Origin: Nocardiopsis terrae
GTDB taxonomy: Bacteria > Actinomycetota > Actinomycetes > Streptosporangiales > Streptosporangiaceae
Length of the DNA stretch: 64,000 nucleotides
Direction of reading: 5' to 3'
Assembly (NCBI RefSeq): GCF_014651695.1
Contig: NZ_BMXJ01000005.1
Span: 1-64,000, forward strand
Positions 1 through 64,000 of the stretch are shown here, one piece after another. Under the pieces are notes generated by a model. That model saw nothing but the letters and a program-made list of their open reading frames with translations, was not told the origin of the DNA and did no database searches. A program made the translations under genes and the position numbers. Numbering within the stretch: position 1 is the first letter of the stretch; each line of letters starts with the position of its first letter.

Positions 1-638
1 GGTCCATCCCCACGTGCGTGGGGCTCACGTCGGGGGCGGTCTCGATCGTGACCTGGGCGGCGGTCCATCCCCACGTGCGTGGGGCTCACCCCAGCCGCGG
101 CTGGGACGACATCGGGTACAGCGGTCCATCCCCACGTGCGTGGGGCTCACCACACCAGTCGGTGCGGGGTGCTCTTCGTCTGCGGTCCATCCCCACGTGC
201 GTGGGGCTCACGGTGAGGTACGGGTCCCACTCCTCAACCGGGACGGTCCATCCCCACGTGCGTGGGGCTCACCGAAGCCCTCGAACTCGGGGCCGCCCTC
301 GGGGAGGTCCATCCCCACGTGCGTGGGGCTCACGGGCTGGTTCCCCGATCTGGGCTCCGCGTTGACGGTCCATCCCCACGTGCGTGGGGCTCACAGGATG
401 TCCCCGTCCCGGAGCTGGCCCGTGCCCGGTCCATCCCCACGTGCGTGGGGCTCACGTGGAGAAGGGATGGGAGCGGGGCGCGGTCTCCGGTCCATCCCCA
501 CGTGCGTGGGGCTCACTGGAGCGTGTACACCTCCGGCCGGTACAAGCTCGGTCCATCCCCACGTGCGTGGGGCTCACGACACGGCCGCGGTGGCGCGCGC
601 CATGACCGGCGGTCCATCCCCACGTGCGTGGGGCTCAC
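1..638 (-). CRISPR. Type I-E CRISPR array, 11 repeats visible, runs off left edge
   Basis: Eleven identical 28-nt repeats start at 1, 62, 123, 184, 245, 306, 367, 428, 489, 550 and 611, a strict 61-nt period with 33-nt intervals. On the minus strand the repeat reads GTGAGCCCC...GGACC, with the 7-bp hairpin CCCCACG-CA-CGTGGGG typical of I-E repeats. The base that follows the repeat on that strand is G in 9 of 10 cases (T at 305). This fits a 29-nt repeat whose last G comes from an AAG PAM. Orientation and the adjacent cas3 put the leader on the right and the newest spacers near 610. The array continues beyond the window, so its length is unknown. Confidence 0.98.
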
Positions 639-801
639 AGTTAATGACCTGCGAAAACGCAGGGCGTTATCTCCGCGAGACCTACCCAGGAGTAGGAATT
701 TGGCCGAACTCGGCCACAAACCACAAAACGCCCCGCATCCAACCGCCAGGGAACTAGCGTCGCCTCACATACTCCACTACACACCCACGGAGCGCACCCC
801 C
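639..801 (-). promoter_or_regulatory. CRISPR leader and cas3 upstream region
   Basis: This 163-nt non-coding stretch separates the array from cas3 and should hold the leftward leader promoter and the rightward cas3 promoter. It is less GC-rich than its surroundings. It contains three inverted repeats: CTGCG-AAAA-CGCAG at 649-662, CTAC-N6-GTAG at 682-695, and TGGCCGA-AC-TCGGCCA at 701-716. The first lies 10 nt from the leader-proximal repeat, where spacer-integration signals are expected. I could not fix -35/-10 boxes with confidence. Confidence 0.7.
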
Positions 802-3618
802 GTGACCGCGGTTCCTCCCGACACCCCCTCCTACTTCGATCTCAGGCTCTGGGCCAAAGAACGCGGCCTTCACGGCCAGCGATACCCCTACGTCTGCCAC
901 GCACTCGACAGCGTCGCCGCTGCCCTGGAGATCTGGGACGCCTGCCTCCCTCAAGGTCTGAGACACCGCATCAGCACCGGACTGGGAGTAGCAGAACCGC
1001 ACGCTCGCTCGTTGATCGCCTTCTGGGCCGGGTGCCACGACACCGGGAAACTCGTACGGCACTTCCAGGAGCAGGTCCCCACAGACCTCGCCGCCTACCC
1101 AACCGAACCCGGCGAGCAGAAGGGCCACGCGCTCGTCACCGCGGAATGGCTCACGACAGCCCTCCCCAAACTCGGCTACACCGACGACGAGTACGTCGCC
1201 GCTCTTGTCGCTCAACTCCTGGGCGGACACCACGGCGTCTACCCCGCCCCGTTGGACGAGTTCCGCGATCCCTTCACCGGGTTCGGGTTCGCGCAGGGCC
1301 TCTGGGAGGAGCAGCGCGAACGCGCCATGCTCCTGGCTCATGAACTCTCCGGGGCACCCGCCCCACCGTCTCGGTTGGAGACCCCCGCAGCCGCCCTGAT
1401 CTGCGGGCTCGTCATCCTCGCGGACTGGCTGGTCAGCCAGGAACACTTCATCCTGGAACAGCTGAGGACCCCACCCGCCGATGGCAGCCGCGCCTCTCTG
1501 CGAGGACACTACGAGCGCTCACGCGCCGCACTCCCCGCACTCGTCACCTCCGCGGGTCTAGGCCCTCTCACCGTCTCCCCTGCGACCTTCACGGAGTCCT
1601 TCCCCAACCTCACCACACCCAACGGCCTCCAGGAATCCCTCGCCCGCCACCTGCCGAAACTCTGCACGGAGGGCGGCCTGGTCCTGATCACCGCTCCCCC
1701 GGGCGAGGGCAAAACCGAGGCCGCCCTCCACACCTCCGATCTTCTGGGTAAGGCCACCGGCCGGGACGGACGCTTCGTCGCCCTTCCCACCATGGCCACG
1801 GCCGACCACATGCACACCCGGCTCAGGGAGTACGCGACCCGTCGCGCCACCACCTCGGCCCCGCTCGCCCTCCTGCACTCCATGGCCTGGCTGAACCCGG
1901 ACTACGCACCCGCACCACCCCCGCCCGGCACCTCCACCGTGCTGTCAGGCACCCGCGAAAACTCAGGTTCTGGCGCGGTCCGCTCCGCCTTCGACATCAC
2001 CGAGTGGCTGCTGGGCAACAAACGCGGGCTCCTGGCCTCCTGGTCCGTGGGCACGATCGACCAGGCACTCATGGCCGCGCTCCCCTCCCGGCACAACGCG
2101 GTCCGCATGTTCGGGCTCGCCGGGAAAGTGGTGGTCATCGACGAAGTGCACTCCGTGGACCCGTACATGCAGACCCTGCTCGAACGCCTGCTGCACTGGC
2201 TGGGCGCCTTCGGCACCCCCGTCGTCCTGCTGTCGGCCACCGTGCACCACTCCACCGCCAACGCGCTGGTGGAGGCCTACCTCCAGGGTTCCCGGGGCCG
2301 GAAGCGCAGACGCTCCGAGCCCAGACCCGTGCCCTCGATCCAGTACCCGGGATGGCTCCACGTGCACCCCGGCACCGGAGCGGTCTCCGCCAACCCGGAG
2401 CCCGTCCCCACCACCGAGCGGCGCCCCCTGACAGTCGACCTCGCGCCTGTCCCCTTGGACGGAGGCCGGGCGGACCGCGCCGCCGTGCTCCACGAACAAC
2501 TGGCGCCTCTGGTGGAGGAGGGCGGATGCGCGGCGGTCATCTGCACCACCGTCGCGGAGGCCCAGGCAACCCGGGACCTGCTGGCCGAATGGTTCGCGAA
2601 GGTCGATGCCGCCGGGGGCCGCGCCCCGGAACTCCACCTCCTGCACGCACGGTTCCCGCAGGAGCAGAGGACCGCGATCACCGACCAGATCATCACGCGG
2701 TTCGGCAAGGAGGGCGCGGAACAGGGAAAACGCCCCGAATCCGCGGTCGTCGTGGCCACCCAGGTCATCGAACAGTCCCTGGACCTGGACGTGGACCTGT
2801 TGGTCACCGACCTGGCGCCGGTCGGCCTGCTCCTGCAACGCGCGGGCCGGTGCTGGCGGCACGAACACCTGGGCACCGTCGCCCGTCCGCCCTGGTCCCG
2901 TGGACCGCGCATGGCGGTCCTGGTTCCGGCGGAGGAGGACAGTGCCAAGCACCTCCCGCGATCGTGGGGGTTCGTGTACCCGCCCTCCCTGCTCATGCGC
3001 ACACACAACCTGCTGCGGCGCAGGGCCAGCGCGCCGGTTCGTGTTCCGGAGGACGTGCAGACGCTGGTGGACGACCTCCACGACGACGAGACGCTCATCG
3101 AGGACGTGGCGATCGACATCCGCCGTCTCGGCGAGGAGATGGCGCTGCGCGCACACGGCCGCAACGCGGTCATCCCCACCGTCAAACAGTTGGGGGACGA
3201 CCTGCATCCGCTCACGGCCGTCGATTTCGAACTCGGCGAGCACTTCCTCGCGACGAGGTTCGGCGCCGACTCGGTCCGGGTCCTGTGCTGTTACGAGGAC
3301 CGGTGGGGGCGACGCTGGCTGGACTCCGAGCAGACACGTCCGCTCCCCGAACCGGGTCCACGCGGGCGGGTCGAACACGAGGACCTGCGGGCGGTGATCT
3401 CCCGGACGATTCCCCTGCGCGCGGACCACCACACCCAGCCCCCTCTGGCCGAGGCCAACCGGGTGCCAGAGTCCTGGGCCGAGGAGTTCCACCTGCGCGA
3501 CCTGGTGATGCTCGTGCACGGAGTCGCTGACGACGGCACCGTCACCCCCGCCCGGTTGGGTGAGCGTGCGCTGTTCCTCAGCACGGTGAACGGCTTGGAG
3601 GAGGCCAAAGAAAAATAA
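802..3618 (+). CDS. cas3: CRISPR-associated nuclease-helicase Cas3 (type I-E)
   Basis: Cas3 is the effector that Cascade recruits; it nicks, unwinds and degrades the displaced target strand. The 938-residue product has an N-terminal HD nuclease (CHDTGK with H79-D80, GGHH at about 141-144). A superfamily 2 helicase follows, with Walker A PPGEGKT (K304), DEVH at 447-450, LLSATV, and motif VI QRAGR at 679-683. I chose GTG at 802 because GGAG lies at 789-792 and the frame further upstream only reads through CRISPR repeats. The gene is separated from cas8e by 345 nt that hold a mini-CRISPR module, so it is probably transcribed separately from the Cascade operon. Confidence 0.96.
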   Translation: MTAVPPDTPSYFDLRLWAKERGLHGQRYPYVCHALDSVAAALEIWDACLPQGLRHRISTGLGVAEPHARSLIAFWAGCHDTGKLVRHFQEQVPTDLAAYPTEPGEQKGHALVTAEWLTTALPKLGYTDDEYVAALVAQLLGGHHGVYPAPLDEFRDPFTGFGFAQGLWEEQRERAMLLAHELSGAPAPPSRLETPAAALICGLVILADWLVSQEHFILEQLRTPPADGSRASLRGHYERSRAALPALVTSAGLGPLTVSPATFTESFPNLTTPNGLQESLARHLPKLCTEGGLVLITAPPGEGKTEAALHTSDLLGKATGRDGRFVALPTMATADHMHTRLREYATRRATTSAPLALLHSMAWLNPDYAPAPPPPGTSTVLSGTRENSGSGAVRSAFDITEWLLGNKRGLLASWSVGTIDQALMAALPSRHNAVRMFGLAGKVVVIDEVHSVDPYMQTLLERLLHWLGAFGTPVVLLSATVHHSTANALVEAYLQGSRGRKRRRSEPRPVPSIQYPGWLHVHPGTGAVSANPEPVPTTERRPLTVDLAPVPLDGGRADRAAVLHEQLAPLVEEGGCAAVICTTVAEAQATRDLLAEWFAKVDAAGGRAPELHLLHARFPQEQRTAITDQIITRFGKEGAEQGKRPESAVVVATQVIEQSLDLDVDLLVTDLAPVGLLLQRAGRCWRHEHLGTVARPPWSRGPRMAVLVPAEEDSAKHLPRSWGFVYPPSLLMRTHNLLRRRASAPVRVPEDVQTLVDDLHDDETLIEDVAIDIRRLGEEMALRAHGRNAVIPTVKQLGDDLHPLTAVDFELGEHFLATRFGADSVRVLCCYEDRWGRRWLDSEQTRPLPEPGPRGRVEHEDLRAVISRTIPLRADHHTQPPLAEANRVPESWAEEFHLRDLVMLVHGVADDGTVTPARLGERALFLSTVNGLEEAKEK

Positions 3619-3638
3619 CCGATGCGCGTTAGACCCTT
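3604..3638 (-). promoter_or_regulatory. Predicted Cascade target site (protospacer plus AAG PAM) of the mini-CRISPR guide
   Basis: On the minus strand, AAG at 3638-3636 is followed by a sequence matching the guide encoded at 3885-3916. Guide positions 1-18 (3635 down to 3618) agree except at positions 6 (3630) and 12 (3624); beyond 18 the match stops. In Escherichia coli Cascade every sixth guide base is flipped out and does not pair, so the mismatches fall exactly where they are tolerated. The site begins inside the last cas3 codons and ends 4 nt before a TATGAG box. A match this short would be expected to support binding and repression rather than efficient Cas3 cleavage. That is inference from the known CreA/CreR mechanism. 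Confidence 0.75.
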
Positions 3639-3642
3639 CGAG

Positions 3643-3648
3643 TATGAG
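3643..3648 (+). promoter_or_regulatory. Candidate -10 box TATGAG for the small transcript between cas3 and cas8e
   Basis: TATGAG matches TATAAT at four of six bases and lies 4 nt downstream of the predicted Cascade target. No good -35 is visible; the -35 zone (about 3620-3625) would be covered by bound Cascade. A hairpin CTGACCCTT-N7-AGGGGTCAG (3652-3676) would form at the very start of the transcript. Confidence 0.4.
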
Positions 3649-3704
3649 AGGCTGACCCTTGGAAGGCAGGGGTCAGGTTCGTTGTACGACTAGATGGGTG
3701 GAAC

Positions 3705-3806
3705 ATGCAGGTTTCGTTCGACAAGGACGCGATGCGAAGCATCGGCTGGTTCATCAGCGGTCTGCTCGTCGCAACTCTGCTGGATCTCAGCAGGTTCTTG
3801 GGCTGA
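3705..3806 (+). CDS. 33-residue hydrophobic peptide ORF, candidate CreT-like toxin
   Basis: ATG at 3705 is preceded by GGGTGG and opens a 33-codon frame. The product has a charged N-terminus (FDKDAMR) followed by one hydrophobic segment (residues about 13-28, GWFISGLLVATLLDLS), like small membrane-acting peptides. I recognise no family. Codon use is unlike the neighbours: it includes CGA, AGG, TTG, ACT, GCA and GAT in a locally less GC-rich stretch. It has its own candidate promoter upstream and a strong hairpin just after the stop, so it looks like a separate short transcription unit rather than part of the cas8e mRNA. Its position between a Cascade target and a mini-CRISPR suggests the toxin half of a CreTA pair. 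It may equally be a chance ORF in a regulatory RNA. Confidence 0.4.
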   Translation: MQVSFDKDAMRSIGWFISGLLVATLLDLSRFLG

Positions 3807-3809
3807 GGT

Positions 3810-3849
3810 GATGCTGACCACCAGGGCACTTTCACTGGAGGTCAGCATC
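3810..3849. terminator. Hairpin between small ORF and mini-CRISPR, probably bidirectional
   Basis: GATGCTGACC (3810-3819) pairs perfectly with GGTCAGCATC (3840-3849). After an A/A mismatch, CCAG pairs with CTGG inside, leaving a 10-nt loop. It starts four bases after the small ORF stop and lies 7 nt beyond the leftward mini-CRISPR, so it could end both convergent transcripts. Confidence 0.6.
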
Positions 3850-3856
3850 CCAACTC

Positions 3857-3944
3857 CATCCACCCCCACGTGCGTGGGGCTAATGACAGCCTGTCTTACC
3901 GATTCGCGTGAGACCCGGCCCATCTCCACATGCGTGAAGAACAT
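3857..3944 (-). CRISPR. Degenerate two-repeat mini-CRISPR, candidate CreA/CreR guide RNA
   Basis: Two repeat-like units (3857-3884, 23 of 28 bases identical to the array repeat; 3917-3944, 20 of 28) flank one 32-nt spacer-like sequence at 3885-3916, giving a 60-nt period. Orientation is the same as the main array (minus strand). The right-hand unit, which would supply the 5' handle, keeps AUGG(G)CCG with one change. It also keeps its hairpin through compensatory changes (CTTCACG-CA-TGTGGAG still pairs throughout with G-U wobbles). The left-hand hairpin is unchanged. The guide matches the site at 3618-3635 with an AAG PAM. CreTA and CreR modules are known from other type I systems; assignment here is by architecture. 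Confidence 0.8.
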
Positions 3945-3963
3945 CAGTAAGGCAATCTCTATC

Positions 3964-5562
3964 ATGGTTGACCAGCGACAAGAAAAAGATCATCCCTCCT
4001 TCGACCTGACCACCGAACCGTGGCTTCCCGTGCGTCTCCCCGACGGGACCGCCGGTCCACCGGTCGGCCTACGTGAGTTGCTGTGCCGCGCGCACGAGTT
4101 CTCCGACGTCGAACTCCCCCTGCCTCCTGCCTCCGCGCAACTGTGGCGCGTGCTAGCGCTCATCACCGCCCGGGTCACCGGCCTGGACACCTCCGAAGGC
4201 GCCTCCGAATGGCAGCAGCGACGCCGGGAAATCCTCAATGCCGGAGAGTTCTCCGAGTCGGATGTGGACGCCTACCTCAGCCCCCTCAAGGAACGGTTCG
4301 ACCTCTTCCACCCCGAGCGCCCCTGGCTCCAGGACCCACGGCTGCGAGAGGAGTGCGCCAAGTCGTCCGGGGTGAACAAGCTCGCCTGGGGGCGGACCGC
4401 CGGGCAGAACCAGGTGTGGCTGGGCGGCCACCACCACGACCTGGACCCGGTTCCGCTCTCCCCCGACGAAGCCTCCTGGCACCTCCTGGCCACCCTGGGC
4501 TACGGCCCCTCGGGGCGCTGCACCTCGCGCACGGTCGACGGCCGCTCCGAGGCCAACAGCACCGCGGGTCCGCTGCGCGGCACCGTCTCCTTCCACCCGA
4601 TGGGCCGGAACCTGTTCGAGAGCCTGGTAGTCAACGTTCCCCTCCCGAACGAGGAGGAGACCGAGGGTGCGAGCCCCGAACCCGCCCCGTGGGAACGGGA
4701 CCAACTCCCCGACCCGTTGGGCCTGCCCGGGGAGTCCACCGGCCTCGCCGGGCTCCTGGTCAACCAGTTCCGCCACGCGGTACTGCTCACCCCGGGTACC
4801 GACGGCTCACAGGTGGTGGACGCGCACGTCACCTGGGCGCTCCGAGAGCGCCAGGTCGCACCCACGGACCCCCATCTCATCCACCTGACCAGCAAGGACG
4901 GACGCAAGTACGCGCGCCCTGCCGATGCCTCCCGCGCGGTCTGGCGCGACCTGGAGTCGCTCCTGGCGGAAAGCACCCAGGAACGCTTCCGCCCCGAGCT
5001 GTTCACCCAGCTCACCAGCAGGAGCCGCCTGCCCCTCGAACTGCGCGAGGCGCTGCGGCTGCGCGCCTTCGGCTTCGACCAGGACGGCCAGACCCGCGAC
5101 CGGCAGTGGTTCACCTCCCGCACCCCCGCGGTGCTGCGGTGGTTGCAGGAGTCCTCGGACTCCGCCGAGGACAACACCCGCGCCCTCACCAGGATCAGGG
5201 CCACCCGCGAGGCGGCCGAACGCAGCGGGCGGCGGCTCCGGGACGCGCTGACCTCCGCGTGGAAGGAGAGCAACAGCCCCTCAGGCGGGACCGGCGGAAC
5301 CGAGACCGGGACGGGCCCGTGGCTGCGCGCCGGGTCGGCGCGGTACTGGTCCACCGCCGAGGAGCTGTTCTGGAGGACCGTCATGGACGAGGACTCCACC
5401 GGGCCGGGCAACGGCTTCATCGTGCTGGCTTTGAGGGCCTACGACGAGGTGACCGCCTCCTACTGTTTCCGTCCCCGGGTGGCGAAGGCGGTCGAACAAC
5501 ACCGCCGCCGCCTGCTCGACGGGTGGACCCGTGGACGCAACGACGAAGAGGACGCCGCATGA
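3964..5562 (+). CDS. cas8e: Cascade large subunit Cas8e (Cse1/CasA)
   Basis: This is the large subunit of the type I-E Cascade complex. It reads the PAM and recruits Cas3. The 532-residue protein opens with the family signature LTTEPWLPVR near residue 15 and contains the conserved block GRCTSRTVDGRSEANSTAGP followed by FHPMGRNLFESLVVNVP. ATG at 3964 gives a normal Cse1 N-terminus, with a weak AAGG about 9 nt upstream. Its stop overlaps the cse2 start (ATGA), showing translational coupling. Its upstream region contains the mini-CRISPR, so the operon may be controlled by Cascade itself. Confidence 0.95.
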   Translation: MVDQRQEKDHPSFDLTTEPWLPVRLPDGTAGPPVGLRELLCRAHEFSDVELPLPPASAQLWRVLALITARVTGLDTSEGASEWQQRRREILNAGEFSESDVDAYLSPLKERFDLFHPERPWLQDPRLREECAKSSGVNKLAWGRTAGQNQVWLGGHHHDLDPVPLSPDEASWHLLATLGYGPSGRCTSRTVDGRSEANSTAGPLRGTVSFHPMGRNLFESLVVNVPLPNEEETEGASPEPAPWERDQLPDPLGLPGESTGLAGLLVNQFRHAVLLTPGTDGSQVVDAHVTWALRERQVAPTDPHLIHLTSKDGRKYARPADASRAVWRDLESLLAESTQERFRPELFTQLTSRSRLPLELREALRLRAFGFDQDGQTRDRQWFTSRTPAVLRWLQESSDSAEDNTRALTRIRATREAAERSGRRLRDALTSAWKESNSPSGGTGGTETGTGPWLRAGSARYWSTAEELFWRTVMDEDSTGPGNGFIVLALRAYDEVTASYCFRPRVAKAVEQHRRRLLDGWTRGRNDEEDAA

Positions 5563-6377
5563 GCAGCTCCACCGAGCACGACATCCGTACCGAGATCCGC
5601 AGCGCGGCCGACCGCATGGCGCGCGATCTCACCAGACGGGTCGCGGACGAACCCGCGGTCCGGGCCACTCTGCGCCGGGGCGTGGGGCGTCGCGTGGAGG
5701 ATCCGGCCATGCTGCCCCTGCACGCCTTCGTCACCCCCTACCTCGGCGATCTGCACGAACGCCCCCGCCCAGGTTGGAGCCCGACCCCGGGGGAGGCCGT
5801 GGAGCGTGCCTTCTACGCCGTCGCGACCCTCATCGCCGCCCAACCCCGCCAGGTGCGGGACCGGGACGCCGAACACGGTCCGGGCTCAGGGGCCGCTGAG
5901 GAGCGGGGTGGTGCCGACGGGGTGAGGGAAACCGAAGGGCCTGCCTCCGAGGAAACCGAGGCATTCGTTCCCCAGGACTCGGCCGAGTCACACGACGTTC
6001 CCGAACCCTCCGAGCCCGGGGGAGGCCAAGGCCCCGGGGGCCGTTACGGACTGGGCTCCACCCTCGGCACGGCCGTGGGTGAGGGACTGATCAGCAACGC
6101 CGACGCCACCGAGCAGCGCCTGCACCTGCTGTGCCGCCAGTCCCTGGACGGGGTACACGCCCAGCTCCCCCGCCTGCTGGCGCACGCCCGTGTGCAGGGC
6201 GCGCGGACCGACTGGGGGCAGTTGGTCCTGGACCTGGCCCGCTGGGGCGGCGAGCGCGACCGTGTGGCCAAGGAGTGGGCCCAGGGGTTCCACCGCTCCC
6301 TCGGGACAGCCAGACACACCGCGTCCAAGAACACCGAAACCACCGAGAACACCAACCAAGAGGGCAGCGCCGCATGA
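5559..6377 (+). CDS. cse2: Cascade small subunit Cse2 (CasB/Cas11) with a low-complexity insertion
   Basis: Cse2 is an alpha-helical Cascade subunit that lines the complex and stabilises the R-loop. The protein has 272 residues, clearly longer than the usual roughly 160-200. The excess is a Gly/Glu/Pro-rich acidic linker at about residues 98-163. The flanking parts look like Cse2: an N-terminal helical half with RRGVGRRVEDPAMLPLHAFV, and a C-terminal half with LLCRQSLDGVHAQLPRLLAHAR and DWGQLVLDLARWG. It overlaps cas8e (ATGA) and cas7 (ATGA). Identification rests partly on operon position. Confidence 0.9.
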   Translation: MSSSTEHDIRTEIRSAADRMARDLTRRVADEPAVRATLRRGVGRRVEDPAMLPLHAFVTPYLGDLHERPRPGWSPTPGEAVERAFYAVATLIAAQPRQVRDRDAEHGPGSGAAEERGGADGVRETEGPASEETEAFVPQDSAESHDVPEPSEPGGGQGPGGRYGLGSTLGTAVGEGLISNADATEQRLHLLCRQSLDGVHAQLPRLLAHARVQGARTDWGQLVLDLARWGGERDRVAKEWAQGFHRSLGTARHTASKNTETTENTNQEGSAA

Positions 6378-7507
6378 GCACGCCGAAGTTCCTGGACGTC
6401 CACGTCCTCCAGACACTCCCCTACTCCAACGTCAACCGCGACGACCTGGGCTCCCCCAAGTCGGTCGTCTACGGCGGCGCGGAGCGGACGAGGATCTCCA
6501 GCCAGAGCTGGAAGCGAACGGTTCGCCACCAGGTCGAGGAGAACCTGGGCGACCCGGCCGTGCGCACCCGCCGGATCACCGGCCAGATCGCCGAACGGCT
6601 CGTGGCACGGGGCTGGGACGCGAAGCTGGCCGAGAACGGGGGCCGCCAGATCGTCCTGTCCGCGGCCAAGGGCGGGATCAAGCTGGAGAAGGAGAAGGAG
6701 GGCGAACCCCCGGTCACCTCCGTGCTGTTCTACCTGCCCGTCTCCGCGATCGACGCCCTCTCCGACATCGCCGCCGAGCACCGGGAGGAGATCGCGAAGG
6801 AGTCGGCGAAGAAGAGCCCCAAGGCGGTCCTGCCCGCCGACGCCATCGTGGACGTGCTCAGGAGCCGCAACGCCACGGTCAACCTGTTCGGGCGCATGCT
6901 CGCCGAACTGCCCAGCACCGAGGTCGACGGCGCGGTGCAGTTCGCCCACGCCTTCACCACACACGGCACCAGCGTGGAGGTCGACTTCTTCACCGCCGTG
7001 GACGACGTGCCGAAGGAGAACGACCGGGGCAGCGGCCACATGAACGCGGGCCAGTTCAGCACCGGTACGTTCTACCGCTACGCCAACATCGACCTCGCGG
7101 GCCTGGCCCGCAACCTGGACGGAGACACGGACACGGCCCGTGAACTGGTGACGGAGTTCGTCCGGGCCTTCCTGTCCACCGTGCCCTCGGGCAAACAGAA
7201 CGCGACCGCGGCCGCCACCCTGCCCGACCTGGCCTATGTGGCGGTGCGCTCGGACCGGCCGGTGTCGTTCGCCCCCGCCTTCGAGTCGGCGGTACGGGGC
7301 GAGTCCGGTTTCGCGGCCGCCTCGCGCGACCGCCTCTCCGAGTACGCGGGCAGGATCGGGGAGCTGTGGTGGCCCGACACCATCGTCACCGAGTGTCACA
7401 CCGGCATCGACACCAAGCCCGTGGAACACCTGGGTGCCCGCGCTACCGGTTTCCCGGCCCTGGTCGAGAGCGCCGTGGCGGGCGCCTACGGGCCGGTCGG
7501 CTCGTGA
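6374..7507 (+). CDS. cas7e: Cascade backbone subunit Cas7e (Cse4/CasC)
   Basis: Six copies of this protein form the crRNA-binding backbone of Cascade. The 377-residue product begins FLDVHVLQTLPYSNVNRDDLGSPK and continues with GAERTRISSQSWKR, the hallmark of Cse4. Other family features are GAVQFAHAFTTHGTSVEVDFFTAVDD and STGTFYRYANIDL. ATG at 6374 overlaps the cse2 stop (ATGA). The thumb insertion of each Cas7 is what forces every sixth guide base out of the duplex, which matters for reading the mini-CRISPR target match upstream. Confidence 0.96.
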   Translation: MSTPKFLDVHVLQTLPYSNVNRDDLGSPKSVVYGGAERTRISSQSWKRTVRHQVEENLGDPAVRTRRITGQIAERLVARGWDAKLAENGGRQIVLSAAKGGIKLEKEKEGEPPVTSVLFYLPVSAIDALSDIAAEHREEIAKESAKKSPKAVLPADAIVDVLRSRNATVNLFGRMLAELPSTEVDGAVQFAHAFTTHGTSVEVDFFTAVDDVPKENDRGSGHMNAGQFSTGTFYRYANIDLAGLARNLDGDTDTARELVTEFVRAFLSTVPSGKQNATAAATLPDLAYVAVRSDRPVSFAPAFESAVRGESGFAAASRDRLSEYAGRIGELWWPDTIVTECHTGIDTKPVEHLGARATGFPALVESAVAGAYGPVGS

Positions 7508-8277
7508 GCGGGCTGCTCCTGCGGCTCGCCGGCCCCATGCAGAGTTGGGGGGAGCACAGCACCTTCGGTGAACGCGACACCCTCCCCTACCCCAGCAGGT
7601 CGGGGCTGGTGGGGATGTTCGCCGCCGCTCAGGGAGTGGGACGCGGCGAGCCGCTGGAACGGTACGACGACCTGCGGCTGACCGTGCGTGTGGACTCCCC
7701 GGGGCTGCGCATGAGCGATTTCCAGACGGTCGGCGGAGGGCTGCCGCGCGGACGCACGGTGCCCACCGCCGAGGGCAAACGCCGCCCGGAGAACACCACC
7801 ACGATCGTCACCAGGAAGGCCTTCCTGGCCGACGCGGTGTTCACCGTGGCCGTCACCGGTCCGGGGACCGAGGGCATCGGCACGGCGTTGGCTTCGCCGC
7901 ACTGGCAGACCTACCTGGGCAGGCGGTCCTTCGTTCCCGATCCTCTGTTCCTGCTCCGCCGTGATGTCACCGACCCGGTGGCGGAGCTGCGGGGCGGGGT
8001 GCCGCTCCCCCGGCTGCGCGTGCCCGTGGGAGCGGAGTCCGTGGCCGTCGACCTCGTGGTGGAGGGCGGCGCGGGCAGCGAGAGCGGTTCCGAACGTGTG
8101 CGTGCGCAGAGCCGTGCCACGCTCAACGACGTGCCGCGCTCCTTCGACTCACACCGGCGCCTGTATGCGAGCCGGGAGGTGCGGGTGGACTCCGTCCCGG
8201 TTCCCGTCTCCCTGGTCTCACGAGGGTGGCGCGACTACCAAGAACGCCTGTTCCGCTACGTCAAGGAGCATCGTTGA
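7504..8277 (+). CDS. cas5e: Cascade subunit Cas5e (CasD)
   Basis: Cas5e caps the crRNA 5' handle in Cascade. The 257-residue sequence starts SGLLLRLAGPMQSWGEHSTF and continues GERDTLPYPSRSGLVGMFAAAQG, a clear Cas5e signature. GTG at 7504 overlaps the cas7 stop (GTGA), so I take it as the coupled start. It also contains DFQTVGGG and the C-terminal SLVSRGWRDYQERLF. Between cas7e and cas6e, as in standard I-E operons. Confidence 0.95.
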   Translation: MSGLLLRLAGPMQSWGEHSTFGERDTLPYPSRSGLVGMFAAAQGVGRGEPLERYDDLRLTVRVDSPGLRMSDFQTVGGGLPRGRTVPTAEGKRRPENTTTIVTRKAFLADAVFTVAVTGPGTEGIGTALASPHWQTYLGRRSFVPDPLFLLRRDVTDPVAELRGGVPLPRLRVPVGAESVAVDLVVEGGAGSESGSERVRAQSRATLNDVPRSFDSHRRLYASREVRVDSVPVPVSLVSRGWRDYQERLFRYVKEHR

Positions 8278-8978
8278 CCTGGCTCACGAAGATCGTCCCC
8301 GACCTGGGCTCCCGCCGGGCCCGGTCCTGTTTCGGCAGCGCGGGGGAACTGCACCGCCTCGTGATCGGCCTGGCCGCGCACAGCCTGGGCGAGGAGCGGG
8401 TGGAGTCGCCCCGCCAGCGCGCCGGTCTGCTGTTCCGGGTGGAGGAGACGCGGGGCGCACCCGTACTGCTGGTTCAGAGCTCCGGATCCCTGAATGCGGA
8501 CGCCCTGGGTGCCGGGTTCGGGTCGATGGTGGAACGGGACCTGACCCCCTTCCTGGAAGGGCTGGAGAAGGGCACGGAGGTGCGCTACCGCATCGCGGCA
8601 GCCCCCAGCAAGCGGTTGGGAAAGTCGGATCTGAACGCCGAACGGTTGGGGAAGCGAGCCGAACGGCTCGGTGAGCTGGCCCAACCCGGTAAGCGCACGT
8701 ACACGAGGCCGCTCTTCGGTGAACAGGCGGAACAGTGGTGGCGGGAACGGGCGCAGCGCCACGGGCTCGACCTGAGCGACGTCGTCAGCTCGGGCGCTGT
8801 CCCCTCCCTGGACCAGGGCCGCACCGGAAAACGGGGTGTGCGCATCCACGTGACCAGGTTCGACGGGCACGCGGTGGTCCGCGATCCCGACGCGCTACGC
8901 GAGGCGGTCCGCAACGGGATCGGGCGGGGCAAATCCTTCGGCTGCGGGATGCTCAGCCTCGCCCCGGCGGGGTGGTGA
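8274..8978 (+). CDS. cas6e: CRISPR RNA endoribonuclease Cas6e (CasE)
   Basis: Cas6e cuts pre-crRNA at the base of the repeat hairpin and stays on the 3' end. The 234-residue protein starts LTWLTKIVPDL and ends with the glycine-rich loop GIGRGKSFGCGMLSLAP that defines Cas6e. TTG at 8274 overlaps the cas5 stop (TTGA) and has a strong AAGGAG at 8263-8268, which decides the start. It would have to process both the main array and the mini-CRISPR transcript; the conserved hairpins in both are consistent with that. Confidence 0.94.
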   Translation: MTWLTKIVPDLGSRRARSCFGSAGELHRLVIGLAAHSLGEERVESPRQRAGLLFRVEETRGAPVLLVQSSGSLNADALGAGFGSMVERDLTPFLEGLEKGTEVRYRIAAAPSKRLGKSDLNAERLGKRAERLGELAQPGKRTYTRPLFGEQAEQWWRERAQRHGLDLSDVVSSGAVPSLDQGRTGKRGVRIHVTRFDGHAVVRDPDALREAVRNGIGRGKSFGCGMLSLAPAGW

Positions 8979-9964
8979 CCTCCGTGAACGGTGAGATGGC
9001 AGCACGCAAGGCGCTGGCCCGGCCGACCCTGGCGATGCTGCCCCGGGTCTCGGACAACCTGTCGTTCCTGTACGTGGACATCTGCCGGATCGTGCAGACC
9101 GACACCGGGGTGTGCGCCGAGGTCGCGGCGGGCGCGGGGTCAGTGCACCGGGTTCCGATCCCGACGGCCGCGTTGGCCTGTGTCCTGCTGGGGCCGGGGA
9201 CGTCGATCACGGCCCCTGCCCTGGCCACCTTCATGCGGCACGGAACGACCGTGGTGGCTTCGGGGGCAGGTGGAATCCTGCACTACGGCAACCTGACCCC
9301 CGAGGCCAGGACCACGCTGTGGCTGGACCGCCAGGTGCGCGCCTACGCCGATGACACCCGCCGCCTGGACGTGGCACAGCACATGTACGAGCTGCGCTTC
9401 GGGGAGGAGGTGGAGGAGGGGACGAGCATCGAGCGGCTGCGTGCGCTGGAGGGGCAGCGTATGAAGGCGCTGTACCGGCAACTCGCCGCCAAGCACCGGG
9501 TGAAGCCGTTCAAGCGCAGTTACGACCCCGCGTCGTGGGACGAGCAGAACCCGGTGAACAAGGCGCTGTCCGCGGGCAACGCCGCGCTGTACGGGGTGGT
9601 GCACTCGGTCGTCTCGCACCTGGGGTGCTCGCCCGCGCTGGGGTTCGTGCACACAGGGAGTCAGCGCTCGTTCGTGTACGACGTCGCCGACCTGTACAAG
9701 GCGGAGACAACGATCCCGTTGGCCTTCTCCCTGCACGACTCCACCGGCCCGGACGGCACGGCCCGGTTCCGGCTGCGGAGCGAGCTGAAGTTGTACCGGA
9801 TGATCCCCAGGATCGTGCGCGACATCCAGCGGCTCCTCGCCCCGGACCTCGACGCGGACGAAGAGGAGGACACCTCACCCGACCGCTGGCAGGTGGTGGA
9901 CCTGTGGGACCCCACAGCGGGTTCCGTGGCCGGTGGTGTGAACTACGCCGAGGACGGCGTCTGA
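8975..9964 (+). CDS. cas1: CRISPR integrase Cas1 (type I-E)
   Basis: Cas1 with Cas2 inserts new spacers at the leader end. The 329-residue protein has the I-E features FLYVDICRIVQTDTGV and, in the C-terminal domain, a catalytic Glu in LEGQRMKALYRQLA plus His and Asp in GFVHTGSQRSFVYDVADLYK. GTG at 8975 overlaps the cas6e stop (GTGA) and is chosen for coupling; GTG 8984 and ATG 8996 are alternatives without better ribosome binding sites. It appears intact, so adaptation is probably functional. Confidence 0.95.
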   Translation: MTSVNGEMAARKALARPTLAMLPRVSDNLSFLYVDICRIVQTDTGVCAEVAAGAGSVHRVPIPTAALACVLLGPGTSITAPALATFMRHGTTVVASGAGGILHYGNLTPEARTTLWLDRQVRAYADDTRRLDVAQHMYELRFGEEVEEGTSIERLRALEGQRMKALYRQLAAKHRVKPFKRSYDPASWDEQNPVNKALSAGNAALYGVVHSVVSHLGCSPALGFVHTGSQRSFVYDVADLYKAETTIPLAFSLHDSTGPDGTARFRLRSELKLYRMIPRIVRDIQRLLAPDLDADEEEDTSPDRWQVVDLWDPTAGSVAGGVNYAEDGV

Positions 9965-10302
9965 TGGGCACGATGGTGGTGATCTCCACGACGGCGGTTC
10001 CCGACCGTGTGCGGGGGTCCCTGTCCCGGTGGATGGTGGAGCCGAAGGCGGGGCTCTACGTGGGAACGATGAGCGCGCGCGTGCGGGAGAGGCTGTGGAC
10101 GGCCGTGAGCGAAACCGTGGGTGAGGGCGCCGCGGTGTGTCTGCACACCGCGGACAACGAGCAGGGGTTCGTCATCCTGACGGCCGGTGAGCGCCGTCGT
10201 CAGGTGGTGGACTTCGACGGGCTCCAACTGGTGCAGTTCCTCGCACGACCGGACGAGGACGGTGGGGAGCCGGAGTGGCAGGAACTACCCGAGGGGTGGT
10301 GA
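9964..10302 (+). CDS. cas2: CRISPR adaptation protein Cas2 (type I-E)
   Basis: This is the dimeric partner of Cas1 in spacer capture. The 112-residue protein has the Cas2e fold signature MVVISTTAVPDRVRGSLSRW near its start, then EPKAGLYVGTMSARVRERLW. ATG at 9964 overlaps the cas1 stop (TGATG). It is the last gene of the operon; 37 nt further on is a single decayed CRISPR repeat. Confidence 0.95.
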   Translation: MGTMVVISTTAVPDRVRGSLSRWMVEPKAGLYVGTMSARVRERLWTAVSETVGEGAAVCLHTADNEQGFVILTAGERRRQVVDFDGLQLVQFLARPDEDGGEPEWQELPEGW

Positions 10303-10339
10303 GGCGAGACGGCCCCTCGCGTTTCCACAGGTCGTGAAG

Positions 10340-10367
10340 GTAAGCCCCACGCACGTGACACAGGCTC
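10340..10367 (+). repeat. Orphan degenerate CRISPR repeat after cas2
   Basis: GTAAGCCCCACGCACGTG (10340-10357) matches 17 of the first 18 bases of the array repeat, after which the match decays (20 of 28 overall). It is on the plus strand, opposite to the main array. No second copy lies 60-61 nt to either side. The outer hairpin pairs are lost and only CACG/CGTG remains. It is probably the last remnant of a former array downstream of cas2. Confidence 0.7.
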
Positions 10368-10376
10368 CGCCCCTGC

Positions 10377-11156
10377 CTAGACCTCGATCATCCGCCAGGC
10401 GTCCGGATCGGCCGGGTCCTCGGTGAACGCGTACCGAACAGTGTCCCGGTCCAAAGCGATCAGCGTGACCGAGCCGGTGGCCCAGACAAGACCGTCCCCG
10501 AGTTCGGCGTGGGCGATCAGGCCCGAGGGGTCGCCGCCCGGAGTGGTACCCGCGGAGCGGGGCTCTGAGCGGGCGGCCTCGGTGATCAGGTCCGGCCACT
10601 CGCCCCAGACCCCGAGCCCCTCAGCCGTGGCCAGGTCCGGATCGGGGCGGGTGCGGGCGAACTCGGGGGTGTGCCGGTCCACCCGGGGGTCCTCGGCGTC
10701 CAGACCGGTGTTGACGATCGTGGTCACCCCGCGGGGCAACGCCCGGGTGTCCAGGCACCGCCCGTCCCAGCTGTACAGGGCGGCCCTGTGCGCGTCGGCG
10801 TCCAGCAGGTGGAAGGGCGCGTAGCCGGTGGGGTCCTCCCCTGCCAGAGGGTCGCGGTTCTGCGTGGCCAGGGCCTTCAGCGGCAGATCACCCCGGCTGG
10901 CCGGGTAGGAGCCCTCCCAGGGCATCCGGCCGTCCCAGGGCCAACCGTTGAGCAGCGCGGCCACCCGTTCGCGCCGCGGGTCGACCGCCAGCCAGGTCCC
11001 TCCCGCGAGCCGGTCACGGCCGCCGACCAGCTCCGGGCGCTCCGGCCAGTGCCGCGCGGGCCAGTCCCAGGGGCGCGAACGCATCTCGTCCCGGATCGCC
11101 GCGATGACCAGCGGTGTCCGGGCGCCCGGATCGAAACCGACGATGACGGTGCACAT
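10377..11156 (-). CDS. NRDE family protein (TANGO2-like)
   Basis: A 259-residue protein of the NRDE/TANGO2 family, named after a near-N-terminal Asn-Arg-Asp-Glu motif, here read as AIRDE at about residues 20-24. Supporting features are the MCTVIV start, the GGTWLAVDP block and the VAALLNG segment. The biochemical role in bacteria is not established; the eukaryotic relative is implicated in lipid or haem handling. It is a single gene convergent with cas2, with no operon partner. Confidence 0.8.
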   Translation of the reverse strand: MCTVIVGFDPGARTPLVIAAIRDEMRSRPWDWPARHWPERPELVGGRDRLAGGTWLAVDPRRERVAALLNGWPWDGRMPWEGSYPASRGDLPLKALATQNRDPLAGEDPTGYAPFHLLDADAHRAALYSWDGRCLDTRALPRGVTTIVNTGLDAEDPRVDRHTPEFARTRPDPDLATAEGLGVWGEWPDLITEAARSEPRSAGTTPGGDPSGLIAHAELGDGLVWATGSVTLIALDRDTVRYAFTEDPADPDAWRMIEV

Positions 11157-11407
11157 CTGTTGTCTCCCACGCGTTCAGTTCCCTTGCCAGGGACTCTACG
11201 ACGCGGATCCCCGTCGGCCCAGTGCGGTACGCGGCTCCCCTCCCAGATCCTTCGGTTTCCGGCCGAAGAGGACGGCCGGCCCCGAGGTTTCCGAGCTGGC
11301 GGACCCCTGCACTCCGGTTTCTCCCTACTCTGGTGAGCGTTGACACTGGGGCTTGTGTGACCGGGGTCCCCGCCGGTCCAGCCCTCCTCACCGACCAGGA
11401 GTCATCC

Positions 11408-13990
11408 GTGCCCGAAGAAGCCGACCGGACCGAACGCGGTCCGACCCCGACAGTGACCGAGCCCTCCCCGGCCCGGTCCGCGCTCACGGGCCCGCCCCCG
11501 GAACCGGGGCTGTCCCGCGAGGAGGTGGCCGAGCGCGTCGCGGGCGGTCGGACCAACGACGTCCCCGTCCGGGCCAGTCGCAGCGTCGGACAGATCATCC
11601 GCGGGAACGTCTTCACCCGCATCAACGCGATGATCGCCGTGCTGTTCGCGATCATCGCGGTGATCGGCCCGGTGCAGGACGGCCTCTTCGCGATGGTCAT
11701 CGTGATCAACACGCTGATCGGCATCGTCCAGGAGCTGCGCGCCAAACGCACCCTGGACAGGCTCGCGATCGTCAACGCGGCACGCCCCCGGGTGGTGCGC
11801 GACGGTGTCACGGTGCGGGTCGCCACCCAGGAGATCGTCCTGGACGAGGTCCTGGAAGTCGGTGTCGGCGACCAGGTCGTCGTGGACGGTGTGGTGACCT
11901 GGGCGGGAGGCCTGGAGGTCGACGAGTCGCTGCTGACCGGCGAGGCCGACCCGGTGTTCAAACAGCCCGGGGACACGGTGATGTCGGGCAGTTTCGTGGT
12001 GGCCGGGTCCGGGCGGTTCCGGGCGACCAAGGTCGGTCGGCACGCGTACGCGGCGCGCCTGGCCGAGGAGGCGAGCCGGTTCTCGCTGGTGCGGTCGGAA
12101 CTGCGGTCCGGGATCAACCGGATCCTGCGGTGGATCACCTTCGCCCTGTTCCCCATCGGCGCCCTGCTGGTCTACAGCCAGCTGTTCATGAACGGCCAGG
12201 TCGCGCTGGACGAACCCGTCTCGGGCGGAATCTCGGGCCCGTTGGCGGACGCGCTGCGCGGCATGGTGGCGGCACTGGTGTCCATGATCCCCGAGGGGCT
12301 GATCCTGCTGACGAGCATCGCGTTCGCGGTCGGGGTGATCCGGTTGGGCCGACACCGCTGCCTGGTGCAGGAGCTGCCCGCGATCGAGGGCCTGGCCCGC
12401 GTGGACGTGGTGTGCACGGACAAGACCGGCACGCTGACCGAGGTCGGCATGAAACTGGCCCAGATCCGTGACCTGGGCGGACAGCGGCCCCGGGGGAACG
12501 GGCGGCCGAACGGCGGCGCGGGGGACGGGGACGGCGCTCCGGTCTCCCCGGCCCTGGTGCTGGCCGCGCTGGCCGACTGCGACCCCGACCCCAACCCGAG
12601 CATGGCCGCGATCGCCGAGGGGTGCGCGGCCACCGGGCAGCGGGCCCCGGACTGGACCGTGACGGCCCTGGCCCCGTTCTCGTCCGCGCGCAAGTGGAGC
12701 GGGGCGAGCCTGCTCACACCCGCGGGTGAGGAGAACTGGGTGCTGGGGGCCGCCGACGTCCTCGCCGAGCCCGGCTCGCCCGCCGTCGCCGAGGCCGCCC
12801 GGCTGGGCGCCCAGGGGCTACGGGTCCTGCTGCTGGCGCGGGCCTCGGTCCGGGTGGACGGGGAGACCGCTCCGGGCACGGTGGAGCCGGTGGCGCTGGT
12901 GGTGCTGGACCAGCGGGTGCGCGAGGACGCCGCTCCGACCCTGGACTACTTCTCCGAGCAGGGCGTGGGCGTCAAGATCGTCTCCGGGGACCACGCCGCC
13001 TCGGTCGGCGCGGTCGGCCGCGAACTGGGGCTGGTCGGCGCCGACCGGCCGGTGGACGCCCGGGAGCTGTCCGAGGCACCGGAGGCACTGTCCCGGGAGG
13101 TGGAGGACCGGTCGGCGTTCGGCCGGGTGACGCCCGAACGCAAGCGCGACATGGTGCGCGGCCTGCGCGAGCGGGGGCACACCGTGGCGATGACCGGTGA
13201 CGGCGTCAACGACGTGCTGGCGCTCAAGGAGGCCGACATCGGGGTGGCGATGGGGTCGGGCAGCCCGGCCTCGCGTTCGGTGGCCCAGCTGGTGCTGTTG
13301 GACAACCGGTTCGCGGTCCTGCCCCGGGTGGTGGCCGAGGGGCGCCGGGTGATCGGGAACATCGAGCGGGTGGCCAGCCTGTTCCTGACCAAGACCGTGT
13401 ACACGATGACGCTCGCCATCATCGTGGGCCTGCTGGCCGTGGCCTACCCCTTCTTTCCCAGGCACGCGACCCTGATCAACGCGGTGACGTTCGGTATCCC
13501 GTCGTTCTTCCTGGCGTTGGCGCCCAACACCGACATCGCCCGGCCGGGGTTCGTCCTGCGCACGCTCCGGTTGGCGGTCCCCTCCGGGATGGTGGCGGGG
13601 CTGGCGGCGGTGACGACCTACCTGCTGGTGCTCGGCGGGCGGACGGTGCCCGACCCCTCGGACCGCACGGCGGTGGTGATCACGCTGTGCGCGACCACGC
13701 TGTGGGTCCTGCTGCTGGTGGCCAAACCGTACGTGTGGTGGAAGGTGCTGCTGGTGGGCTCCATGGTGGGTCTGCTGACCCTGGCCATGGTGACGCCGTG
13801 GGGGCAGTGGTTCTTCGATCTGGACGTGAGCGACCCGGGGAAGGTCCTCACCGGGCTCGTCGTGGCCGGGGTGGCGATCGCGGTGATCACGGTGATCCGT
13901 GTGGTGGACGACCGGATGATGGCCCGATCCCAGGCACAGGCCGACGAGAAGGAGGCGCAGGAGCGGGAGGCCGCCGCGTCAACGCCCTGA
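11408..13990 (+). CDS. ctpE: Cation-translocating P-type ATPase, CtpE-like
   Basis: A membrane P-type ATPase of 860 residues. It shows the actuator motif SLLTGEADPV, the phosphorylation site DKTGTLT (D338), MTGDGVNDVLALKEADIG for the hinge, and about ten hydrophobic segments. There is no N-terminal metal-binding domain and no CPC motif, so it is not a heavy-metal P1B pump. The layout and C-terminal block FGIPSFFLALAPNTD resemble mycobacterial CtpE, linked to calcium homeostasis. GTG at 11408 follows GGAG at 11398-11401. The first roughly 40 residues are Pro/Glu-rich and probably disordered. Confidence 0.85.
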   Translation: MPEEADRTERGPTPTVTEPSPARSALTGPPPEPGLSREEVAERVAGGRTNDVPVRASRSVGQIIRGNVFTRINAMIAVLFAIIAVIGPVQDGLFAMVIVINTLIGIVQELRAKRTLDRLAIVNAARPRVVRDGVTVRVATQEIVLDEVLEVGVGDQVVVDGVVTWAGGLEVDESLLTGEADPVFKQPGDTVMSGSFVVAGSGRFRATKVGRHAYAARLAEEASRFSLVRSELRSGINRILRWITFALFPIGALLVYSQLFMNGQVALDEPVSGGISGPLADALRGMVAALVSMIPEGLILLTSIAFAVGVIRLGRHRCLVQELPAIEGLARVDVVCTDKTGTLTEVGMKLAQIRDLGGQRPRGNGRPNGGAGDGDGAPVSPALVLAALADCDPDPNPSMAAIAEGCAATGQRAPDWTVTALAPFSSARKWSGASLLTPAGEENWVLGAADVLAEPGSPAVAEAARLGAQGLRVLLLARASVRVDGETAPGTVEPVALVVLDQRVREDAAPTLDYFSEQGVGVKIVSGDHAASVGAVGRELGLVGADRPVDARELSEAPEALSREVEDRSAFGRVTPERKRDMVRGLRERGHTVAMTGDGVNDVLALKEADIGVAMGSGSPASRSVAQLVLLDNRFAVLPRVVAEGRRVIGNIERVASLFLTKTVYTMTLAIIVGLLAVAYPFFPRHATLINAVTFGIPSFFLALAPNTDIARPGFVLRTLRLAVPSGMVAGLAAVTTYLLVLGGRTVPDPSDRTAVVITLCATTLWVLLLVAKPYVWWKVLLVGSMVGLLTLAMVTPWGQWFFDLDVSDPGKVLTGLVVAGVAIAVITVIRVVDDRMMARSQAQADEKEAQEREAAASTP

Positions 13991-14000
13991 CCTGGAGCAA

Positions 14001-14030
14001 GGGGCCTGCCGCGGAACCGCGGTAGGCCCC
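14001..14030 (+). terminator. Terminator after the CtpE-like gene
   Basis: GGGGCCTGCCGCGG and CCGCGGTAGGCCCC form a 14-bp stem with one G-U pair and a two-base loop, 11 nt after the stop codon. Confidence 0.8.
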
Positions 14031-14137
14031 TCGGTGTTCGGATCCCACCTCGCCGCCGGTCAGCGTGGGAACTGTTCACGCACCGGGCCGAGCCGCGATC
14101 CTGGGTGCGCCACGTGTCTGGAGCGACAGGAGCCACA

Positions 14138-14734
14138 TTGAGCATCCCGAACACGCACATCCGCGCCGTGCTGGACGGCTATCTGGAACGCTTCCCCAGG
14201 GAGGTCGAAGCGGCCGGTCCCCTGGTGCGAGCCCTGGACGACGGGCACGAGCTCTCCTCGGCCAAGGAGTTGCGCGTCGGGCACGTGACCGCGGGGGCCG
14301 TGGTGCTCGACCCGTGCTGGCGGGTGCTGATGGTCCGGGAGGGGGAACAGGGGTCCTGGCGCCTGCCCGGCGGGCACCTGACCGGTGACGACGGCGCGCT
14401 GGACGAGGCGTCGCGGAACAGGTTGACGGAGGCGACCGGACTGCTCCCCGAGCAGGTCGAGTCCGCCGGGGAACCGCTCCTGCTGGACCTGGACAGCCAC
14501 CGGGTGCCGGAGGACCCGGTCCTGGGCGAGCCCGCTCACGAGCACTTCACCTTCCTGTACCTGTACCGGGCCAGCGCCACCATGGTGCCCGTGGGCGGCG
14601 CCTCCGACCCCCTGGCCTGGCGTCCGCACACCGCCGTTCCCTCGGCCCGGCTGGCGGCGAAGATCTCCCAGACACTGGCGACCAGCCGTGCGGCGGTCAG
14701 GCACGAGCTCGCCGGGGAGGCGGCCCGGGCCTGA
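14138..14734 (+). CDS. Nudix-like hydrolase with degenerate Nudix box
   Basis: A 198-residue protein with a Nudix fold: strand block GHVTAGAVVLDPCWRVLMVR, then GSWRLPGGHLTGDD leading into the Nudix helix. The helix reads ASRNRLTEATGL where a canonical enzyme has AxxREVxEETGL. The first catalytic Glu is replaced by Arg and one of the paired Glu by Ala. Metal-dependent hydrolysis may therefore be weak or absent. TTG at 14138 has AGGAG at 14128-14132, which decides the start. Substrate cannot be predicted. Confidence 0.75.
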   Translation: MSIPNTHIRAVLDGYLERFPREVEAAGPLVRALDDGHELSSAKELRVGHVTAGAVVLDPCWRVLMVREGEQGSWRLPGGHLTGDDGALDEASRNRLTEATGLLPEQVESAGEPLLLDLDSHRVPEDPVLGEPAHEHFTFLYLYRASATMVPVGGASDPLAWRPHTAVPSARLAAKISQTLATSRAAVRHELAGEAARA

Positions 14735-14784
14735 GTCCGCGGCGGTCCGCACGGCGCCCCCTAGCTTTCATCGCCAAAACTGAA

Positions 14785-14790
14785 TATGAT
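14785..14790 (+). promoter_or_regulatory. -10 box of a probably leaderless arsR transcript
   Basis: TATGAT ends 6 nt before the ATG of the ArsR gene, so transcription should start at or next to the start codon. No Shine-Dalgarno sequence is present, consistent with leaderless translation. The overlap of the AT-rich start region with the promoter would suit autorepression. Confidence 0.5.
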
Positions 14791-14796
14791 CGTCGT

Positions 14797-15243
14797 ATGA
14801 CGATGAACAATGACGGTTGTGCGGAGAGGGTCTGCCCGGACCCCGGGCTGAGCGCCGCCGAGGCCCTCTTCCACAGCCTCTCCGACAGCACCCGGCTCGC
14901 GATCGTGCAGCGCCTCGCCAGGGGCGAGGCGCGCGTGACCGATCTGGTGGAACAGCTCGGCCTGGCCCAGTCCACGGTCTCCAAGCACGTGTCCTGCCTG
15001 CGCGACTGCGGGCTGGTCGACGGCCGCCCCGAGGGGCGGCAGGTGTTCTACTCGCTCAGCCGGCCCGAGCTGATGGACCTGCTCTCGGCCGCCGAGACCC
15101 TCCTGGCCGCGACCGGCCGGGCCGTGGCGCTGTGCCCCACCTACGGGACCGACGCTGCGGGCGCCGCCGAGCTCGCCCCCGAGCCCTCCGGCACGGCAGC
15201 CGGTCCGGAAACGAGAACAGGCACGGCGGTGCGCGATGAGTGA
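14797..15243 (+). CDS. ArsR/SmtB-family metal-sensing repressor, CmtR-like
   Basis: A 148-residue winged-helix repressor expected to release DNA on metal binding and control the adjacent exporter. The DNA-recognition helix region reads LGLAQSTVSKHVSCLRDCGLVDGR. Cys67 and Cys71 in this helix, plus Cys113 in ALCPTYG, reproduce the Cys-x3-Cys plus C-terminal Cys ligand set of mycobacterial CmtR, a Cd/Pb sensor. The Ala/Glu/Gly-rich tail (about 120-148) looks unstructured. Its end overlaps the ATPase start by 8 nt, forming a two-gene operon. Confidence 0.88.
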   Translation: MTMNNDGCAERVCPDPGLSAAEALFHSLSDSTRLAIVQRLARGEARVTDLVEQLGLAQSTVSKHVSCLRDCGLVDGRPEGRQVFYSLSRPELMDLLSAAETLLAATGRAVALCPTYGTDAAGAAELAPEPSGTAAGPETRTGTAVRDE

Positions 15244-17263
15244 CGCCTGCTGCGGTGACGACCCCACTCCCGCGAACACCCCCACTTCCCCGGGGTCCGG
15301 AACCACCGAAACAGCGGAACCCACCCGACTGTGGCAGGTCGGCGAGATCCGGTACGCCGCCGTCGCCGCACCACTGCTCCTGGCCGGGTACGCCGCGGGC
15401 TGGCTCGGCGCCCCCGAGGCCGTCGTCCTCCTCCTGAAGGCCGCCGCCCTGGTGGTCGCCGCCCGGACCTTCGTCCCCGCCACGCTGCGCCGCCTGTTCC
15501 GCAAGGGCGCGGGTCGGAACCGGATCGGGGTCGGCACCCTGATGACCGTCGCCGCCGCGGGCGCCGTGGCCCTGGGCGAGGTCGGCGAGGCAGCCATGCT
15601 GGCCGTGCTCTTCACCATCGCCGAGGGCCTGGAGGAGTACGCCGTCGCCCGCACCCGGCGCGGACTGCGGGCCCTGCTGGACCTGGTCCCGGCCCGGGCG
15701 ACCGTGCTGCGCGACGGGGTCGAGCAGACCGTCGCACCGGAGGAGCTCCGCCTCGGCCAGACCCTGGTCCTGCGCCCCGGGGAACGGCTGGCCACCGACG
15801 GCACGGTCGCCTCCGGGCACACCTGGCTGGACACCTCCGCCGTCACCGGGGAGTCGGTACCGACGGAGGTCGGCCCCGGAGACGGGGTGTACGCCGGTTC
15901 GGTCAACGGCACCGGCCCGCTGGAGGTCACCGTCACCGCGGGGGCCGAGGACAACTCCCTGGCGCGCGTGGTGCGCATCGTGGAGGCCGAGCAGGCCCGG
16001 AAGGGGCGCGGACAGCGGTTGGCCGACCGCGTCGCCCGGCCGCTGGTGCCCGGGGTGATGGTCGCCGCCGTACTGGTGGCGGTGCTCGGCTCCCTGTTCG
16101 GTGACCCGCTGACCTGGCTCGAACGGGCACTGGTCGTGCTGGTCGCGGCCTCGCCCTGCGCCCTGGCCATCTCCGTCCCGGTCACCGTGGTCGCCGCGAT
16201 CGGCTCCGCCTCCCGCCAGGGAGCGCTGGTCAAGGGCGGTGCGGCGTTGGAGGCGATGGGCCGGGTGGGGGTCGTCGCCCTGGACAAGACCGGCACCCTG
16301 ACCCGTAACGACCCGGCCGTGGTGGAGGTGGTTCCCGCCCCCGGCCGCACCCGCGAACAGGTGCTGGAGCTGGCTGCGGCCCTGGAGGCGCGCAGCGAGC
16401 ACCCGCTGGCCCGCGCCGTCCTGGCCGCCCACCCCTCCCCGGGTCCGGCCGAGGACGTGCGTGCGGTGCCCGGATCCGGCCTGACCGGCCGGGTGGACGG
16501 CGCCCCCGTGCGGCTGGGACGCCCGGGCTGGGTCGACCCCGGCCCCCTCGGAGCTCAGGTGGAGCGGCTGCTCGGCGCGGGGGCCACCGTGGTCCTGGTG
16601 GAGGAGGGGGGCTCGGTCGCGGGGGCGCTCGCCGTCCGTGACGAACTGCGCCCCGAGGCGGCCGGGGTGGTCGCCGAACTACGGCGTTCCGGTTACCGGG
16701 TGGCGATGCTCACCGGGGACCACCGGGCCACCGCCGACGCCCTGGCCGCCGAGGCCGGGATCGACCCCGGCCAGGTCCACGCCGGGCTGCTGCCCGAGGA
16801 CAAGGCGCGGGTGATCGGTGAGCTGCGGGCCGACGGCCCGGTGGTGATGGTCGGCGACGGGGTCAACGACGCCCCTGCCCTGGCCGGCGCCGACCTGGGC
16901 GTGGCCATGGGCGCGATGGGCACCGACGTGGCCGTGGAGACCGCCGACGTCGCCCTGATGGGCGAGGACCTGCGCAACCTGCCCCGGGTCCTGGCGCACG
17001 CCCGCCGCACCCGGGTCATCATGTGGCAGAGCCTGGGGTTGTCGCTGGCCATCATCGGCGTCCTGATGCCGCTGGCCCTGTTCGGGGTGCTGGGCCTGGC
17101 CGCGGTGGTCCTGGTGCACGAGGTGGCGGAGGTCGTGGTCATCGCCAACGGCATGCGTGCCGGAAGGGCCCGGCCGGAGCGGACCCGTGCTGTCGGGGAC
17201 GGCCCGGAGGGGGCGGTCGGCGGCCCGGCCCCGGCTCAGTCCGGTCTGCGGGCCCACAGGTAG
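15236..17263 (+). CDS. Heavy-metal-exporting P1B-type ATPase (SPC type)
   Basis: A 675-residue P1B ATPase expected to export divalent metal ions. It has the actuator TGESVPTEVG, the phosphorylation site DKTGTLT (D350), and MVGDGVNDAPALAGADLG. The membrane motif is SPC (S306-P307-C308) rather than CPC. There is no N-terminal HMA domain, only a short Cys-containing start (DACCGDD). SPC with a short N-terminus and a His-Glu near the last membrane segments (LVHEVAEVVVIANG) points to the P1B-4 group (Co/Fe/Ni/Zn export, CtpD-like). Substrate is uncertain. The upstream ArsR sensor overlaps it by 8 nt. Confidence 0.88.
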   Translation: MSDACCGDDPTPANTPTSPGSGTTETAEPTRLWQVGEIRYAAVAAPLLLAGYAAGWLGAPEAVVLLLKAAALVVAARTFVPATLRRLFRKGAGRNRIGVGTLMTVAAAGAVALGEVGEAAMLAVLFTIAEGLEEYAVARTRRGLRALLDLVPARATVLRDGVEQTVAPEELRLGQTLVLRPGERLATDGTVASGHTWLDTSAVTGESVPTEVGPGDGVYAGSVNGTGPLEVTVTAGAEDNSLARVVRIVEAEQARKGRGQRLADRVARPLVPGVMVAAVLVAVLGSLFGDPLTWLERALVVLVAASPCALAISVPVTVVAAIGSASRQGALVKGGAALEAMGRVGVVALDKTGTLTRNDPAVVEVVPAPGRTREQVLELAAALEARSEHPLARAVLAAHPSPGPAEDVRAVPGSGLTGRVDGAPVRLGRPGWVDPGPLGAQVERLLGAGATVVLVEEGGSVAGALAVRDELRPEAAGVVAELRRSGYRVAMLTGDHRATADALAAEAGIDPGQVHAGLLPEDKARVIGELRADGPVVMVGDGVNDAPALAGADLGVAMGAMGTDVAVETADVALMGEDLRNLPRVLAHARRTRVIMWQSLGLSLAIIGVLMPLALFGVLGLAAVVLVHEVAEVVVIANGMRAGRARPERTRAVGDGPEGAVGGPAPAQSGLRAHR

Positions 17264-17871
17264 GCGTGCCGGGAGCGCTCGCCCTCCTGCGCCTCGCGCA
17301 CGGTGCGGCTGGTCACCCTCAGTCCGGCGCCCTCCAGCAGGTCCGCGATCAGTTCCGGCGGGCGGAAGTGGAAGTCGAGGTCGACGCCGTGCCCGAAGCC
17401 CTCGTCGAAGTGCACGGTCTCGTCACCGGCCTGGAACACCACGAACGCCTGCCCGCCCGGGCACAGGACCCGGCGGAACCCCTCGAAGACCCCGGGCAGG
17501 TCTTCGAGGGGTACGTGGATAGTGGAGTACATCGCCACGAGTCCGCCCAGGGAGGCGTCGGGCAGGTCCAGGTCGGTCATCGACCCCCGGACGAAGCGCA
17601 GCCCGGGGTTGGCGGCGCGGGCGAGCCCGAGCATCCCCGGGGACAGGTCGATCCCGAACACGTCCAGCCCCAGGGAGTGCAGGTAGGCGGTGACCCGGCC
17701 CGGGCCGCAGCCGACGTCGGCGACCGGGCCGGTGACGGTCTCGGCGAAGGCGGTCAGGAGTGCCCGGTCCAGGGGCTTGCGCGCGAACTCGTCGTGGAAG
17801 CGGGCCGCGTAGGGTTCGGCGATGGCGTCGTAGGAGGCGCGGGTGGCCGCCAGGAAGTCGGCACTGTGCAC
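17236..17871 (-). CDS. Class I SAM-dependent methyltransferase
   Basis: A 211-residue Rossmann-fold methyltransferase. Motif I is VADVGCGPGRVTAYL, followed by FGIDLSPGMLGLAR (motif II acidic residue) and FRRVLCPGGQAFVVFQ (motif V/VI area). The N-terminal SYDAIAEPYAARFHDEFARKPLDR is typical of small-molecule methyltransferases. The substrate is unknown. Its 3' end overlaps the convergent ATPase gene by 28 nt. A GNAT gene lies 7 nt upstream on the same strand, so they form a probable operon. Confidence 0.85.
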   Translation of the reverse strand: MHSADFLAATRASYDAIAEPYAARFHDEFARKPLDRALLTAFAETVTGPVADVGCGPGRVTAYLHSLGLDVFGIDLSPGMLGLARAANPGLRFVRGSMTDLDLPDASLGGLVAMYSTIHVPLEDLPGVFEGFRRVLCPGGQAFVVFQAGDETVHFDEGFGHGVDLDFHFRPPELIADLLEGAGLRVTSRTVREAQEGERSRHAYLWARRPD

Positions 17872-17878
17872 GGGTGGC

Positions 17879-18358
17879 TCACAGACTCCGGTAGTAGTGG
17901 ACCACCGGCGAGGGGACGAAGCCGGCCTTCTCGTAGACGGCGCGCGCCGGGGCGTGGGCCTCGTCGCCGCCGGTCCTGATCACGGCGAGGGTCATGCCCT
18001 CCTCCCGGATCCGCTCCACCGCGAACCCGGTGAGCGCCGAACCCACGCCCCGCCCCTGCTGGTCGGGATCGACCCCCAGCATGTGGACCAGGCCGGAGCG
18101 CTCCCCCCTGTCGAGCCGTACGGTGACGAACCCGGCGACCCGGTCGGTCACCGCCACCCACACGTCCGCCTCCTCCGCCGCCAGGTCCTCCCGGACGTCG
18201 CGGCTGTGCGCCTGTCGCCAGTCCCCGACCACACGCTCGTAGGTCCGTGTCCCGAGGGTCCGTTCCAGCGCGGCGTAACCGGGCTCCCAGGCGCGCAGGG
18301 CCAGGGCGACCACGGCCTCACGGTCCTCGGGGGCGTAGCGGCGGATGCTGATGTCCAT
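17879..18358 (-). CDS. GNAT-family N-acetyltransferase
   Basis: A 159-residue GNAT enzyme. N-terminal ISIRRYAPEDREAVVAL is the usual first strand and helix. The acetyl-CoA loop is LGVDPDQQGRGVGSALTGFA (Q/RxxGxG/A type). The C-terminal ARAVYEKAGFVPSPVVHYYRSL is the conserved end. The acceptor is not evident. It starts with ATG at 18358 and is the first gene of a two-gene minus-strand operon with the methyltransferase. Confidence 0.88.
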   Translation of the reverse strand: MDISIRRYAPEDREAVVALALRAWEPGYAALERTLGTRTYERVVGDWRQAHSRDVREDLAAEEADVWVAVTDRVAGFVTVRLDRGERSGLVHMLGVDPDQQGRGVGSALTGFAVERIREEGMTLAVIRTGGDEAHAPARAVYEKAGFVPSPVVHYYRSL

Positions 18359-18463
18359 GGGCGGCAGCCTAGCCAGGCGCGGGCCCGACCAGCCAGGGAT
18401 TTACCGGGGCGCCGCAGGGGCGCGCGGTACGGTGGCGCCGACCTGGGAAGAAGGAGGACGACC

Positions 18464-18952
18464 ATGGTGGACCAGACCGACCTGCGGCACCTGCGGCGTG
18501 CGGTGGACCTGGCTGCGCGGGCACTGGACGAGGGGGACGAGCCCTTCGGATCGGTGCTGGTGGGCTCGGACGGGACGGTGCTGTTCGAGGACCACAACCA
18601 CGTGGCCGGGGGCGACGCCACCCGGCACCCGGAGTTCGCGATCGCCCGCTGGGCCGCGGAGCGCCTCTCCCCCGCCGAGCGGGCGGCGGCGACCGTGTAC
18701 ACCTCCGGTGAGCACTGCCCGATGTGCTCGGCCGCCCACGCCTGGGTGGGTCTGGGCCGGATCGTGTACGCCGCTTCCTCCGCGCAGTTGGCCTCCTGGC
18801 TGGCGGAGTGGGGTGCGGGCCCCGGTCCCGTGCGGGCGCTGCCGATCAACGAGGTCGCCCCCGGCGTCCCGGTGGAGGGCCCGGTGGACTCCTTCGCCGA
18901 GGAACTGCGTTCCCTGCACGCCCGCCTGCACGGCCGGGCGTCGGGGCGGTGA
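18464..18952 (+). CDS. Nucleoside/nucleobase deaminase (zinc-dependent, CDA fold)
   Basis: A 162-residue cytidine-deaminase-fold protein. The zinc site is visible as HPEFAIARW (His ligand and catalytic Glu, HPE in place of HAE) and EHCPMCSAAH (two Cys ligands). The N-terminal LRRAVDLAARALDEGDEPFGSVLVGSDG matches guanine- and cytosine-deaminase-like proteins. The exact base deaminated cannot be told. ATG at 18464 has a strong AAGGAGG at 18451-18457. Confidence 0.85.
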   Translation: MVDQTDLRHLRRAVDLAARALDEGDEPFGSVLVGSDGTVLFEDHNHVAGGDATRHPEFAIARWAAERLSPAERAAATVYTSGEHCPMCSAAHAWVGLGRIVYAASSAQLASWLAEWGAGPGPVRALPINEVAPGVPVEGPVDSFAEELRSLHARLHGRASGR

Positions 18953-18969
18953 ACCGGGAACGTGTCGGC

Positions 18970-18999
18970 CGGGCCGCCCGGTGGTCCCCGGGCGGCCCG
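18970..18999. terminator. Bidirectional terminator between convergent genes
   Basis: CGGGCCGCCCGG (18970-18981) and CCGGGCGGCCCG (18988-18999) form a perfect 12-bp stem with a 6-nt loop, between the deaminase gene (plus) and the NTF2-like gene (minus). Confidence 0.8.
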
Positions 19000-19008
19000 T
19001 GCCCCGGC

Positions 19009-19335
19009 TCAGCCCTCGCGGATGGTCATCCGGGCGATCCGGTCCCCCTCGACCGTGAACGCGAACGAGCTGAGCCCGTTGGCGTGGTTGGACCGCCAGT
19101 CACCGACCACGGTGACGCCCTCCCCGGTGGGCTGGGCCGACTGCACGTCCAGCACGCCCCGCGCCCCGATGAACTCCTCGTCGCTCCACCGCCTGATGGC
19201 GTCGCGCCCCCGGAACTCGCGTCCCCAGTCGTCCACCACCCCGTCCGGGGTGAAGGAGTCCAGGAAGCCCTGCTCGTCGTGGTCGTTGACCCTGTCGATG
19301 AACGACGCCACCGGTTCGGGAACACTCACACTCAT
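19009..19335 (-). CDS. NTF2-like/SnoaL-like protein
   Basis: A small cone-fold protein of 108 residues. The opening VPEPVASFIDRVNDHDEQGFLDSFTPDGVVDDWGREFRGRDAIRRW is the standard NTF2-like pattern, followed by FAFTVEGDRIARMTIREG. Such proteins act as small-molecule binding or isomerase domains; no specific activity can be assigned. ATG at 19335 is preferred over the in-frame ATG 7 codons upstream because GGAGACAGA lies directly before it. Confidence 0.75.
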   Translation of the reverse strand: MSVSVPEPVASFIDRVNDHDEQGFLDSFTPDGVVDDWGREFRGRDAIRRWSDEEFIGARGVLDVQSAQPTGEGVTVVGDWRSNHANGLSSFAFTVEGDRIARMTIREG

Positions 19336-19394
19336 TCTGTCTCCATTCGGGTACACGGCGCGGTCACGGGCTCCTCAGCCCCTGTACTGACGTC

Positions 19395-21650
19395 TCAGGC
19401 CGGTGCCATGACCGACTCGATCGTGATGGGCAGGTCGCGGAAGCGGCGGCCGGTGGCGTGGAAGAGCGCGTTGGCGATCGCCGCCGCGGCCCCGACCTGG
19501 CCGATCTCACCGACGCCCTTGACCCCGAGCGGGTTGACCACCCGGTCCTCGACCTCCAGCATCTCCACCTGGACGTCGGGGGTGTCGGCGTTGACCGGCA
19601 CCAGGTACTCGCCCAGGCTCGGGTTGGCCCAGCGGCCCTGGTTGGGCTCCATGTGGGTGGCCTCCAGCAGCGCCTGGCCCAGGCCCCACAGCATGCCGCC
19701 CATGAGCTGGCTGTGCGCGGTCCTGCGGTTGAGCACGCGGCCCGGGGCGAACACCCCGGTCATCCGGCGCACCCTGACCAGCCCCAGGCCGGGGTCGACG
19801 GCGACCTCCGCGAACTGGGCGCCGAACGTGGCCGTGCCGTAGCCGCTGTCCCGGCCCGGCGGCTGCCACGACCCCACCGCCTCGGCGTCGAAGGTCATGT
19901 TGCGACCCAGCATCTCCCCGTAGGCCTCTCCGGTGCCCGGGGACCCGCGCAGGGACATCCGCCCGGACCGGACCTCGATCTCGTCCGGGTCCGCGCCGTA
20001 CAGCGGGGAGCCCTGGTCGGCGAGGGCCTGCGCGACCAGCTGGTCGCGCAGCTTGCGGGCCGCGGTGTGCACCGCGGCGCTGACGGCCCCCGCGCCCGCC
20101 GAGCCGACCGCCGCGACCGTGTTGGGCAGCTCGGTGTCCCCGTAGTGCACGGTGACGGCCTCGGACTGCATACCCAGGGCCTCGGCGGCGACCTGGCCCA
20201 TGACGGTCGCGGCACCGGTGCCGATGTCGGAGCAGCCGGTCTCGACGACCGCGCGGCCGTCGGCGTACACCCTGGCCCGGGCCCGCTGCGGGTTCATGAC
20301 GGAGTACACCGGATAGACGGCGCTGGCCATGCCGGTGCCCAGGAGCCAGTCGCCCTCGCGCCGGGCGCCCTGGACCGGGCGCGGGTCGCGCGAGTGCCAG
20401 CCGAACAGTTCGGCGCCGCGCGCGTAGCACTCCCGCAGCCCCTTGCTCGACCAGGGGTTCCCGGTCTCGGGGTCGGTGTCGGCGTGGTTGCGCAACCGCA
20501 GTTCCAGCGGGTCAAGGCCCAGTTCGTGGGCGAGCTCGTCCATGGCCGTCTCGATGACGAACGCTCCGGTGCCCTCTCCGGGGGCGCGCATGAACGTGGG
20601 TGTCATGGTGTTGGCCCGGACGAGGTCGTACACGCCCTCGAAGTTGGGGCACGCGTACAGCTGGGCTGCCGGCCCCAGCGAGGGCTCGGCCCAGTCGTCG
20701 AAGTGCGACGTGGGCGAGAGCTTGCGGTAGCGGATCGCGGTCAGGGTGCCGTCCGAGCGCGCACCCAGCGTCAGGGTGTGTTCCTGTTCCTCGCGGTGGC
20801 CGGTGTTGCTGAACGTCTGGGCCCTGGTCAGGGCGAGGGTGACCGGGGCGCGCACGTGCTGGGCGGCCATCGCCGCCAGGGTGGGGTGCGCCCAGATCAT
20901 GGCCTTGCCGCCGAAGCTGCCGCCGACGAACTCGGACACCACCCGCACGTTCGAGGGCGGGACGCCCAGCAGTTCGGCGACGGTGAGCCGGGTGGCGGTG
21001 GGCCCCTGCGTGGTGTCGTACAGCGTGAGCTTGGAGTCCTCCCACACGGCGGTGGCCGCGGAGGGTTCGATCGCGTTGTGGTGGTTGGCCGCGAACCGGT
21101 GGGTGCTCTCCAGCACCGTCTCGGCCTCGGCCAGGCCCGCCTCGACGTCCCCGCGGTCCGTCCGGCCGGGGACGAAGCCCCCGAAGATGTGCTCGGCCTC
21201 GTAGGCCCGGTCGCGGCCCTGGTCGACGGTGGTGGTCCAGGGTTCCTCGGCGTAGTCGACCCCGACGAGTTCGGCGGCGTGTTCGGCCCGTTCCAGGGTG
21301 TCGGCGACGACCATGGCGACGGGCTGTCCCGCGTAGTGGATCCGCTCGTCCTGCATGGGGAAGAAGCTCTGCCCGTGCGCGGTCGTACCCGCCAGGGACG
21401 GGATCAGGCGCGGTTGCGCGGCGACCCTGGGCAGGTTCAGGTGGCTGAGTACCGCCAGGACGCCTTCGGACACCAGGGCCCGTGAGGCGTCGATGCCGGT
21501 GATCCGGCCGCTGGGCACCCGCGAGCAGACCAGGACGGCGTGCACGGCCCCGGTCGGGCGGTGCTCCGCGGAGTAGCGTGCCGCGCCGGTGACCTTGGCG
21601 TGCGCGTCGGCCCGGGGCACGCCCCGGCCGATCTGGGGTGGGATGCTCAT
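19395..21650 (-). CDS. Aldehyde oxidoreductase, molybdenum cofactor subunit (PaoC-like)
   Basis: The large catalytic subunit (751 residues) of a xanthine-oxidase-family molybdenum hydroxylase, which oxidises aldehydes or heteroaromatics. The start GRGVPRADAHAKVTGAARYS is the family signature. FVGGSFGGKAM, MRAPGEGTGAFVIETAMDELA, GCSDIGTGAATVMGQVAAEALG and the C-terminal GVKGVGEIGQVGAAAAI (with catalytic Glu) mark the cofactor site. ATG at 21650 overlaps the stop of the FAD subunit (ATGA). Residues upstream in frame are an Arg-rich shadow of the previous gene. It is last in a three-gene operon. Confidence 0.93.
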   Translation of the reverse strand: MSIPPQIGRGVPRADAHAKVTGAARYSAEHRPTGAVHAVLVCSRVPSGRITGIDASRALVSEGVLAVLSHLNLPRVAAQPRLIPSLAGTTAHGQSFFPMQDERIHYAGQPVAMVVADTLERAEHAAELVGVDYAEEPWTTTVDQGRDRAYEAEHIFGGFVPGRTDRGDVEAGLAEAETVLESTHRFAANHHNAIEPSAATAVWEDSKLTLYDTTQGPTATRLTVAELLGVPPSNVRVVSEFVGGSFGGKAMIWAHPTLAAMAAQHVRAPVTLALTRAQTFSNTGHREEQEHTLTLGARSDGTLTAIRYRKLSPTSHFDDWAEPSLGPAAQLYACPNFEGVYDLVRANTMTPTFMRAPGEGTGAFVIETAMDELAHELGLDPLELRLRNHADTDPETGNPWSSKGLRECYARGAELFGWHSRDPRPVQGARREGDWLLGTGMASAVYPVYSVMNPQRARARVYADGRAVVETGCSDIGTGAATVMGQVAAEALGMQSEAVTVHYGDTELPNTVAAVGSAGAGAVSAAVHTAARKLRDQLVAQALADQGSPLYGADPDEIEVRSGRMSLRGSPGTGEAYGEMLGRNMTFDAEAVGSWQPPGRDSGYGTATFGAQFAEVAVDPGLGLVRVRRMTGVFAPGRVLNRRTAHSQLMGGMLWGLGQALLEATHMEPNQGRWANPSLGEYLVPVNADTPDVQVEMLEVEDRVVNPLGVKGVGEIGQVGAAAAIANALFHATGRRFRDLPITIESVMAPA

Positions 21651-22648
21651 GCCGTCCCTCCTCGGGTCCGGGCCGCGACCTCGGTCAGGGCCCGGACCAT
21701 GGTGCGCTTGGCGAGTTCGACCTTGAATCCGTTCATGCCCCGCGGCACGGCGTCCGCGAGTTCGGCGTCGGCGGCGCGCGCGAACGCCTCGGGCCCGGCC
21801 TCGGATCCGGCCAGGGCCTGTTCGGCGCGCCGGGCCCGCCACGGTTTGGTGGCGACCCCGCCCAGGCCGATCCGGGCCTCGGTGACGGTGCCGCCCTCCG
21901 TGCCGAGCGCGACGGCGGCGGAGGCCAGGGCGAACTCGTAGGACTCGCGGTCGCGCACCTTCAGGTAGTGGGAAGTGCGCGCCACGGGCAGCACGGGCAG
22001 GTCGATCGCGGTGATGAGTTCACCGTGTCCGATCGGGTGCTCGCGCTCGGGTGCGTCCCCCGGCAGCAGGAAGAAGTCGTCGAAGGCGACCGTGCGCTCC
22101 CCTTCGGGGCCGCGCAGCCGGATGACCGCGTCCAGGGCGGTCAGGGCCACGGCCGCGTCGGACGGGTGGGCGGCGATGCAGTGCTCGCTGGTGCCCAGGA
22201 CCGCGTGGGTGCGGTTGACGCCGTCGAGGGCCGCGCAGCCGCTGCCGGGTTCGCGTTTGTTGCAGGCGCGGTCACCGTCACGGAAGTAGGAGCAGCGCAC
22301 CCTCTGCATGAGGTTGCCGCCCATGGAGGCCATGTTGCGCAGTTGCGCGGAGGCCCCCTTCTCCAGTGCCTCGGTGACCATCGGGTAGCGCTCGCGGACG
22401 ACCGGGTGGGCGGCGACGTCGCTCATCCTGGCCAGGCCGCCCAGGCGGGTGCCCCCGTCGGGCAGTTCCTCGATGGCGGCGATGGGCAGGTCGTTGATGT
22501 CGACGACGCGGCGCGGGCGGACCACGCCGAGACGGAGCATGTCGACCTCGGTGGTGCCCCCGGCCAGGTACTCGCTGGTGGGGTCGGCGGAGACGTCGGC
22601 GACGGCGGACTCCACGTCGGCGGCGCGGGAGTAGGCGAAGGAACGCAT
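21647..22648 (-). CDS. Aldehyde oxidoreductase, FAD-binding subunit with extra Fe-S insert (PaoB-like)
   Basis: The 333-residue FAD subunit that passes electrons from the Fe-S subunit to an acceptor. The FAD loop is EYLAGGTTEVDMLRLG, then ASMGGNLMQR. It carries the cysteine-rich insert RCSYFRD-x4-CNKREPGSGC...EHC, which in Escherichia coli PaoB (YagS) binds a [4Fe-4S] cluster. This places the operon in the PaoABC group rather than classical xanthine dehydrogenases. Overlaps both neighbours by a few bases. Confidence 0.92.
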   Translation of the reverse strand: MRSFAYSRAADVESAVADVSADPTSEYLAGGTTEVDMLRLGVVRPRRVVDINDLPIAAIEELPDGGTRLGGLARMSDVAAHPVVRERYPMVTEALEKGASAQLRNMASMGGNLMQRVRCSYFRDGDRACNKREPGSGCAALDGVNRTHAVLGTSEHCIAAHPSDAAVALTALDAVIRLRGPEGERTVAFDDFFLLPGDAPEREHPIGHGELITAIDLPVLPVARTSHYLKVRDRESYEFALASAAVALGTEGGTVTEARIGLGGVATKPWRARRAEQALAGSEAGPEAFARAADAELADAVPRGMNGFKVELAKRTMVRALTEVAARTRGGTA

Positions 22649-23244
22649 CAGCTCTCCCCCTCCTGTTCGGCCCGGCCGCCGGAGTCACGGACCTGACGGA
22701 TGGCCCGCCGGATGTTGGGGTAGGCGGCGCAGCGGCAGATGTTGCCGCTCATCCACTCGGCGATCTCGGCGTCGTCCCGGTGGTGGCCCTCCTTCATGAG
22801 GGCGACGGCCGACATGAGCTGGCCCGGTGTGCAGTAGCCGCACTGGAGGGCGTCGTTGTCGACGAAGGCCTCCTGCATGGGGTGGAGTTCGTCCCCGTCG
22901 GCCAGCCCTTCGACCGTGGTGACCTCGCGGCCCTCGCAGGCCACGGCCAGGGTGAGGCAGGCGAGCACGCGGTGGCCGTCCACCCAGACGGTGCAGGCAC
23001 CGCAGGCTCCCTGGTTGCAGCCCTTCTTGGGGCCGGTGACGTCCAGGCGTTCACGCAGGGCGTCCAGCAGGCTGACCCGGGGTTCCAGGCGGACCCGGTG
23101 GACCGTGCCGTTGACCGTGAGGAGGACGTCCGCGGGTTCGGGACCGATCTCCCCCCGGTCGCGTTCGGCCGCGGTGGCCTGCCGCGGGACGGTGTGGCCG
23201 GCGAGGCCGGCGAGGCCGGTGCGTCCCTCCTGTGGCGGGGTCAT
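22648..23244 (-). CDS. Aldehyde oxidoreductase, 2Fe-2S subunit (PaoA-like)
   Basis: The 198-residue subunit with two [2Fe-2S] clusters. The plant-ferredoxin-like N-domain has GCNQGACGACTVWVDG; the helical C-domain has QCGYCTPGQ and GNICRCAAYPNI. It is first in the operon, with its stop overlapping the next start (TGATG). E. coli PaoA carries a twin-arginine signal; here the first 40 residues lack an RR motif with a hydrophobic stretch, so the enzyme is probably cytoplasmic. Cofactor insertion proteins such as PaoD/XdhC are not adjacent. Confidence 0.93.
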   Translation of the reverse strand: MTPPQEGRTGLAGLAGHTVPRQATAAERDRGEIGPEPADVLLTVNGTVHRVRLEPRVSLLDALRERLDVTGPKKGCNQGACGACTVWVDGHRVLACLTLAVACEGREVTTVEGLADGDELHPMQEAFVDNDALQCGYCTPGQLMSAVALMKEGHHRDDAEIAEWMSGNICRCAAYPNIRRAIRQVRDSGGRAEQEGES

Positions 23245-23543
23245 GAGGCCCCCTCACTGTCGGGACGGCGGAAGCGGCGGCTGGGCATGGGATTCCCCCT
23301 GTGAAGCGCGGATGCTTTCTCGCGGCCTTCCGCCCGGCGGGTGCGCGGCCGGGACGGGAGGCCGTGGTGGTGCCACTCCTTGGGGATGTTTCCAGCTGAG
23401 GGGTCTACCGCGTGCCGATGGAGCTCCAAGGTCGGGCAAACAACTCCCGTAGCTCACGCCTCCGGGACCGCCCCCGGGCTAACCTCCCCGCGACCGGCGG
23501 TGTTCGTACGGGGGTGTCGCCGGACGAGGGGAAGGGGGTCGGC
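23245..23543. other. Divergent intergenic region between oxidoreductase operon and ion channel
   Basis: About 300 nt without a convincing gene; it must contain promoters for the minus-strand oxidoreductase operon and the plus-strand channel. I see a partial inverted repeat around CTCCTTGG (about 23377) and CTCCAAGG (about 23424) but no clear operator. Confidence 0.4.
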
Positions 23544-24257
23544 GTGCGTGGTCGACCGGGGCTGTCGCGGTCCCTGGCCGAGTTCCTGGCCGCCGCGGTG
23601 CTGCTGCACTTCGCGTACCCGCTCACGTTGCACGGGACACTGTGGGCGGTGGTGTACTCGCTGCTGTACCCGGTCGTGGTGTTCCTGGGGGTGCGGGTCG
23701 TGCGGCCCGCGGGTTCGCGTCTGCTTCCCGTGGCCGTGCTCTCGGCGGTGTTCCTGACCTTCGGGCTGTGGTCGGCCCTGGACCCCGGGGACTCCCTCCC
23801 CCGGCTGGGGCTCTTCACCACCATCGTGCTGTTCCAGGGCTACCTGATGCTGGAGTTGTTGGCGTTCGTCTTCCGGAACCGGTACCGGCGGAACCAGGGA
23901 CCGCAGCTGATCATGGCGGCGATCTGCGCCTACCTGCTGTTGGGCGGTGTGTTCGCGGCGCTGTTCGGCGTCGTTGAGGTGCTGTGGCCGGGGGCGTTCG
24001 AGGACTCCCTCGCCCCGGACGAGCCGGTGGGCTGGCAGGGGCTCACCTACCTGAGTTTCGTCACCCTGGTCACCCTGGGCTACGGCGACCTGGTCCCGGT
24101 CACCCCCTGGGCGCGTTCGCTGGCCACCGCCGAGGCGGTGGCGGGCACCCTGTTCCTGGCCACCGTCATCGCGCGCATCGTGGGCGCCTACGTCTCCCCG
24201 GCCGGACCGGGAACCTCCGGCCCCTCCGAACCGGATCCGCCCGAGGAGCACGGGTGA
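23544..24257 (+). CDS. Two-TM-type potassium channel family protein
   Basis: A membrane protein of 237 residues if started at GTG 23544 (GGGGG just upstream); GTG 23514 and ATG 23412 are in-frame alternatives. It has about four N-terminal hydrophobic segments. The C-terminal pore domain contains the pore helix and K+ selectivity filter TLVTLGYGDLVPVTPWAR, then an inner helix TAEAVAGTLFLATVIARIVG. No cytoplasmic RCK or cyclic-nucleotide domain follows. Likely a potassium-selective channel; gating unknown. It ends before a strong bidirectional terminator. Confidence 0.85.
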   Translation: MRGRPGLSRSLAEFLAAAVLLHFAYPLTLHGTLWAVVYSLLYPVVVFLGVRVVRPAGSRLLPVAVLSAVFLTFGLWSALDPGDSLPRLGLFTTIVLFQGYLMLELLAFVFRNRYRRNQGPQLIMAAICAYLLLGGVFAALFGVVEVLWPGAFEDSLAPDEPVGWQGLTYLSFVTLVTLGYGDLVPVTPWARSLATAEAVAGTLFLATVIARIVGAYVSPAGPGTSGPSEPDPPEEHG

Positions 24258-24280
24258 GACCACGGGAAGGGGGCCGTACG

Positions 24281-24321
24281 CGGCAGAGCCCGCCGGGGGT
24301 GACCCGCGGCGGGCTCTGCCG
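24281..24321. terminator. Bidirectional terminator, channel gene / fxsA
   Basis: CGGCAGAGCCCGCCG (24281-24295) pairs perfectly with CGGCGGGCTCTGCCG (24307-24321), a 15-bp stem with an 11-nt loop between convergent genes. Confidence 0.85.
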
Positions 24322-24361
24322 GTGCTCCCCCGGACGCGCGAAGGCGCCCGGAGCGGTCAGG

Positions 24362-24976
24362 TCAGTTCCTGTCGTCCTCGTCGGGCTCGAACCGGCCCTG
24401 GATGACGCGCCCCCGGTTGGCGGCGGGGCGGTCCTGCTCGGCCGCGCCCGGGTTCCGGCCGCCGCGGGCGGGGCCGCCCGGGCTGCGGCCGAAGGGGTCC
24501 CCGGCCGGGCCGGAGGCCCCCGGTCCGCCGGGGCCGAAGGGGCCCTGGTTCGGGATGGTGGCACCGCGGGCCGCGAACTCCTCGTTGACCCGTTCCTGCA
24601 TCCTGCGCATCCGGCGGGCCGCCCATCCCGCGAACGCCCAGCGCAGGGCGGGGCGGGTGAACGGGGTGGCCAGCAGCAGGCCGACCGCGGCGGTGAGGAA
24701 GCCGGGGACGACCAGCAGGATGCCGCCGGCCATCAGCATCAGCGGGTCGAGCAGGCCCTTGCGGGGCTGCTCGCCGGTGCGCATCGCCTCGTCCGCCTGC
24801 TGGACGACCTCGCGGAAGGCCCGGCCGGTGTGCCGGAGCACCGCCACGCCCAGGACCATCAGCGAGACCAGGGCGGCGAGTGTCCATGGAACGCCGATCT
24901 GACCGCCGACCCAGATCATCAGTCCCACTTCGGCGAAGGGCAGTGCCATCAACGCCAGCACTGTCAGCAGCGGCAT
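24362..24976 (-). CDS. fxsA: FxsA family membrane protein
   Basis: A 204-residue integral membrane protein of the FxsA family, which in E. coli relieves phage T7 exclusion by F plasmids. N-terminal hydrophobic stretch LLTVLALMALPFAEVGLMIWVGGQIG and the middle block GLLDPLMLMAGGILLVVPGFLTAAVGLLLATPFTR are characteristic. The C-terminal 60 residues are a Gly/Pro/Asn-rich cytoplasmic tail not present in short homologues. Normal function is unknown. Separated from lnt by about 95 nt on the same strand. Confidence 0.88.
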   Translation of the reverse strand: MPLLTVLALMALPFAEVGLMIWVGGQIGVPWTLAALVSLMVLGVAVLRHTGRAFREVVQQADEAMRTGEQPRKGLLDPLMLMAGGILLVVPGFLTAAVGLLLATPFTRPALRWAFAGWAARRMRRMQERVNEEFAARGATIPNQGPFGPGGPGASGPAGDPFGRSPGGPARGGRNPGAAEQDRPAANRGRVIQGRFEPDEDDRN

Positions 24977-25070
24977 CGTGAACCATCCTCAGAGTCGTGG
25001 GCCGAAGGCGGGTGTCCCCTGCTGGGAAGAACGTGTCCGCGGTGTGAATGGTTCCCCCGGGCCGGGAACC

Positions 25071-26774
25071 TCACGCACTCCGCTTCACGCGTACGCGGCG
25101 GCCCGCGATGACCGAGGCGACGACGGCGCCCAGTCCGATCGCGGCGATCAGCGCCTCGGGGACCGCGCCGAGCCGGGTCGCGGCGGTGGGCCCGTCCATG
25201 GCGGTGAGTTCGGCCACGTGGATGTCGGGCTCGGCCTCGGGCGACTCGTAGGCGACCGTGCCGTCGGGCTCCACCACGGCGCTGATCCCGCTGGTGGAGA
25301 CCACCACGGCGGGGCGGCCGTGTTCGACGGCGCGCAGCTGGGTGATGGCCAGCTGCTGGTCGGACTGGCCGGTGAAGTTGTAGTTCGCGTTGTTGGTGGG
25401 GATCACGATGATCTGCCCGCCCGCGGCCACGGACTCGCGCACCGGCGGGTCGAAGGCGACGTCGAAGCAGATCCCCACGGCCAGGGTGGTGCCGGCGATG
25501 TCGAGGGCGCCGGGCTCGGTGCCGGGGACGGCGTCGGAGCTGACCTGTTCCAGCCGCGAGACGAACCGGGTGAAGAAGTCGCGGTAGGGGATGTACTCGC
25601 CGAACGGGACGAGGTAGCGCTTCCGGTACACCTCGCCGGGTCCGGTCTCGGGGTCCCAGACCACGCTCTGCACGTAGCGGGTCCCGTCGTCGTTGAAGCG
25701 GCTCATGCCCCACAGGAGGGGGACCCCGATGTCGGCGGCGGCATCGTCGATGGTCTGCTCGGCGACCGGGTCGCGGAAGGGGTCGATGTCGCTGGCGTTC
25801 TCCGGGAGCAGCACCATGTCGGGCTCGGGGTACTCTCCCCCGCGTACCGCCTCGGCGAGTTCGTGGACGCCGTCGGCGTGGTTGCGGAGCACCTGCATGC
25901 GCTCACCGAGGACCGACATCTCACCGATGTTGGGCACGTTGCCCTGGACCATGCCGACGTTGACGGTCTCCAGGGGCGCCGGGCGTCCGATCGCGGGGGC
26001 CAGGAGGCCGCCCAGGAGGACCGCGGCAGCGGCGGCCAGGCCGACGGCGGAGACGAGCATCCGTGGCCTCCCCCGGGCCGGTACGGCGCGCAGGACGGTC
26101 CACAGCAGCACGGAGCCGGTGAGGGCGACGGAGAAGGTGACCAGGGGCGAGGATCCGAGGGCGGCGTAACCCGAGAAGGGCGTGTCCGGCTGGGCGTAGG
26201 CGAGTTTGCCCCAGGGGAAGCCGCCGAGCGGCCAGCGGGCGCGTACGGCCTCCTGGGCCACCCACAGGGCGGAGGTCCACAGCGGCCAGTGGGGCAGGCG
26301 CACGACCAGGGCGATGCCCATGGCCATGGGCAGGAAGTAGACGGTCTCGGCCCCGGCGATGGCCAGCCACACGTCGATACCGAAGATGTCCTGCCAGCGC
26401 ACCAGGGGCACCATCAGGGTGGCCCCGGACAGGGCCCCGAGCCAGGCGGCACGGCGCGGCCGCGTCCCGCCGACGGCCAGGATCAGGAGCGCGGCGCTGA
26501 GCGGGCCGAGCCACCACAGGCCGTACGGCGGGAGCGCGAGGAGTTGGGCCAGGCCCGCTCCGACCGCGGCCAGAGCCCGCCAGAGGAGGTCGAGCCGTCC
26601 CCAGCGGTACCCCGGGGCCAGGGGGGACCACACCGTGGTCGGTGCCTCGGAATCCGACGCCGTGGTGTCCGGCGAGGGATCGTCCGGGCTCGGAGCGGAC
26701 TCCGAACCCTTGTACTCGGCAACCACGTGGGTGCTCGCTTTCCGCTGTCTGATGAGGGACCTGGCGGTCAGCAT
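25071..26774 (-). CDS. lnt: Apolipoprotein N-acyltransferase
   Basis: A membrane enzyme that N-acylates the lipid-modified cysteine of lipoproteins. The 567-residue product has an N-terminal roughly 45-residue acidic, disordered region and several membrane helices. A nitrilase-fold domain follows with the Glu-Lys-Cys triad in LLPENASD, YRKRYLVPFGEYIP and GICFDVAFDPPVRE. A final membrane helix (ALIAAIGLGAVVASVIAG) precedes a basic end. No ribosome binding site is visible before ATG 26774; a start near GTG codon 17 is possible. A long inverted repeat lies directly upstream. Confidence 0.9.
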   Translation of the reverse strand: MLTARSLIRQRKASTHVVAEYKGSESAPSPDDPSPDTTASDSEAPTTVWSPLAPGYRWGRLDLLWRALAAVGAGLAQLLALPPYGLWWLGPLSAALLILAVGGTRPRRAAWLGALSGATLMVPLVRWQDIFGIDVWLAIAGAETVYFLPMAMGIALVVRLPHWPLWTSALWVAQEAVRARWPLGGFPWGKLAYAQPDTPFSGYAALGSSPLVTFSVALTGSVLLWTVLRAVPARGRPRMLVSAVGLAAAAAVLLGGLLAPAIGRPAPLETVNVGMVQGNVPNIGEMSVLGERMQVLRNHADGVHELAEAVRGGEYPEPDMVLLPENASDIDPFRDPVAEQTIDDAAADIGVPLLWGMSRFNDDGTRYVQSVVWDPETGPGEVYRKRYLVPFGEYIPYRDFFTRFVSRLEQVSSDAVPGTEPGALDIAGTTLAVGICFDVAFDPPVRESVAAGGQIIVIPTNNANYNFTGQSDQQLAITQLRAVEHGRPAVVVSTSGISAVVEPDGTVAYESPEAEPDIHVAELTAMDGPTAATRLGAVPEALIAAIGLGAVVASVIAGRRVRVKRSA

Positions 26775-26786
26775 ATTGGGGGGACG

Positions 26787-26879
26787 CGGAAAAGGCCCGA
26801 GCCACCCTTCGGACCGGCTCCGTCCCGTCGGCGGCGAGCTCGGAAGACCGTTGTCTACTGGATGTTCGGGCCTTTTCCG
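26787..26879 (-). repeat. 14-bp perfect inverted repeat enclosing 65 nt upstream of lnt
   Basis: CGGAAAAGGCCCGA (26787-26800) and TCGGGCCTTTTCCG (26866-26879) are perfect complements, separated by a 65-nt GC-rich segment that can fold further. It begins 13 nt upstream of the proposed lnt start, so on the minus strand it could be a structured 5' leader. It is not a terminator for any gene on either side. Confidence 0.6.
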
Positions 26880-27173
26880 GGTCCAACCCCCCGCCCGGTC
26901 GCGGTACTCCGCCCCTCACCCGATCCCAACTGCACCTGGCGCGTGATGCAGCGTCCAATCGGACGAGCGGGGGCCGCACAACCGGTCCGTCCAGTGCTGG
27001 ACTGGTCGTTAGGTTACCCAGACTCCCCGACCCGTTGCCTCAACCCGGGCGCCGTGTCGTGGCTACCGCGTCAAGCGGGGGGAGGGGAGAAAGTGATGAA
27101 CCGTCGGACAGGCTAACGCACCTGGGCCCGGCGCGCCAGCTGACCGGGGGTGGTTTGCGCCTGACCGCAATCA

Positions 27174-27250
27174 GATCGAAATCGAAGACGCTATGGACAT
27201 TTCGATCATGATCCTGTCTGATGTGATCAACAAACCAGTCCGCTTCGATC
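27174..27250 (+). promoter_or_regulatory. Cluster of TTCGATC boxes upstream of the sugar ABC ATPase gene
   Basis: GATCGAAAT (27174-27182) and ATTTCGATC (27199-27207) form a 9-bp inverted repeat. GATCATGATC (27204-27213) is a palindrome, and TTCGATC recurs at 27244-27250. The cluster ends about 100 nt before the start codon, in a 570-nt gene-free region (26775-27346). A repressor or activator binding region is likely; the regulator is unknown. Confidence 0.45.
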
Positions 27251-27346
27251 AAATTCGACCAGCGGGCCGGGGTGGGGGGTCCTCAGCCACGAGATCCACC
27301 CGCCAACGGACACCCCAGAACACCGACCCAACGCGGGAGCACAGCC

Positions 27347-28567
27347 ATGGCGGAGATCGCCCTCCAGAACGTCGACAAGATCTACGGCGGTGACGTCAAA
27401 GCCGTCGACGACCTGAACCTGCAGATCAACGACGGCGAGTTCATGGTGCTCGTCGGCCCCTCCGGCTGCGGCAAGTCCACCGCGCTGCGCATGATCGCGG
27501 GTCTGGAGGAGATCTCCGCGGGCTCCCTGGTCATCGGCGACGAGGTCGTCAACGACCGGCCGCCGAAGGACCGCGACATCGCGATGGTGTTCCAGAACTA
27601 CGCGCTCTACCCCCACATGAGCGTCGAGCAGAACCTCGCCTTCGGCCTGAAGCTGCGCAAGGTACCCAAGGCCGAGATCGCCCGCCGCGTCAGCGAGGCC
27701 GCGGAGATGCTCGGCCTGGAGCCCTACCTCAAGCGCAAGCCGGGCGCGCTCTCCGGCGGTCAGCGCCAGCGTGTGGCGATGGGCCGCGCCATCGTGCGCG
27801 AACCGCAGGCCTTCCTCATGGACGAGCCGCTGTCCAACCTGGACGCCAAGCTGCGCGTGCAGATGCGGGCCTCCCTGAACCAGCTGCACGAGCGCCTCGG
27901 CGTCACCACCGTCTACGTCACCCACGACCAGATCGAGGCGATGACCCTCGGCGACCGGGTCGCGGTGCTCCGGGACGGCCGCCTCCAGCAGGTCGACACC
28001 CCCAAGCGCCTCTTCGACGCCCCCGTCAACCTCTTCGTGGCCGGGTTCATCGGTTCCCCCGCGATGAACTTCGTCGACGCCGAGCTGGCCCGTGACGGCG
28101 AGGGCGCGGTGCTCAAGTTCGCCGACCACGCGCTCCCGGTCCCGGCGAGCCTGCTCAAGGAGCGCCCGCAGCTGAGCGAGTACCTGGACCGCTCCCTCAT
28201 CCTGGGCATCCGCCCCTCCGACTTCAACGACGCCGAGTTCGACGGCAACACCGGCCCGCGCATCGAGGTCACCGCCAGCGTCACCGAGGAGCTGGGCACC
28301 GAGATCAACGTGATCTTCGGCGTCGACGCCCCGCCGGTGCGCCACGAGGACGCGACGGCCCTGGCCAAGGACGCCGCCGGAGAGGGCGAGGAGGCCTCCG
28401 ACTCCGCCCTGTCGCTGGGCGGCAGCCGTTCGCTGTTCACCGCGCGGGTGAGCCCGCGCAGCAACGTGCGCCCGGGCCGCACGATCAGCCTGGCGGTGGA
28501 CGTCAGCCAGCTGCACTTCTTCGACCAGGAGAGCGGCCTGGCCATCGGCCACCCCGACAACTCCTGA
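27347..28567 (+). CDS. msiK: Sugar ABC transporter ATPase, MsiK/UgpC type
   Basis: The cytoplasmic ATPase (406 residues) energising carbohydrate ABC importers. Walker A is GPSGCGKST, the signature [17 protein letters not shown], Walker [17 protein letters not shown], the switch His in VTHDQ. The C-terminal regulatory (TOBE/MalK-like) domain starts near residue 240. No permease or binding-protein gene is adjacent, which matches actinobacterial MsiK, one ATPase shared by several sugar importers. A roughly 20-residue acidic insert ([20 protein letters not shown]) lies in the C-domain. ATG 27347 has GGGAG at 27334-27338. Confidence 0.92.
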
Positions 28568-28583
28568 TCCTGCCGACCAGGCC

Positions 28584-28623
28584 GCGCGGGCGGTGCCCCC
28601 ATCCTCCGGGGCACCGCCCGCGC
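28584..28623. terminator. Terminator between msiK and tspO
   Basis: GCGCGGGCGGTGCCCC (28584-28599) pairs perfectly with GGGGCACCGCCCGCGC (28608-28623), a 16-bp stem, 8-nt loop, followed by CCCCCTTT. Lies between convergent genes. Confidence 0.88.
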
Positions 28624-28696
28624 CCCCTTTCGGTCGGTCCGGTTCCCGGCCCGCCTCCGGCACCCGCCGCGTCCTGCGCCCTGCGGGCGGGCTCCC

Positions 28697-29194
28697 TCAG
28701 TTGGCGGCCCAGATCGCCGCGTTGAGCGCGGTGGCGAAGGCCACCCACGCCAGGTAGGGGGCGAACAGGAGCGCCGCCGCCCGGCTGTGCCGCAGGGCCA
28801 GCAGGAGGGTCGCGGCCACCGCCGCGGTCAGGAGCGCGATGTCGGCCAGCGCCACCCCGTACAGGGCGGCTCCGAAGAACAGCGGTGTCCAGGCGGCGTT
28901 CAACACCAGCTGGACCGCGTAGACGGCCAGGAAGGACGCGGCCCCCCGCGTCCCCGCAGCGCGCCACACGAGCCATCCCGCCACGGCCACCAGCACGTAC
29001 AGGGCGATCCAGACGGGGCTGAACAGCCAGGCGGGCGGCGCCCAGGCGGGGAGTTCGAGGTCGGTGTAGACGCCCGCGGAACCGGCCGCGGCGAGGCCGC
29101 CGACCAGCGCGGTGGCCAGTACCGCGGCCGCGAAGCAAACCGCGGCGAGCAGCGACCGGCGCGGTGCGGGGGCGGTTCGTACGGTGCTCTCCAT
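28697..29194 (-). CDS. tspO: TspO/MBR family tryptophan-rich sensory protein
   Basis: A 165-residue, five-helix membrane protein of the TspO family, which binds porphyrins. Family motifs are WAPPAWLFSPVWIALYVLVAVAGWLVW in helix 1-2, QLVLNAAWTPLFFG (conserved N-x2-W) and the C-terminal YLAWVAFATALNAAIWAAN. Single gene, convergent with msiK. The physiological role in actinobacteria is not settled. Confidence 0.92.
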   Translation of the reverse strand: MESTVRTAPAPRRSLLAAVCFAAAVLATALVGGLAAAGSAGVYTDLELPAWAPPAWLFSPVWIALYVLVAVAGWLVWRAAGTRGAASFLAVYAVQLVLNAAWTPLFFGAALYGVALADIALLTAAVAATLLLALRHSRAAALLFAPYLAWVAFATALNAAIWAAN

Positions 29195-29333
29195 CTGTTC
29201 CTCCTCGGACGCGGACTCTTCGGGGACCTACCCGTGATCCGGTCCCGGCCACCCCGGCGGTCCTCCCAGGCCCAGCACACAAACCTTCCCTTTCGGTGAC
29301 ATTTCCTTCGCCCGGGGAGCAGGAATCTCTTCC

Positions 29334-31640
29334 TTGACCGTCGTGTCGGCGCGCTTGAAACATGTGATGGTGCGCAACCGAGCCCCCGGAGCCGCCCTCG
29401 CCCCCGAGCCACTGTCGGTCGTCGACACCCTGCACGGCCGCCCCGTGCCCGACCCCTACCGCTGGTTGGAGACGGCCGACTCCCCCGAGACCCTCCGCTG
29501 GTTGGCGGAGCGCGACCGGGAGTACCGCCGCCAGGCGGCCACCTGGCCGCTGAGGGAGCACCTGGCCGAACGCATCCGCACGCTCGTGGACACCGACCTG
29601 TGGTCCCCGCCGGTCCACCGGCCCGGGGCCCTGTTCGGCACCGTGCGGCCGGCCGGAAGCGAGCATCCGCGGCTGGTCGTGTGGCCCGACGCCCCTGGCC
29701 CAGCCGATCCCCCCGTCTCCGCCGACGCCACCGGTCCCGCGTCCCCCCGCGCACCGCTCGATCCGCCGCCCTCCCCGCGCACCGTCCACGACCCCTGCGC
29801 CGAGGACCCCACCGGACGGACCACCCTGGACGCCTGGGAACCCAGCCCCGACGGTCGCCTGGTCGCCCTCCAGACCTCCTCCGGCGGGGTGGAGCGCGGC
29901 GAACTGCGTGTGCTCCGCGTGGACACCGGAGCCCCCGTCGGACCGACCGTGACCGGGGTCCGCTACTCGCACGTGGCCTGGCTGCCCGGGCCCGGACGTT
30001 CCTTCTACTACGTGCGCCGCGACGGTGCCCGGGGGGTGCGCGGCGTGTGGCTGCGCCGGGTCGCCGACGGTGCCGAGTCCCTCGTGTACTCCTGCGCCGG
30101 CGCCGGCACCGTCCCGGGCGTACGGGTGCTGGGTGAGCGGTGGCTGCTGGTCACCGAGAGCCACGGCACCGGGCACCGCACCGACCTGTGGTTGGCCGAC
30201 CTGACCGCCTCCCCGCCGCAGCGGCCCGAGTTCCGACCGGTCCAGGCGGGCCCCGAGGCCGAGACCGAGGCCCGGCTGGGGCCGGACGGTCTGCTGTACC
30301 TGCGCACCACCCTGGACGCGCCGCACCGGCGCATCTGCGCCCTCGACCCGGCCGCGCCCGCGAGCGGCCTCTCCCCCGAGCACTGGCGCGAGGTGGTCGC
30401 CGAGGACCCCGGGGCGGTCCTGGACGCCTTCTGCCCGCACGGGGGCGCGGACGGCACCGCGCTGCTGGTGGTCCGCACCCGGTTGGGCACCAGCGAGGCG
30501 ACCGTGCACGGGACCGCCGCCGGAGCCCGGGGCCGCACGGTGGAACTGCCCGGCGAGGGCATGGTCTCCGGCCCCGTCGCAGCCCCCGACGGCACCCTGT
30601 ACTTCGGCTACGCGGACGTGGCGACCCAGCAGAGGGTGCTGCGGCTGGCCCCGGGCTCCCACGAGCCCGCCCCCTGGCCCGCCCTCCGGCCGCCGCCTCC
30701 GAACACCTCGGACGCACCGGGCGCCTCGGACGCACGGGCGGGCCCGGACGCACGGGGCTCCTCGGGGGAGCAGGAAGCCGCCGGACGCTCCGTGACGGCC
30801 GGGGCCCCGCCCTCCCCCGCCGTGGAGCGGACCGTGGTCTGGTGCCGTTCCGAGGACGGCACCCGCGTCCCCGTCACCGTCTTCGACGCCTCGGGGGAGC
30901 GCTCCCCGGGACCGACCATCCTGCACGCCTACGGCGGCTTCGGCCGCCCGCGCCAGTTCGGGTTCAGCGCGACCGTCCTCGCCTGGCTGCTGTCGGGCGG
31001 CCGGTACGCCGTGGCCCACGTACGCGGGGGCGGAGACGCGGGGCGCCGGTGGCACCTGGAGGGTTCGGGCCGCCACAAACCGCGCGCGGTCCAGGACCTG
31101 GTGGCCTCGGCCGACGCCCTGGTGCGCACCGGCCGGTGCACGCGCGACCAGCTCTGCCTGTCCGGCGGTTCGGCCGGCGGGCTGCTCGTACTGGCCGCGG
31201 CCACCGCACGCCCGGACCTGTGCGCGGCGGTGATCGCCTCGGCACCGCTCGCGGACATGGCCCGTTTCGAACGCATGGGGCTGGGCCGGATGTGGACCCG
31301 GGAGTTCGGCACGGTGTCCGATCCGGACGACTTCGCCGCCCTGATGTCCTACTCCCCCTACCACCGGGCCCTGGACGGCGCCCTGCGCACACCGGGGCTG
31401 CGGTACCCCAGCGTCCTGCTCACCGGTTTCGACGGGGACACCCGGACCGACGCCGCCCACCCGCGCAAGATGTGCGCGGCCCTGCTGGCGGCCGCCGGGG
31501 ACCGCTGGGAGCGCCCCGCCGCCCTGCTGCGCTACGAACGCGATGTCGGGCACGGCCCGCGTTCGGTCAGCAGGGCGGTCGGGCTGGCCGCCGACGCACA
31601 CGCGTTCGCGGCCCACAGGACGGGGCTGACCGGGCGCTGA
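29334..31640 (+). CDS. S9 family prolyl oligopeptidase
   Basis: A cytoplasmic serine peptidase of 768 residues cutting short peptides, often after proline. The N-terminal DTLHGRPVPDPYRWLE is the classical prolyl oligopeptidase start. A beta-propeller follows, and the C-terminal hydrolase has nucleophile GGSAGG, Asp in TGFDGDTRTD and His in DVGHGPRS. Two Ala/Pro-rich linkers (about residues 120-160 and 455-500) are longer than usual. TTG 29334 has AGGA upstream; ATG about 11 codons later is an alternative. It stands 59 nt before a small acidic peptide gene and may process it. Confidence 0.9.
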   Translation: MTVVSARLKHVMVRNRAPGAALAPEPLSVVDTLHGRPVPDPYRWLETADSPETLRWLAERDREYRRQAATWPLREHLAERIRTLVDTDLWSPPVHRPGALFGTVRPAGSEHPRLVVWPDAPGPADPPVSADATGPASPRAPLDPPPSPRTVHDPCAEDPTGRTTLDAWEPSPDGRLVALQTSSGGVERGELRVLRVDTGAPVGPTVTGVRYSHVAWLPGPGRSFYYVRRDGARGVRGVWLRRVADGAESLVYSCAGAGTVPGVRVLGERWLLVTESHGTGHRTDLWLADLTASPPQRPEFRPVQAGPEAETEARLGPDGLLYLRTTLDAPHRRICALDPAAPASGLSPEHWREVVAEDPGAVLDAFCPHGGADGTALLVVRTRLGTSEATVHGTAAGARGRTVELPGEGMVSGPVAAPDGTLYFGYADVATQQRVLRLAPGSHEPAPWPALRPPPPNTSDAPGASDARAGPDARGSSGEQEAAGRSVTAGAPPSPAVERTVVWCRSEDGTRVPVTVFDASGERSPGPTILHAYGGFGRPRQFGFSATVLAWLLSGGRYAVAHVRGGGDAGRRWHLEGSGRHKPRAVQDLVASADALVRTGRCTRDQLCLSGGSAGGLLVLAAATARPDLCAAVIASAPLADMARFERMGLGRMWTREFGTVSDPDDFAALMSYSPYHRALDGALRTPGLRYPSVLLTGFDGDTRTDAAHPRKMCAALLAAAGDRWERPAALLRYERDVGHGPRSVSRAVGLAADAHAFAAHRTGLTGR

Positions 31641-31699
31641 CGGCGCACGGGACAGCCCTGGTCATGAGGATCAACGGCACACAGAAAGCGAGGTGCGGT

Positions 31700-31807
31700 A
31701 TGGACCCCATCGAGGTTGAGGTCGAGGACCTGGCGGAGGTGACCTCCCGCGACATCACCGCGGGCGGCGACAGTGACGGCACCGACTCCAGCTCGGACTT
31801 CATCTGA
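31700..31807 (+). CDS. 35-residue acidic peptide, candidate RiPP precursor
   Basis: ATG 31700 has GAGG at about 31690-31693 and encodes an acidic 35-residue peptide. The first half (DPIEVEVEDLAEVTSRDITAGG) looks like a RiPP leader ending in Gly-Gly, and the end (DSDGTDSSSDFI) is a short Ser/Thr/Asp-rich core. An in-frame ATG at 31664 would add 12 residues. It sits between an S9 peptidase gene and a JmjC/cupin oxygenase gene on the same strand, spaced 59 and 121 nt. That arrangement (protease, precursor, tailoring enzyme) is the basis for the call. No lanthionine-type synthetase is adjacent and there is no Cys. Confidence 0.55.
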   Translation: MDPIEVEVEDLAEVTSRDITAGGDSDGTDSSSDFI

Positions 31808-31928
31808 TCCGATCCCGCCCGGCCCGGCCACCGCGTCCCGGGCCGGGCGGGCCCCTCCCCCCTCACCGCACGCCCCCGCCCCCTCCCGGAGTCCGCGCGC
31901 CCCTCGAACCGTCTTGGAAAGGACAGCC

Positions 31929-33131
31929 GTGACCGATCCCGGCAGCCTGTTCACCGGAACCCTGTGCGACGTCGTGGGCCGCGACGCACTGACCACCCGA
32001 CTGTCGGAGGAGTTCGTCTTCGCCGACCTTGGCGCGGAAGCCGTACGCTCGCTCCTGACCTTCGAGGACCTCAACGGTCTACTGGCCGCATGCGCCCCGG
32101 AACCGCCCCGGCTGCGGCTGCACCGGGACGGGTCCCCGGTACCGCTGGACCGCTACACCGAGCAGGGCACGGCCTCGCGGACCGCCCGGCGGATCGTGCG
32201 CCCGGAGTCGCTGTACCGGGAGCTGCGGGCCGGGGCGAGCCTGGTACTGGACGGTATGGACCGGATGCACCCGCCGGTGGGCGCGGCCGCCGACGACCTC
32301 ATGCGCCTCACCCGTGAACGCGCGCAGGCCAACCTGTACCTGATCTGGGGCGAGTCCCGGGGGTTCGACACCCACTGGGACGACCACGACACGGTGATCG
32401 TCCAGGTGGAGGGGACCAAGCACTGGCAGGTGCACGGACCGGGTTCGCGCCCGCACCCGATGAAGAACGACACCGACCACTCGCACACCCCGCCCCGGGA
32501 CGCCGACGGCGGGCTGCACACGGTGTGGGAGGGGGTGCTGCGGCCCGGCCAGGTGATCCACGTGCCGCGTGGCTGGTGGCACACGGTGACCGGGACCGGG
32601 GAGGTCAGCATGCATCTGACCTTCGGTTTCACCCGGGCGACCGGAATCGACTGGGCGGACGCCCTGGTGCGGAGCCTGTTCGCGGAGGAGTCGTTCCGGC
32701 GGGACCTGCCCCGGTTCGCGGCCCCGGAGGAACGCCGCAAGCACCGGCACGAACTGGTGGCCCGGCTGGTGGAACTGGCCGAGGACGCGGACCTGGACGC
32801 CTTCCTCGCCGAGCGCGACGCGCGCTTCCCCCGCCGTACGTCGTTCTCCCTCCCCTGGGCGGTGGCGGAGGACGTCCCGCCGGCCGGGGCGCGGGTGGAG
32901 TTCGTCCCGATCCTGCCGCCGCCGGTGGAGCGTGAGGGCGAGCGGGTCGCACTCACGGTCTCCGGGAAGCGGTACCGGCTCCCCGCGGTGACCGAACCGG
33001 TCCTGGCGGCGATCGCCGAGCACCGGGAGCTGTCGGTGGCGGAGCTGGCCGAGCGGGCGGGCGTGAGGGTCGAGGAGTGCGCCCGGGTGGTGTCCGCGCT
33101 GAGCCGCCACCACCTGGTCCTGGTCCGCTGA
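31929..33131 (+). CDS. JmjC/cupin-4 family 2-oxoglutarate/Fe(II) oxygenase
   Basis: A 400-residue JmjC-fold protein like bacterial ribosomal oxygenases (YcfD). The iron triad is His149-x-Asp151 in FDTHWDDHD, then VIVQVEGTKHWQVHGP, and His211 in QVIHVPRGWWHTV. The 62-residue spacing equals that in YcfD. The C-terminal winged-helix part (LPAVTEPVLAAIAEHRELSVAELAERAGV) is also shared. Its role could be hydroxylation of a ribosomal protein, or of the small acidic peptide encoded just upstream. GTG 31929 is preceded by GGAAAGGA. Confidence 0.85.
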   Translation: MTDPGSLFTGTLCDVVGRDALTTRLSEEFVFADLGAEAVRSLLTFEDLNGLLAACAPEPPRLRLHRDGSPVPLDRYTEQGTASRTARRIVRPESLYRELRAGASLVLDGMDRMHPPVGAAADDLMRLTRERAQANLYLIWGESRGFDTHWDDHDTVIVQVEGTKHWQVHGPGSRPHPMKNDTDHSHTPPRDADGGLHTVWEGVLRPGQVIHVPRGWWHTVTGTGEVSMHLTFGFTRATGIDWADALVRSLFAEESFRRDLPRFAAPEERRKHRHELVARLVELAEDADLDAFLAERDARFPRRTSFSLPWAVAEDVPPAGARVEFVPILPPPVEREGERVALTVSGKRYRLPAVTEPVLAAIAEHRELSVAELAERAGVRVEECARVVSALSRHHLVLVR

Positions 33132-33141
33132 GCTCTTTCCG

Positions 33142-33163
33142 GCCCCGGCCGACCGGCCGGGGC
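33142..33163. terminator. Terminator between cupin oxygenase and tetR
   Basis: GCCCCGGCC (33142-33150) and GGCCGGGGC (33155-33163) form a 9-bp stem with a GACC loop between convergent genes. Confidence 0.7.
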
Positions 33164-33165
33164 GG

Positions 33166-34029
33166 CTACCGGCGGTTCCCGCCGGTAGCGCGCACATAAG
33201 CCTCCACACCGTCGAGGATGCGCTGGACGGGGAAGCGCAGCTCCTCCGACAGAGCGGCGTCCGGAGGCCCCTTCTCGAACGTGCCCGCGTCGATGGTCCT
33301 CGTGATCGTCGGGAACTCCTGCGGGTCGAGGACCTGGTGCAGGCTCGCCAACCACTCCCGCTCGGACTCGTCCAAGGGGATACCGCTCTTCTGCGCGGCG
33401 AGCTCCCTGTCGTTGTCCATGCGGAGCAGGTCGTGCAGCGTGGTGTCGAGCAGCAACAGGATCTGGAGCGACTCGGCGGGGGTGAGTCCGGAGGAGTTGA
33501 GTTCGCGCAGGCCCGCCTCCATCCACCTGAGCCCGTTGGGCCCGGTGGGCGGGCCGGGCTTCGAAATGTAGACGTACCAGGGGTGTTCCCGGTACTGGTC
33601 GGCCACCCCCTGACACCACGCCTCGATTCCGGCCCGCCAGTCGCCGTCGGTGCGCGGTCCCGGCGGGCGTTCGGACATGGCGACGTCCCACATGAGGGTG
33701 AGCAGGTCGTCCTTGCTGTCCACGTGCCGGTACAGGGACATGGTCGTGTATCCGAGCCGCTTGGCGACGCGCTGCATGGAGACGGCGTCCAACCCCTCGG
33801 CGTCGGCCAGCGCGATGGCGGCGTCGACGATCGCCGCACGGCTGAGCTTGGGCTTGGGCCCGCGCTTGGCTCCCTTCCGCAGCCCCCACAGGAGTTCGAC
33901 CTCGCGGGTGACTCCGGTCGTCGGCTGTTGTTCGCTCGTCATACTCCACCAGTCGTCGGCGTCGCCGTACGCGAACCGCGGCTCCGGTCCGCCTTCTCGG
34001 TTGACACCCATCCTAGAACTGTGTATCAC
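33166..34029 (-). CDS. TetR-family transcriptional regulator
   Basis: A repressor with an N-terminal helix-turn-helix (AAIVDAAIALADAEGLDAVSMQRVAKRLGYTTMSLYRHVDSKDDLLTLMWD) and a TetR_C-type ligand domain. The first roughly 55 residues before the HTH are unusually long and basic near GLRKGAKRGPKPK. GTG 34029 lies 5 nt after a TATAAG box (34040-34035, minus strand), which would give a leaderless mRNA; ATG 34011 and ATG 33942 are alternatives. It is divergent from a DUF2306 gene, with a palindromic operator between them, so it probably represses both. Confidence 0.88.
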   Translation of the reverse strand: MIHSSRMGVNREGGPEPRFAYGDADDWWSMTSEQQPTTGVTREVELLWGLRKGAKRGPKPKLSRAAIVDAAIALADAEGLDAVSMQRVAKRLGYTTMSLYRHVDSKDDLLTLMWDVAMSERPPGPRTDGDWRAGIEAWCQGVADQYREHPWYVYISKPGPPTGPNGLRWMEAGLRELNSSGLTPAESLQILLLLDTTLHDLLRMDNDRELAAQKSGIPLDESEREWLASLHQVLDPQEFPTITRTIDAGTFEKGPPDAALSEELRFPVQRILDGVEAYVRATGGNRR

Positions 34030-34058
34030 TTAAACTTATACGTGTAGACGATACACAG
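34001..34058 (+). promoter_or_regulatory. Promoter of the DUF2306 gene with TetR operator
   Basis: CTGTGTATC (34019-34027) and GATACACAG (34050-34058) are perfect inverted 9-mers around an AT-rich centre. A plus-strand promoter TTGACA (34001-34006), 17 nt, TATCAC (34024-34029) overlaps the left arm, and the minus-strand TATAAG lies between the arms. Binding would block both promoters. Confidence 0.7.
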
Positions 34059-34075
34059 TTTGCGAGGTACGCGAT

Positions 34076-34891
34076 ATGACTCGAACCACCTCCGACTCAC
34101 GACACCTCACGGCAGCCCCGCCCACCGACACCGCGTCGCGGCGCCCGCCGCCGAAACCCTCCCCCGCCCGCTGGTGGGAGCGGCCGTGGATCCTGCCTCT
34201 GGCCCTGTTCAGCGTCACGTTCCTGCTCTTCGCCGTCCCGCCCTACCTGAGCCTGGACCCGGCCGATTCACGCCTGCCGGTTCCGGAGAGCCCGTCCTGG
34301 TACTTTCCGGTACTCGTCATCCACGTCTTCGGCGGAGCGCTCATCACGCTGCTGGTGATCCTCCAGGTGTGGCCGTGGCTACGCACCCGCCACCCGGCAG
34401 TGCACCGGTGGAGCGGACGGGTGTACGTCCTGGCGGGACTCCCCCTCGTCGGGGTTCCGGCCATGCTCATCGCACCCTTCAGCGAAGCCGGCGCGAGCGC
34501 GCAGATCAGCGGCTTCGTCTGGGCCGCACTGTGGTCGGCCTTCACCGTCCTGGGCTACGTGAAGGCGCGCCGACGGCGGTTCGCCGACCACCGCGAGTGG
34601 ATGCTGCGAAGCTTCGCCCTGGTCTACGGCATCGCGTTCAACCGCGTGTTGCACGTCCTCTTGGTGATGATCACGGCGCCGCGGGTGGACACGGTCTACG
34701 GAGGCGACTTCGAGGCGATGTCGCTCGACCTCGGCGCCGCGTCGGGCTTCCTGTCGTGGATTCTGCCCCTGCTGTTCGTGGAGTGGTGGATCAAGTACCG
34801 CAAACCCCGTCGCCGCAGTCGCCGGGCCCGGACCACCGACAAGAGGACCGCCTCGCCCGCTTCGCCCGCCGAACCGGACCACTCAGCCTGA
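34076..34891 (+). CDS. DUF2306 family membrane protein
   Basis: A 271-residue multi-pass membrane protein of the DUF2306 type. Conserved parts are FPVLVIHVFGGALITLLVILQVWPWLR with HPAVHRWSGRVYVLAG, and ADHREWMLRSFALVYGIAFNRVL. The histidines in HVFGG, HRWSG and DHREW are positioned like haem or quinone ligands, but function is unknown. ATG 34076 has GAGGT 8 nt upstream. The C-terminus is a basic cytoplasmic tail. Regulated with its divergent TetR neighbour; perhaps a compound-induced membrane protein. Confidence 0.8.
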   Translation: MTRTTSDSRHLTAAPPTDTASRRPPPKPSPARWWERPWILPLALFSVTFLLFAVPPYLSLDPADSRLPVPESPSWYFPVLVIHVFGGALITLLVILQVWPWLRTRHPAVHRWSGRVYVLAGLPLVGVPAMLIAPFSEAGASAQISGFVWAALWSAFTVLGYVKARRRRFADHREWMLRSFALVYGIAFNRVLHVLLVMITAPRVDTVYGGDFEAMSLDLGAASGFLSWILPLLFVEWWIKYRKPRRRSRRARTTDKRTASPASPAEPDHSA

Positions 34892-35022
34892 ACACACGTC
34901 ACAATTTTCGCACCTGTTCGCGACCAGGGCGGTCCACCCGCTCTGACCTGACCTTGGGCCGAACAACGAGCGTCCAGGTTTCGGCAAACAAGTGCCCCGT
35001 CACATTGCAACCACAAGATTCG

Positions 35023-35041
35023 TTAGGATAGCCTCACTTAA
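35023..35041 (+). promoter_or_regulatory. Iron box (IdeR/DmdR-type operator)
   Basis: TTAGGATAGCCTCACTTAA is a 19-bp imperfect palindrome very close to the actinobacterial iron-box consensus (TTAGGTTAGSCTAACCTAA). It lies 90 nt upstream of an FhuF-like gene, so that gene should be repressed when iron is plentiful. Confidence 0.8.
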
Positions 35042-35130
35042 GAGGCGCAGGTGAACCCGTCCCCCGGTGGTAGCTGCGACCACACCGCCCCCGGACTTGA
35101 CGGTTACGCTATGCGACGAAGGGTTGCCAG

Positions 35131-35991
35131 GTGACTCCAGATCCGCTCGACGCTCTCCGCGGTGTCTGCTCGCGGCTGAAGTTCGCGCCGCTGCCCGAGA
35201 TCACCAGCCTGGCCGAACTCCACGGCCGACAGGCGGACGGCGTACAGCAGCACAGCGTCACCTCGATGACCGACCACGGCTGGATTCCGGTCCTGTTCGA
35301 CAAGCTCCGGACCGAACACGGACCCGGCCACCGGCTTCCGGCCGCCACCAACTTCCTGCGGGTCACCCTGCGCGAGCCCGTCTTCATGGCCGCCGCGTCC
35401 CTGTACCTGACCGGCCGCGGGCCGCTGTTCACACCGGACACGCTCCACCTGCCCTGGGACACCGTCCGCTCCCGCTTCGGCACCCCCGTCGTGACCGACG
35501 TCCGCACCGCGGTGCTGCCCGACGACCCGGCCGCCGGCCACCCCGACACCGTGCTCGCCCGTGACGAGGACGAACAGCTGCGGCTCACCGCCGAAGGACT
35601 GTTCGCCACCTTCGAGCCCCTCATCGACGCACTGCACGCGCACTCCCGCGCGGGCAAGCGCACCCTGTGGGGCTGGGTGCTCGACACCCTGCACTTCTAC
35701 ATGCTCAATCCGGCCCGGTACCTGGGCCGGGACGCCGAGCAGGCCTGGGAGCTGGCCACCCGGCTGGGTGACGCCGTGGTCGCGGCGGGGGCCGTCACCC
35801 GCAAGCGCCCGCGCCTGTTCCCGTTCGCGCCCGACCACCCCAGGGGGACCTGGGCGGTCCGGGGCACCTGCTGCTTCGACTACAAGGGCGACCCCGAGCA
35901 CGGCTTCTGCACCACCTGCCCGCTCAAGTGCGACAGCGAACGCCGGGAGGACCTGACGGAGTGGCTGCGCGATCCGGCGCTGGCCCCCTGA
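35131..35991 (+). CDS. FhuF-like siderophore-iron reductase
   Basis: A 286-residue cytoplasmic protein expected to release iron from imported siderophores by reducing Fe(III). The C-terminal cysteine cluster RGTCCFDYKGDPEHGFCTTCPLKC gives the Cys-Cys-x10-Cys-x2-Cys pattern of the FhuF [2Fe-2S] site. The remaining sequence has the usual FhuF length and a helical middle part (LLFATFEPLIDAL-like helices). GTG 35131 has GAAGGG upstream. An iron box precedes the gene, directly supporting the role in iron supply. Confidence 0.85.
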   Translation: MTPDPLDALRGVCSRLKFAPLPEITSLAELHGRQADGVQQHSVTSMTDHGWIPVLFDKLRTEHGPGHRLPAATNFLRVTLREPVFMAAASLYLTGRGPLFTPDTLHLPWDTVRSRFGTPVVTDVRTAVLPDDPAAGHPDTVLARDEDEQLRLTAEGLFATFEPLIDALHAHSRAGKRTLWGWVLDTLHFYMLNPARYLGRDAEQAWELATRLGDAVVAAGAVTRKRPRLFPFAPDHPRGTWAVRGTCCFDYKGDPEHGFCTTCPLKCDSERREDLTEWLRDPALAP

Positions 35992-36058
35992 CAGGGCCCC
36001 GGCATCGCGCCGCTGGTGTTCCGTCCCGGGGCCGCGCACCGGTCTCGTCGGCGTCCGT

Positions 36059-36622
36059 CTAGGAGCCGCCTGCGGCGATCAGGACCAGCGCGGCACAACC
36101 GCCCAGAACCAGGAGCAGCAGGAGCAGGACACCGCAGCCGATCCCGATGATCTTGCCCCACGGCGTCTGCCTGGGCGGTGGCGGGCGGAACCCGCCCGGG
36201 CCGCCGTACCCGCCGGGGGTCTGGTACGTGCCCGGCGCTCCGGGGTACTCGCCGTAACCGGGGGCGTAGCCCGCGTGCTCGTACCCGGCCTGAGCCGGCC
36301 CGTTCGGCCCCTCCGAGAGTTCCCCCGGGTCCACCGGTCCGGGCTGCGCACCGGTGGGGTGCCCCGTCGGGTACCCGTGGGGCAGTTGATCCGGGGGCGG
36401 GCCGACGTACGGCCGGGGGTCGCCGGGAGGGGGTTCGCACGCGGTGGATCCGTGTTCCGGCTCCCCGGGCGGTTGCGGACCGCCCCCGCTCGGGTCACCG
36501 GGGTCGCCCGGCCGCCACTCCTCCGGCGGACGGTGGTTCACCGGATCCCGTTCCGGCCGCTCCCCGGCCCCCTCCTCGGGTCCCCGGTCACTCAATGAGA
36601 ACACCCCTTCGTCCGGCGGCAC
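36059..36622 (-). CDS. Proline/glycine-rich protein with C-terminal membrane anchor
   Basis: A 187-residue protein with no recognised domain except the end. Residues 1-150 are Pro/Gly/Tyr-rich with repeats such as GYAPGYGEYPGAPGTYQTPGGYGGPGG and are predicted disordered. Residues about 157-184 form one membrane helix (IIGIGCGVLLLLLLVLGGCAALVLIAAGG). This tail-anchored pattern is common in actinobacteria among proteins of unknown function. The start is uncertain because composition does not help. Confidence 0.6.
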   Translation of the reverse strand: MPPDEGVFSLSDRGPEEGAGERPERDPVNHRPPEEWRPGDPGDPSGGGPQPPGEPEHGSTACEPPPGDPRPYVGPPPDQLPHGYPTGHPTGAQPGPVDPGELSEGPNGPAQAGYEHAGYAPGYGEYPGAPGTYQTPGGYGGPGGFRPPPPRQTPWGKIIGIGCGVLLLLLLVLGGCAALVLIAAGGS

Positions 36623-36752
36623 GAGCCCGCCTCCCTCGGCGGACGCCTCGAAACTGCACCGTAACCGCGTAAAGAGAGGTTTGAGGAAAGCTCACCGGGC
36701 GTTTCCGGTAAAGGTCCGGATGTGTTTGCCCCGGGCCGGTAGCGCCGCCCGG

Positions 36753-38081
36753 TCAGTCCGCGCGAAGGTCCCGGTCGGCACGGCCGCGGGAGAGCAGGGC
36801 ACGGACCGCGAGCACGAACACCGGGACGGTGAACAGGGCCGCGAACACGTTCAGGCCACCGAACCCCGCCATCGCCAGGACCACGCCGGAGAACGCGCCG
36901 GCCGACGCGCCGCCCAGGTTCATCGCCAGGTCGCTGAAGCCCTGGGCGCGCGGTCGCACCTCGGCGGAGAGCGACTCCGCGAGCAGGGTGCTGCCGGACA
37001 CCAGGCCGAAGGACCAGCCCAGACCGAGCAGGACCAGGCCGGTGGTCACCAGCGCCTCGTCGTGCCCCGCGGTGCCCGAGACGGCGGTGGCCGCGAGCAG
37101 GACCACCTGCCCGGCCAGGAGCACGGGGACCCGCCCGAAACGGTCCGCGAGCCAGCCCACGAGCGGGGAGAACGCGTACATGCCGGCGATGTGCAGGGAG
37201 ATCGTCAGCCCGATGACGGTGAGCGCGGACCCGTGGTGCGACATGTGCACCGGAGTCATGGTCATCACCGCGACCATCACGGTGTGGCTGGCCACGATGC
37301 CGACCACGGCCAGGAGCGCGTCCGGGCTGCTGCCGATCGCCCGGAGGCCGTCGGCCAGGGTGAGCTTCGCCTTCGGGGCCCCGCCCCGGTCGCGTTCGAC
37401 CCGTTCGGCCTCTGCCGTGGCGGCCAGCAGGGGGTCGGGGCGCAGCAGCCCGCCGATGAGGGCGGCGCCTCCCAGGAAACCGGCCGTGGTGAGCAGGACC
37501 GGGCCCAGGAGGTCGGTCAGCCCCAGGGACTCGGCCAGGCCACCCGTGGGGCCGATCAGGTTGGGGCCGACCACGGCGCCCACGGTGGTCGCCCAGACCA
37601 CGACGGACAGGTCGCGGCCGCGGGTGCGTTCGGTGGCCAGGTCGGCCGCCGCGTGCCGGGCCTGGAGGTTGGTGGCGGTCCCCGCACCGATCAGCACCAT
37701 CCCGGCCAGGAAGAGCGCGAACAGCTCCCACACGGTGGCGGCGATGACGACGGTCCCGCCCAGGGCGCCCAGGAGCCAGCCCAGGGCGAGACCGGGGCGA
37801 CGGCCCCTCCGGGCGGCGGTGGCGGCCAGGGGCAGCGCGAAGACGGCCGCACCCAGGGTGATCATGGTGGTGGCCATCCCGGACCAGGTGTCCGAACCGC
37901 TCAGGTCCAGGGCGATGAGCGCGCCCACGGCCAGCATGGCGCCCATACCGATACCGCCGACGACCTGGGCGATCATGAGGACCAGGACGGTACGCCGTTG
38001 CAGCCTGGTTCGTCCCGCCTCGGTGAGGGCGTTCCCGCCCCGGGTGGTTCCTGTGGACACTGGACCGACACTCCGATTCAT
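36753..38081 (-). CDS. MFS transporter
   Basis: A major facilitator transporter with about 12 hydrophobic segments. Signature parts are the loop 2-3 motif ATAARRGRRPGL and the mid-protein GWLADRFGRVPVLLAG (motif A copy in loop 8-9). A central charged loop (EAERVERDRGGAPKAKLTLADGLR) splits the two halves. I start at ATG 38081; an in-frame ATG at 38120 adds 13 residues and neither has a good ribosome binding site. It resembles drug-efflux proteins but substrate is unknown. Confidence 0.85.
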   Translation of the reverse strand: MNRSVGPVSTGTTRGGNALTEAGRTRLQRRTVLVLMIAQVVGGIGMGAMLAVGALIALDLSGSDTWSGMATTMITLGAAVFALPLAATAARRGRRPGLALGWLLGALGGTVVIAATVWELFALFLAGMVLIGAGTATNLQARHAAADLATERTRGRDLSVVVWATTVGAVVGPNLIGPTGGLAESLGLTDLLGPVLLTTAGFLGGAALIGGLLRPDPLLAATAEAERVERDRGGAPKAKLTLADGLRAIGSSPDALLAVVGIVASHTVMVAVMTMTPVHMSHHGSALTVIGLTISLHIAGMYAFSPLVGWLADRFGRVPVLLAGQVVLLAATAVSGTAGHDEALVTTGLVLLGLGWSFGLVSGSTLLAESLSAEVRPRAQGFSDLAMNLGGASAGAFSGVVLAMAGFGGLNVFAALFTVPVFVLAVRALLSRGRADRDLRAD

Positions 38082-38164
38082 CCGCCTGACAGACGAATCG
38101 TAGCTCGCTGGCATTTCCACGGATCATGCGGGGCAAAAGGGATGAATTGCGGGGTGCGGGCCGC

Positions 38165-38431
38165 TCACCCACCGGGAAGCCCGGCCCGAGACCTCCCCCT
38201 GCCGTACCGCCACCGCAGGAAGTCGTGCTCGCGCTCGACGTAGCGCATCTCGGCGTACAGCAGGTCGGGGTCCTGCGCGTGGACGACCACCCCGCCCTCC
38301 GGGATCACCGGCCAGCAGGCGTACGCCCAGAAGCACCGGGTGTAGACCCCCCAGAGGACGACCCACGCTCCCTGCTTCTGCCACTCGATGTGTTCGGCGA
38401 CCCGACGCCGTTCCTCGTCCCGTTCGTCCAT
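38165..38431 (-). CDS. Small hypothetical protein
   Basis: An 88-residue protein, rich in Trp, Tyr and charged residues (VAEHIEWQKQGAWVVLWGVYTRCFWAYACW), with no recognised family. It has no signal peptide; the Trp-rich middle could be a core strand or a weak membrane segment. ATG 38431 has GAGG upstream and is preferred over ATG 38446. Codon bias looks coding (GC-rich third positions). Confidence 0.55.
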   Translation of the reverse strand: MDERDEERRRVAEHIEWQKQGAWVVLWGVYTRCFWAYACWPVIPEGGVVVHAQDPDLLYAEMRYVEREHDFLRWRYGRGRSRAGLPGG

Positions 38432-38533
38432 GCCGCCTCTGGGCATACCCGGCGTCCGGAGGACCGATCAGGCCGGAATCGGCCAGGCTGCGGGGTTTCC
38501 CGGCCTCCCCGGCCCGCGGCGGAACCCGCCGAA

Positions 38534-38567
38534 CACGAACGCCCGTGCCGGGGCACGGGCGTTCGTG
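38534..38567 (-). terminator. Terminator after panD
   Basis: CACGAACGCCCGTGCC (38534-38549) and GGCACGGGCGTTCGTG (38552-38567) are perfect complements, a very stable hairpin ending 17 nt beyond the panD stop on the minus strand. Confidence 0.85.
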
Positions 38568-38583
38568 GCACTGCGGATACGGT

Positions 38584-38988
38584 TCAGCGACCGGCGACGA
38601 GACCGCTGCCGGGGACCGGCTCAGCCGGGTCGTTGCCCAGTGCGACGATCTTGTTGTCGCGGTCCACGTGCACGATGTGCTGGACGTGGTCGGCACGCTC
38701 CCTCTCGTCCACCTGGGCGTAACCGATGAGGATGACCAGGTCGCCGGGGCTCACCAGACGCGCCGCCGCGCCGTTGATCCCGATGACGCCGCTGCCCCGC
38801 TCACCGACGAGGGCGTAGGTGACCAGGCGGTTTCCGTTGTCGATGTCGACGATGTGGACCTGCTCGCCGTCGACGATGTCGGCGGCGTCCATCAGGTCGG
38901 CGTCGATGGTGACCGAGCCCACGTAGTGCAGGTCGGCCTGGGTGACCGTGGCACGGTGGATCTTGCCGTTCATGAGGGTGCGCAGCAC
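38584..38988 (-). CDS. panD: Aspartate 1-decarboxylase
   Basis: PanD makes beta-alanine for pantothenate and coenzyme A. The 134-residue proenzyme begins [25 protein letters not shown]; self-cleavage at Gly24-Ser25 creates the pyruvoyl cofactor. Other conserved parts are [23 protein letters not shown] and [22 protein letters not shown]. No panB or panC is nearby, so it is a stand-alone gene with its own terminator. Confidence 0.96.
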
Positions 38989-39064
38989 TGCTGAAGCCTC
39001 GTTTCAGGACGTCTTGCGGACTACAGGCCCCGTTCGGGGTCCCGTGCTTATCCCATGATGGTGC

Positions 39065-39092
39065 CCCCGGTGACCCGATTCGACCACCGGGG
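39065..39092 (-). terminator. Probable terminator after helY
   Basis: CCCCGGTG (39065-39072) and CACCGGGG (39085-39092) form an 8-bp stem with a 12-nt loop, about 95 nt beyond the helicase stop. Confidence 0.55.
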
Positions 39093-39184
39093 CCCCGTTA
39101 CGCCTCGAACGCCCGCCCCCGCCCGGTTGTTCCGCGGGCCCCGCGGACACCGGAAGCGGGGCCACCGCGGTCGGGGCCGGGGAC

Positions 39185-42022
39185 CTAGTTGAAGGAGGAG
39201 TAGGCGACCACCCCGCGGCGGACCAGGTCCGAGGCCTTGCGGGCGTTGGACCGCATCTGGGGGTCGGCGGCTGCCCCCGCGATCTGGCTGAGCATGTCCA
39301 CCAGCATCTTCGCGGTGCGCACGAAGTCCCCCGCGGTCATCTCCGACTGGCGCAGGATCGCGTCGAGCCGGTCACCGCGCGCCCAGCGGTGCGCGGTCCA
39401 CACGAAGCCGAGGTCGGGCTGGCGCAGGAACGAGACCCGGTTCCGGGCCTCCACCTCGTTGAGCTCCCCCCACAGCCGCACCATCTCGGTGAGGGCCTCC
39501 TCGACCTTTCCCTCCGGCAGGCGCGGGAAGGCGTCGTCGTTCCGGCGCGCCTCGTAGACCAGGGCCGCGGCGCACGCTGCCAGCTCCACCGGGTTGAGGT
39601 CGTCCCACACGCCCCGGCGCAGGCACTCGGCGACCAGCAGGTCCAGTTCGGAGTAGATCTTGGCGAGCTTGCCGCCCTCCTCGGAGACCTCGTCGCCCGA
39701 CAGGTACTCCAGGTCCTCCAGGACACCGCACACCCGGTCGAAGGTACGGGAGATGACGTGCGACCGCCCCTCCACACGGCGGCGCAGCGATTCCGTCTCC
39801 TTCTGCAGCCGGAAGTAGCGCTCGGCCCAGCGGGCGTGGTCCTCACGGTCGGAACAGCCGTGGCAGGGGTGCTTCTTCAGTGCGGAGCGCAGCCGGCGGA
39901 CCTCGGGGTCCTCCTGCTGGTCGCGACGGCCGCCCCGTCGTTCGTAGGAGGGGTCGGTGCCCTGCTCCCTGAGTTTGTTGCGCAGGGTCGAGGCCAGGTC
40001 CTGGCGCGAGCGCGGGGAACGCGCGGAGAAGGACTTGGGGATGCGCATCCGCCCCGAGGGGTGCACCGGGATGTTGAAGTCACTGGCGTTGACCCGCTTG
40101 ACCTGCTTGTCCGCGGTCAGGACCAGCGGAGCGGGCAGGTCGTGGCGCAACCCGGGGTCCAGGACCACGGCGTGCCCGGAGAAGCGGCCCGAGGGGATGC
40201 GGATGATGTCGCCGGTGCGCAGCCGCTCCAGGCTCTCCAGGGCCTCGTCCCGGCGCTGGGCCGAACGGTTCTTCGCGAGCGCGGCCTCACGGTCGCTCAG
40301 GGCCCGGCGCAGCCCCGCGTACTCCATGAAGTCGCCCAGGTGGCACTCTGCCGCCTTGGCGTAGCCCTCCAGGGCCTCCTCGTGTTTGCGCAGCTGCCTG
40401 ACCAGTCCGACCACGGCCCGGTCGGCCTGGAACTGGGCGAAGGAGGCCTCCAGCATGTTGCGGCTGCGCCGGCGGCCGACCTGGCCGACCAGGTTGACCG
40501 CCATGTTGTAGGAGGGCCGGAAGCTGGAGTTGAGCGGGTAGGTGCGGGTGCCCGCCAGGCTGGCCACCGACTCGGGGTCGGTCCCGGCCTGCCAGACCAC
40601 GACCGCGTGCCCCTCCACGTCGATGCCCCGCCGCCCGGCCCGCCCGGTGAGCTGGGTGTACTCGCCGGGGGTGAGCGCGGCGTGGGTCTCGCCGTTCCAC
40701 TTGTCGAGCTTCTCGATCACCACGGTGCGGGCGGGCATGTTGATGCCCAGGGCCAGCGTCTCGGTGGCGAAGACCGCCCGGATCAGACCCTTGGAGAACA
40801 GGTGCTCGACGATCTCCTTGAAGGTGGGCAGCATGCCCGCGTGGTGCGCGGAGATCCCCGCCTCCAGGGCGCGCAGCCAGGAGTCGAAGCCGAGCACGCT
40901 CAGATCCGCGCGCGGGATGTCCGCGCAGCGCGTCTCGGCGTACTCACGGATCTGGTCGGCCTCCTCGGGGGTGGTGAGCACCAGGCCGGAGGCCACGCAC
41001 TGGCGGACGGCGTCGTCGCAGCCCGCCCTGCTGAAGATGAAGGTGATCGCCGGGAGGAGCCCCTCGGAGTCCAGTTCCTCGATGATCATCGGCCGTGTGG
41101 GCGGGGCGAACCGGGTGCGCGGACGCACGTTGCCGCGGGCCCTGGTCTGCGGGTGGCGGCGCCGGTTGGCCAACTGGGTGGTGCGCGCGTCGTCCTCGGC
41201 GGTACGGCTCAGGTACGGGTTGATGAGCAGTTTCTGCCCGCCCACCCGGATCTCCTGGGGGCGCCGGTGCTGGAGCCGGCGCCGTTCCCGCTTGCGCCGG
41301 CTGCGGCCGCCCCCCTCCTCGGCGTCCTCGGGCTCCTCCTGCTGTTCGACGAACAGGTCGTGGATCCGGTTGCCCACCATGACGTGCTGCCACAGCGGAA
41401 CGGGCCGCTTCTCGTCGACGATGACGGTGGTGTCGCCGCGTACCTGCTGGAGCCACTCACCGAACTCCTCGGCGTTGCTGACGGTCGCGGACAGGGCGAC
41501 CATGCGCACCGACTCGGGCAGGTGGATGATCACCTCCTCCCAGACCGCGCCGCGGAACCGGTCGGCGAGGTAGTGCACCTCGTCCATGACCACGTAGGCC
41601 AGTCCGCCCAGGGTGGACGAACCCTCGTAGAGCATGTTGCGCAGCACCTCGGTGGTCATCACGACCACCGGCGCCTCACCGTTGACGCTGTTGTCACCGG
41701 TCAGCAGCCCGACCTGGTCGGCGCCGTAGCGTTTGACCAGGTCGTTGTACTTCTGGTTGGACAGGGCCTTGATCGGCGTGGTGTAGAAGCACTTGGTGCC
41801 CTCGGCCAGGGCCAGGTGCACGGCGAACTCGCCGACCACGGTCTTGCCGGATCCGGTCGGCGCGGCGACCAGCACCCCGTGTCCGCCTTCCAGAGCCTTG
41901 CAGGCCCTGATCTGGAAGGGGTCGAACTCGAACCCGTAGAGCCCCTGGAAGGCCTCGATCGCGGCGCTGGAGGCGCTCTGGCGCCGACGGAAGGCGGCGT
42001 AACGCTCGGAGTGACTACTCAT
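39185..42022 (-). CDS. helY: Ski2/Mtr4-like DEAD/H-box helicase HelY
   Basis: A 945-residue superfamily 2 RNA helicase, the bacterial relative of Ski2/Mtr4. Motifs in order: PFQIRACKALE (Q region), APTGSGKTVVGEF (Walker A), TTPIKALSNQK (Ia), MDEVHYLADR (DEVH), ALSATVSNAEEFGEW (III), and QLTGRAGRRGID (VI). A winged-helix and helical-bundle C-domain follows, with an Arg-rich basic insert at about residues 250-290. In many actinobacteria helY sits next to tatC and the proteasome cluster, as here. Probably RNA turnover. Confidence 0.93.
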   Translation of the reverse strand: MSSHSERYAAFRRRQSASSAAIEAFQGLYGFEFDPFQIRACKALEGGHGVLVAAPTGSGKTVVGEFAVHLALAEGTKCFYTTPIKALSNQKYNDLVKRYGADQVGLLTGDNSVNGEAPVVVMTTEVLRNMLYEGSSTLGGLAYVVMDEVHYLADRFRGAVWEEVIIHLPESVRMVALSATVSNAEEFGEWLQQVRGDTTVIVDEKRPVPLWQHVMVGNRIHDLFVEQQEEPEDAEEGGGRSRRKRERRRLQHRRPQEIRVGGQKLLINPYLSRTAEDDARTTQLANRRRHPQTRARGNVRPRTRFAPPTRPMIIEELDSEGLLPAITFIFSRAGCDDAVRQCVASGLVLTTPEEADQIREYAETRCADIPRADLSVLGFDSWLRALEAGISAHHAGMLPTFKEIVEHLFSKGLIRAVFATETLALGINMPARTVVIEKLDKWNGETHAALTPGEYTQLTGRAGRRGIDVEGHAVVVWQAGTDPESVASLAGTRTYPLNSSFRPSYNMAVNLVGQVGRRRSRNMLEASFAQFQADRAVVGLVRQLRKHEEALEGYAKAAECHLGDFMEYAGLRRALSDREAALAKNRSAQRRDEALESLERLRTGDIIRIPSGRFSGHAVVLDPGLRHDLPAPLVLTADKQVKRVNASDFNIPVHPSGRMRIPKSFSARSPRSRQDLASTLRNKLREQGTDPSYERRGGRRDQQEDPEVRRLRSALKKHPCHGCSDREDHARWAERYFRLQKETESLRRRVEGRSHVISRTFDRVCGVLEDLEYLSGDEVSEEGGKLAKIYSELDLLVAECLRRGVWDDLNPVELAACAAALVYEARRNDDAFPRLPEGKVEEALTEMVRLWGELNEVEARNRVSFLRQPDLGFVWTAHRWARGDRLDAILRQSEMTAGDFVRTAKMLVDMLSQIAGAAADPQMRSNARKASDLVRRGVVAYSSFN

Positions 42023-42034
42023 AGGTCTCCCAGC

Positions 42035-42931
42035 CTATGAGGTCAGCTCCAACATCTCGACCGCCTTGGGCACCACCTCGCACACCAGTGTCGGCGGTCC
42101 GATGCGTTCCCCGTCGGCGTAGGCCGCCCCCGCGTCGCCCCGGATGGTGACGGTGCGCCCCTGCACGGAGACCACCTCGTCGAGACCGAGGTGGCTTCCG
42201 GTGAAGACCTTGGGGAACATGCGCAGGAAGCGGCCGAGCGGCCCCTGCCTGACGAAGACGACGTCGAGCAGCCCGTCGTCGGGGACGGCCTCGGCGCACA
42301 CGTGCATGCCGCCGCCGTAGGCACTGGTGTTGCCGACCGCCACCAGCATGCCGGGTTCGGCGATCCGGTGTCCGTCGATGTCGATCTCGAAGTCGACGGG
42401 CTGAAAGGAGCGCAGTTCGGCGAGGAGCCCGACCAGGTAGCCGGCACGGCCGGCACCGAAGCGGAAGTTGTTCACCCGTTCGTTGACCCGGGCGTCGAAA
42501 CCGCAGGCCAGAACGCTCATGTAGTAGCGCTGGGTGCCGTCGGCCGTGGTCAGGCGGACCACGTCGCTGGGGCGGGTGCGGCCGGCCAGGATCGCCTCGG
42601 CCGCCTTGTGCGCGGAGCCGCGCGGGACGCCGAAGGCACGGGCCACGTCGTTGCCGCTTCCCGCCGGGATCACCGCCAGGGGCACGCCGGTACCGACCAC
42701 GCCCTGGAGTGCCTGGTGCACCAGGCCGTCACCGCCGACCGCGACCAGTGCGTCGGGGCGGTCCGCGGCGGCCAGGCGGGCCAGGCGACGGCTGTCCGCC
42801 GCGGAGCGGCCGGTGTAGACGTGCACACGCGCGCCCGCGTCGCGCAGGGCCGCCTTCAGGCGCACCGCGATGACGGCGGCGCGGCGCCGGCCTGAGGCCG
42901 GGTTGACCAGAAGGGCGATGTGAGGGGGCAT
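42035..42931 (-). CDS. Diacylglycerol kinase family lipid kinase
   Basis: A 298-residue lipid kinase fold: IALLVNPASGRRRA (nucleotide-binding Asn-Pro-x-Ser-Gly), VAVGGDGLVHQALQGVVGTGVPLAVIPAGSGNDVARAFG (GGDG motif), and the C-terminal YADGERIG. It may phosphorylate diacylglycerol or another lipid at the cytoplasmic membrane. It lies 12 nt upstream of helY on the same strand, so the two are probably cotranscribed. Confidence 0.9.
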   Translation of the reverse strand: MPPHIALLVNPASGRRRAAVIAVRLKAALRDAGARVHVYTGRSAADSRRLARLAAADRPDALVAVGGDGLVHQALQGVVGTGVPLAVIPAGSGNDVARAFGVPRGSAHKAAEAILAGRTRPSDVVRLTTADGTQRYYMSVLACGFDARVNERVNNFRFGAGRAGYLVGLLAELRSFQPVDFEIDIDGHRIAEPGMLVAVGNTSAYGGGMHVCAEAVPDDGLLDVVFVRQGPLGRFLRMFPKVFTGSHLGLDEVVSVQGRTVTIRGDAGAAYADGERIGPPTLVCEVVPKAVEMLELTS

Positions 42932-43023
42932 ATGCCGGTCCTTAACTACCCGGATCCGGGGTCAAAGGGGTGTACGGGGCCGGGTGAGGTACCCGCACAC
43001 CCGCGCCCGGGCGCAGGCGCCGC

Positions 43024-43449
43024 TCAGTCGTCCCGGGTCGCGGACCCCTGCTCGGTTTCCTCACGCTGGCGGCGATGGTACTCCTCCATCGCCTCCGGCG
43101 TGTTCAGCGGGGAGGGCACCCAGGTCGCCTCGACCTCGGCCTGACCGCGCTGGATCGCGATCTCCTCCTCGGTGAGGTACTCCTCGGGGATGTCGAACTC
43201 GCCGTCACGGGCCCCCAGGACGAAGGCCTCCCACTCGGCGGGGGTGAAGAACAGGGTGCCCTTCTCCGGTGACTTGCCGTCCCGCACCGCGCGGAAGCCG
43301 TCGTCGAACTCGGCGACCTCGACGACCGCCTCGGAGTCCGGCTTGGACAGGGAGGAACGCATCCACACGGCGTGGGTGGTGTCGTGCCACTTCTCGTTGC
43401 CCATGGCCTCGGGCGGCAGTTCCCTCTTGCCCTCGGTCTGCTCGCTCAT
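43024..43449 (-). CDS. DUF397 domain protein
   Basis: A 141-residue protein with a DUF397 domain in the middle: WMRSSLS...AVVEVAEFDDGFRAVRDGK then GTLFFTPAEWEAFVLGARDGEF. In actinobacteria DUF397 proteins usually pair with XRE-type regulators and often lie in morphological control loci; no such partner is adjacent. The C-terminal half is acidic and probably extended. ATG 43449 chosen. Role unknown. Confidence 0.8.
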   Translation of the reverse strand: MSEQTEGKRELPPEAMGNEKWHDTTHAVWMRSSLSKPDSEAVVEVAEFDDGFRAVRDGKSPEKGTLFFTPAEWEAFVLGARDGEFDIPEEYLTEEEIAIQRGQAEVEATWVPSPLNTPEAMEEYHRRQREETEQGSATRDD

Positions 43450-43602
43450 CAGCTCTTCCTGGTCTTCCTGGTTCCTGGAGCTCGGTGTGGGTGGAGCTCG
43501 CTCTGGCAGCGGTGTCCGGGGCGACGGCGGACCAGGGGCGTGTGGGAGCCCGGGCCTGCCGCCGACTGTTCCCAGCCGAACCCTAGCGCTTCCCGAACGG
43601 TC

Positions 43603-44493
43603 TCAGGAGCGCTTGCTCGATTCGCCCTCGGAGTCGGGATCGTCCAGTGAGGAGGGCGTGTAGTCCAGGTCGGAGGGCTGGTCGTCGAGGTCGGAGATCT
43701 CGTCGTCGCTGAGGTCGCCGGCGGGGTCGTTGCGCCTTCTGCGGCGGTCGTTGAAGAAGCAGAACAGCTCGGCGAGCTCGAAGAGGATGATGAGGGGGAC
43801 CGCCAGGGCCAGCATCGAGATGGGCTCGGCCGGGGTGACGACCGCCGCGATCAGGAAGGCGGAGAAGATGATGACCTGACGCCACTTGACGATGGCCTCG
43901 TGGCTGAGGATGCCGACGATGTTGAGCAGGACCACCAGCAGCGGCATGACGAAGCCGAGACCGAACATGCCCATCATGATGAGCATGTAGCTGAGGTACT
44001 CGCCGATGGTGAGGAACGGGTCCGCGTCCTCGGGCAGGAAGCCGAACAGCATCTGGAGGGCGAGCGCGGTGATCGAGTACGCCAGGGCCGCGCCCGAGAC
44101 GAACAGGAGACCGGCCAGCGGCGCGAAGATGTAGGCGTACTTCTTCTCGCTGCCGTGCAGCGCCGGGGCGACGAAGGCCCACAGCTGGTAGAGCCAGAGC
44201 GGCGCGGTGACCAGGGCTCCGACGAACAGCCAGACCTTGAAGGCGACGAAGAACGCGTCGAAGGGCCCGGTGACGATCAGGGAGCAGCCGCCGCCCTCGA
44301 CGACCTGGGAGGCGGGGAGCGAGCAGTAGGGCTCGGTGAGGAAGTTCCACACCTGGTCGTAGAAGACGGCGCCGACCACCGCACCCAGGGCCAGGATGAG
44401 CAGTGCCTTGGCCAACCGGTTGCGCAGCTCGCGCAGGTGGTCCATGAGCGGCATCCGGGCGTCCGGGTTCGCCGTTCGGCTTCGGGACCTCAT
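43603..44493 (-). CDS. tatC: Twin-arginine translocase subunit TatC
   Basis: The six-helix receptor subunit of the Tat export system. Signatures are MPLMDHLRELRNRLAKALL at the N-terminus, FVAFKVWLFVGALVTAPLWLYQLWAFVAPAL, FGLGFVMPLLVVLLNIVGI, and VTPAEPISMLALAVPLIILFELAELF. The 296-residue length includes an Asp/Ser-rich cytoplasmic tail of about 50 residues. tatA lies 224 nt upstream on the same strand. No tatB is evident, as in many actinobacteria. Confidence 0.95.
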   Translation of the reverse strand: MRSRSRTANPDARMPLMDHLRELRNRLAKALLILALGAVVGAVFYDQVWNFLTEPYCSLPASQVVEGGGCSLIVTGPFDAFFVAFKVWLFVGALVTAPLWLYQLWAFVAPALHGSEKKYAYIFAPLAGLLFVSGAALAYSITALALQMLFGFLPEDADPFLTIGEYLSYMLIMMGMFGLGFVMPLLVVLLNIVGILSHEAIVKWRQVIIFSAFLIAAVVTPAEPISMLALAVPLIILFELAELFCFFNDRRRRRNDPAGDLSDDEISDLDDQPSDLDYTPSSLDDPDSEGESSKRS

Positions 44494-44717
44494 CGTGCGG
44501 TCACTCTCTTCTCATCCGGGCCCGCGCCGAGGGCGCGGACTCCCCGCTGACGACAGCCGTCCGGCGCGGCACCTGCGGGTGCCGCGCGTGGATCCGACCG
44601 GGGGCCGGGCTCCGCGGCTCGGCCCCGGGGGGTTTCGTTCGGGCGCCGGGAGGGTTCCTCCCCCGCCTTCTCGGCACCCGGGCACGCCGCGGCGGAGCGG
44701 GGGCGCCGATCCGGCAC

Positions 44718-45047
44718 TTAGTTGTTGTGGGTCTGGTTGCTGCGCTCACCGGACTCGTTGACGATGCGCTGGCCGGGGGGCAGCTGCGGGTAACCCTGCT
44801 GCTGGTTGGCGCCCTGGGCGCTGTCGGGCTGCGGGGCCTGCTGCGGCTGCTGGTCCTGGGCCTGCTGCGCCTTCGGCTCCTCCTCGCCCTTGGTCTCCTC
44901 GTCGTCGACCAGGCCCTTGCTCTCGGCCTTGAGGATCCGGGCACTGCGACCCAGGGAGCGGGCCAGGTCCGGAAGCTTCTTGGCTCCGAACAGAAGGATG
45001 GCGACGATCACCAGGATGGCGATGGTAGGTCCGTTGAACGGTCCCAT
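44718..45047 (-). CDS. tatA: Twin-arginine translocase subunit TatA
   Basis: The pore-forming single-helix subunit (109 residues). Membrane helix PTIAILVIVAILLFGAKKLPDLARSLGRSARILKAE is the TatA/E signature with FG hinge and amphipathic helix. The Gln/Pro-rich tail (about 55-109) is long and disordered. The 224 nt between it and tatC (44494-44717) contain no recognisable gene. Confidence 0.95.
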   Translation of the reverse strand: MGPFNGPTIAILVIVAILLFGAKKLPDLARSLGRSARILKAESKGLVDDEETKGEEEPKAQQAQDQQPQQAPQPDSAQGANQQQGYPQLPPGQRIVNESGERSNQTHNN

Positions 45048-45113
45048 GGTTCTACCTCTCTACGGGGCGCGACCAAGCGCCTCTGATGGTACGCGCGTCC
45101 GTCAGCGGGTCCG

Positions 45114-45299
45114 TCATGTGTCGGCACCGCCACGACTGATGCGCTCACGCAGGTCGGCGCTGCTCGCCTGGTACCCGCCCGCCGCCCGTGTCACCTCTTC
45201 GGACAGGGCGCAGGCCTCGCGGCGCGCTCTCAGGGCGAGGGCGCCGACGGTACAGGCTCCGGCACAGAACACACCGAAAAGGACAGCGAGGGCGATCAC
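45114..45299 (-). CDS. Small membrane protein
   Basis: A 61-residue protein with one hydrophobic helix (VIALAVLFGVFCAGACTVGALAL) followed by a charged helical segment (RARREACALSEEVTRAAGG). I place the start at GTG 45299 with GGTGAG just upstream; ATG 45338 is an alternative giving 74 residues. Position just upstream of tatA is typical of unnamed small membrane proteins in this cluster. Function unknown. Confidence 0.5.
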   Translation of the reverse strand: MIALAVLFGVFCAGACTVGALALRARREACALSEEVTRAAGGYQASSADLRERISRGGADT

Positions 45300-45359
45300 G
45301 CTCTCACCATATCCCTTCCGCGCTGACCTACACCCCACCCCCGGGTGAACAGGTGAGCC

Positions 45360-47402
45360 TCACTCCGGCGACGAAGTGGTCTCAACCAATTCTCCGGGGG
45401 TCCCGTAGTGCCGCAGGGCCCGCTCCGCCTCGGCCCGGACCTCCTCCGCGAGGCCCTCCGGCAACACCAGGCGCCCCTCCCGTCCCAACGACAGGGCCAG
45501 CCGGGCCACCCACGCCGGCGCGGGGGTGCGCAGGGTCGCCCGCACCCCGCCCCCGGGGAGCTCGACCGCCGACTCGCACACGTAGTCCTCGGTGACCCAC
45601 CGAGCGGAGGGTTCCAGCACCAGGGTCACCAGGGCGTCGCGCTCGGAGCGCTGGAGCACCCCGCCGGACAGGTCGCGTCGGCCCACCCCCTCGGGCACCT
45701 CGGCCGCGAAGGGCAGCACGGTCAGCTCCAGGACCCGGTCCAGGCGGAACAGCCGCACGTCCCGCCGCAGGTGGCAGTACCCCTCCAGGAAGGTGTGGCC
45801 GTCCTGGACCACCAGCCCCATCGGATCGACGTCCCGCTCCGTGACCTGGTCCAGGTAACCCGACAGGTAGCGCAGGTGCAGGCGCTGCCCGGCGCCCAGG
45901 GCGTCCGCGCAGCGGCGCTGGGTCTGGGCGACCTGCTCGTCCAGCTCAACCCGGACCTGCACCGCGTCGGCGAGGCTGCTCACGGCCGTCCCGGCTGCGG
46001 TGCGCAGCTTCTCCCCCACCCTCTTGAGGGCGCCGCCCTCGACCCCCTGGGCCTCGGGCAGCGCCTCCAGCAGGGACAGGCCCACGACCAGGCTGGCCGC
46101 CTCGTCCGCGGTGAGCCGCAGCGGCTGGGCCAGGGTGTCGGCGTTGCCGATGATGATCTCACCGGTCTCCTTGGCCGCGTCCAGGTCCACCTCGATCAGG
46201 TCACCGGGGGTGTACCCCGGCAGGCCGCACATCCAGAGCAGGCTCAGGTCGGAGACCACCTGCTTCTCACTGAGCCCGAAGTGCCGCGCCACCTCGGGTA
46301 CCCGCACGTCGCGGCCGAGCGCGTACGGGACCAGCATGAGGAGCCGGCGGAGCTGGTCGGCGGAGCGGGGGCCCCGGGCGGGGGCGTCCTCCCCCTCCGC
46401 GGCACCGACGGCGCCGGGCTCCTCCGCCGCGGCGGCCCCCTCGACCACCCCGGCCAGGTGGGACGCCACCGCCGCCCGGGCCTGCGGCGGCTCCACCACG
46501 ACCGCCCGTGAACCGTGCGAGGCCACCTGCCGCACCAGCCCGCCGGTGTCGGTGTAGGGCAGCGTGAGGGTGTCCCAGCCGCTGCCGGCGCCGTCGCGCT
46601 CCCCCGGGACCACGCGCAGCGCACGGCGGCGCAGGGCGTGCGCGGAGTCGGTGCGCACGCGCAGGGTCGCGGTCCGCTCGGGCACGGCGCTCTGCTGGGA
46701 GACCACCGAACGCAGCTCCACCCCCTCGGGGACGACCACGTCGGGCCCGGTGCGCACCACGTCCACCCCGCCCTGGATCCGCCCGAGGCGGAACACCCGC
46801 TGGGCGTCGCGCAACCGGTCATGGCCCACCACGTACCAGTGGCCGCGCAGGTTCACGATGCCCCACGGTTCGACCTCGCGCCGCTGCGCCCGCTCCTGGC
46901 CCGGTTTGCGGTAGTCGAAGGAGATCGGCCGCCGGTCCCGGACCGCCTGCCACACGGGCCCGAAGGCCGGCTCGTCGGTCCGCATCGCCGGGGTCAGTCC
47001 CGGGGCCGCCTCCGAGTCGACCGGGACTCCGGCCGAACGGAGCTTGAACAGGGCGTTGGCCGCGGCCTCACCCAGGGAGGCGTGGCGCCAGGCCCGGGCC
47101 GCCAGGCCCAGCACGACCGCCTCGTCGGGCAGGAGCTCGATCTCGGGCAGCTCGTAGTCCGAGCGGGAGATCCGGTACCCCTCCTCCCCGCTGAAGGCGT
47201 CCCCGGTGCCGACCTGGATGGGGATACCGCTGTCCCGCAGCTCCCGCTTGTCCCTCTCGAACATACGCTTGAAGGCCGACTCGGTGTCGGCCTCGGCGTA
47301 CCCCTGCACCGTCGCACGGATCTCCTGCGCGGTCAGGTGGCGCCGCGTGGACAACAGGCAGATGACCAGGTTGAGCTGCCGTTCGGTCTTCCTGCGCGAC
47401 AT
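45360..47402 (-). CDS. pafBC: WYL-domain regulator, PafB and PafC fused (PafBC)
   Basis: A transcriptional activator of the LexA-independent DNA-damage response in actinobacteria, often cotranscribed with the proteasome genes. The 680-residue protein has two units, each a winged helix plus WYL domain. N-terminal unit: TERQLNLVICLLSTRRHLTAQEIR, then WGIVNLRGHWYVVGHDRLRDAQRVFRLGRI. C-terminal unit: ADQLRRLLMLVPYALGRDVRVPEVARHFGLSEKQVVSDLSLL, then GHTFLEGYCHLRRDVRLFRLDRV. In mycobacteria PafB and PafC are separate; here they are one chain joined by an Ala/Glu-rich linker near 320-345. ATG 47402 has GAGGAG upstream. Confidence 0.92.
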   Translation of the reverse strand: MSRRKTERQLNLVICLLSTRRHLTAQEIRATVQGYAEADTESAFKRMFERDKRELRDSGIPIQVGTGDAFSGEEGYRISRSDYELPEIELLPDEAVVLGLAARAWRHASLGEAAANALFKLRSAGVPVDSEAAPGLTPAMRTDEPAFGPVWQAVRDRRPISFDYRKPGQERAQRREVEPWGIVNLRGHWYVVGHDRLRDAQRVFRLGRIQGGVDVVRTGPDVVVPEGVELRSVVSQQSAVPERTATLRVRTDSAHALRRRALRVVPGERDGAGSGWDTLTLPYTDTGGLVRQVASHGSRAVVVEPPQARAAVASHLAGVVEGAAAAEEPGAVGAAEGEDAPARGPRSADQLRRLLMLVPYALGRDVRVPEVARHFGLSEKQVVSDLSLLWMCGLPGYTPGDLIEVDLDAAKETGEIIIGNADTLAQPLRLTADEAASLVVGLSLLEALPEAQGVEGGALKRVGEKLRTAAGTAVSSLADAVQVRVELDEQVAQTQRRCADALGAGQRLHLRYLSGYLDQVTERDVDPMGLVVQDGHTFLEGYCHLRRDVRLFRLDRVLELTVLPFAAEVPEGVGRRDLSGGVLQRSERDALVTLVLEPSARWVTEDYVCESAVELPGGGVRATLRTPAPAWVARLALSLGREGRLVLPEGLAEEVRAEAERALRHYGTPGELVETTSSPE

Positions 47403-47502
47403 TGTCCGCACTCCTCTTGCCCGCTGTGGTGGATGGACCGGGCGGGGCCGCGAGGGCGCGTCCTCCCACCTCCGGTTCAGCTCCGACGGTACCGTGCCCA
47501 GC

Positions 47503-48597
47503 ATGATCCGGTGGCGCCGTGGTGAAGTCCGTCAGGTCCTGCCCTCGTGGCCCGGGGTCCGCCTGTGCGCGGTCTCGGTGAGCGCCGGCGGGGAGGGGTC
47601 GGCACCGCCCCCCGTCTGCCGTGCGCTGGCCTACACCGACCTGGTCGGCGCACCCGAGGTCGGCGACACCGTCCTGCTCAACACCGGCGCCCTGGACCTG
47701 GGCCTGGGCACCGGCGGATACGCCCTGGTGGTGGCCCTTCCCGACCGGTTGCCCGCCGACCGCGAGGGCCCCGGACACCTGGTCAAGGCCCGCTACACCC
47801 CGCTCCAGGCCACCGTCCTGGGCGCGGACGAGCAGGGGTCCGAGCACCACGGGGCGCTGCGCTCGGCCGAGGGGGTCGACGGGATGCCCGTGGTCGTCGC
47901 CGACCTGCACTCCGCGCTTCCCGCCGTCCTCGCCGGGATCCGCGCCGAACGCCCGGGCGCCCGGGTGGTCAACGTGATGCTCGACGGCGGTGCCCTACCT
48001 GCCGTGTTCTCCCAGCTCGTCGGGGTTCTGCGGGAGGAGGGGCTGCTCGCAGGGTGCGTGACGACCGGGCAGGCCTTCGGCGGTGACCTGGAGGCGGTCA
48101 CCGTGCACTCGGGGCTGCTCGCGGCCCGGCACGTGCTGGGGGCCGACGTCGCGGTGGTCTGCCAGGGGCCGGGAAACCTGGGGACCGGCACCCCGTGGGG
48201 GTTCTCCGGGGTGGCCTGCGGCGAGGCGGTGAACGCGGCCGCCGTCCTGGGCGGGCGCCCGGTTGCCAGCCTGCGGATCAGCGAGGCCGACCAGCGCAGA
48301 AGGCACCGCGGGGTGTCCCACCACAGCCTGACCGCCTACGGCCGGGTGGCCCTGGCCCCCGCCGACGTGGTGGTTCCGAGCCTTCCCGGGTTCTTCGGCG
48401 AGTGCGTCCGCGACCAGGCCTGGAGCCTTGCGGAGCGGCACACGCTGGTGGAGGTGCCGGTCACCGGCCTGGAGGAGGAACTGCTCGCCCTGCCGGTCAA
48501 GGTGTCGACGATGGGGCGCGGGCTGGAGGAGGACCGGGCCGCCTTCCTGAGCGCGGCCGCCGCGGGGCGCCACGCCGCCACCCTCATCGGTGGTTGA
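47503..48597 (+). CDS. DUF3866 family protein
   Basis: A 364-residue protein of the DUF3866 family, conserved in actinobacteria and Firmicutes. It has a beta-rich N-terminus (YTDLVGAPEVGDTVLLNTGALDLGLGTGGYALVVA), then ADVAVVCQGPGNLGTGTPWGFSGVACGEAVNAAAVLGG in the middle. Function is unknown. It diverges from pafBC with about 100 nt between starts, and its 3' end overlaps the formyltransferase-like gene by 14 nt. ATG 47503 is chosen; GTG 47494 is in frame. Confidence 0.82.
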   Translation: MIRWRRGEVRQVLPSWPGVRLCAVSVSAGGEGSAPPPVCRALAYTDLVGAPEVGDTVLLNTGALDLGLGTGGYALVVALPDRLPADREGPGHLVKARYTPLQATVLGADEQGSEHHGALRSAEGVDGMPVVVADLHSALPAVLAGIRAERPGARVVNVMLDGGALPAVFSQLVGVLREEGLLAGCVTTGQAFGGDLEAVTVHSGLLAARHVLGADVAVVCQGPGNLGTGTPWGFSGVACGEAVNAAAVLGGRPVASLRISEADQRRRHRGVSHHSLTAYGRVALAPADVVVPSLPGFFGECVRDQAWSLAERHTLVEVPVTGLEEELLALPVKVSTMGRGLEEDRAAFLSAAAAGRHAATLIGG

Positions 48598-49630
48598 GGT
48601 CCCGCTCGCCGGTCAGCCGGGCGGCGGGGCGGCGGTGTTCGGCGTCCCCGTTGCCCGGGACCGGGGTGCGACGGGTCGCGGCCAGCATGTGCTCGGAGGG
48701 GGCGTCGAAGTAGCGCCCCGGCCGGAACATGGCCAGGGAGGTCGGGTCGGCGAGCACCCCCTCGTCCACCCGCACGGTCTCGGGCACGAAAACACTGCCG
48801 TCCCCGCAGGTCACACCCCATTCACGCCCGGGGCCCGCGGAGACGATCTGTCCGGGGTCACCACCCACGACCTCCTCGGACAGCGTTCCTGAGCACAGGG
48901 TGATCCGGGCCCCGCCGAACATCGCGAAGGCGCCGGGGTAGGGGGCGGCCAGGGCGCGCACCATCCGGTCCACGTCCCGCCCCGCGGCGGTCAGGTCGAG
49001 GCGGCCGTCGCTGGGGCGGCGGCGCGGCCACACCGAGACGTGGCCGCTCTGGGGGCGGCGGGGCGCACACCCCTCCAGGAGCGCGCCCAGGTTGCGCAGG
49101 AGCAGTTCGGACTGCAGGCGCCCGGTCCTCTCGTACAGGCCGGTGGCGGTGACGTCGGGGGCCACGTCGAACCAGATCCGGTCCACGATGTCGCCCGCGT
49201 CGGCCTCCCGTTCCAGGTGGAAGAGGGTGACGGCGCTGGAGCGCATGTCGCGCAGGATCGTCCAGGGGATGGGGGCGCGTCCGCGGCCGACCGGCAGCGG
49301 GGAGGGGTGCAGGCCGACCCCGCCCAACGGCAGCGAGGTCAGGACCTGCTCGTGTACCAACTGCGACCAGCCCGCGACGACCATCAGGTCGATCCGGTGC
49401 GCCACCAGGGCGTCGCGCACCTCGTCGGTGTTGATGTCGGCCGCCCGCAGGTGCGGCAGGTCGTGACGGCGGGTGACCTCCTCGAAGTCGAAGTAGCCGG
49501 AGCGGTGCGCCAGCTCGGCCGGGTAGGAGACCACCAGGGCCGGCGGGCGTCCCTGGGCGCAGAGCTCCTCCAGCGCCGGAACACCCAGGCTCAGCCCGGA
49601 CACGTAGCAGTACCGCCGCTGGTCTGGCAT
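48584..49630 (-). CDS. Formyltransferase-like protein (Fmt-fold)
   Basis: A 348-residue protein with an N10-formyltetrahydrofolate transferase fold. LGGVGLHPSPLPVGRGRAPIPW corresponds to the catalytic loop (N-x-H...P..RG) of Fmt and sugar N-formyltransferases, and DAGDIVDR carries the Asp. The loop Asn is Gly here (VGLH instead of INVH), so chemistry may differ. It is not the true tRNA formyltransferase: sequence between motifs differs and no def neighbour is present. ATG 49630 has GAGGGGGAACC upstream. Confidence 0.75.
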   Translation of the reverse strand: MPDQRRYCYVSGLSLGVPALEELCAQGRPPALVVSYPAELAHRSGYFDFEEVTRRHDLPHLRAADINTDEVRDALVAHRIDLMVVAGWSQLVHEQVLTSLPLGGVGLHPSPLPVGRGRAPIPWTILRDMRSSAVTLFHLEREADAGDIVDRIWFDVAPDVTATGLYERTGRLQSELLLRNLGALLEGCAPRRPQSGHVSVWPRRRPSDGRLDLTAAGRDVDRMVRALAAPYPGAFAMFGGARITLCSGTLSEEVVGGDPGQIVSAGPGREWGVTCGDGSVFVPETVRVDEGVLADPTSLAMFRPGRYFDAPSEHMLAATRRTPVPGNGDAEHRRPAARLTGERDLNHR

Positions 49631-49735
49631 GGTTCCCCCTCGCCCATACTCACCCTGAGTGATCAACTCTACGCTCGGAGTCGGACTCACCGGGGACGTT
49701 CGCGGGGGCCGGGAGTGTCGGTACCGCCCATGACA

Positions 49736-49767
49736 GGGCCCCGTGGGCGGTCTCGCCCACGGGGCCC
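49736..49767 (-). terminator. Terminator after the FKBP gene
   Basis: GGGCCCCGTGGGCG (49736-49749) pairs with CGCCCACGGGGCCC (49754-49767), a 14-bp stem with a 4-nt loop, just beyond the FKBP stop. Confidence 0.85.
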
Positions 49768-49798
49768 GGAGTTCCGGGGTCTCACCCCACCGGAGTCC

Positions 49799-50923
49799 TC
49801 ACTCCTCGGCTGACTCCTCGTCGGCCCCGTCCTCGGCGGCGCCCTCCTCGTCCGAGGCCTCCTCGCCGCCTTCCTCCTCCGCGGGCTCGGGCGGCGGCGG
49901 GTTGTCGTAGGCGCCCAGGATGTCGACCACGAACACCAGGGTGCCCGCCGGGCTGCCCTGGGCCTCCTCGGTGGTCTCGCCGTAGGCCATGTCACCCGGC
50001 ACGACCAGCATCAGGCGGCTGCCGACCTTCTGGCCGGCCATGCCCTCGACCCAGCCCTCGATGAGGCCGCCCTGTTCGCCGCTCACGAGCGTGGCGTCCA
50101 GGGGGTCGCCCCCGCGGCTCCAACTGGAGTCGAAGACCGGGTGGTTGCCGTTCTCGTCGGCCTCCCAGCGCACGCCCGTGTACTGGGCGATGATCTGCTG
50201 ACCCTCCTCGACCTCGGCGCCGTCGCCCTCGATGAGGGGGACGACCTCCAGGTCCTCGGGGGCCTCGGTGTCCTCGGGGATCTCGATCTCGGGCTGGCTG
50301 TGGCCGTCCTGCGTGACCGTGGGCAGGTCGCCGCCGCCGTTGGTGGTCTGCTCGCCCGGAACGACGGCGCCCTTGCTGAAGCGGTCCACCATGTCGATGA
50401 CCAGGACGCTGGCTCCCTCGGGCGCCGGCTGCCCCATCGCCTCGGCCTGCTCCCTCTCCTCGGAGGTCAGCGGCGGGAAGACGTAGACCGCACGGCTGTT
50501 CAGGGGCTGGCTGACCAGGGTCTCGGTGATGTAGTCCGGCATCTGCTCCATACGCACCAGGTCGGGAGCGCCGTTTTCGTAGCTGGACTGGCCCTCGACC
50601 TTCTCGCCCTCTCCGGGAGCCGTCCACTGGTACTGGACGACGTTGGCGACGACCAGGTCGTCCGCGCCGACGAGGACGTCCTCGCCCGACCCCTTGCTGA
50701 CGACACCGGAGATCTCCTCGTCCGGAGGCTCGATGTCGGGGAAGGTGATCTCGGGTTCCTCACCGACTTCGCCGGTGACCTCGGGCAACCGCGAGTCGAG
50801 TGCGTCGTCGTTCATGCGGAGGAAGGCGGGGGTACGCCACTCCTCCGGGATCGATGCGCAGCTGGAGACCACCAAGGCGATGGCGGTCATTGGCACCGCG
50901 AGGGCGGCAGCACGTCGGTGCAT
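49799..50923 (-). CDS. FKBP-type peptidyl-prolyl isomerase lipoprotein
   Basis: A secreted, lipid-anchored foldase. The signal peptide ends in a lipobox (ALVVSSCAS, Cys22). Two FKBP-like domains follow: a divergent first one (about 70-180) and a second with IIAQYTGVRWEADENGNHPVFDSSWSRGG and GLIEGWVEGMAGQKVGSRLMLVVPGDMAYG. The last 50 residues are Glu/Asp/Ala-rich. The gene is commonly found beside pafA in actinobacteria. 374 residues; own terminator. Confidence 0.9.
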   Translation of the reverse strand: MHRRAAALAVPMTAIALVVSSCASIPEEWRTPAFLRMNDDALDSRLPEVTGEVGEEPEITFPDIEPPDEEISGVVSKGSGEDVLVGADDLVVANVVQYQWTAPGEGEKVEGQSSYENGAPDLVRMEQMPDYITETLVSQPLNSRAVYVFPPLTSEEREQAEAMGQPAPEGASVLVIDMVDRFSKGAVVPGEQTTNGGGDLPTVTQDGHSQPEIEIPEDTEAPEDLEVVPLIEGDGAEVEEGQQIIAQYTGVRWEADENGNHPVFDSSWSRGGDPLDATLVSGEQGGLIEGWVEGMAGQKVGSRLMLVVPGDMAYGETTEEAQGSPAGTLVFVVDILGAYDNPPPPEPAEEEGGEEASDEEGAAEDGADEESAEE

Positions 50924-51054
50924 GGGTCACAACCTCTGATTTCCGGCTCAGGACAGGGTCACACTACCGAACAGTCGGAGTGTGGCCAGCCCCCCGGGAG
51001 CACCCATCCGGGGAATTTCGGCCGGAGGGAGGGTGAGCGGTGGCCTCTCCGAAA

Positions 51055-51101
51055 GCGGGGCCCCGCGGGAAACCGTCTCCGGTCCGCCCGCGGGGCCCCG
51101 C
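51055..51101 (-). terminator. Terminator after pafA
   Basis: GCGGGGCCCCGCGGG (51055-51069) and CCCGCGGGGCCCCGC (51087-51101) are perfect 15-bp complements with a 17-nt loop, starting 14 nt beyond the pafA stop. Confidence 0.85.
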
Positions 51102-51114
51102 CCGCACGTCGGTG

Positions 51115-52473
51115 TCACATACCCGCGATCAGCTTCTCCACCCGTTCGTCCACGGACTTGAAGGGGTCCTTGCACAGCACGGTGCGCTGCGCCTGGTCGT
51201 TGAGTTTGAGGTGGACCCAGTCGACGGTGAAGTCCCGTCGCTGTTCCTGGGCCCTGCGGATGAACTCGCCGCGCAGCCGGGCGCGGGTGGTCTGCGGGGG
51301 CACCGACTTGGCCTCGAAGATCTTCAGGTCCTCGACGACCCGGTCCATCTGCCCGCGCTGCTGCATCAGGTAGAACAGACCCCGTTCACGGTGGATGTCG
51401 TGGTAGGTGAGGTCGAGCTGGGCCACCCTCGGAGAGGACAGGGAGAGGTCGTGCCTGTCCCGGTAGCGTTCCAGCAGCAGGTACTTGGCGACCCAGTCGA
51501 TCTCGCGGGAGACCGTCTCCAGGTTCTGGGTCTCGACCGCCTCCAGGGTGCGCTGCCACAGGTCCAGGATGCGCTTGCCCACGGCGTCGGTCCCGTGCCG
51601 GTCCACGTAGCTCTGCACCTTGTCCAGGTACTCGCGCTGGATCTCCAGTGCGCTGGCCTCGCGGCCGTTGGCCAGGCGCACCTTGCGACGACCTGTCATG
51701 TCGTGGCTGATCTCGCGGATCGCCCGGATGGGGTTCTCCAGGGTGTAGTCCCGCATGACGACACCGGCCTCGATCATCCGCAGCACCAGGTCGGTGGAGC
51801 CCAGTTTGAGGAGGGTGGTGGTCTCGCTCATGTTGGAGTCGCCCACGATGACGTGCAGGCGGCGGAACCGCTCGGCGTCGGCGTGGGGTTCGTCGCGGGT
51901 GTTGATGATGGGGCGGGAGCGGGTCGTCGCCGAGGACACGCCCTCCCAGATGTGCTCGGCGCGCTGGCTGACGCAGAACAGCGCGCCCCGGGGGGTCTGG
52001 AGCACCTTGCCGGCGCCGCAGATGATCTGCCGGGTGACCAGGAAGGGGATGAGGACGTCTGCGAGACGGCCGAACTCCCCGTGCCGGCCGACGAGGTAGT
52101 TCTCGTGGCACCCGTAGGAGTTGCCCGCCGAGTCGGTGTTGTTCTTGAACAGGTAGATGTCCCCGGCGATGCCCTCCTCGTGCAGGCGCTGCTCGGCGTC
52201 GACCTGCAGCCCCTCCAGGATGCGCTCGCCGGCCTTGTCGTGCGCCACCAGGTCCACGAGGCTGTCGCACTCAGGGGTGGCGTACTCGGGGTGACTGCCC
52301 ACGTCCAGGTACAGGCGGGCGCCGTTGCGGAGGAACACGTTGCTGCTGCGCCCCCAGGAGACCACCCGCCGGAACAGGTAGCGGGCGACCTCGTCCGGTG
52401 ACAGACGGCGCTGCCCCCGGAAGGTGCACGTGACCCCGTACTCGTTCTCCAGCCCGAAGATCCGTCGTTCCAC
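51115..52473 (-). CDS. pafA: Pup-protein ligase PafA
   Basis: PafA attaches Pup to substrate lysines in an ATP-dependent reaction. The 452-residue sequence starts [14 protein letters not shown] (glutamine-synthetase-like active site), has [38 protein letters not shown] and [31 protein letters not shown]. The C-domain [31 protein letters not shown] is present. GTG start with GAGG upstream. It lies downstream of prcA, with a terminator between them, so it has its own promoter. Confidence 0.96.
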
Positions 52474-52539
52474 GCGGCCTCACCAACTTCCCGTCACCGT
52501 GGGGTGGACGACGGGGCCGCGTCGCCCACACCCGCCCGG

Positions 52540-52570
52540 ACGGTGCGGCGCCCGGGCGGCGCCGCACCGT
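52540..52570 (-). terminator. Terminator after prcA
   Basis: ACGGTGCGGCGCC (52540-52552) and GGCGCCGCACCGT (52558-52570) form a perfect 13-bp stem with a 5-nt loop, 17 nt beyond the prcA stop. Confidence 0.85.
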
Positions 52571-52586
52571 GGTCATCGCTTACAGG

Positions 52587-53342
52587 TCACTCGTCGGCCT
52601 CGTCCTCGGTGCTGTTCCCGTCGCCGGAGGCGTTCTCGGCCGTTCCCCGCTTGCCCTCCGCGATGAGGGAGGCCAGGCGGCTGCCGTGGATGCGACGGAA
52701 CTTGCGGTGCTGCCTGTCCCGCTCCAGGACGGCGACCTCCAGGTTGGTGGCTTCCAGTTCACGTTCCTCGCCGTTCTCGTGGGCGAGGGCGTGGGTGGCC
52801 GAGTTCAGGGCGGCACTGAGCGGAGCGTCCGCGGCGAACCGGTCCTTGAGCTGGGTGGACACGTGCTCGGAGGAACCGCCCACCGCGACGAAGCCCTGCT
52901 CGTCGACGATGGAGCCGTCGAAGGTGATGCGGTAGATCTCGTCGTCGGCCGCGGTGTCGCCGACCTCGGCGACGACGATCTCGACCTCCCAGGGCTTGAG
53001 GCTCTCACTGAAGACGGTGCCCAGGGTCTGGGCGTAGATGTTGGCGAGCTGGCGGCCGCTGACGTCACGGCGGTCGAACTGGTAACCGCGCACGTCGGCG
53101 AAGCGGACACCCATGAGGCGTAGGTTCTCGAACTCGGGGTAGCGGCCGACCGCGGCGAAACCAATGCGGTCGTAGATCTCACTGATCTTGTGCAGTGTGC
53201 GGGACATGTTGTCCGCCACCATCAGGATTCCGCCCTCGTACTGCAGGACGACGGCGCTGCGGCCGCGCGCGATGCCCTTGCGCGCGTAGTCCGCCTTGTC
53301 CTTCATCTGCTGTTCGGGGGCGACGTAGAACGGCATCGACAC
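52587..53342 (-). CDS. prcA: Proteasome alpha subunit
   Basis: The outer-ring subunit of the 20S proteasome, with the gate and the Mpa docking surface. [43 protein letters not shown] is the canonical actinobacterial PrcA start. An N-terminal Thr nucleophile is absent, as expected for alpha. GTG 53342 with AAGGA about 10 nt upstream is chosen; ATG 53336 would lose two residues. It follows prcB by 55 nt and ends at a terminator. Confidence 0.96.
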
Positions 53343-53397
53343 CGCGGATCGTTCCTTACCTAGTCGGGAGAGGTCTGTCGTGGGGGCTGCGGCCGGC

Positions 53398-54216
53398 TCA
53401 GCTCAGCCGGGCGGTGGGACCGTCGGGGTCGGCGGCCCGCCCCTCGACCACCTCCGTGGCCAGTCGGGCGACCTCCTCGGCGGAGACCCGCCGGTGTCCG
53501 TCCTCGGTGATGACGTCGACGAGGGGGAAGATCTTGCGGTGCAGGTCGGGACCGCCGGTGGCGGAGTCGTCGTCCGCGGCGTCGTAGAGCGACTCCAACG
53601 CCACCCTGATCGCCGTGGTCTCGTCCAGGTCCTCCCGGTAGAGCTTCTTCATGGAGCCCCTGGCGTAGACCGACCCGGAGCCGATGGAGTGGTAGCGGTG
53701 CTCCTCGTAGCGGCCGCCCACCGCGTCGTAGCTGAAGACCCTGCCCTGTTCGGTGTTCTCGTCGAAACCGACCAGCAGGGGGATCACGACGAAGCCCTGC
53801 ATGGCCATGCCGAGGTTGCCGCGGACCATCTGGGCGAGCTTGTTCGCCTTACCCTCCAGGGAAAGGGAACGGCCTTCCAGCTTCTCGTAGTGCTCCAGCT
53901 CGACCTGGTAGAGCTTGGCCATCTCGATGCCGATTCCGGCCGAACCGGCGATGGCCACCGCGGAGAACTCGTCCGTCCGGTAGAGCTTGTCCATGTCACG
54001 GTTGGCGATGACGTTGCCCTGGGTGGCGCGTCGGTCGCCGGCCAGCAGTACGCCCCCGGGGAAGGTCAGGGCGACGATGGTCGTCGCGTCCGGGGTGAGG
54101 TGCTCGGTGGTGCCGCCGCCCGTGCCCAGGTGCTGCCCGGGGAGCAGTTCGGGGTTGACCTCCCGAAGAAACTCGGTGAAGGACGAGGTCCCCGCACTCA
54201 TGAAAGCGGCCGACAT
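53398..54216 (-). CDS. prcB: Proteasome beta subunit
   Basis: The proteolytic subunit, made with a propeptide removed to expose Thr1 in [22 protein letters not shown]. Downstream, [25 protein letters not shown] and [15 protein letters not shown] are typical. ATG 54216 has GAGGGCGG upstream and gives a propeptide of about 40 residues ([20 protein letters not shown]). Starts further upstream in frame give only Pro/Gly-rich shadow sequence. 272 residues. Confidence 0.95.
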
Positions 54217-54409
54217 CCGTCCGCCCTCGAAACCTTCGAACACGCGACTCCCTCCACTCGCGCCCCACCCCGTCTCGGGGGCGGATGGGGCGCCTGTCGT
54301 CCGTCTGTCTGTCTGCGGGCCGGGGGGTGACCCGGCCGATGGGGTTGACCCTAACTCCGCGCACCCCGGGGTCAGCGGCACCCGGGTGCGCTGTCAGCGA
54401 ACCCGGAGG

Positions 54410-54610
54410 TCACTGACCGCCCTTCTGCACGAACTGCCGAACGAAGTCCTCGGCGTTGCTCTCCAGGACGTCGTCGATCTCGTCCAGGATGTCGTCGACG
54501 TCCTCGTCCAGCTGCTCGTTGCGCTCCTGGGTCTCGGTCGCGGCCTCGGTCTCCTCGACCTCCTCGTCGCGGCGGGACGAGTGCTTCTGACCACCGTTGT
54601 CATTCGCCAT
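54410..54610 (-). CDS. pup: Prokaryotic ubiquitin-like protein Pup
   Basis: The 66-residue modifier that marks proteins for the proteasome. It is highly charged and mostly disordered, with the helix-forming region QLDEDVDDILDEIDDVLE that binds Mpa coiled coils. It ends VRQFVQKGGQ. The final Gln (GGQ) must be deamidated by Dop before PafA can use it. It is upstream of prcB on the same strand (193 nt). Its usual neighbour dop is about 3.6 kb away here because two protease genes intervene. Confidence 0.97.
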   Translation of the reverse strand: MANDNGGQKHSSRRDEEVEETEAATETQERNEQLDEDVDDILDEIDDVLESNAEDFVRQFVQKGGQ

Positions 54611-55276
54611 CGCTCACTACCTCCCGTTCGGGGCTCTCGCCCTTATCTTGGCCCAACAGCACCCGGCTCAACCCCCTTCCCGGAGCCCGATACCCGCTAG
54701 TTACCTCGAATCGTCCCGTGTTCGCGCGCACGGGGCGCAGCGGGGGCGCGGATCCGGCTCGGGCGTGTCCCCGGCCGGGGCCGGGTCGGGCACTGCGCAC
54801 GCTTCGCACACACGGCCTCCAGGCATGGGCGCTGTGCGCACATCCATTCTCATTGAGCACACGGCCTTCGCCCAGGACGACCCCCTGACCAAGGGAGTTA
54901 CGTTTACGCATCCAGACGGTCACGGATGGTACGGGGTGTCAGTGTCCGCATCTGGCCACTTTAGGCCTCTTGCCATTCTTATGTGTCCTTGATTCACATA
55001 CACCCCGCTACGGAAAGTCAAGGTCAAACGCCCCGTCACCCGGAGTCAGGAGCACTTATTTGCCCTCTGATCCTATGACCCGATTCCCACTTGGGTGAAT
55101 TACCAACTTCCAAGGCTTTTACTGTCCAAGATGTTCACTTATGGTTTGTGACCGTTTACCGAATGTCTCGGCAAACGAAGTGACCCCGGCCCGTCCGGGG
55201 CTAGCACACGGGGTCGGCCTCCCCCGCGGAAACCGAACCCCGACCCCCGTCAATTCCCCAAGGAGAGTAGGGATCA
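54611..55276. other. Gene-free region between pup and the first protease
   Basis: 666 nt with no convincing gene; the right part is unusually AT-rich for this window. From about 54890 on it resembles the region upstream of the second protease (for example tgtccgcatctggcca near 54947 against tgtccggatgtggcca near 56576), so the duplication includes the promoter region. It must also contain the divergent pup promoter near 54650. Confidence 0.6.
55154..55176 (+). promoter_or_regulatory. Inverted repeat upstream of protease gene 1
   Basis: GTTTACCGA-ATGTC-TCGGCAAAC (8 of 9 arm bases complementary) lies about 100 nt before the start codon and is repeated at 56786-56808 in front of the second protease gene. 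Candidate shared operator. Confidence 0.5.
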
Positions 55277-56428
55277 ATGCGACCCTCCCCCGTTGTCTCC
55301 GCAATCGGCACCGGAGCCCTGGCCTTCGGTCTCGCGCTCTCGGTCACGCCGGGAGCCACCGCCGCGACCGTGCCCGCCGAGCCCTCGCCCCAGGGCGAGG
55401 CCGCCACCATGCAGGAAGCGCTTGAGAGGGACTTCGGCCTCACCCCGTTCGAGGCCGAGGACCTGCTCGACGCCCAGCACGAGGCCTCCGGCCTCGACGA
55501 GACCGCGGCCGAGGCCGCCGGAGACGCCTACGGCGGCTCCGTGTTCGACACCGACACCATGGAACTGACCGTCCTGGTCACCGACTCCAGCGCAGCCGGA
55601 GCCGTGGAGGCCGCCGGCGCCGAGGCCGAGGTGGTCTCACACGGCACCGAAGGCCTCGACACGATCATCGACGAGCTCGACGCGGTCGGCGCCCAGCCGG
55701 GCGTCGTCGGCTGGTACCCCGACGTCGCGAACGACACGGTCGTCATCGAGGCCACCGACACCGCCGGCGCCGAGGACCTGATCGAGACCGCGGGCGTGGA
55801 CTCCTCCGCCGTCCAGGTGGAGGAGACCGACCAGACGCCTCAGCTGTATGCCGACATCATCGGCGGAGACGCGTACTACATGGGCGGCGGACGCTGCTCC
55901 GTCGGCTTCGCGGCCACCGACAGCTCGGGCAACGACGGATTCGTGACGGCCGGCCACTGCGGCACGGTCGGCACCTCCGCCGAGAGCTCGGACCGCACCG
56001 GGTCGGGCACCTTCGCGGAGTCCGTCTTCCCGGGCAACGACGCCGCCTTCGTCCGGGCCACGTCCAACTGGACCGTGACCAACCTGGTCAACATGTACAA
56101 CTCCGGCGGCACCCAGGCCGTCGGCGGCTCCAGCCAGGCGCCGATCGGCTCGGCCGTGTGCCGCTCCGGCTCGACCACCGGTTGGCACTGCGGGACCATC
56201 CAGGCCCGCGGCCAGTCCGTGAGCTACCCCCAGGGCACGGTCAACGACATGACCCGGACCGACGTGTGCGCCGAGCCCGGCGACTCCGGCGGCTCGTTCA
56301 TCTCCGGTGACCAGGCCCAGGGCATGACCTCCGGCGGCTCCGGCAACTGCACCTGGGGCGGCACCACCTACTACCAGGAGATCAACCCGGCGCTGAGCAG
56401 TTGGAACCTCAGCCTCGTGACGAGCTAG
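55277..56428 (+). CDS. Secreted S1-family serine protease (NAPase/streptogrisin-like), copy 1
   Basis: A 383-residue pre-pro-protease of the chymotrypsin fold. Signal peptide 1-30 (ends GATAA); pro-region to about 191 containing the LERDFGLTPFEAEDLL and GGSVFDTDTMELTVLVTD chaperone parts. The mature enzyme begins near ADIIGG (A192). Triad: His in FVTAGHCG, Asp in PGNDAAFV, Ser in AEPGDSGGS. The last 190 residues closely resemble Nocardiopsis NAPase. ATG 55277 has AAGGAGAG upstream. It lies head-to-tail with a second copy. Confidence 0.94.
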   Translation: MRPSPVVSAIGTGALAFGLALSVTPGATAATVPAEPSPQGEAATMQEALERDFGLTPFEAEDLLDAQHEASGLDETAAEAAGDAYGGSVFDTDTMELTVLVTDSSAAGAVEAAGAEAEVVSHGTEGLDTIIDELDAVGAQPGVVGWYPDVANDTVVIEATDTAGAEDLIETAGVDSSAVQVEETDQTPQLYADIIGGDAYYMGGGRCSVGFAATDSSGNDGFVTAGHCGTVGTSAESSDRTGSGTFAESVFPGNDAAFVRATSNWTVTNLVNMYNSGGTQAVGGSSQAPIGSAVCRSGSTTGWHCGTIQARGQSVSYPQGTVNDMTRTDVCAEPGDSGGSFISGDQAQGMTSGGSGNCTWGGTTYYQEINPALSSWNLSLVTS

Positions 56429-56453
56429 GCACTCCAGCGGTCCGTCAACCCGG

Positions 56454-56483
56454 CGCCCCCGTCCGCATCAGCGGGCGGGGGCG
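56454..56483 (+). terminator. Terminator after protease gene 1
   Basis: CGCCCCCGTCCGC (56454-56466) pairs with GCGGGCGGGGGCG (56471-56483), 13 bp with one G-U pair and an ATCA loop. Confidence 0.75.
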
Positions 56484-56785
56484 TCCCCATACGCCAGAGG
56501 GCCCCATCACGCCCCCCTGACCACGGGTGTTACGACTGTGTGTCCGGACGAACACGTTTGGTACGTGGTACCACTGTCCGGATGTGGCCAGAAAACCCCC
56601 CTTGCTCCCCACGTCCGAATTCAGTCGGTAACGGTTCGGCTCCGACAACCTCAAGGTGGGCCACCATGCGGACACGTTCCGCGACCGCCTTTGGGCCCGT
56701 CATCGGATCTCCCCACACCGAACTGAATGCTTCATCGTTCTGGCGGTCTTTCCCTCACCAAAACGTGCACCTATGGTTAGGCGTT

Positions 56786-56808
56786 GTTTACCGGATGTCT
56801 CGGTGAAC
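56786..56808 (+). promoter_or_regulatory. Inverted repeat upstream of protease gene 2
   Basis: GTTTACCGG-ATGTC-TCGGTGAAC, the second copy of the element at 55154-55176, about 63 nt before the start codon. Identical core ATGTCTCGG. Confidence 0.5.
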
Positions 56809-56871
56809 AAAGGGGGCCGTAGAACATTCGGCCCCGATCCCCCGTCAATTCCCCCAGGAGAGTAGGGACCA

Positions 56872-58026
56872 ATGAGACCCTCCCCCGTTGTCTCCGCAAT
56901 CGGCACCGGAGCCCTTGCCTTCGGCATGGTTCTGGCCGCCGCCCCGGGAGCCCTCGCGGCCCCCGGACCACTACCCCAGGCGCCCTCCCCCGAATCCGAA
57001 GCCGTCTCCATGCAGGAGGCGCTCGAGCGTGACCTCGGCCTCACCCCGTTCGAGGCCGAGGAACTCCTCACCGCCCAGGACACCGCCTCCGAGGTCGACG
57101 AGGCCGCAGCCGAGGCCGCCGGAGACGCCTACGGCGGCTCCGTGTTCGACACCGAAAGCATGGAACTGACCGTCCTGGTGACGGACAGCACCGCGGTCGG
57201 GGCCGTAGAGGCCGCCGGCGCCGAGGCCGAGGTGGTCTCACACGGCACCGAGGGCCTGGACGCGATCGTGCAGGACCTCAACGAGGCGGACACCGAGCCC
57301 GGCGTGGTCGGCTGGTACCCGGACGTGGAGGGCGACACCGTCGTCCTGGAGGTCCTGGAAGGCTCCGGCGCCGACGTGGACGCCCTCCTCGCCGACGCGG
57401 GTGTGGACGCCTCCGCCGTCGAGGTGACCACCACCAGCGAGCAGCCCGAGATGTACGCCAACATCATCGGCGGTCTCGCCTACACCATGGGCGGCCGCTG
57501 CTCCGTGGGCTTCCCCGCCACCAACGCCTCCGGGCAGCCCGGCTTCGTCACCGCCGGACACTGCGGGACCGTGGGCACCCGGGTCAGCATCGGTAACGGC
57601 CGGGGCGTCTTCGAGCGCTCCGTCTTCCCGGGCAACGACGCCGCCTTCGTCCGAGGCACGTCCAACTTCACGCTGACCAACCTGGTCAGCCGCTACAACA
57701 GCGGTGGCTACGCCAACGTCACCGGCCACAGCCAGGCTCCGATCGGCTCCTCCGTGTGCCGCTCCGGCTCGACCACCGGTTGGCACTGCGGGACCATCCA
57801 GGCCCGCGGCCAGTCCGTGAGCTACCCCCAGGGCACCGTGTACAACATGACCCGGACCAGCGTGTGCGCCGAGCCCGGCGACTCCGGCGGTTCGTTCATC
57901 TCCGGAACCCAGGCCCAGGGCGTGACCTCGGGCGGCTCCGGTAACTGCACCTGGGGCGGCACCACCTACTACCAGGAGGTCACCCCGATGGTGAACTCCT
58001 GGGGTGTTCAGCTGAGGACCAGCTAA
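56872..58026 (+). CDS. Secreted S1-family serine protease (NAPase-like), copy 2
   Basis: A 384-residue paralogue of the preceding gene. Signal peptide 1-30 (AAAPGALAA), pro-region to about 195, mature part from ANIIGG (A196; 189 residues). The mature sequence NIIGGLAYTMGGRCSVGF and SGTQAQGVTSGGSGNC is nearly that of the kinetically stable, acid-resistant Nocardiopsis protease (NAPase). Triad: GHC, GNDAAFV, GDSGGS. The 5' leader and first roughly 20 codons are almost identical to copy 1, and 85 nt at 57752-57836 are identical to 56154-56238. Own terminator follows. Confidence 0.95.
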   Translation: MRPSPVVSAIGTGALAFGMVLAAAPGALAAPGPLPQAPSPESEAVSMQEALERDLGLTPFEAEELLTAQDTASEVDEAAAEAAGDAYGGSVFDTESMELTVLVTDSTAVGAVEAAGAEAEVVSHGTEGLDAIVQDLNEADTEPGVVGWYPDVEGDTVVLEVLEGSGADVDALLADAGVDASAVEVTTTSEQPEMYANIIGGLAYTMGGRCSVGFPATNASGQPGFVTAGHCGTVGTRVSIGNGRGVFERSVFPGNDAAFVRGTSNFTLTNLVSRYNSGGYANVTGHSQAPIGSSVCRSGSTTGWHCGTIQARGQSVSYPQGTVYNMTRTSVCAEPGDSGGSFISGTQAQGVTSGGSGNCTWGGTTYYQEVTPMVNSWGVQLRTS

Positions 58027-58048
58027 CCCCCCTGGCAACACCGAACCC

Positions 58049-58081
58049 GTGCCCCCGTCCGCCCCCCGCGGACGGGGGCAC
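58049..58081 (+). terminator. Terminator after protease gene 2
   Basis: GTGCCCCCGTCCGC (58049-58062) and GCGGACGGGGGCAC (58068-58081) form a perfect 14-bp stem. Confidence 0.85.
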
Positions 58082-58186
58082 CCGCGTTCCCGCGCCCGTC
58101 GCCCTCCGCCGGGCTCACCACCACGGGGTGGGCACCCGGGCGGGCCCGGCCCCGAGCGTGTGTGCGGCGTCCGGAACGGCCGCCGC

Positions 58187-58226
58187 GGTCGGGTCGGTGC
58201 GATCCGCGGATCGCACCGACCCGACC
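58187..58226 (-). terminator. 40-bp perfect palindrome after dop
   Basis: GGTCGGGTCGGTGCGATCCG is followed immediately by its exact reverse complement, centred on GATCCG|CGGATC. It ends 4 nt beyond the dop stop codon on the minus strand, so terminator is the simplest reading. Confidence 0.75.
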
Positions 58227-58230
58227 GGGC

Positions 58231-59754
58231 TCAGCCCCTGCGTCCTCCGGCCAGAACCGCCACCAGGTCCGCTGCGGTGGCGGAGGCGTCCAGAAGCCCG
58301 CCCACGTGCTCCTTGGTCCCCCTGCGCGGCTCCAGGGTGGGGACGCGCTGCAGGGAGTCGTAACCCGGCAGGTCGAAGATCACCGAGTCCCAGGAGGCCG
58401 CGGCCACCTCGTCGGCGTACTTGGCCAGGCAGCGCCCCCGGAAGTAGGCACGGGTGTCCTCCGGCGGTTCGGTGACGGCCCGGTTGACCTCGGAGTCCTC
58501 CACCAGGCGCCGCATCCGGCCGCGGGCGGCCAGACGGTTGTAGAGGCCCTTGTCCGCGCGCACGTCGGAGTACTGCAGGTCCACCAGGTGCAGGCGCGGG
58601 TGGGACCACTCCAGCCCGTCCCGGGACCGGTAGCCCTCCAGGAGCTTGAGCTTGGCGACCCAGTCCAGTTCGGTGGCCAGGCTCATCGGGTCGGAGGCCA
58701 ACCGCGACAGAACCGACTCCCACCGGTCGAGCACGTCCGCGGTGTCGGGGTCCACGTCGGTGCCGAACCGGTCCTCGACGTACTTGCGGGCCTGGTCCAG
58801 GTACTCGCCCTGGAGTTCCAGGGCGGTCATCCGCCGCCCGTCCCGCAACCGGACCCGGTGGGTCAGCCCCGGGTCGTGGGAGATCTCCCGCAGGTCGGCC
58901 ACCGGGGTCTCCAGGGACAGGTCCGTGCTGAGGAAACCGTCCTCGATCATCGACAGCACCAGCGCGGTGGTCCCCAGCTTGAGGTAGGTGGAGATCTCAC
59001 TCATGTTGGCGTCACCGATGATGACGTGCAGGCGCCGGTACTGGTCCGGGTCGGCGTGGGGTTCGTCCCGTGTGTTGATGATGGGACGCTTCAGGGTCGT
59101 CTCAAGGCCCACTTCCACCTCGAAGAAGTCGGCCCGCTGCGAGATCTGGAAACCGCTGCCCTGACCGTCCGCGCCGATCCCGACCTTGCCCGCGCCGCAC
59201 ACCACCTGGCGGGAGACGAAGAACGGGATCAGGTGCCGGACGATGTCCCCGAAGGGCGTCGACCGGTGCATCAGGTAGTTCTCGTGGCAGCCGTAGGAGG
59301 CGCCCTTGTTGTCGGTGTTGTTCTTGTACAGCTGGATCGGCTCTATCCCCGGGGTGGCTGCGGCCCGGGCCGCGGCATCGGCCATCACCCGCTCTCCGGC
59401 CTTGTCCCACAGGACCGCGTCGCGAGGGTTGGTGACCTCGGGGGCCGAGTACTCGGGGTGGGCGTGGTCCACGTACAGGCGCGCGCCGTTGGTGAGGATG
59501 ACGTTGGCCAGCCCCAGGTCCTCGTCGGTCAACTGGGTGGGATCGGCGACCTCGCGTGCCAGGTCGAACCCGCGGGCGTCGCGCAGCGGGTTCTCCTCCT
59601 CGAAGTCCCAGCGGGCCTTCCTGGCCCGGGCCGCCGAGGCGGCCAGGTAGGCGTTGACCACCTGGGTGGAGGTGACCATCGCGTTGGCCCCGGGGTTTCC
59701 CGGCACGGAGATCCCGTATTCGGTCTCGATACCCATAATCCGCCGCACACTCAT
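58231..59754 (-). CDS. dop: Depupylase/Pup deamidase Dop
   Basis: Dop converts the C-terminal Gln of Pup to Glu and removes Pup from substrates. The 507-residue sequence is a PafA relative: [90 protein letters not shown]. The roughly 40-residue Dop loop region ([31 protein letters not shown]) separates it from PafA. ATG 59754 chosen. Downstream of mpa on the same strand, 521 nt apart. Confidence 0.96.
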
Positions 59755-60060
59755 GGTGAGAGGTTATCCGCCAGAGACCGGTCTTGAACGCTTCCGCGCC
59801 AATTGTGGCCTAAGCGCCGTCTTCCCGGGCGTTTCAAAAGGGCTCCGGTGGCCGTGTCGATGCAGGTCGGAGCCACTTCGCTTGGATTCGCAGCAAAACC
59901 ACGACCTGTGCCGCACAAGCCCCGGCCAAACGGTTCAGTTGGACCTGCCAACGGGTATTGTCCGAAGCCCGGTAGACCAAAGGCCCCCGCTTGTCCCCGC
60001 TGAGCACGACCCCGGGGTCCATGCTCTCCACGGTCAGTTCCCGGACGCGGCCCCAACCCC

Positions 60061-60120
60061 GGTGATCTTGCTACCAGGGGCGAGTTCGGCGCCGAAGTTG
60101 CCCCTGGTAGCAAGATCACC
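60061..60120. repeat. 60-bp near-perfect palindrome between mpa and dop
   Basis: GGTGATCTTGCTACCAGGGG plus one base (60061-60081) is exactly complementary to 60100-60120. The 18-nt centre contains the further palindrome TTCGGCGCCGAA (60085-60096). The element is not at a gene end; mpa already has a separate terminator at 60184-60224. It could be a dispersed extragenic palindrome or small non-autonomous element, or a structured leader of dop. The rest of the 521-nt interval (59755-60275) shows no gene. Confidence 0.75.
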
Positions 60121-60183
60121 GCGAAGAAGGGCCCCAGAAACGCCCGGCCCGGAGACGGGCTCGTTCCTTCCCCGAAAACGACA

Positions 60184-60224
60184 CGGTGGCCGCAACCCCC
60201 GAAGTCAGGGTGTTGCGGCCACCG
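60184..60224 (-). terminator. Terminator after mpa
   Basis: CGGTGGCCGCAAC (60184-60196) and GTTGCGGCCACCG (60212-60224) are perfect 13-bp complements, about 50 nt beyond the mpa stop. Confidence 0.75.
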
Positions 60225-60275
60225 CTGGGACCCGGGACACGGGCCCCGAGAGGCGGACACGGCGGCGGAGCGCCG

Positions 60276-62036
60276 TTACAGGTACTGGCCGGTGTTGGCG
60301 ACGGTGTCGATGGACCGACCGGAGTCGGCGCCCTTCTTGCCGGTCACCAGGGTCCGGATGTAGACGATGCGCTCGCCCTTCTTGCCGGAGATCCGGGCCC
60401 AGTCGTCCGGGTTGGTGGTGTTGGGCAGGTCCTCGTTCTCGCTGAACTCGTCCACGCAGGCCTGCAACAGGTGCGACACCCGGAGCCCCTTGGACTGGTG
60501 CTCGATGTAGTCCTTGATCGCCATCTTCTTGGCCCGCGAGACGATGTTCTCGATCATCGCGCCGGAGTTGAAGTCCTTGAAGTACAGGACCTCCTTGTCA
60601 CCGTTGGCGTAGGTGACCTCCAGGAAGCGGTTCTCCTCACCCTCGGTGTACATCCGCTCCACGACCCGCTGGATCATGGCGTCCACCGTGGCCGAGGCCG
60701 AACCGCCGTGCTCGGCGAGGTCGTCCTCGTGCAGCGGCAGCCCATCGGTGATGTACTTGCCGAAGATGTCCCGGGCGCCCTCGGCGTCGGGCCGCTCGAC
60801 CTTGATCTTGACGTCCAGGCGGCCGGGCCGCAGGATCGCCGGGTCGATCATGTCCTCACGGTTGGAGGCGCCGATGACGATGACGTTCTCCAGCCCCTCC
60901 ACACCGTCGATCTCGCTGAGCATCTGCGGGACGATGGTGTTCTCCACGTCGGAGGACACACCCGAACCGCGGACCCGGAAGATCGAGTCCATCTCGTCGA
61001 AGAACACGATGACCGGGGTGCCCTCGGAGGCCTTCTCCCTGGCCCGCTGGAAGACCAGGCGGATGTGCCGCTCGGTCTCGCCCACGTACTTGTTCAGCAG
61101 CTCCGGGCCCTTGATGTTGAGGAAGAAGCTCTTGCCGACGTCACGTCCGGTGCGCTCGGCGACCCGCTTGGCCAGCGAGTTGGCGACGGCCTTGGCGATG
61201 AGCGTCTTACCGCACCCGGGCGGACCGTAGAGCAGCACGCCCTTGGGCGGGGTGAGCTCGTGTTCCAGGAACAGGTCCTTGTAGAGGAAGGGCAGTTCGA
61301 CCGCGTCGCGGATCATCTCGATCTGCCCCGTCAGGCCACCGATGTCGGTGTAGGAGATGTCGGGGACCTCCTCGAGGATGAGCTCCTCGACCTCGGACTT
61401 GGGGATCCTCTCGTACACGTACCCCGAACGGGGCTCCAACAGCAGCGAGTCACCCGGGCGAATGGGCTCGTCCCGCAACGGCTCCGCCAACCGGACGATC
61501 TTCTCGTCGTCGTGGTGCGAGATCACCAGTGCCCGTTCACCGTCCTCGAGGACCTCCTTGAGCAGGACGACCTCGCCGACGGTCTCGAACGACTCCACCT
61601 CGACGACGTTGAACGCCTCGTTGAGCATGACCTCCTGGCCGGGGCGCAGGTTCTCCATGTCCACGGAGGGACTGACGTTGACCCGCATCTTGCGGCCGTT
61701 GGTGAAGATCTCGACGGTCTCGTCGTCGCGGGACCCAAGGTAGACACCGAAGCCCGACGGTGGCTGTGCGAGCCGGTCGACCTCCTCCTTGAGTGCCACG
61801 ATCTGCTCGCGCGCCTCCTTGAGTGTGGAGACGAGCCGTTCGTTCTGCCCGTTCGCGGCGGCTAGGTCGGCCTGGGCCTCCCGCAACCGCTCCTCCAGCA
61901 GACGCACATGTCGGGGCGAGTCGGCGAGCTTACGCCGAACCACGCTGAGTTCCTTTTCCATGTAGGAGACCTGGGCCGTGAGTTCAGCGACTTCACGGTC
62001 CCGGTCGCTCTGACGCTCGTCTTCGCGCTCGGCCAC
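60276..62036 (-). CDS. mpa: Proteasome-associated AAA+ ATPase (Mpa/ARC)
   Basis: The hexameric unfoldase that binds Pup and feeds the proteasome. The N-terminal coiled coil (about 15-95) is followed by OB-type domains. The AAA module has [16 protein letters not shown] (Walker A), [19 protein letters not shown] (Walker B) and [11 protein letters not shown]. The C-terminus ends QYL, the conserved motif that docks into the PrcA ring. GTG 62036 is chosen because GGGAGG lies 8 nt before it; GTG 62045 would sit directly on that site. About 586 residues. Confidence 0.95.
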
Positions 62037-62045
62037 GTCCGCCAC

Positions 62046-62290
62046 CTCCCTATGAGAAGGACGACTACTCGGGGTCCTACCTAACCTGTCCCTTTCCTAA
62101 CCTTCAAGTTTCGGAGAGTGTCGCGGGCCTCTGGTCGAGACCCTGCGTAGGCACAGGTCACAGTGGTGGCGAGCGACCCGGCGTAATGAGAAAGTAACCT
62201 CCGTGGCGGGCTCGGGGCAAGTGCCGCCCGGGCGCCGCGGCGCGTTCCGGCGGCTGCGGACGACCCCTCACGGCCTCCCCGGGACGGACC
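62046..62290. other. Upstream region of mpa
   Basis: A gene-free stretch carrying the mpa promoter. Two CCTAACCT direct repeats (62079-62086 and 62096-62103) lie 35-60 nt before the mpa start; nothing else was recognised. Confidence 0.4.
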
Positions 62291-62326
62291 GGGGGCCCGC
62301 CCGGACACCACCCCGGACGGGCCCCC
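62291..62326 (-). terminator. Terminator after trmI
   Basis: GGGGGCCCGCCCGG (62291-62304) pairs with CCGGACGGGCCCCC (62313-62326) with one mismatch, 30 nt beyond the trmI stop. Confidence 0.7.
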
Positions 62327-62355
62327 GACGGACCGCGTTCACCCGCGGACCGCTC

Positions 62356-63318
62356 TCACTCCCGGTTCTCGGAACTCCCCGCGTCCGGAACCCCCGCCGA
62401 GGGCTCGGCGGCGGGCGCGGCCGCCTTCGCACCCGCGTCGGCGGCGGCCCTGGCCGCCTCGTAGTCCTTGCCGTAGGCGCCCTTGGCCGGGCGGCGACGG
62501 CGCTCGGGCGCCTCCACCCCGTCGGCCAGACGGCGCGCGGTCACCAGGAAACCGGTGTGGCCGATCATCCGGTGGTCCGGGCGCACCGCCAGGCCCTCCA
62601 CGTGCCAGGTGCGCAGCATGGTCTCCCAGGAACGCGGCTCGTAGAAGCGGTCGTCCTCGCGCAGCTCCTCCACCACCCGGGAGAGCTGGGTGGTCGTGGC
62701 CACGTAACAGCACACCAGGCCGCCGGGGATCAACGCGCCGGCGACCGCGTCCAGGCACTCCCAGGGAGCGAGCATGTCCAGGAAGACCCGGTCCACCTCG
62801 GTCTCGTCGAGCTCCTCGACCAGGTCGCCCACGGTGAGTTCCCAGGCCGGGTGCGGACCGCCGTAGAACCTCTCCACGTTCTTACGGGCGATCTCCGCGA
62901 AGTCCGCGCGGCGCTCGTAGGAGTGGACCATGCCCTGTTCACCGACCGCGCGCAGCAGCCAGTTGGACATGGCGCCCGATCCGGCTCCGGCCTCGACCAC
63001 CCGGGCACCCGGGAAGATGTCGGCCTCGACCATGATCTGGGCGGCGTCCTTGGGGTAGACGATGGTCGCACCACGCTTCATGGAGAGCGTGTAATCGATG
63101 AGCAGGGGGCGCAGCGCCACGTAGGCCGTGCCGGTGTTGGAGCGCACCACACTGCCTTCGGGTTCGCCGATGAGGTCGTCGTGGTCGACCTTGCCCTTGT
63201 GCGAGTGGAAGGCTCCACCCTCACGCAGTGTGATGGTGTGCATGCGACCCTTCGGGTCGGTCAACTGCACGGTGTCGCCGTCGGTGAAGGGGCCGCGGCG
63301 GCCATGGATACCGGTCAA
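62356..63318 (-). CDS. trmI: tRNA (adenine-58-N1)-methyltransferase TrmI
   Basis: TrmI methylates A58 in the T-loop of tRNAs. The N-terminal beta-domain has [34 protein letters not shown]. The Rossmann part includes [42 protein letters not shown] (motif I) and [17 protein letters not shown]. The C-terminus carries an Ala/Arg-rich tail of about 45 residues. The start is TTG 63318 with a weak GAGAG upstream. In actinobacteria trmI is regularly next to the mpa cluster, as here. Confidence 0.94.
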
Positions 63319-63513
63319 CGTCGCTCTCGTCTTCCCAGGTCGCGTTTGGTCAGGGCAGTCGCCCAGCGTATCGGCCCCGCGCTACCAGGACGAACCGGCG
63401 GCCCCGGAGCGCGTTCACGGAAAGCGTGCGAAGACCCCTCCCCTGGGGCAGGATCAGGCGTGTGGCACCGCCACGCCCCCGTACGGCAACGAGGACCACA
63501 GGAGAGACCACCC

Positions 63514-64000
63514 ATGTCACAGCAGACCACGGGCCTGGGAATCGACATCGGCGGAAGCGGCATCAAGGGCGCTCCGGTCGACCTGGTCTCCGGCGAGTTC
63601 CTCCGGGACCGCCTGAAAATCCTCACCCCCGAGCACGCGGGCCCCGACGCGGTGGCACAGGTCGTGGGCGAGATCGCCGCGCACTTCCCCGAGACCGCGG
63701 AAACCCCCCTGGGGGTCACCTTTCCCGGGGTGGTGCAGGGCGGGGTGGTGCGCACCGCCGCGAACCTGCACGAAAGCTGGATCGGCACCGACGCCCGGGC
63801 CCTGTTCTCCGAGACCGCGGGGCGTCCGGTGCGCGTGCTCAACGACGCCGACGCCGCCGCGCTGGCGGAGAACCGCTACGGGGCCGCGAAGGACGTGGAC
63901 GGCACGGTCCTGCTCACCACCCTGGGCACCGGTATCGGTACGGCTCTGGTCGTGGACGGGCGCCTGGTACCCAACACCGAGTTCGGCCACCTGGAGATAG
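63514..64000 (+). CDS. ppgK: Polyphosphate glucokinase (ROK family), truncated by window end
   Basis: The first 162 codons of a ROK-family sugar kinase that phosphorylates glucose using polyphosphate or ATP. It begins [19 protein letters not shown] (phosphate-1 loop), has [40 protein letters not shown] (catalytic Asp in the ND motif) and [20 protein letters not shown] (phosphate-2), and reaches the NTEFGHLE sequence at the edge. ATG 63514 has AGGAG at 63500-63504. Divergent from trmI. The 3' end lies outside the window. Confidence 0.93.

What the first reader, a model, noticed from the sequence alone, without database searches (positions are those of the whole stretch)
3917..3944. Compensatory changes keep the hairpin of the diverged mini-CRISPR repeat
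The array stem is CCCCACG-CA-CGTGGGG. In the diverged repeat it reads CTTCACG-CA-TGTGGAG: the second pair has changed from C-G to U-A, and the others remain paired directly or as G-U. The 8-nt 5' handle differs at a single base. Random decay would break the stem, so selection on Cas6e processing and handle recognition is implied.
Basis: seen in the sequence. Interest (0 to 1): 0.65.

Follow-up and report, generated by a model that had tools for sequence, protein, structure and literature searches.

The report
CRISPR-guided repressor of hidden membrane-peptide gene
The odd CRISPR repeat is the front half of a small guide-RNA gene with which a Nocardiopsis CRISPR system probably silences a tiny neighbouring membrane-peptide gene, most likely a toxin that would punish loss or inhibition of the CRISPR machinery; the same arrangement recurs across many actinobacteria.

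Summary
The diverged repeat is real and on the minus strand. Its hairpin is kept by a compensated C-G to U-A change plus a U·G pair, and its handle differs at one base. The stem is 6 bp with a 4-nt loop, not 7 bp with a 2-nt loop. One sequence is weak evidence (2-12% by chance), but 19 such first repeats plus the array repeat covary strongly (100% paired, 18 double changes, 0/500 shuffles).

What it is: ψR1 of a two-repeat, 31-nt-spacer guide gene (3857-3944) between cas3 and cse1 of an intact type I-E locus. The guide matches a site at the end of cas3 (3605-3638) with PAM AAG. Positions 1-18 match except 6 and 12, the bases Cascade flips out. Between site and guide lies a 33-aa single-TM ORF with a ribosome-binding site, followed by a terminator-like hairpin.

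A PAM-blind search of ~107 actinobacterial regions gives 44 such pairs with AAG against 40 spread over all other PAMs; positions 6, 12 and 18 mismatch at the random 75%. Nine of 13 long-spaced loci carry a 33-42-aa single-TM ORF (0.08 expected).

Best reading: a type I-E CreTA-like module, as in Citrobacter rodentium, here with single-TM peptides as putative toxins. Toxicity and repression are untested.

The parts
1..638 (-). CRISPR array, 11 identical I-E repeats, 61-nt period; the window starts inside it
802..3618 (+). cas3 (start codon approximate)
   Evidence: TIGR01587 and TIGR01596 above cut-off; PADLOC Cas3e 3.7e-185
3605..3635 (-). guide target (protospacer); positions 1-18 match except 6 and 12; overlaps the 3' end of cas3
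   Evidence: in the whole genome the only other match within 2 mismatches is the guide itself
3636..3638 (-). PAM 5'-AAG-3'
3652..3676 (+). 10-bp hairpin in the presumed 5' UTR
   Evidence: -16.7 kcal/mol
3705..3806 (+). 33-aa single-TM ORF MQVSFDKDAMRSIGWFISGLLVATLLDLSRFLG (putative CreT), SD-like GGGTGGA upstream
   Evidence: GC3 82%; shuffle frequency 0
3810..3849 (.). strong hairpin, terminator-like, between the ORF and the guide gene
   Evidence: -28.2 kcal/mol, z -6.2
3857..3884 (-). psiR2, second repeat of the guide gene; stem intact, handle decayed
3885..3915 (-). psiS, 31-nt spacer GGTCTCACGCGAATCGGTAAGACAGGCTGTC
3916..3944 (-). psiR1, the diverged repeat of the finding plus its last base; supplies handle AUGGGCCG
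3964..5562 (+). cse1 (cas8e), first gene of the Cascade operon
   Evidence: TIGR02547, 204.5 bits
8226..8978 (+). cas6e, the presumed processing enzyme
   Evidence: TIGR01907; PADLOC Cas6e 3.8e-38
5559..10302 (+). rest of the I-E operon: putative cse2 by position, cas7e, cas5e, cas6e, cas1e, cas2e
   Evidence: no family hit for the putative cse2, 5559-6377

Best explanation
This is a type I-E CreTA-like module. The - strand element psiR1-spacer-psiR2 (3857-3944) is transcribed, Cas6e cuts both hairpins, and the resulting crRNA-like guide (CreA: 8-nt handle, 31-nt spacer, 3' hairpin) loads into Cascade. Because its match to the site at 3605-3638 is only partial (seed and first 18 nt, no distal match), Cascade binds next to PAM AAG without destroying the chromosome and blocks transcription of the small gene at 3705-3806. 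If Cascade is lost or inhibited by anti-CRISPRs, the 33-aa single-TM peptide is made and probably damages the membrane or arrests growth, as type I toxin peptides do. Shown by sequence: the guide anatomy, the self-match with PAM, free sixth positions, hairpin covariation, and recurrence with different spacers in many species. Inferred: transcription, Cas6e processing, repression and toxicity.
For: Guide-target match at all 15 non-flipped positions among 1-18, with AAG. Genome-wide the only other match within 2 mismatches is the guide itself. PAM-blind survey: 44 of 84 pairs have AAG, the next most frequent PAM 3. In those 44 pairs, positions 6, 12 and 18 (not scored) mismatch 33, 34 and 32 times, the random 75%; positions 1-5, 7, 8 and 10 mismatch 0-2 times and position 11 four times. 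Spacers differ between species but each matches its own target. A TM ORF with Shine-Dalgarno-like site is in 9 of 13 long-spaced loci, 0.08 expected, 0 on the reverse strand; GC3 is raised in nearly all; a strong hairpin follows the stop codon in most. psiR1 hairpin covariation. Intact cas genes including cas6e. In genome G168 the module is duplicated and the copy that lost its guide has a target that the other copy's guide still matches. Precedents: C. rodentium I-E CreT in the same cas3-casA interval, which must be translated (PMC12055562), and the psiR1/psiR2 asymmetry of known CreTA (PMC9458426).
Against: No expression or toxicity data. No good -10/-35 was found at the window's target (TATGAG at 3642-3647 is weak). 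The small ORFs share no clear sequence homology (3-23% identity) and those tested hit no family in Pfam or PADLOC. The same guide-target arrangement occurs in many loci with no ORF and 79-138 nt spacing, so the ancestral role may be repression of something else. L056 keeps the guide although its ORF is broken, and L112 and L076 have long spacing without such an ORF.
Confidence: 0.75

Rival explanations
1. CreR: the guide represses the promoter of the cas operon itself (autorepression), and the small ORF is incidental or a leader peptide.
For: CreRs are known for I-E (PMC13131331). Many actinobacterial loci have the same guide and target with no room for an ORF, and a -10-like hexamer lies close to the PAM in many of them (18 hits against 5.7 expected in the 0-10 nt window).
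Against: In the window a strong terminator-like hairpin and the antisense guide gene lie between the target and cse1. TM ORFs are far above chance in the long-spaced loci.
Confidence: 0.15
2. The small peptide is Cascade-repressed but not a toxin: for example a membrane sensor or signal released when Cascade is busy or blocked.
For: Toxicity is untested and the sequences are diverse; one relative (L056) has lost the ORF but kept the guide.
Against: Small size and position match the translated CreT of C. rodentium (PMC12055562), and a single TM segment is typical of type I toxins (own knowledge); in the duplicated G168 module the remaining guide still matches both targets.
Confidence: 0.08
3. 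Decayed leftover of a CRISPR array with no present function.
For: Degenerate repeat; only two repeats.
Against: A PAM-blind self-match recurring with different spacers in many species and covarying hairpins are not expected from decay.
Confidence: 0.02

Closest known systems
CreTA of Citrobacter rodentium type I-E (PMC12055562)
   Same: I-E; cas3-casA interval; ~100-bp ORF that must be translated; crRNA-like guide on the opposite strand; PAM-flanked target upstream of the ORF
   Different: There the guide lies upstream of the ORF and the PAM is ATG; its CreT had no homologues in the authors' BLAST. Here the guide lies downstream, the PAM is AAG, and the putative toxins are single-TM peptides in actinobacteria; function untested here
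CreTA of haloarchaea (I-B) and Acinetobacter (I-F) (PMC8501985, PMC9458426, PMC10097628)
   Same: Degenerate repeats flanking a spacer with partial match to a PAM-flanked site; psiR1 keeps the handle while psiR2 loses it; psiR1 more diverged
   Different: CreT there is an RNA toxin; haloarchaeal repeats have no conserved hairpin, whereas here the hairpin covaries as expected for Cas6e
CreR (cas-regulating RNA) of I-B, I-E and V-A (PMC13131331, PMC12737573)
   Same: crRNA-like RNA with limited complementarity to a nearby promoter; I-E included
   Different: Represses cas genes, no toxin; the short-spaced actinobacterial loci may be this
Type I toxin peptides (Hok/TisB-like; from own knowledge)
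   Same: About 30-50 aa, one hydrophobic helix
   Different: Controlled by antisense RNA, not by Cascade; no family hit for the small ORFs

Membership tests
CreTA | crRNA-like guide with repeat-like flank(s) outside the array | tested here: met
   psiR1, 31-nt spacer and psiR2 at 3857-3944
CreTA | Spacer partially matches a PAM-flanked site nearby | tested here: met
   AAG plus 15/15 non-flipped positions
CreTA | The site overlaps the promoter of the adjacent toxin gene | tested here: inconclusive
   Site is 67 nt upstream of the ORF; no convincing promoter in the window
CreTA | Adjacent small gene is toxic when derepressed | not testable with these tools
   Only the single-TM ORF and its recurrence are shown
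CreTA | Guide processed by Cas6 and loaded in Cascade | not testable with these tools
   Hairpin covariation and free sixth positions are consistent
CreR | Target is the cas operon promoter, no toxin gene | tested here: inconclusive
   A small ORF and terminator-like hairpin lie between target and cse1; transcription unknown
Type I-E CRISPR-Cas | cas3, cse1, cas7e, cas5e, cas6e, cas1e, cas2e | tested here: met
   (the putative cse2 had no family hit)

The most novel reading that the evidence does not exclude
Actinobacterial I-E loci share one regulatory site between cas3 and cse1 where a Cascade guide controls either a short ORF-less unit or one of a large, sequence-diverse set of single-TM peptide toxins, so that cas regulation and toxin addiction turn into one another at the same place, serving as a general alarm against anti-CRISPRs.
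Probability: 0.4. Interest if true: 0.75.

Novelty: new variant of a known kind. Interest (0 to 1): 0.6.

Why it matters
If true, it extends CRISPR-guarded toxin modules, so far shown in a few archaea and proteobacteria, to a wide range of actinobacteria and to a new class of putative toxin (single-TM peptides). The many natural guide-target pairs form a ready data set on how Cascade binds with mismatches without triggering cleavage, and they show that in a hairpin-reading Cas6e system the degenerate repeats keep their structure. The addiction and anti-anti-CRISPR idea becomes testable in laboratory actinobacteria.

Tried and rejected
Reading the element as array decay: rejected by the self-match statistics. 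A first scan used loci in the wrong orientation for minus-strand hits and missed many; it was redone. Homology of the small ORFs: no Pfam or PADLOC hit, alignment too weak, no clear homologue of the 33-aa ORF in 40 genus genomes (best E 0.18). Rfam: only sub-threshold matches. Sigma-70 scan: nothing in 3500-4050. G168 seemed to have a small ORF without its guide; the guide was found in a duplicated upstream copy. The Shmakov 2023 survey of CRISPR-derived regulatory elements is not held; it may list some of these loci. L146 is probably a false positive and was left out later. Structure prediction of the 33-aa peptide was not run; it would add little.

Full report
Observation. The repeat at 3917-3944 is as described, read on the - strand like the array. 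Its RNA folds into a 6-bp stem with a 4-nt loop (-7.8 kcal/mol; the other strand gives -3.8), with C-G replaced by U-A at pair 2 and by U·G at pair 3. Three stem changes would keep all pairs by chance in 2.4-12% of simulations, so one sequence is only suggestive.

The element. ψR1 (3916-3944), a 31-nt spacer (3885-3915) and ψR2 (3857-3884) form a two-repeat mini-CRISPR between cas3 and cse1 of an intact I-E locus (the putative cse2 had no family hit). ψR1 keeps the handle (one change) and diverges in the stem; ψR2 keeps the stem and loses the handle. This is the asymmetry described for CreA genes, where the first repeat keeps the Cas5-binding handle and the second loses it (PMC9458426).

The target. 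The spacer matches a site on the same strand starting at 3635 with PAM AAG: positions 1-18 are identical except 6 and 12. In type I-E Cascade every sixth base of the guide is flipped out and does not pair (established knowledge). Nothing else in the 6-Mb genome matches within 2 mismatches, apart from the guide itself.

Statistics across loci. Upstream regions of cse1 were collected from whole genomes and named contigs; a few genomes are represented twice, but identical source-target pairs were counted once. A search that asked only for a purine-rich stretch and handle start before the source and a seed match, with the PAM left free, found 84 unique source-target pairs. 44 have AAG; the next most frequent PAM has 3. 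Block-shuffled sequence gave 48 pairs, and AAG was not among its five commonest PAMs. In the 44 AAG pairs, positions 6, 12 and 18, which were not scored, mismatch in 33, 34 and 32 cases, the random 75%, while positions 1-5, 7, 8 and 10 mismatch in 0-2 and position 11 in 4. One of the 39 loci (L146) is probably a false positive. The spacers differ from locus to locus, so guide and target change together.

Hairpin. For 19 ψR1 copies plus the window's array repeat, all 120 pair cells are standard pairs, 18 are changed on both sides, the covariation score is 0.487 against 0.271 +/- 0.032 in shuffles (0/500), and slid structures drop to 43-62% paired. These 19 were chosen for having the standard 16-nt stem-loop geometry, which favours paired cells, and some covariation may follow from each host's own array repeat. 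In one search, 30 of 36 distinct ψR1 copies scored a stem of 5 bp or more directly before the handle; the other six scored low only because their arms pair through the loop, and all six are rows of the alignment, where they pair fully. L117 needs a longer loop.

What lies between. In loci with 206-341 nt between target and guide, 9 of 13 have a 33-42 aa ORF with a Shine-Dalgarno-like site and a single hydrophobic segment, against 0.08 expected from dinucleotide shuffles and none on the reverse strand. L117 has a further such ORF that fails only the Shine-Dalgarno filter. L050 among these has a weaker guide-target match (10 of 15). GC3 exceeds GC1 and GC2 in nearly all, and a strong hairpin follows the stop codon in most. 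The window's ORF is MQVSFDKDAMRSIGWFISGLLVATLLDLSRFLG at 3705-3806, 67 nt from the target, followed by a -28 kcal/mol hairpin. L056 has a broken version of the ORF of L055. L076 and L112 have none.

Duplicated module. A Thermobifida-group genome (G168) has two copies of the ORF and target. One copy has both guide repeats; in the other the repeat-spacer unit has collapsed to one repeat. The remaining guide matches both targets. This fits the published idea that undegenerated repeats are lost by recombination (PMC9458426) and that each toxin copy must stay covered; for this genome both points are inference.

Short class. Many loci (Streptomyces, Actinomadura, Kitasatospora, Micromonospora and others) have the guide 79-138 nt from its target with no ORF between. 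A -10-like hexamer lies within 0-10 nt of the PAM 18 times against 5.7 expected, and several have a strong hairpin right after it (by eye). These may be CreR or RNA-type CreT.

Known or new. C. rodentium carries a translated I-E CreT in the same interval (PMC12055562), and CreRs are known for I-E (PMC13131331). The mechanism is therefore known; the actinobacterial spread and the single-TM peptides were not found described in the held library. The 2023 CreR paper and the Shmakov 2023 survey could not be read here, so part of this may already be listed there.

Confidence. That this is a Cascade guide with a self-target: about 0.95. That the small ORF is the repressed gene and a toxin: about 0.75.

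Noticed in passing
L150 (G168:C1:1470381-1473397), two modules at about 1287-1540 and 2704-2895 of the locus: Duplicated module; the copy nearest cse1 has lost the repeat-spacer unit, apparently by recombination between its near-identical repeats, and the other copy's guide matches both targets.
   Followed up: yes
L056 (Nocardiopsis sp. CNR-923), upstream of cse1: The small ORF is broken compared with its relative L055, yet guide and target are kept.
   Followed up: partly
short-spaced loci such as L065, L085, L094, L095, L098, L105: Guide and AAG target 79-138 nt apart, no ORF, often a -10-like box beside the PAM and a strong hairpin right after it; CreR or RNA toxin unresolved.
   Followed up: partly
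L031, L068, L078, L110, L116: One guide with two AAG-flanked targets in the same interval.
   Followed up: no
window 10339-10358: Lone half repeat GTAAGCCCCACGCACGTG just after cas2.
   Followed up: no
G000 contig C3 (138196 on, 311260 on, 669317 on): Further arrays with repeat GTGAGCCCCGCGCACGCGGGGATGGACC or a GTAAG variant, differing from the window array by an A-U to G-C stem pair; C3 also begins with the window's repeat, so C3 and C5 may be neighbours split in the array.
   Followed up: no
L058 (Nocardiopsis salina), 1115 and 1133 of the upstream region: The guide's better target has PAM ACG and a weaker one has AAG.
   Followed up: no

Follow-up and report, generated by a model that had tools for sequence, protein, structure and literature searches.

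The data presented here indicate that the near-perfect palindrome lying between two genes of the window (the whole stretch of 64,000 nucleotides of Nocardiopsis terrae DNA that was analysed) probably belongs to a mobile palindromic element of Actinomycetota, of which it would be a non-autonomous copy; the autonomous counterpart would be a unit carrying a nuclease gene and working as proposed below. The best reading of the family is that of REP-like mobile sequences whose partner is a homing-type nuclease and not a RAYT enzyme. Computation revealed the dispersal of the palindromes, their gains at known sites, their flanking of and co-occurrence with one gene, and the fold and conserved acidic residues of the product of that gene.

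Structure of the palindrome and its dispersed copies

The 60-bp near-perfect palindrome with exact 21-base arms described in an earlier note was confirmed: GGTGATCTTGCTACCAGGGGC stands at 60061-60081, its exact reverse complement (21/21) at 60100-60120, and the centre between the two arms contains TTCGGCGCCGAA. The structure, which has no assigned strand, can be extended to 62 bp (60060-60121), where two loop-free arms of 31 nt each (60060-60090 and 60091-60121) form 29 pairs and are 94% complementary. No inverted repeat listed for the window is longer than this one, whose palindrome score of 26 is far above those of 60 Markov sequences matched in dinucleotide composition (mean 10.4, maximum 13.5). 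Folded as RNA, it gives a very stable hairpin (z = -8.6), and the Rfam matches at this position are hairpin look-alikes far under the gathering scores. The 54-bp core, GATCTTGCTACC...GGTAGCAAGATC, maps to 60064-60117 and is bordered by two modules that are partly conserved beside other copies, namely the purine-rich M2 (CGAAGAAGGGCCCC; 60122-60135, plus strand), found beside many of them, and the start of M1 (60045-60059, minus strand), which reads GGGTTGGGGCCGCGT outward and is longer elsewhere. The core is also open in two reading frames (ILLPGATSAPKLPLVAR and DLATRGNFGAEVAPGSKI in the consensus core) and appears within spurious or extended ORF calls.

The palindrome sits 154 bp beyond the end of its upstream neighbour (60276-62045), in the gap before the downstream neighbour (58231-59754); both genes lie on the minus strand, and we take them, following the earlier note, to be mpa, encoding the proteasomal ATPase, and dop, respectively. 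A separate 17-nt hairpin, weakly terminator-like on the minus strand, is found about 50 bp beyond mpa (60184-60224). In addition, a perfect, loop-free 42-bp palindrome with 21-nt arms (58186-58227) adjoins the dop stop (dop ends at 58231) and is probably the dop terminator hairpin, though an unusually perfect one.

The search for further genomic copies, which the earlier note had suggested as a check, returned a large number of them. Specifically, the 18-base half-arm gave 67 + 60 matches with up to 3 mismatches in the N. terrae genome, compared to 2 + 2 for the backward control, and both exact 12-base arms, spaced by 28-46 bases, were found together at 54 places, compared to none for the control. 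A looser pattern brought the number of copies in this 6.0-Mb genome, whose assembly (G000) contains masked and fragmented stretches, to at least 57. Throughout this work totals come from such counts, while statements on single sites rest on sites among the matches listed.

From the fetched stretches we collected 52 distinct copies by means of patterns requiring near-perfect arms, all with a length of exactly 54 bp from one GATC tip to the other. The outermost 12 bases on either side are invariant in all 52, partly because the search patterns demand them, and the copies differ at a few inner positions only; the flanking modules M1 and M2 are partly shared among copies and fade outward. The inner 9-base halves pair at random (14 identical versus 13.3 expected, p = 0.47), while the six bases outward of them match more often than by chance (44 versus 37.5, p = 1e-4), and therefore it is the outer arm that is kept constant, as a sequence. 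A constant arm around a variable centre is what would be expected of a recognised site, in line with the protein-binding site that the earlier note had considered. The arms of this subtype also include GGTAG, inside the paired part.

As for gene context, a heuristic home-made ORF caller assigned 20 of the 52 copies to convergent, 19 to tandem and 1 to divergent gaps, placed 3 inside a predicted ORF and left 9 unresolved; the same caller classified the window gaps of at least 60 bp as 5 convergent, 19 tandem and 6 divergent. Several palindromes of the related genomes G006 and G014 are enclosed by a larger dispersed repeat of about 500 bp (L166 1953-2689, L170 10238-11144, L176, L177 and L182), a 150-180 bp block of which occurs, in either orientation, near some N. 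terrae copies (L003, L041, L099, L104 and L105). No Rfam family reached its gathering score in L105, L166 or L170.

When the looser pattern, GATCTTG N38-48 CAAGATC, was run over 40 genomes of the genus, its control gave no match in any of them. The palindrome design GATCTTG-N40-CAAGATC is present in 26 of the 40, with inner arms that are genome-specific, and the pattern has no copy in the remaining 14. The richest genomes hold 90, 71, 54, 52, 45, 36, 35 and 35 copies, to be compared with 57 in N. terrae. The inner arm reads GCTACCAGGGGC in N. terrae, mostly GTACTTATAGCGAGG in the listed copies of G029, and GCCACCAGRGGCAAGGAA in some copies of G008.

Apparently gained, kept and interrupted sites

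Among the 30 dop loci fetched from a search of 40 genomes, the palindrome pattern occurs between mpa and dop in N. terrae only, being absent from the other 29. In G006, a close and palindrome-rich relative, the gap accommodates a 149-aa ORF (L116:834-1283) that ends VAVLTVESMGNGIRVSGDSWGPLVY, where the window has ELTVESMDPGVVLSGDKRGPLVYRA; the window seems to retain only the 3' end of this ORF, truncated about 15 bp from the palindrome, and G014 has DNA similar to it. By comparison with these two genomes, positions 59964-60044 (minus strand) are likely the 3' remnant of the ORF that is longer in G006. Comparison of the mpa-dop gap with empty sites of distant species gave no clean boundary.

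Apparent gains were observed in a trio of genomes whose dop genes group with 100/99 support, namely G029 (71 copies), G004 (1 copy) and G003 (35 copies). Eight listed G029 sites out of the 71, lying on two contigs with known synteny, were compared; all eight map to G004, with flank blocks 87-98% identical, and seven of them to G003. None of the G004 counterparts holds an intact palindrome and one holds a decayed palindrome (L358), a site at which the pattern detected no palindrome in G003. At five sites (L359, L361, L362, L363 and L364) the palindrome is present in G029 and absent from both relatives, so that five of the seven compared sites are most simply explained by new insertions on the G029 branch. 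L359 is the weakest of these cases, since its two empty relatives differ from each other. The palindrome at L360 is common to G029 and G003 and missing in G004; at this shared old site (L360 in G029, L380 in G003) both arms were altered together, from GTAC..GTAC to GTGC..GCAC, a concerted change that hints at arm-to-arm correction.

By eye, the new DNA at gained sites comprises the palindrome and, on one side of it, about 50 bp of flank, and it seems to take the place of some 20-60 bp; at L361, L362 and L364, where the empty sites are fairly clean, no target-site duplication was evident. Other palindromes have been kept at orthologous positions between species, as in the correspondence of N. 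terrae L031 with G006 L171 and of N. terrae L051 with G014 L177. Taken with the number of copies, the apparent gains at known sites lend support to the earlier note, which had suggested mobile palindromic elements or protein-binding sites.

The centre of the palindrome is, in addition, a landing place of insertion sequences. In three genomes (G000, G006 and G014), all 13 IS right ends found by an IS-end pattern lie at a palindrome centre, and the complete transposase recovered (L339:414-1517) belongs to the IS30 family (NF033563, E 7.5e-73). The same centre is occupied by an IS701-type IS (L172 567-2462) and by a 330-bp element (L167 1412-1752), and the palindrome is thus a preferred IS target. 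The 330-bp element and the IS701-type IS have similar tips (CTCGACTTTCG and CTCGGGTTTCG). At G006 L165 (554-2238) an IS30-type end in the palindrome centre is followed by what looks by eye like an IS30-like C-terminus and, further inward, by a gene for a group II intron reverse transcriptase/maturase.

The bracketed gene and its product

In the N. terrae genome two palindromes 1.2 kb apart enclose an ORF of 350 aa (L031:2576-3628). A search for its relatives in the 40 genomes of the genus returned 30 loci, some of them fragments or distant, of which 9 carry palindromes on both sides, 4 on one side and 17 on neither. The corresponding controls gave 1 of 30 dop loci, this being the window copy itself, and 0 of 20 Y1-transposase loci. 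In both N. terrae and G006 the palindrome-gene-palindrome unit comes after an ABC-transporter gene, an arrangement not seen in the 28 other loci fetched, four of which (L318, L319, L322 and L333) end at a contig edge; compared to G035, the unit seems to have taken the place of about 60 bp that contain a hairpin. Blastn of the flanks, which may miss diverged synteny, resolved 25 gene loci into about 13 neighbourhoods. In composition the unit is parent-like, in that a complete palindrome stands at either end and the gene inside encodes a nuclease fold, and no transposase family matched it. That close palindrome pairs always enclose a gene of this family proved false, as shown by a pair 1.5 kb apart in G011 and by the N. 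terrae L105 pair, 3.1 kb apart, neither of which does so.

Members of the family are proteins of about 350 aa that combine an AbiEi-type winged helix with a Vsr/EDxHD endonuclease fold. The first half was evident from profiles, as 18 of 20 members match AbiEi_4 and PADLOC reported an AbiEi match (E 1.8e-24); DUF559 matches weakly (9 of 20 members, best E 0.025). No match was obtained in PHROGs for three family proteins, in NCBIfam for the N. terrae protein, or in a profile search of solved structures; structural relatives emerged from fold comparison only. In the predicted structure (mean pLDDT 81.5), residues 43-243 resemble the AbiEi antitoxin 6y8q (Z 10.8), and the best match of the nuclease domain, residues 244-350, is I-Bth0305I (3r3p; Z 10.1, 2.9 A over 91 residues), a structure that Foldseek alone placed at E 0.24. 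The same domain also matches Ngo0050 (3hrl, Z 9.0) and Vsr (1cw0, Z 8.9), as well as RAP-domain proteins (T. gondii mitoribosome, Z 8.7 and 8.4; FASTKD4, Z 6.8). All 20 sequences compared share E251, D284, E295, D297 and H302 without variation, H302 falling in a low-confidence stretch of the model (residues 299-303, pLDDT under 50).

By counting as positive the 19 of 40 genomes with a homologue above 300 bits, we observed at least 5 palindromes in 16 of the 19 gene-bearing genomes versus 2 of the 21 others (p = 2.8e-6, ignoring kinship). A control on the dop tree, covering 30 of the 40 genomes, left four supported independent pairs, three in the same direction, none in the opposite one and one tied (p = 0.25); the association of gene and copy number is thus not significant once kinship is allowed for, the independent pairs being too few. 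The close relatives G029, with the gene and 71 copies, and G004, gene-free with 1 copy, differ in both respects. Exceptions occur in either direction: G014 has 90 copies, yet just a 60%-identical homologue without flanking palindromes, no gene was found in G017 (13 copies) and G024 (9 copies), and the gene-bearing G005 and G007 have no copy and one copy, respectively. In G029, moreover, most listed copies are of the GTACTTATAGCGAG type and not of the GCTACCAGCGTCAC type, which is the one beside the full-length gene resident in that genome. Arm distance and protein distance are correlated over 25 loci hand-picked for a visible palindrome (rho 0.60, 0/5000) and over the 16 from Nocardiopsidaceae (rho 0.38, 3/5000), a correlation that may reflect mere linkage.

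A scan of GTDB extended the family to other genera. At its 60 loci, partly from the same genomes as the genus set, palindromes were called de novo within 350-400 bp of the gene at a score of 13 or more, and strong ones were found at 44 of 120 gene sides versus 1 of 110 distant control stretches, a contrast flattered by the mostly coding DNA of the control. Since gene ends also bear ordinary terminators, part of the 44 sides will be of another kind (for example L253, L260, L273 and L298). By locus, 32 of the 60 have a strong near palindrome, 12 of them on both sides, and 28 have none. Clear cases with other arms come from Micromonospora (TTGATCAAGARGTTTGCGTC-N18-inverse), a MAG (L289) and Cellulosimicrobium. 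The full Micromonospora pattern has 21, 18, 6, 6, 1 and 0 copies in six genomes, with 0 for the control, and 49 of the 52 places listed measure 58 bp, the other 3 measuring 59 bp; the Cellulosimicrobium half-arm, with up to 2 mismatches, gave 8+12, 6+6 and 3+4 matches in three genomes and 0 for the control. In Streptomonospora sp. PA3 (L268), a score-31 palindrome about 1600-2000 bp upstream of the gene, within the distant control stretch, is possibly another family member.

Proposed working, alternatives and known systems

In the working that we propose, the autonomous form would be the unit of about 1.26 kb, palindrome - gene - palindrome, encoding the AbiEi-type winged helix fused to the Vsr/EDxHD-like domain. 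The winged-helix half of the protein would recognise the arm of about 20 bp, two protomers would occupy the two arms of one palindrome of about 60 bp, and the nuclease domain would cut DNA at the palindrome. During repair of the break, either the palindrome alone or the complete unit would be copied to new intergenic locations, and the palindrome arms would also be kept uniform. Binding by the protein, cutting of DNA, and the driving of palindrome spread by both are what we infer from the evidence above. Dimeric recognition in particular is suggested by analogy: a review (PMC3943268) describes I-Bth0305I as a dimer on its target, which is nearly 60 bp long, and the likeness of this target to a 60-bp palindrome with two inverted arms of about 20 bp is our main reason for proposing it. 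A bolder generalisation, plausible although we stop short of favouring it, would see here a new class of selfish elements across Actinomycetota, in which an EDxHD homing-type nuclease with an AbiEi domain, acting as a dimer on palindromes of about 60 bp, would spread its bracketed gene and hundreds of gene-less palindromes ectopically by break repair, without a transposase or recombinase, the arm code evolving with the protein in each lineage.

Conserved outer arms around variable, randomly paired inner halves, the persistence of palindromes at orthologous positions (L031 with G006 L171; L051 with G014 L177) and their rarity in divergent, promoter-bearing gaps (1/52) would also suit fixed or slow-moving binding sites that act as operators or organise the chromosome, recognised by the AbiEi-Vsr protein or by another host protein, with the nuclease domain serving regulation or defence and the sites being moved by other processes. 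We consider this unlikely, as 5 of 7 compared sites look recently gained, no palindrome was seen in 14 of 40 genomes of the genus, and the gene is often bracketed on both sides, which an operator does not need. A role of the palindrome as a transcription terminator, intrinsic or bidirectional, the mpa terminator being the alternative raised in the earlier note, is scarcely credible, even if its hairpin is very stable and 20 of the 52 copies lie between convergent genes. An intrinsic terminator is a hairpin followed by a T-run; the terminator scan found no terminator-like site at the palindrome, and on this ground the identification was rejected; moreover, the sequence recurs at dozens of places and is conserved beyond pairing alone, the inner halves matching no better than chance, and mpa is followed by a separate hairpin at 60184-60224.

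The 13 of 13 IS right ends at palindrome centres in three genomes, together with the IS30-family transposase, could also mean that the palindromes are MITE-like and moved by an IS transposase, most likely that of the IS30-family element in their centres. This is improbable, as the IS30 element interrupts the palindrome and does not bound it, no terminal repeat common to the IS ends and the palindrome arms was evident by eye, no clean target duplication is evident at the new sites, and the sharing of the centre with an IS701-type IS and a small element is expected of a target and not of a product; the IS30 element was rejected as the mover since it sits inside the palindrome centre. More improbable still are classical REP sequences mobilised in trans by a RAYT/TnpA_REP (HUH) enzyme. 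The predominance of convergent and tandem gaps recalls REPs, as described in PMC3733652, GGTAG is found in the arms of the N. terrae subtype, and 13 of the 40 genomes of the genus, G006 and G014 included, do have Y1 genes. Here, however, GTAG is part of the paired arm, the arms of Micromonospora and Cellulosimicrobium lack it, and the palindromes are 54-62 bp long. Y1_Tnp (PF01797) had 0 matches in the N. terrae genome, a few small contigs of which are masked, despite its approximately 57 copies, and none in 27 of the 40 genomes of the genus; with no such gene found in N. terrae, RAYT is largely refuted as the mover there.

The family of REP-like palindromes with a homing-type nuclease as partner, which we favour, would offer a second, unrelated enzyme class associated with dispersed palindromes, and thus an independent system with a 60-bp substrate, a candidate enzyme and many subtype pairs that occur naturally. 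If the nuclease drives the spread, this would demonstrate the ectopic dispersal of short palindromes by endonucleases of the homing type, and a meaning would be given to a protein type, AbiEi domain plus Vsr-like nuclease, that is function-less in profile searches. The palindrome also explains the location of IS30-type insertions in these genomes. The partner gene family and its wider distribution were beyond the reach of the single-sequence view of the earlier note. A literature search, which left most subscription journals uncovered, returned no published account of palindromes paired with an AbiEi/Vsr-type gene, and actinobacterial terms, sought in PMC2817692, PMC3733652 and PMC12306157, turned up only in a table of the last. 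On the sequence evidence, what would be new here is the association of REP-like palindromes with a different class of enzyme, while a REPtron-type arrangement and IS targeting of REPs are already known.

Compared to known systems, the N-terminal part of the partner protein, about 200 residues, is shared with AbiEi (6y8q) of the AbiE type IV toxin-antitoxin; differently from the antitoxin, the partner protein has a nuclease-like domain of its own, and no AbiEii toxin was recognised by eye beside the gene among the ORFs of L031. IS elements likewise have a dispersed palindrome as target in REPs, according to PMC1525189, in which IS1655, of the IS30 family, is weakly associated with REPs (2/13, 2/6), whereas here 13 of 13 IS30-type ends lie at the palindrome centre.

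With the REP/REPIN and RAYT 'REPtron', as presented in PMC8266576 and PMC3733652, the present family shares short, dispersed, extragenic and seemingly non-autonomous palindromes (54 exact-arm copies, 39 of 52 in convergent or tandem gaps, in keeping with the REPtron preference for such gaps) with a dedicated DNA-processing enzyme, and the insertion of IS elements into the palindromes. It differs in that the enzyme is an AbiEi winged helix plus Vsr/EDxHD-like nuclease and not an HUH Y1 protein, the palindrome is 54-62 bp long (20-40 bp in REPtrons) without an unpaired GTAG or CGTC foot, the gene often lies between two complete palindromes, and the host is an actinomycete lineage (Actinomycetota). 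PMC8266576 calls the mechanism of REP palindrome dissemination unresolved even with a candidate enzyme. Finally, the EDxHD homing endonuclease I-Bth0305I (3r3p; PMC3943268) shares with the partner protein the catalytic fold, with conserved acidic and His residues in the predicted structure (residues 299-303 at low confidence), a separate DNA-binding region and a target near 60 bp; in the family described here, the DNA-binding part is AbiEi-like, the gene is not located in an intron, and dispersed ectopic palindromes take the place of one allelic site.
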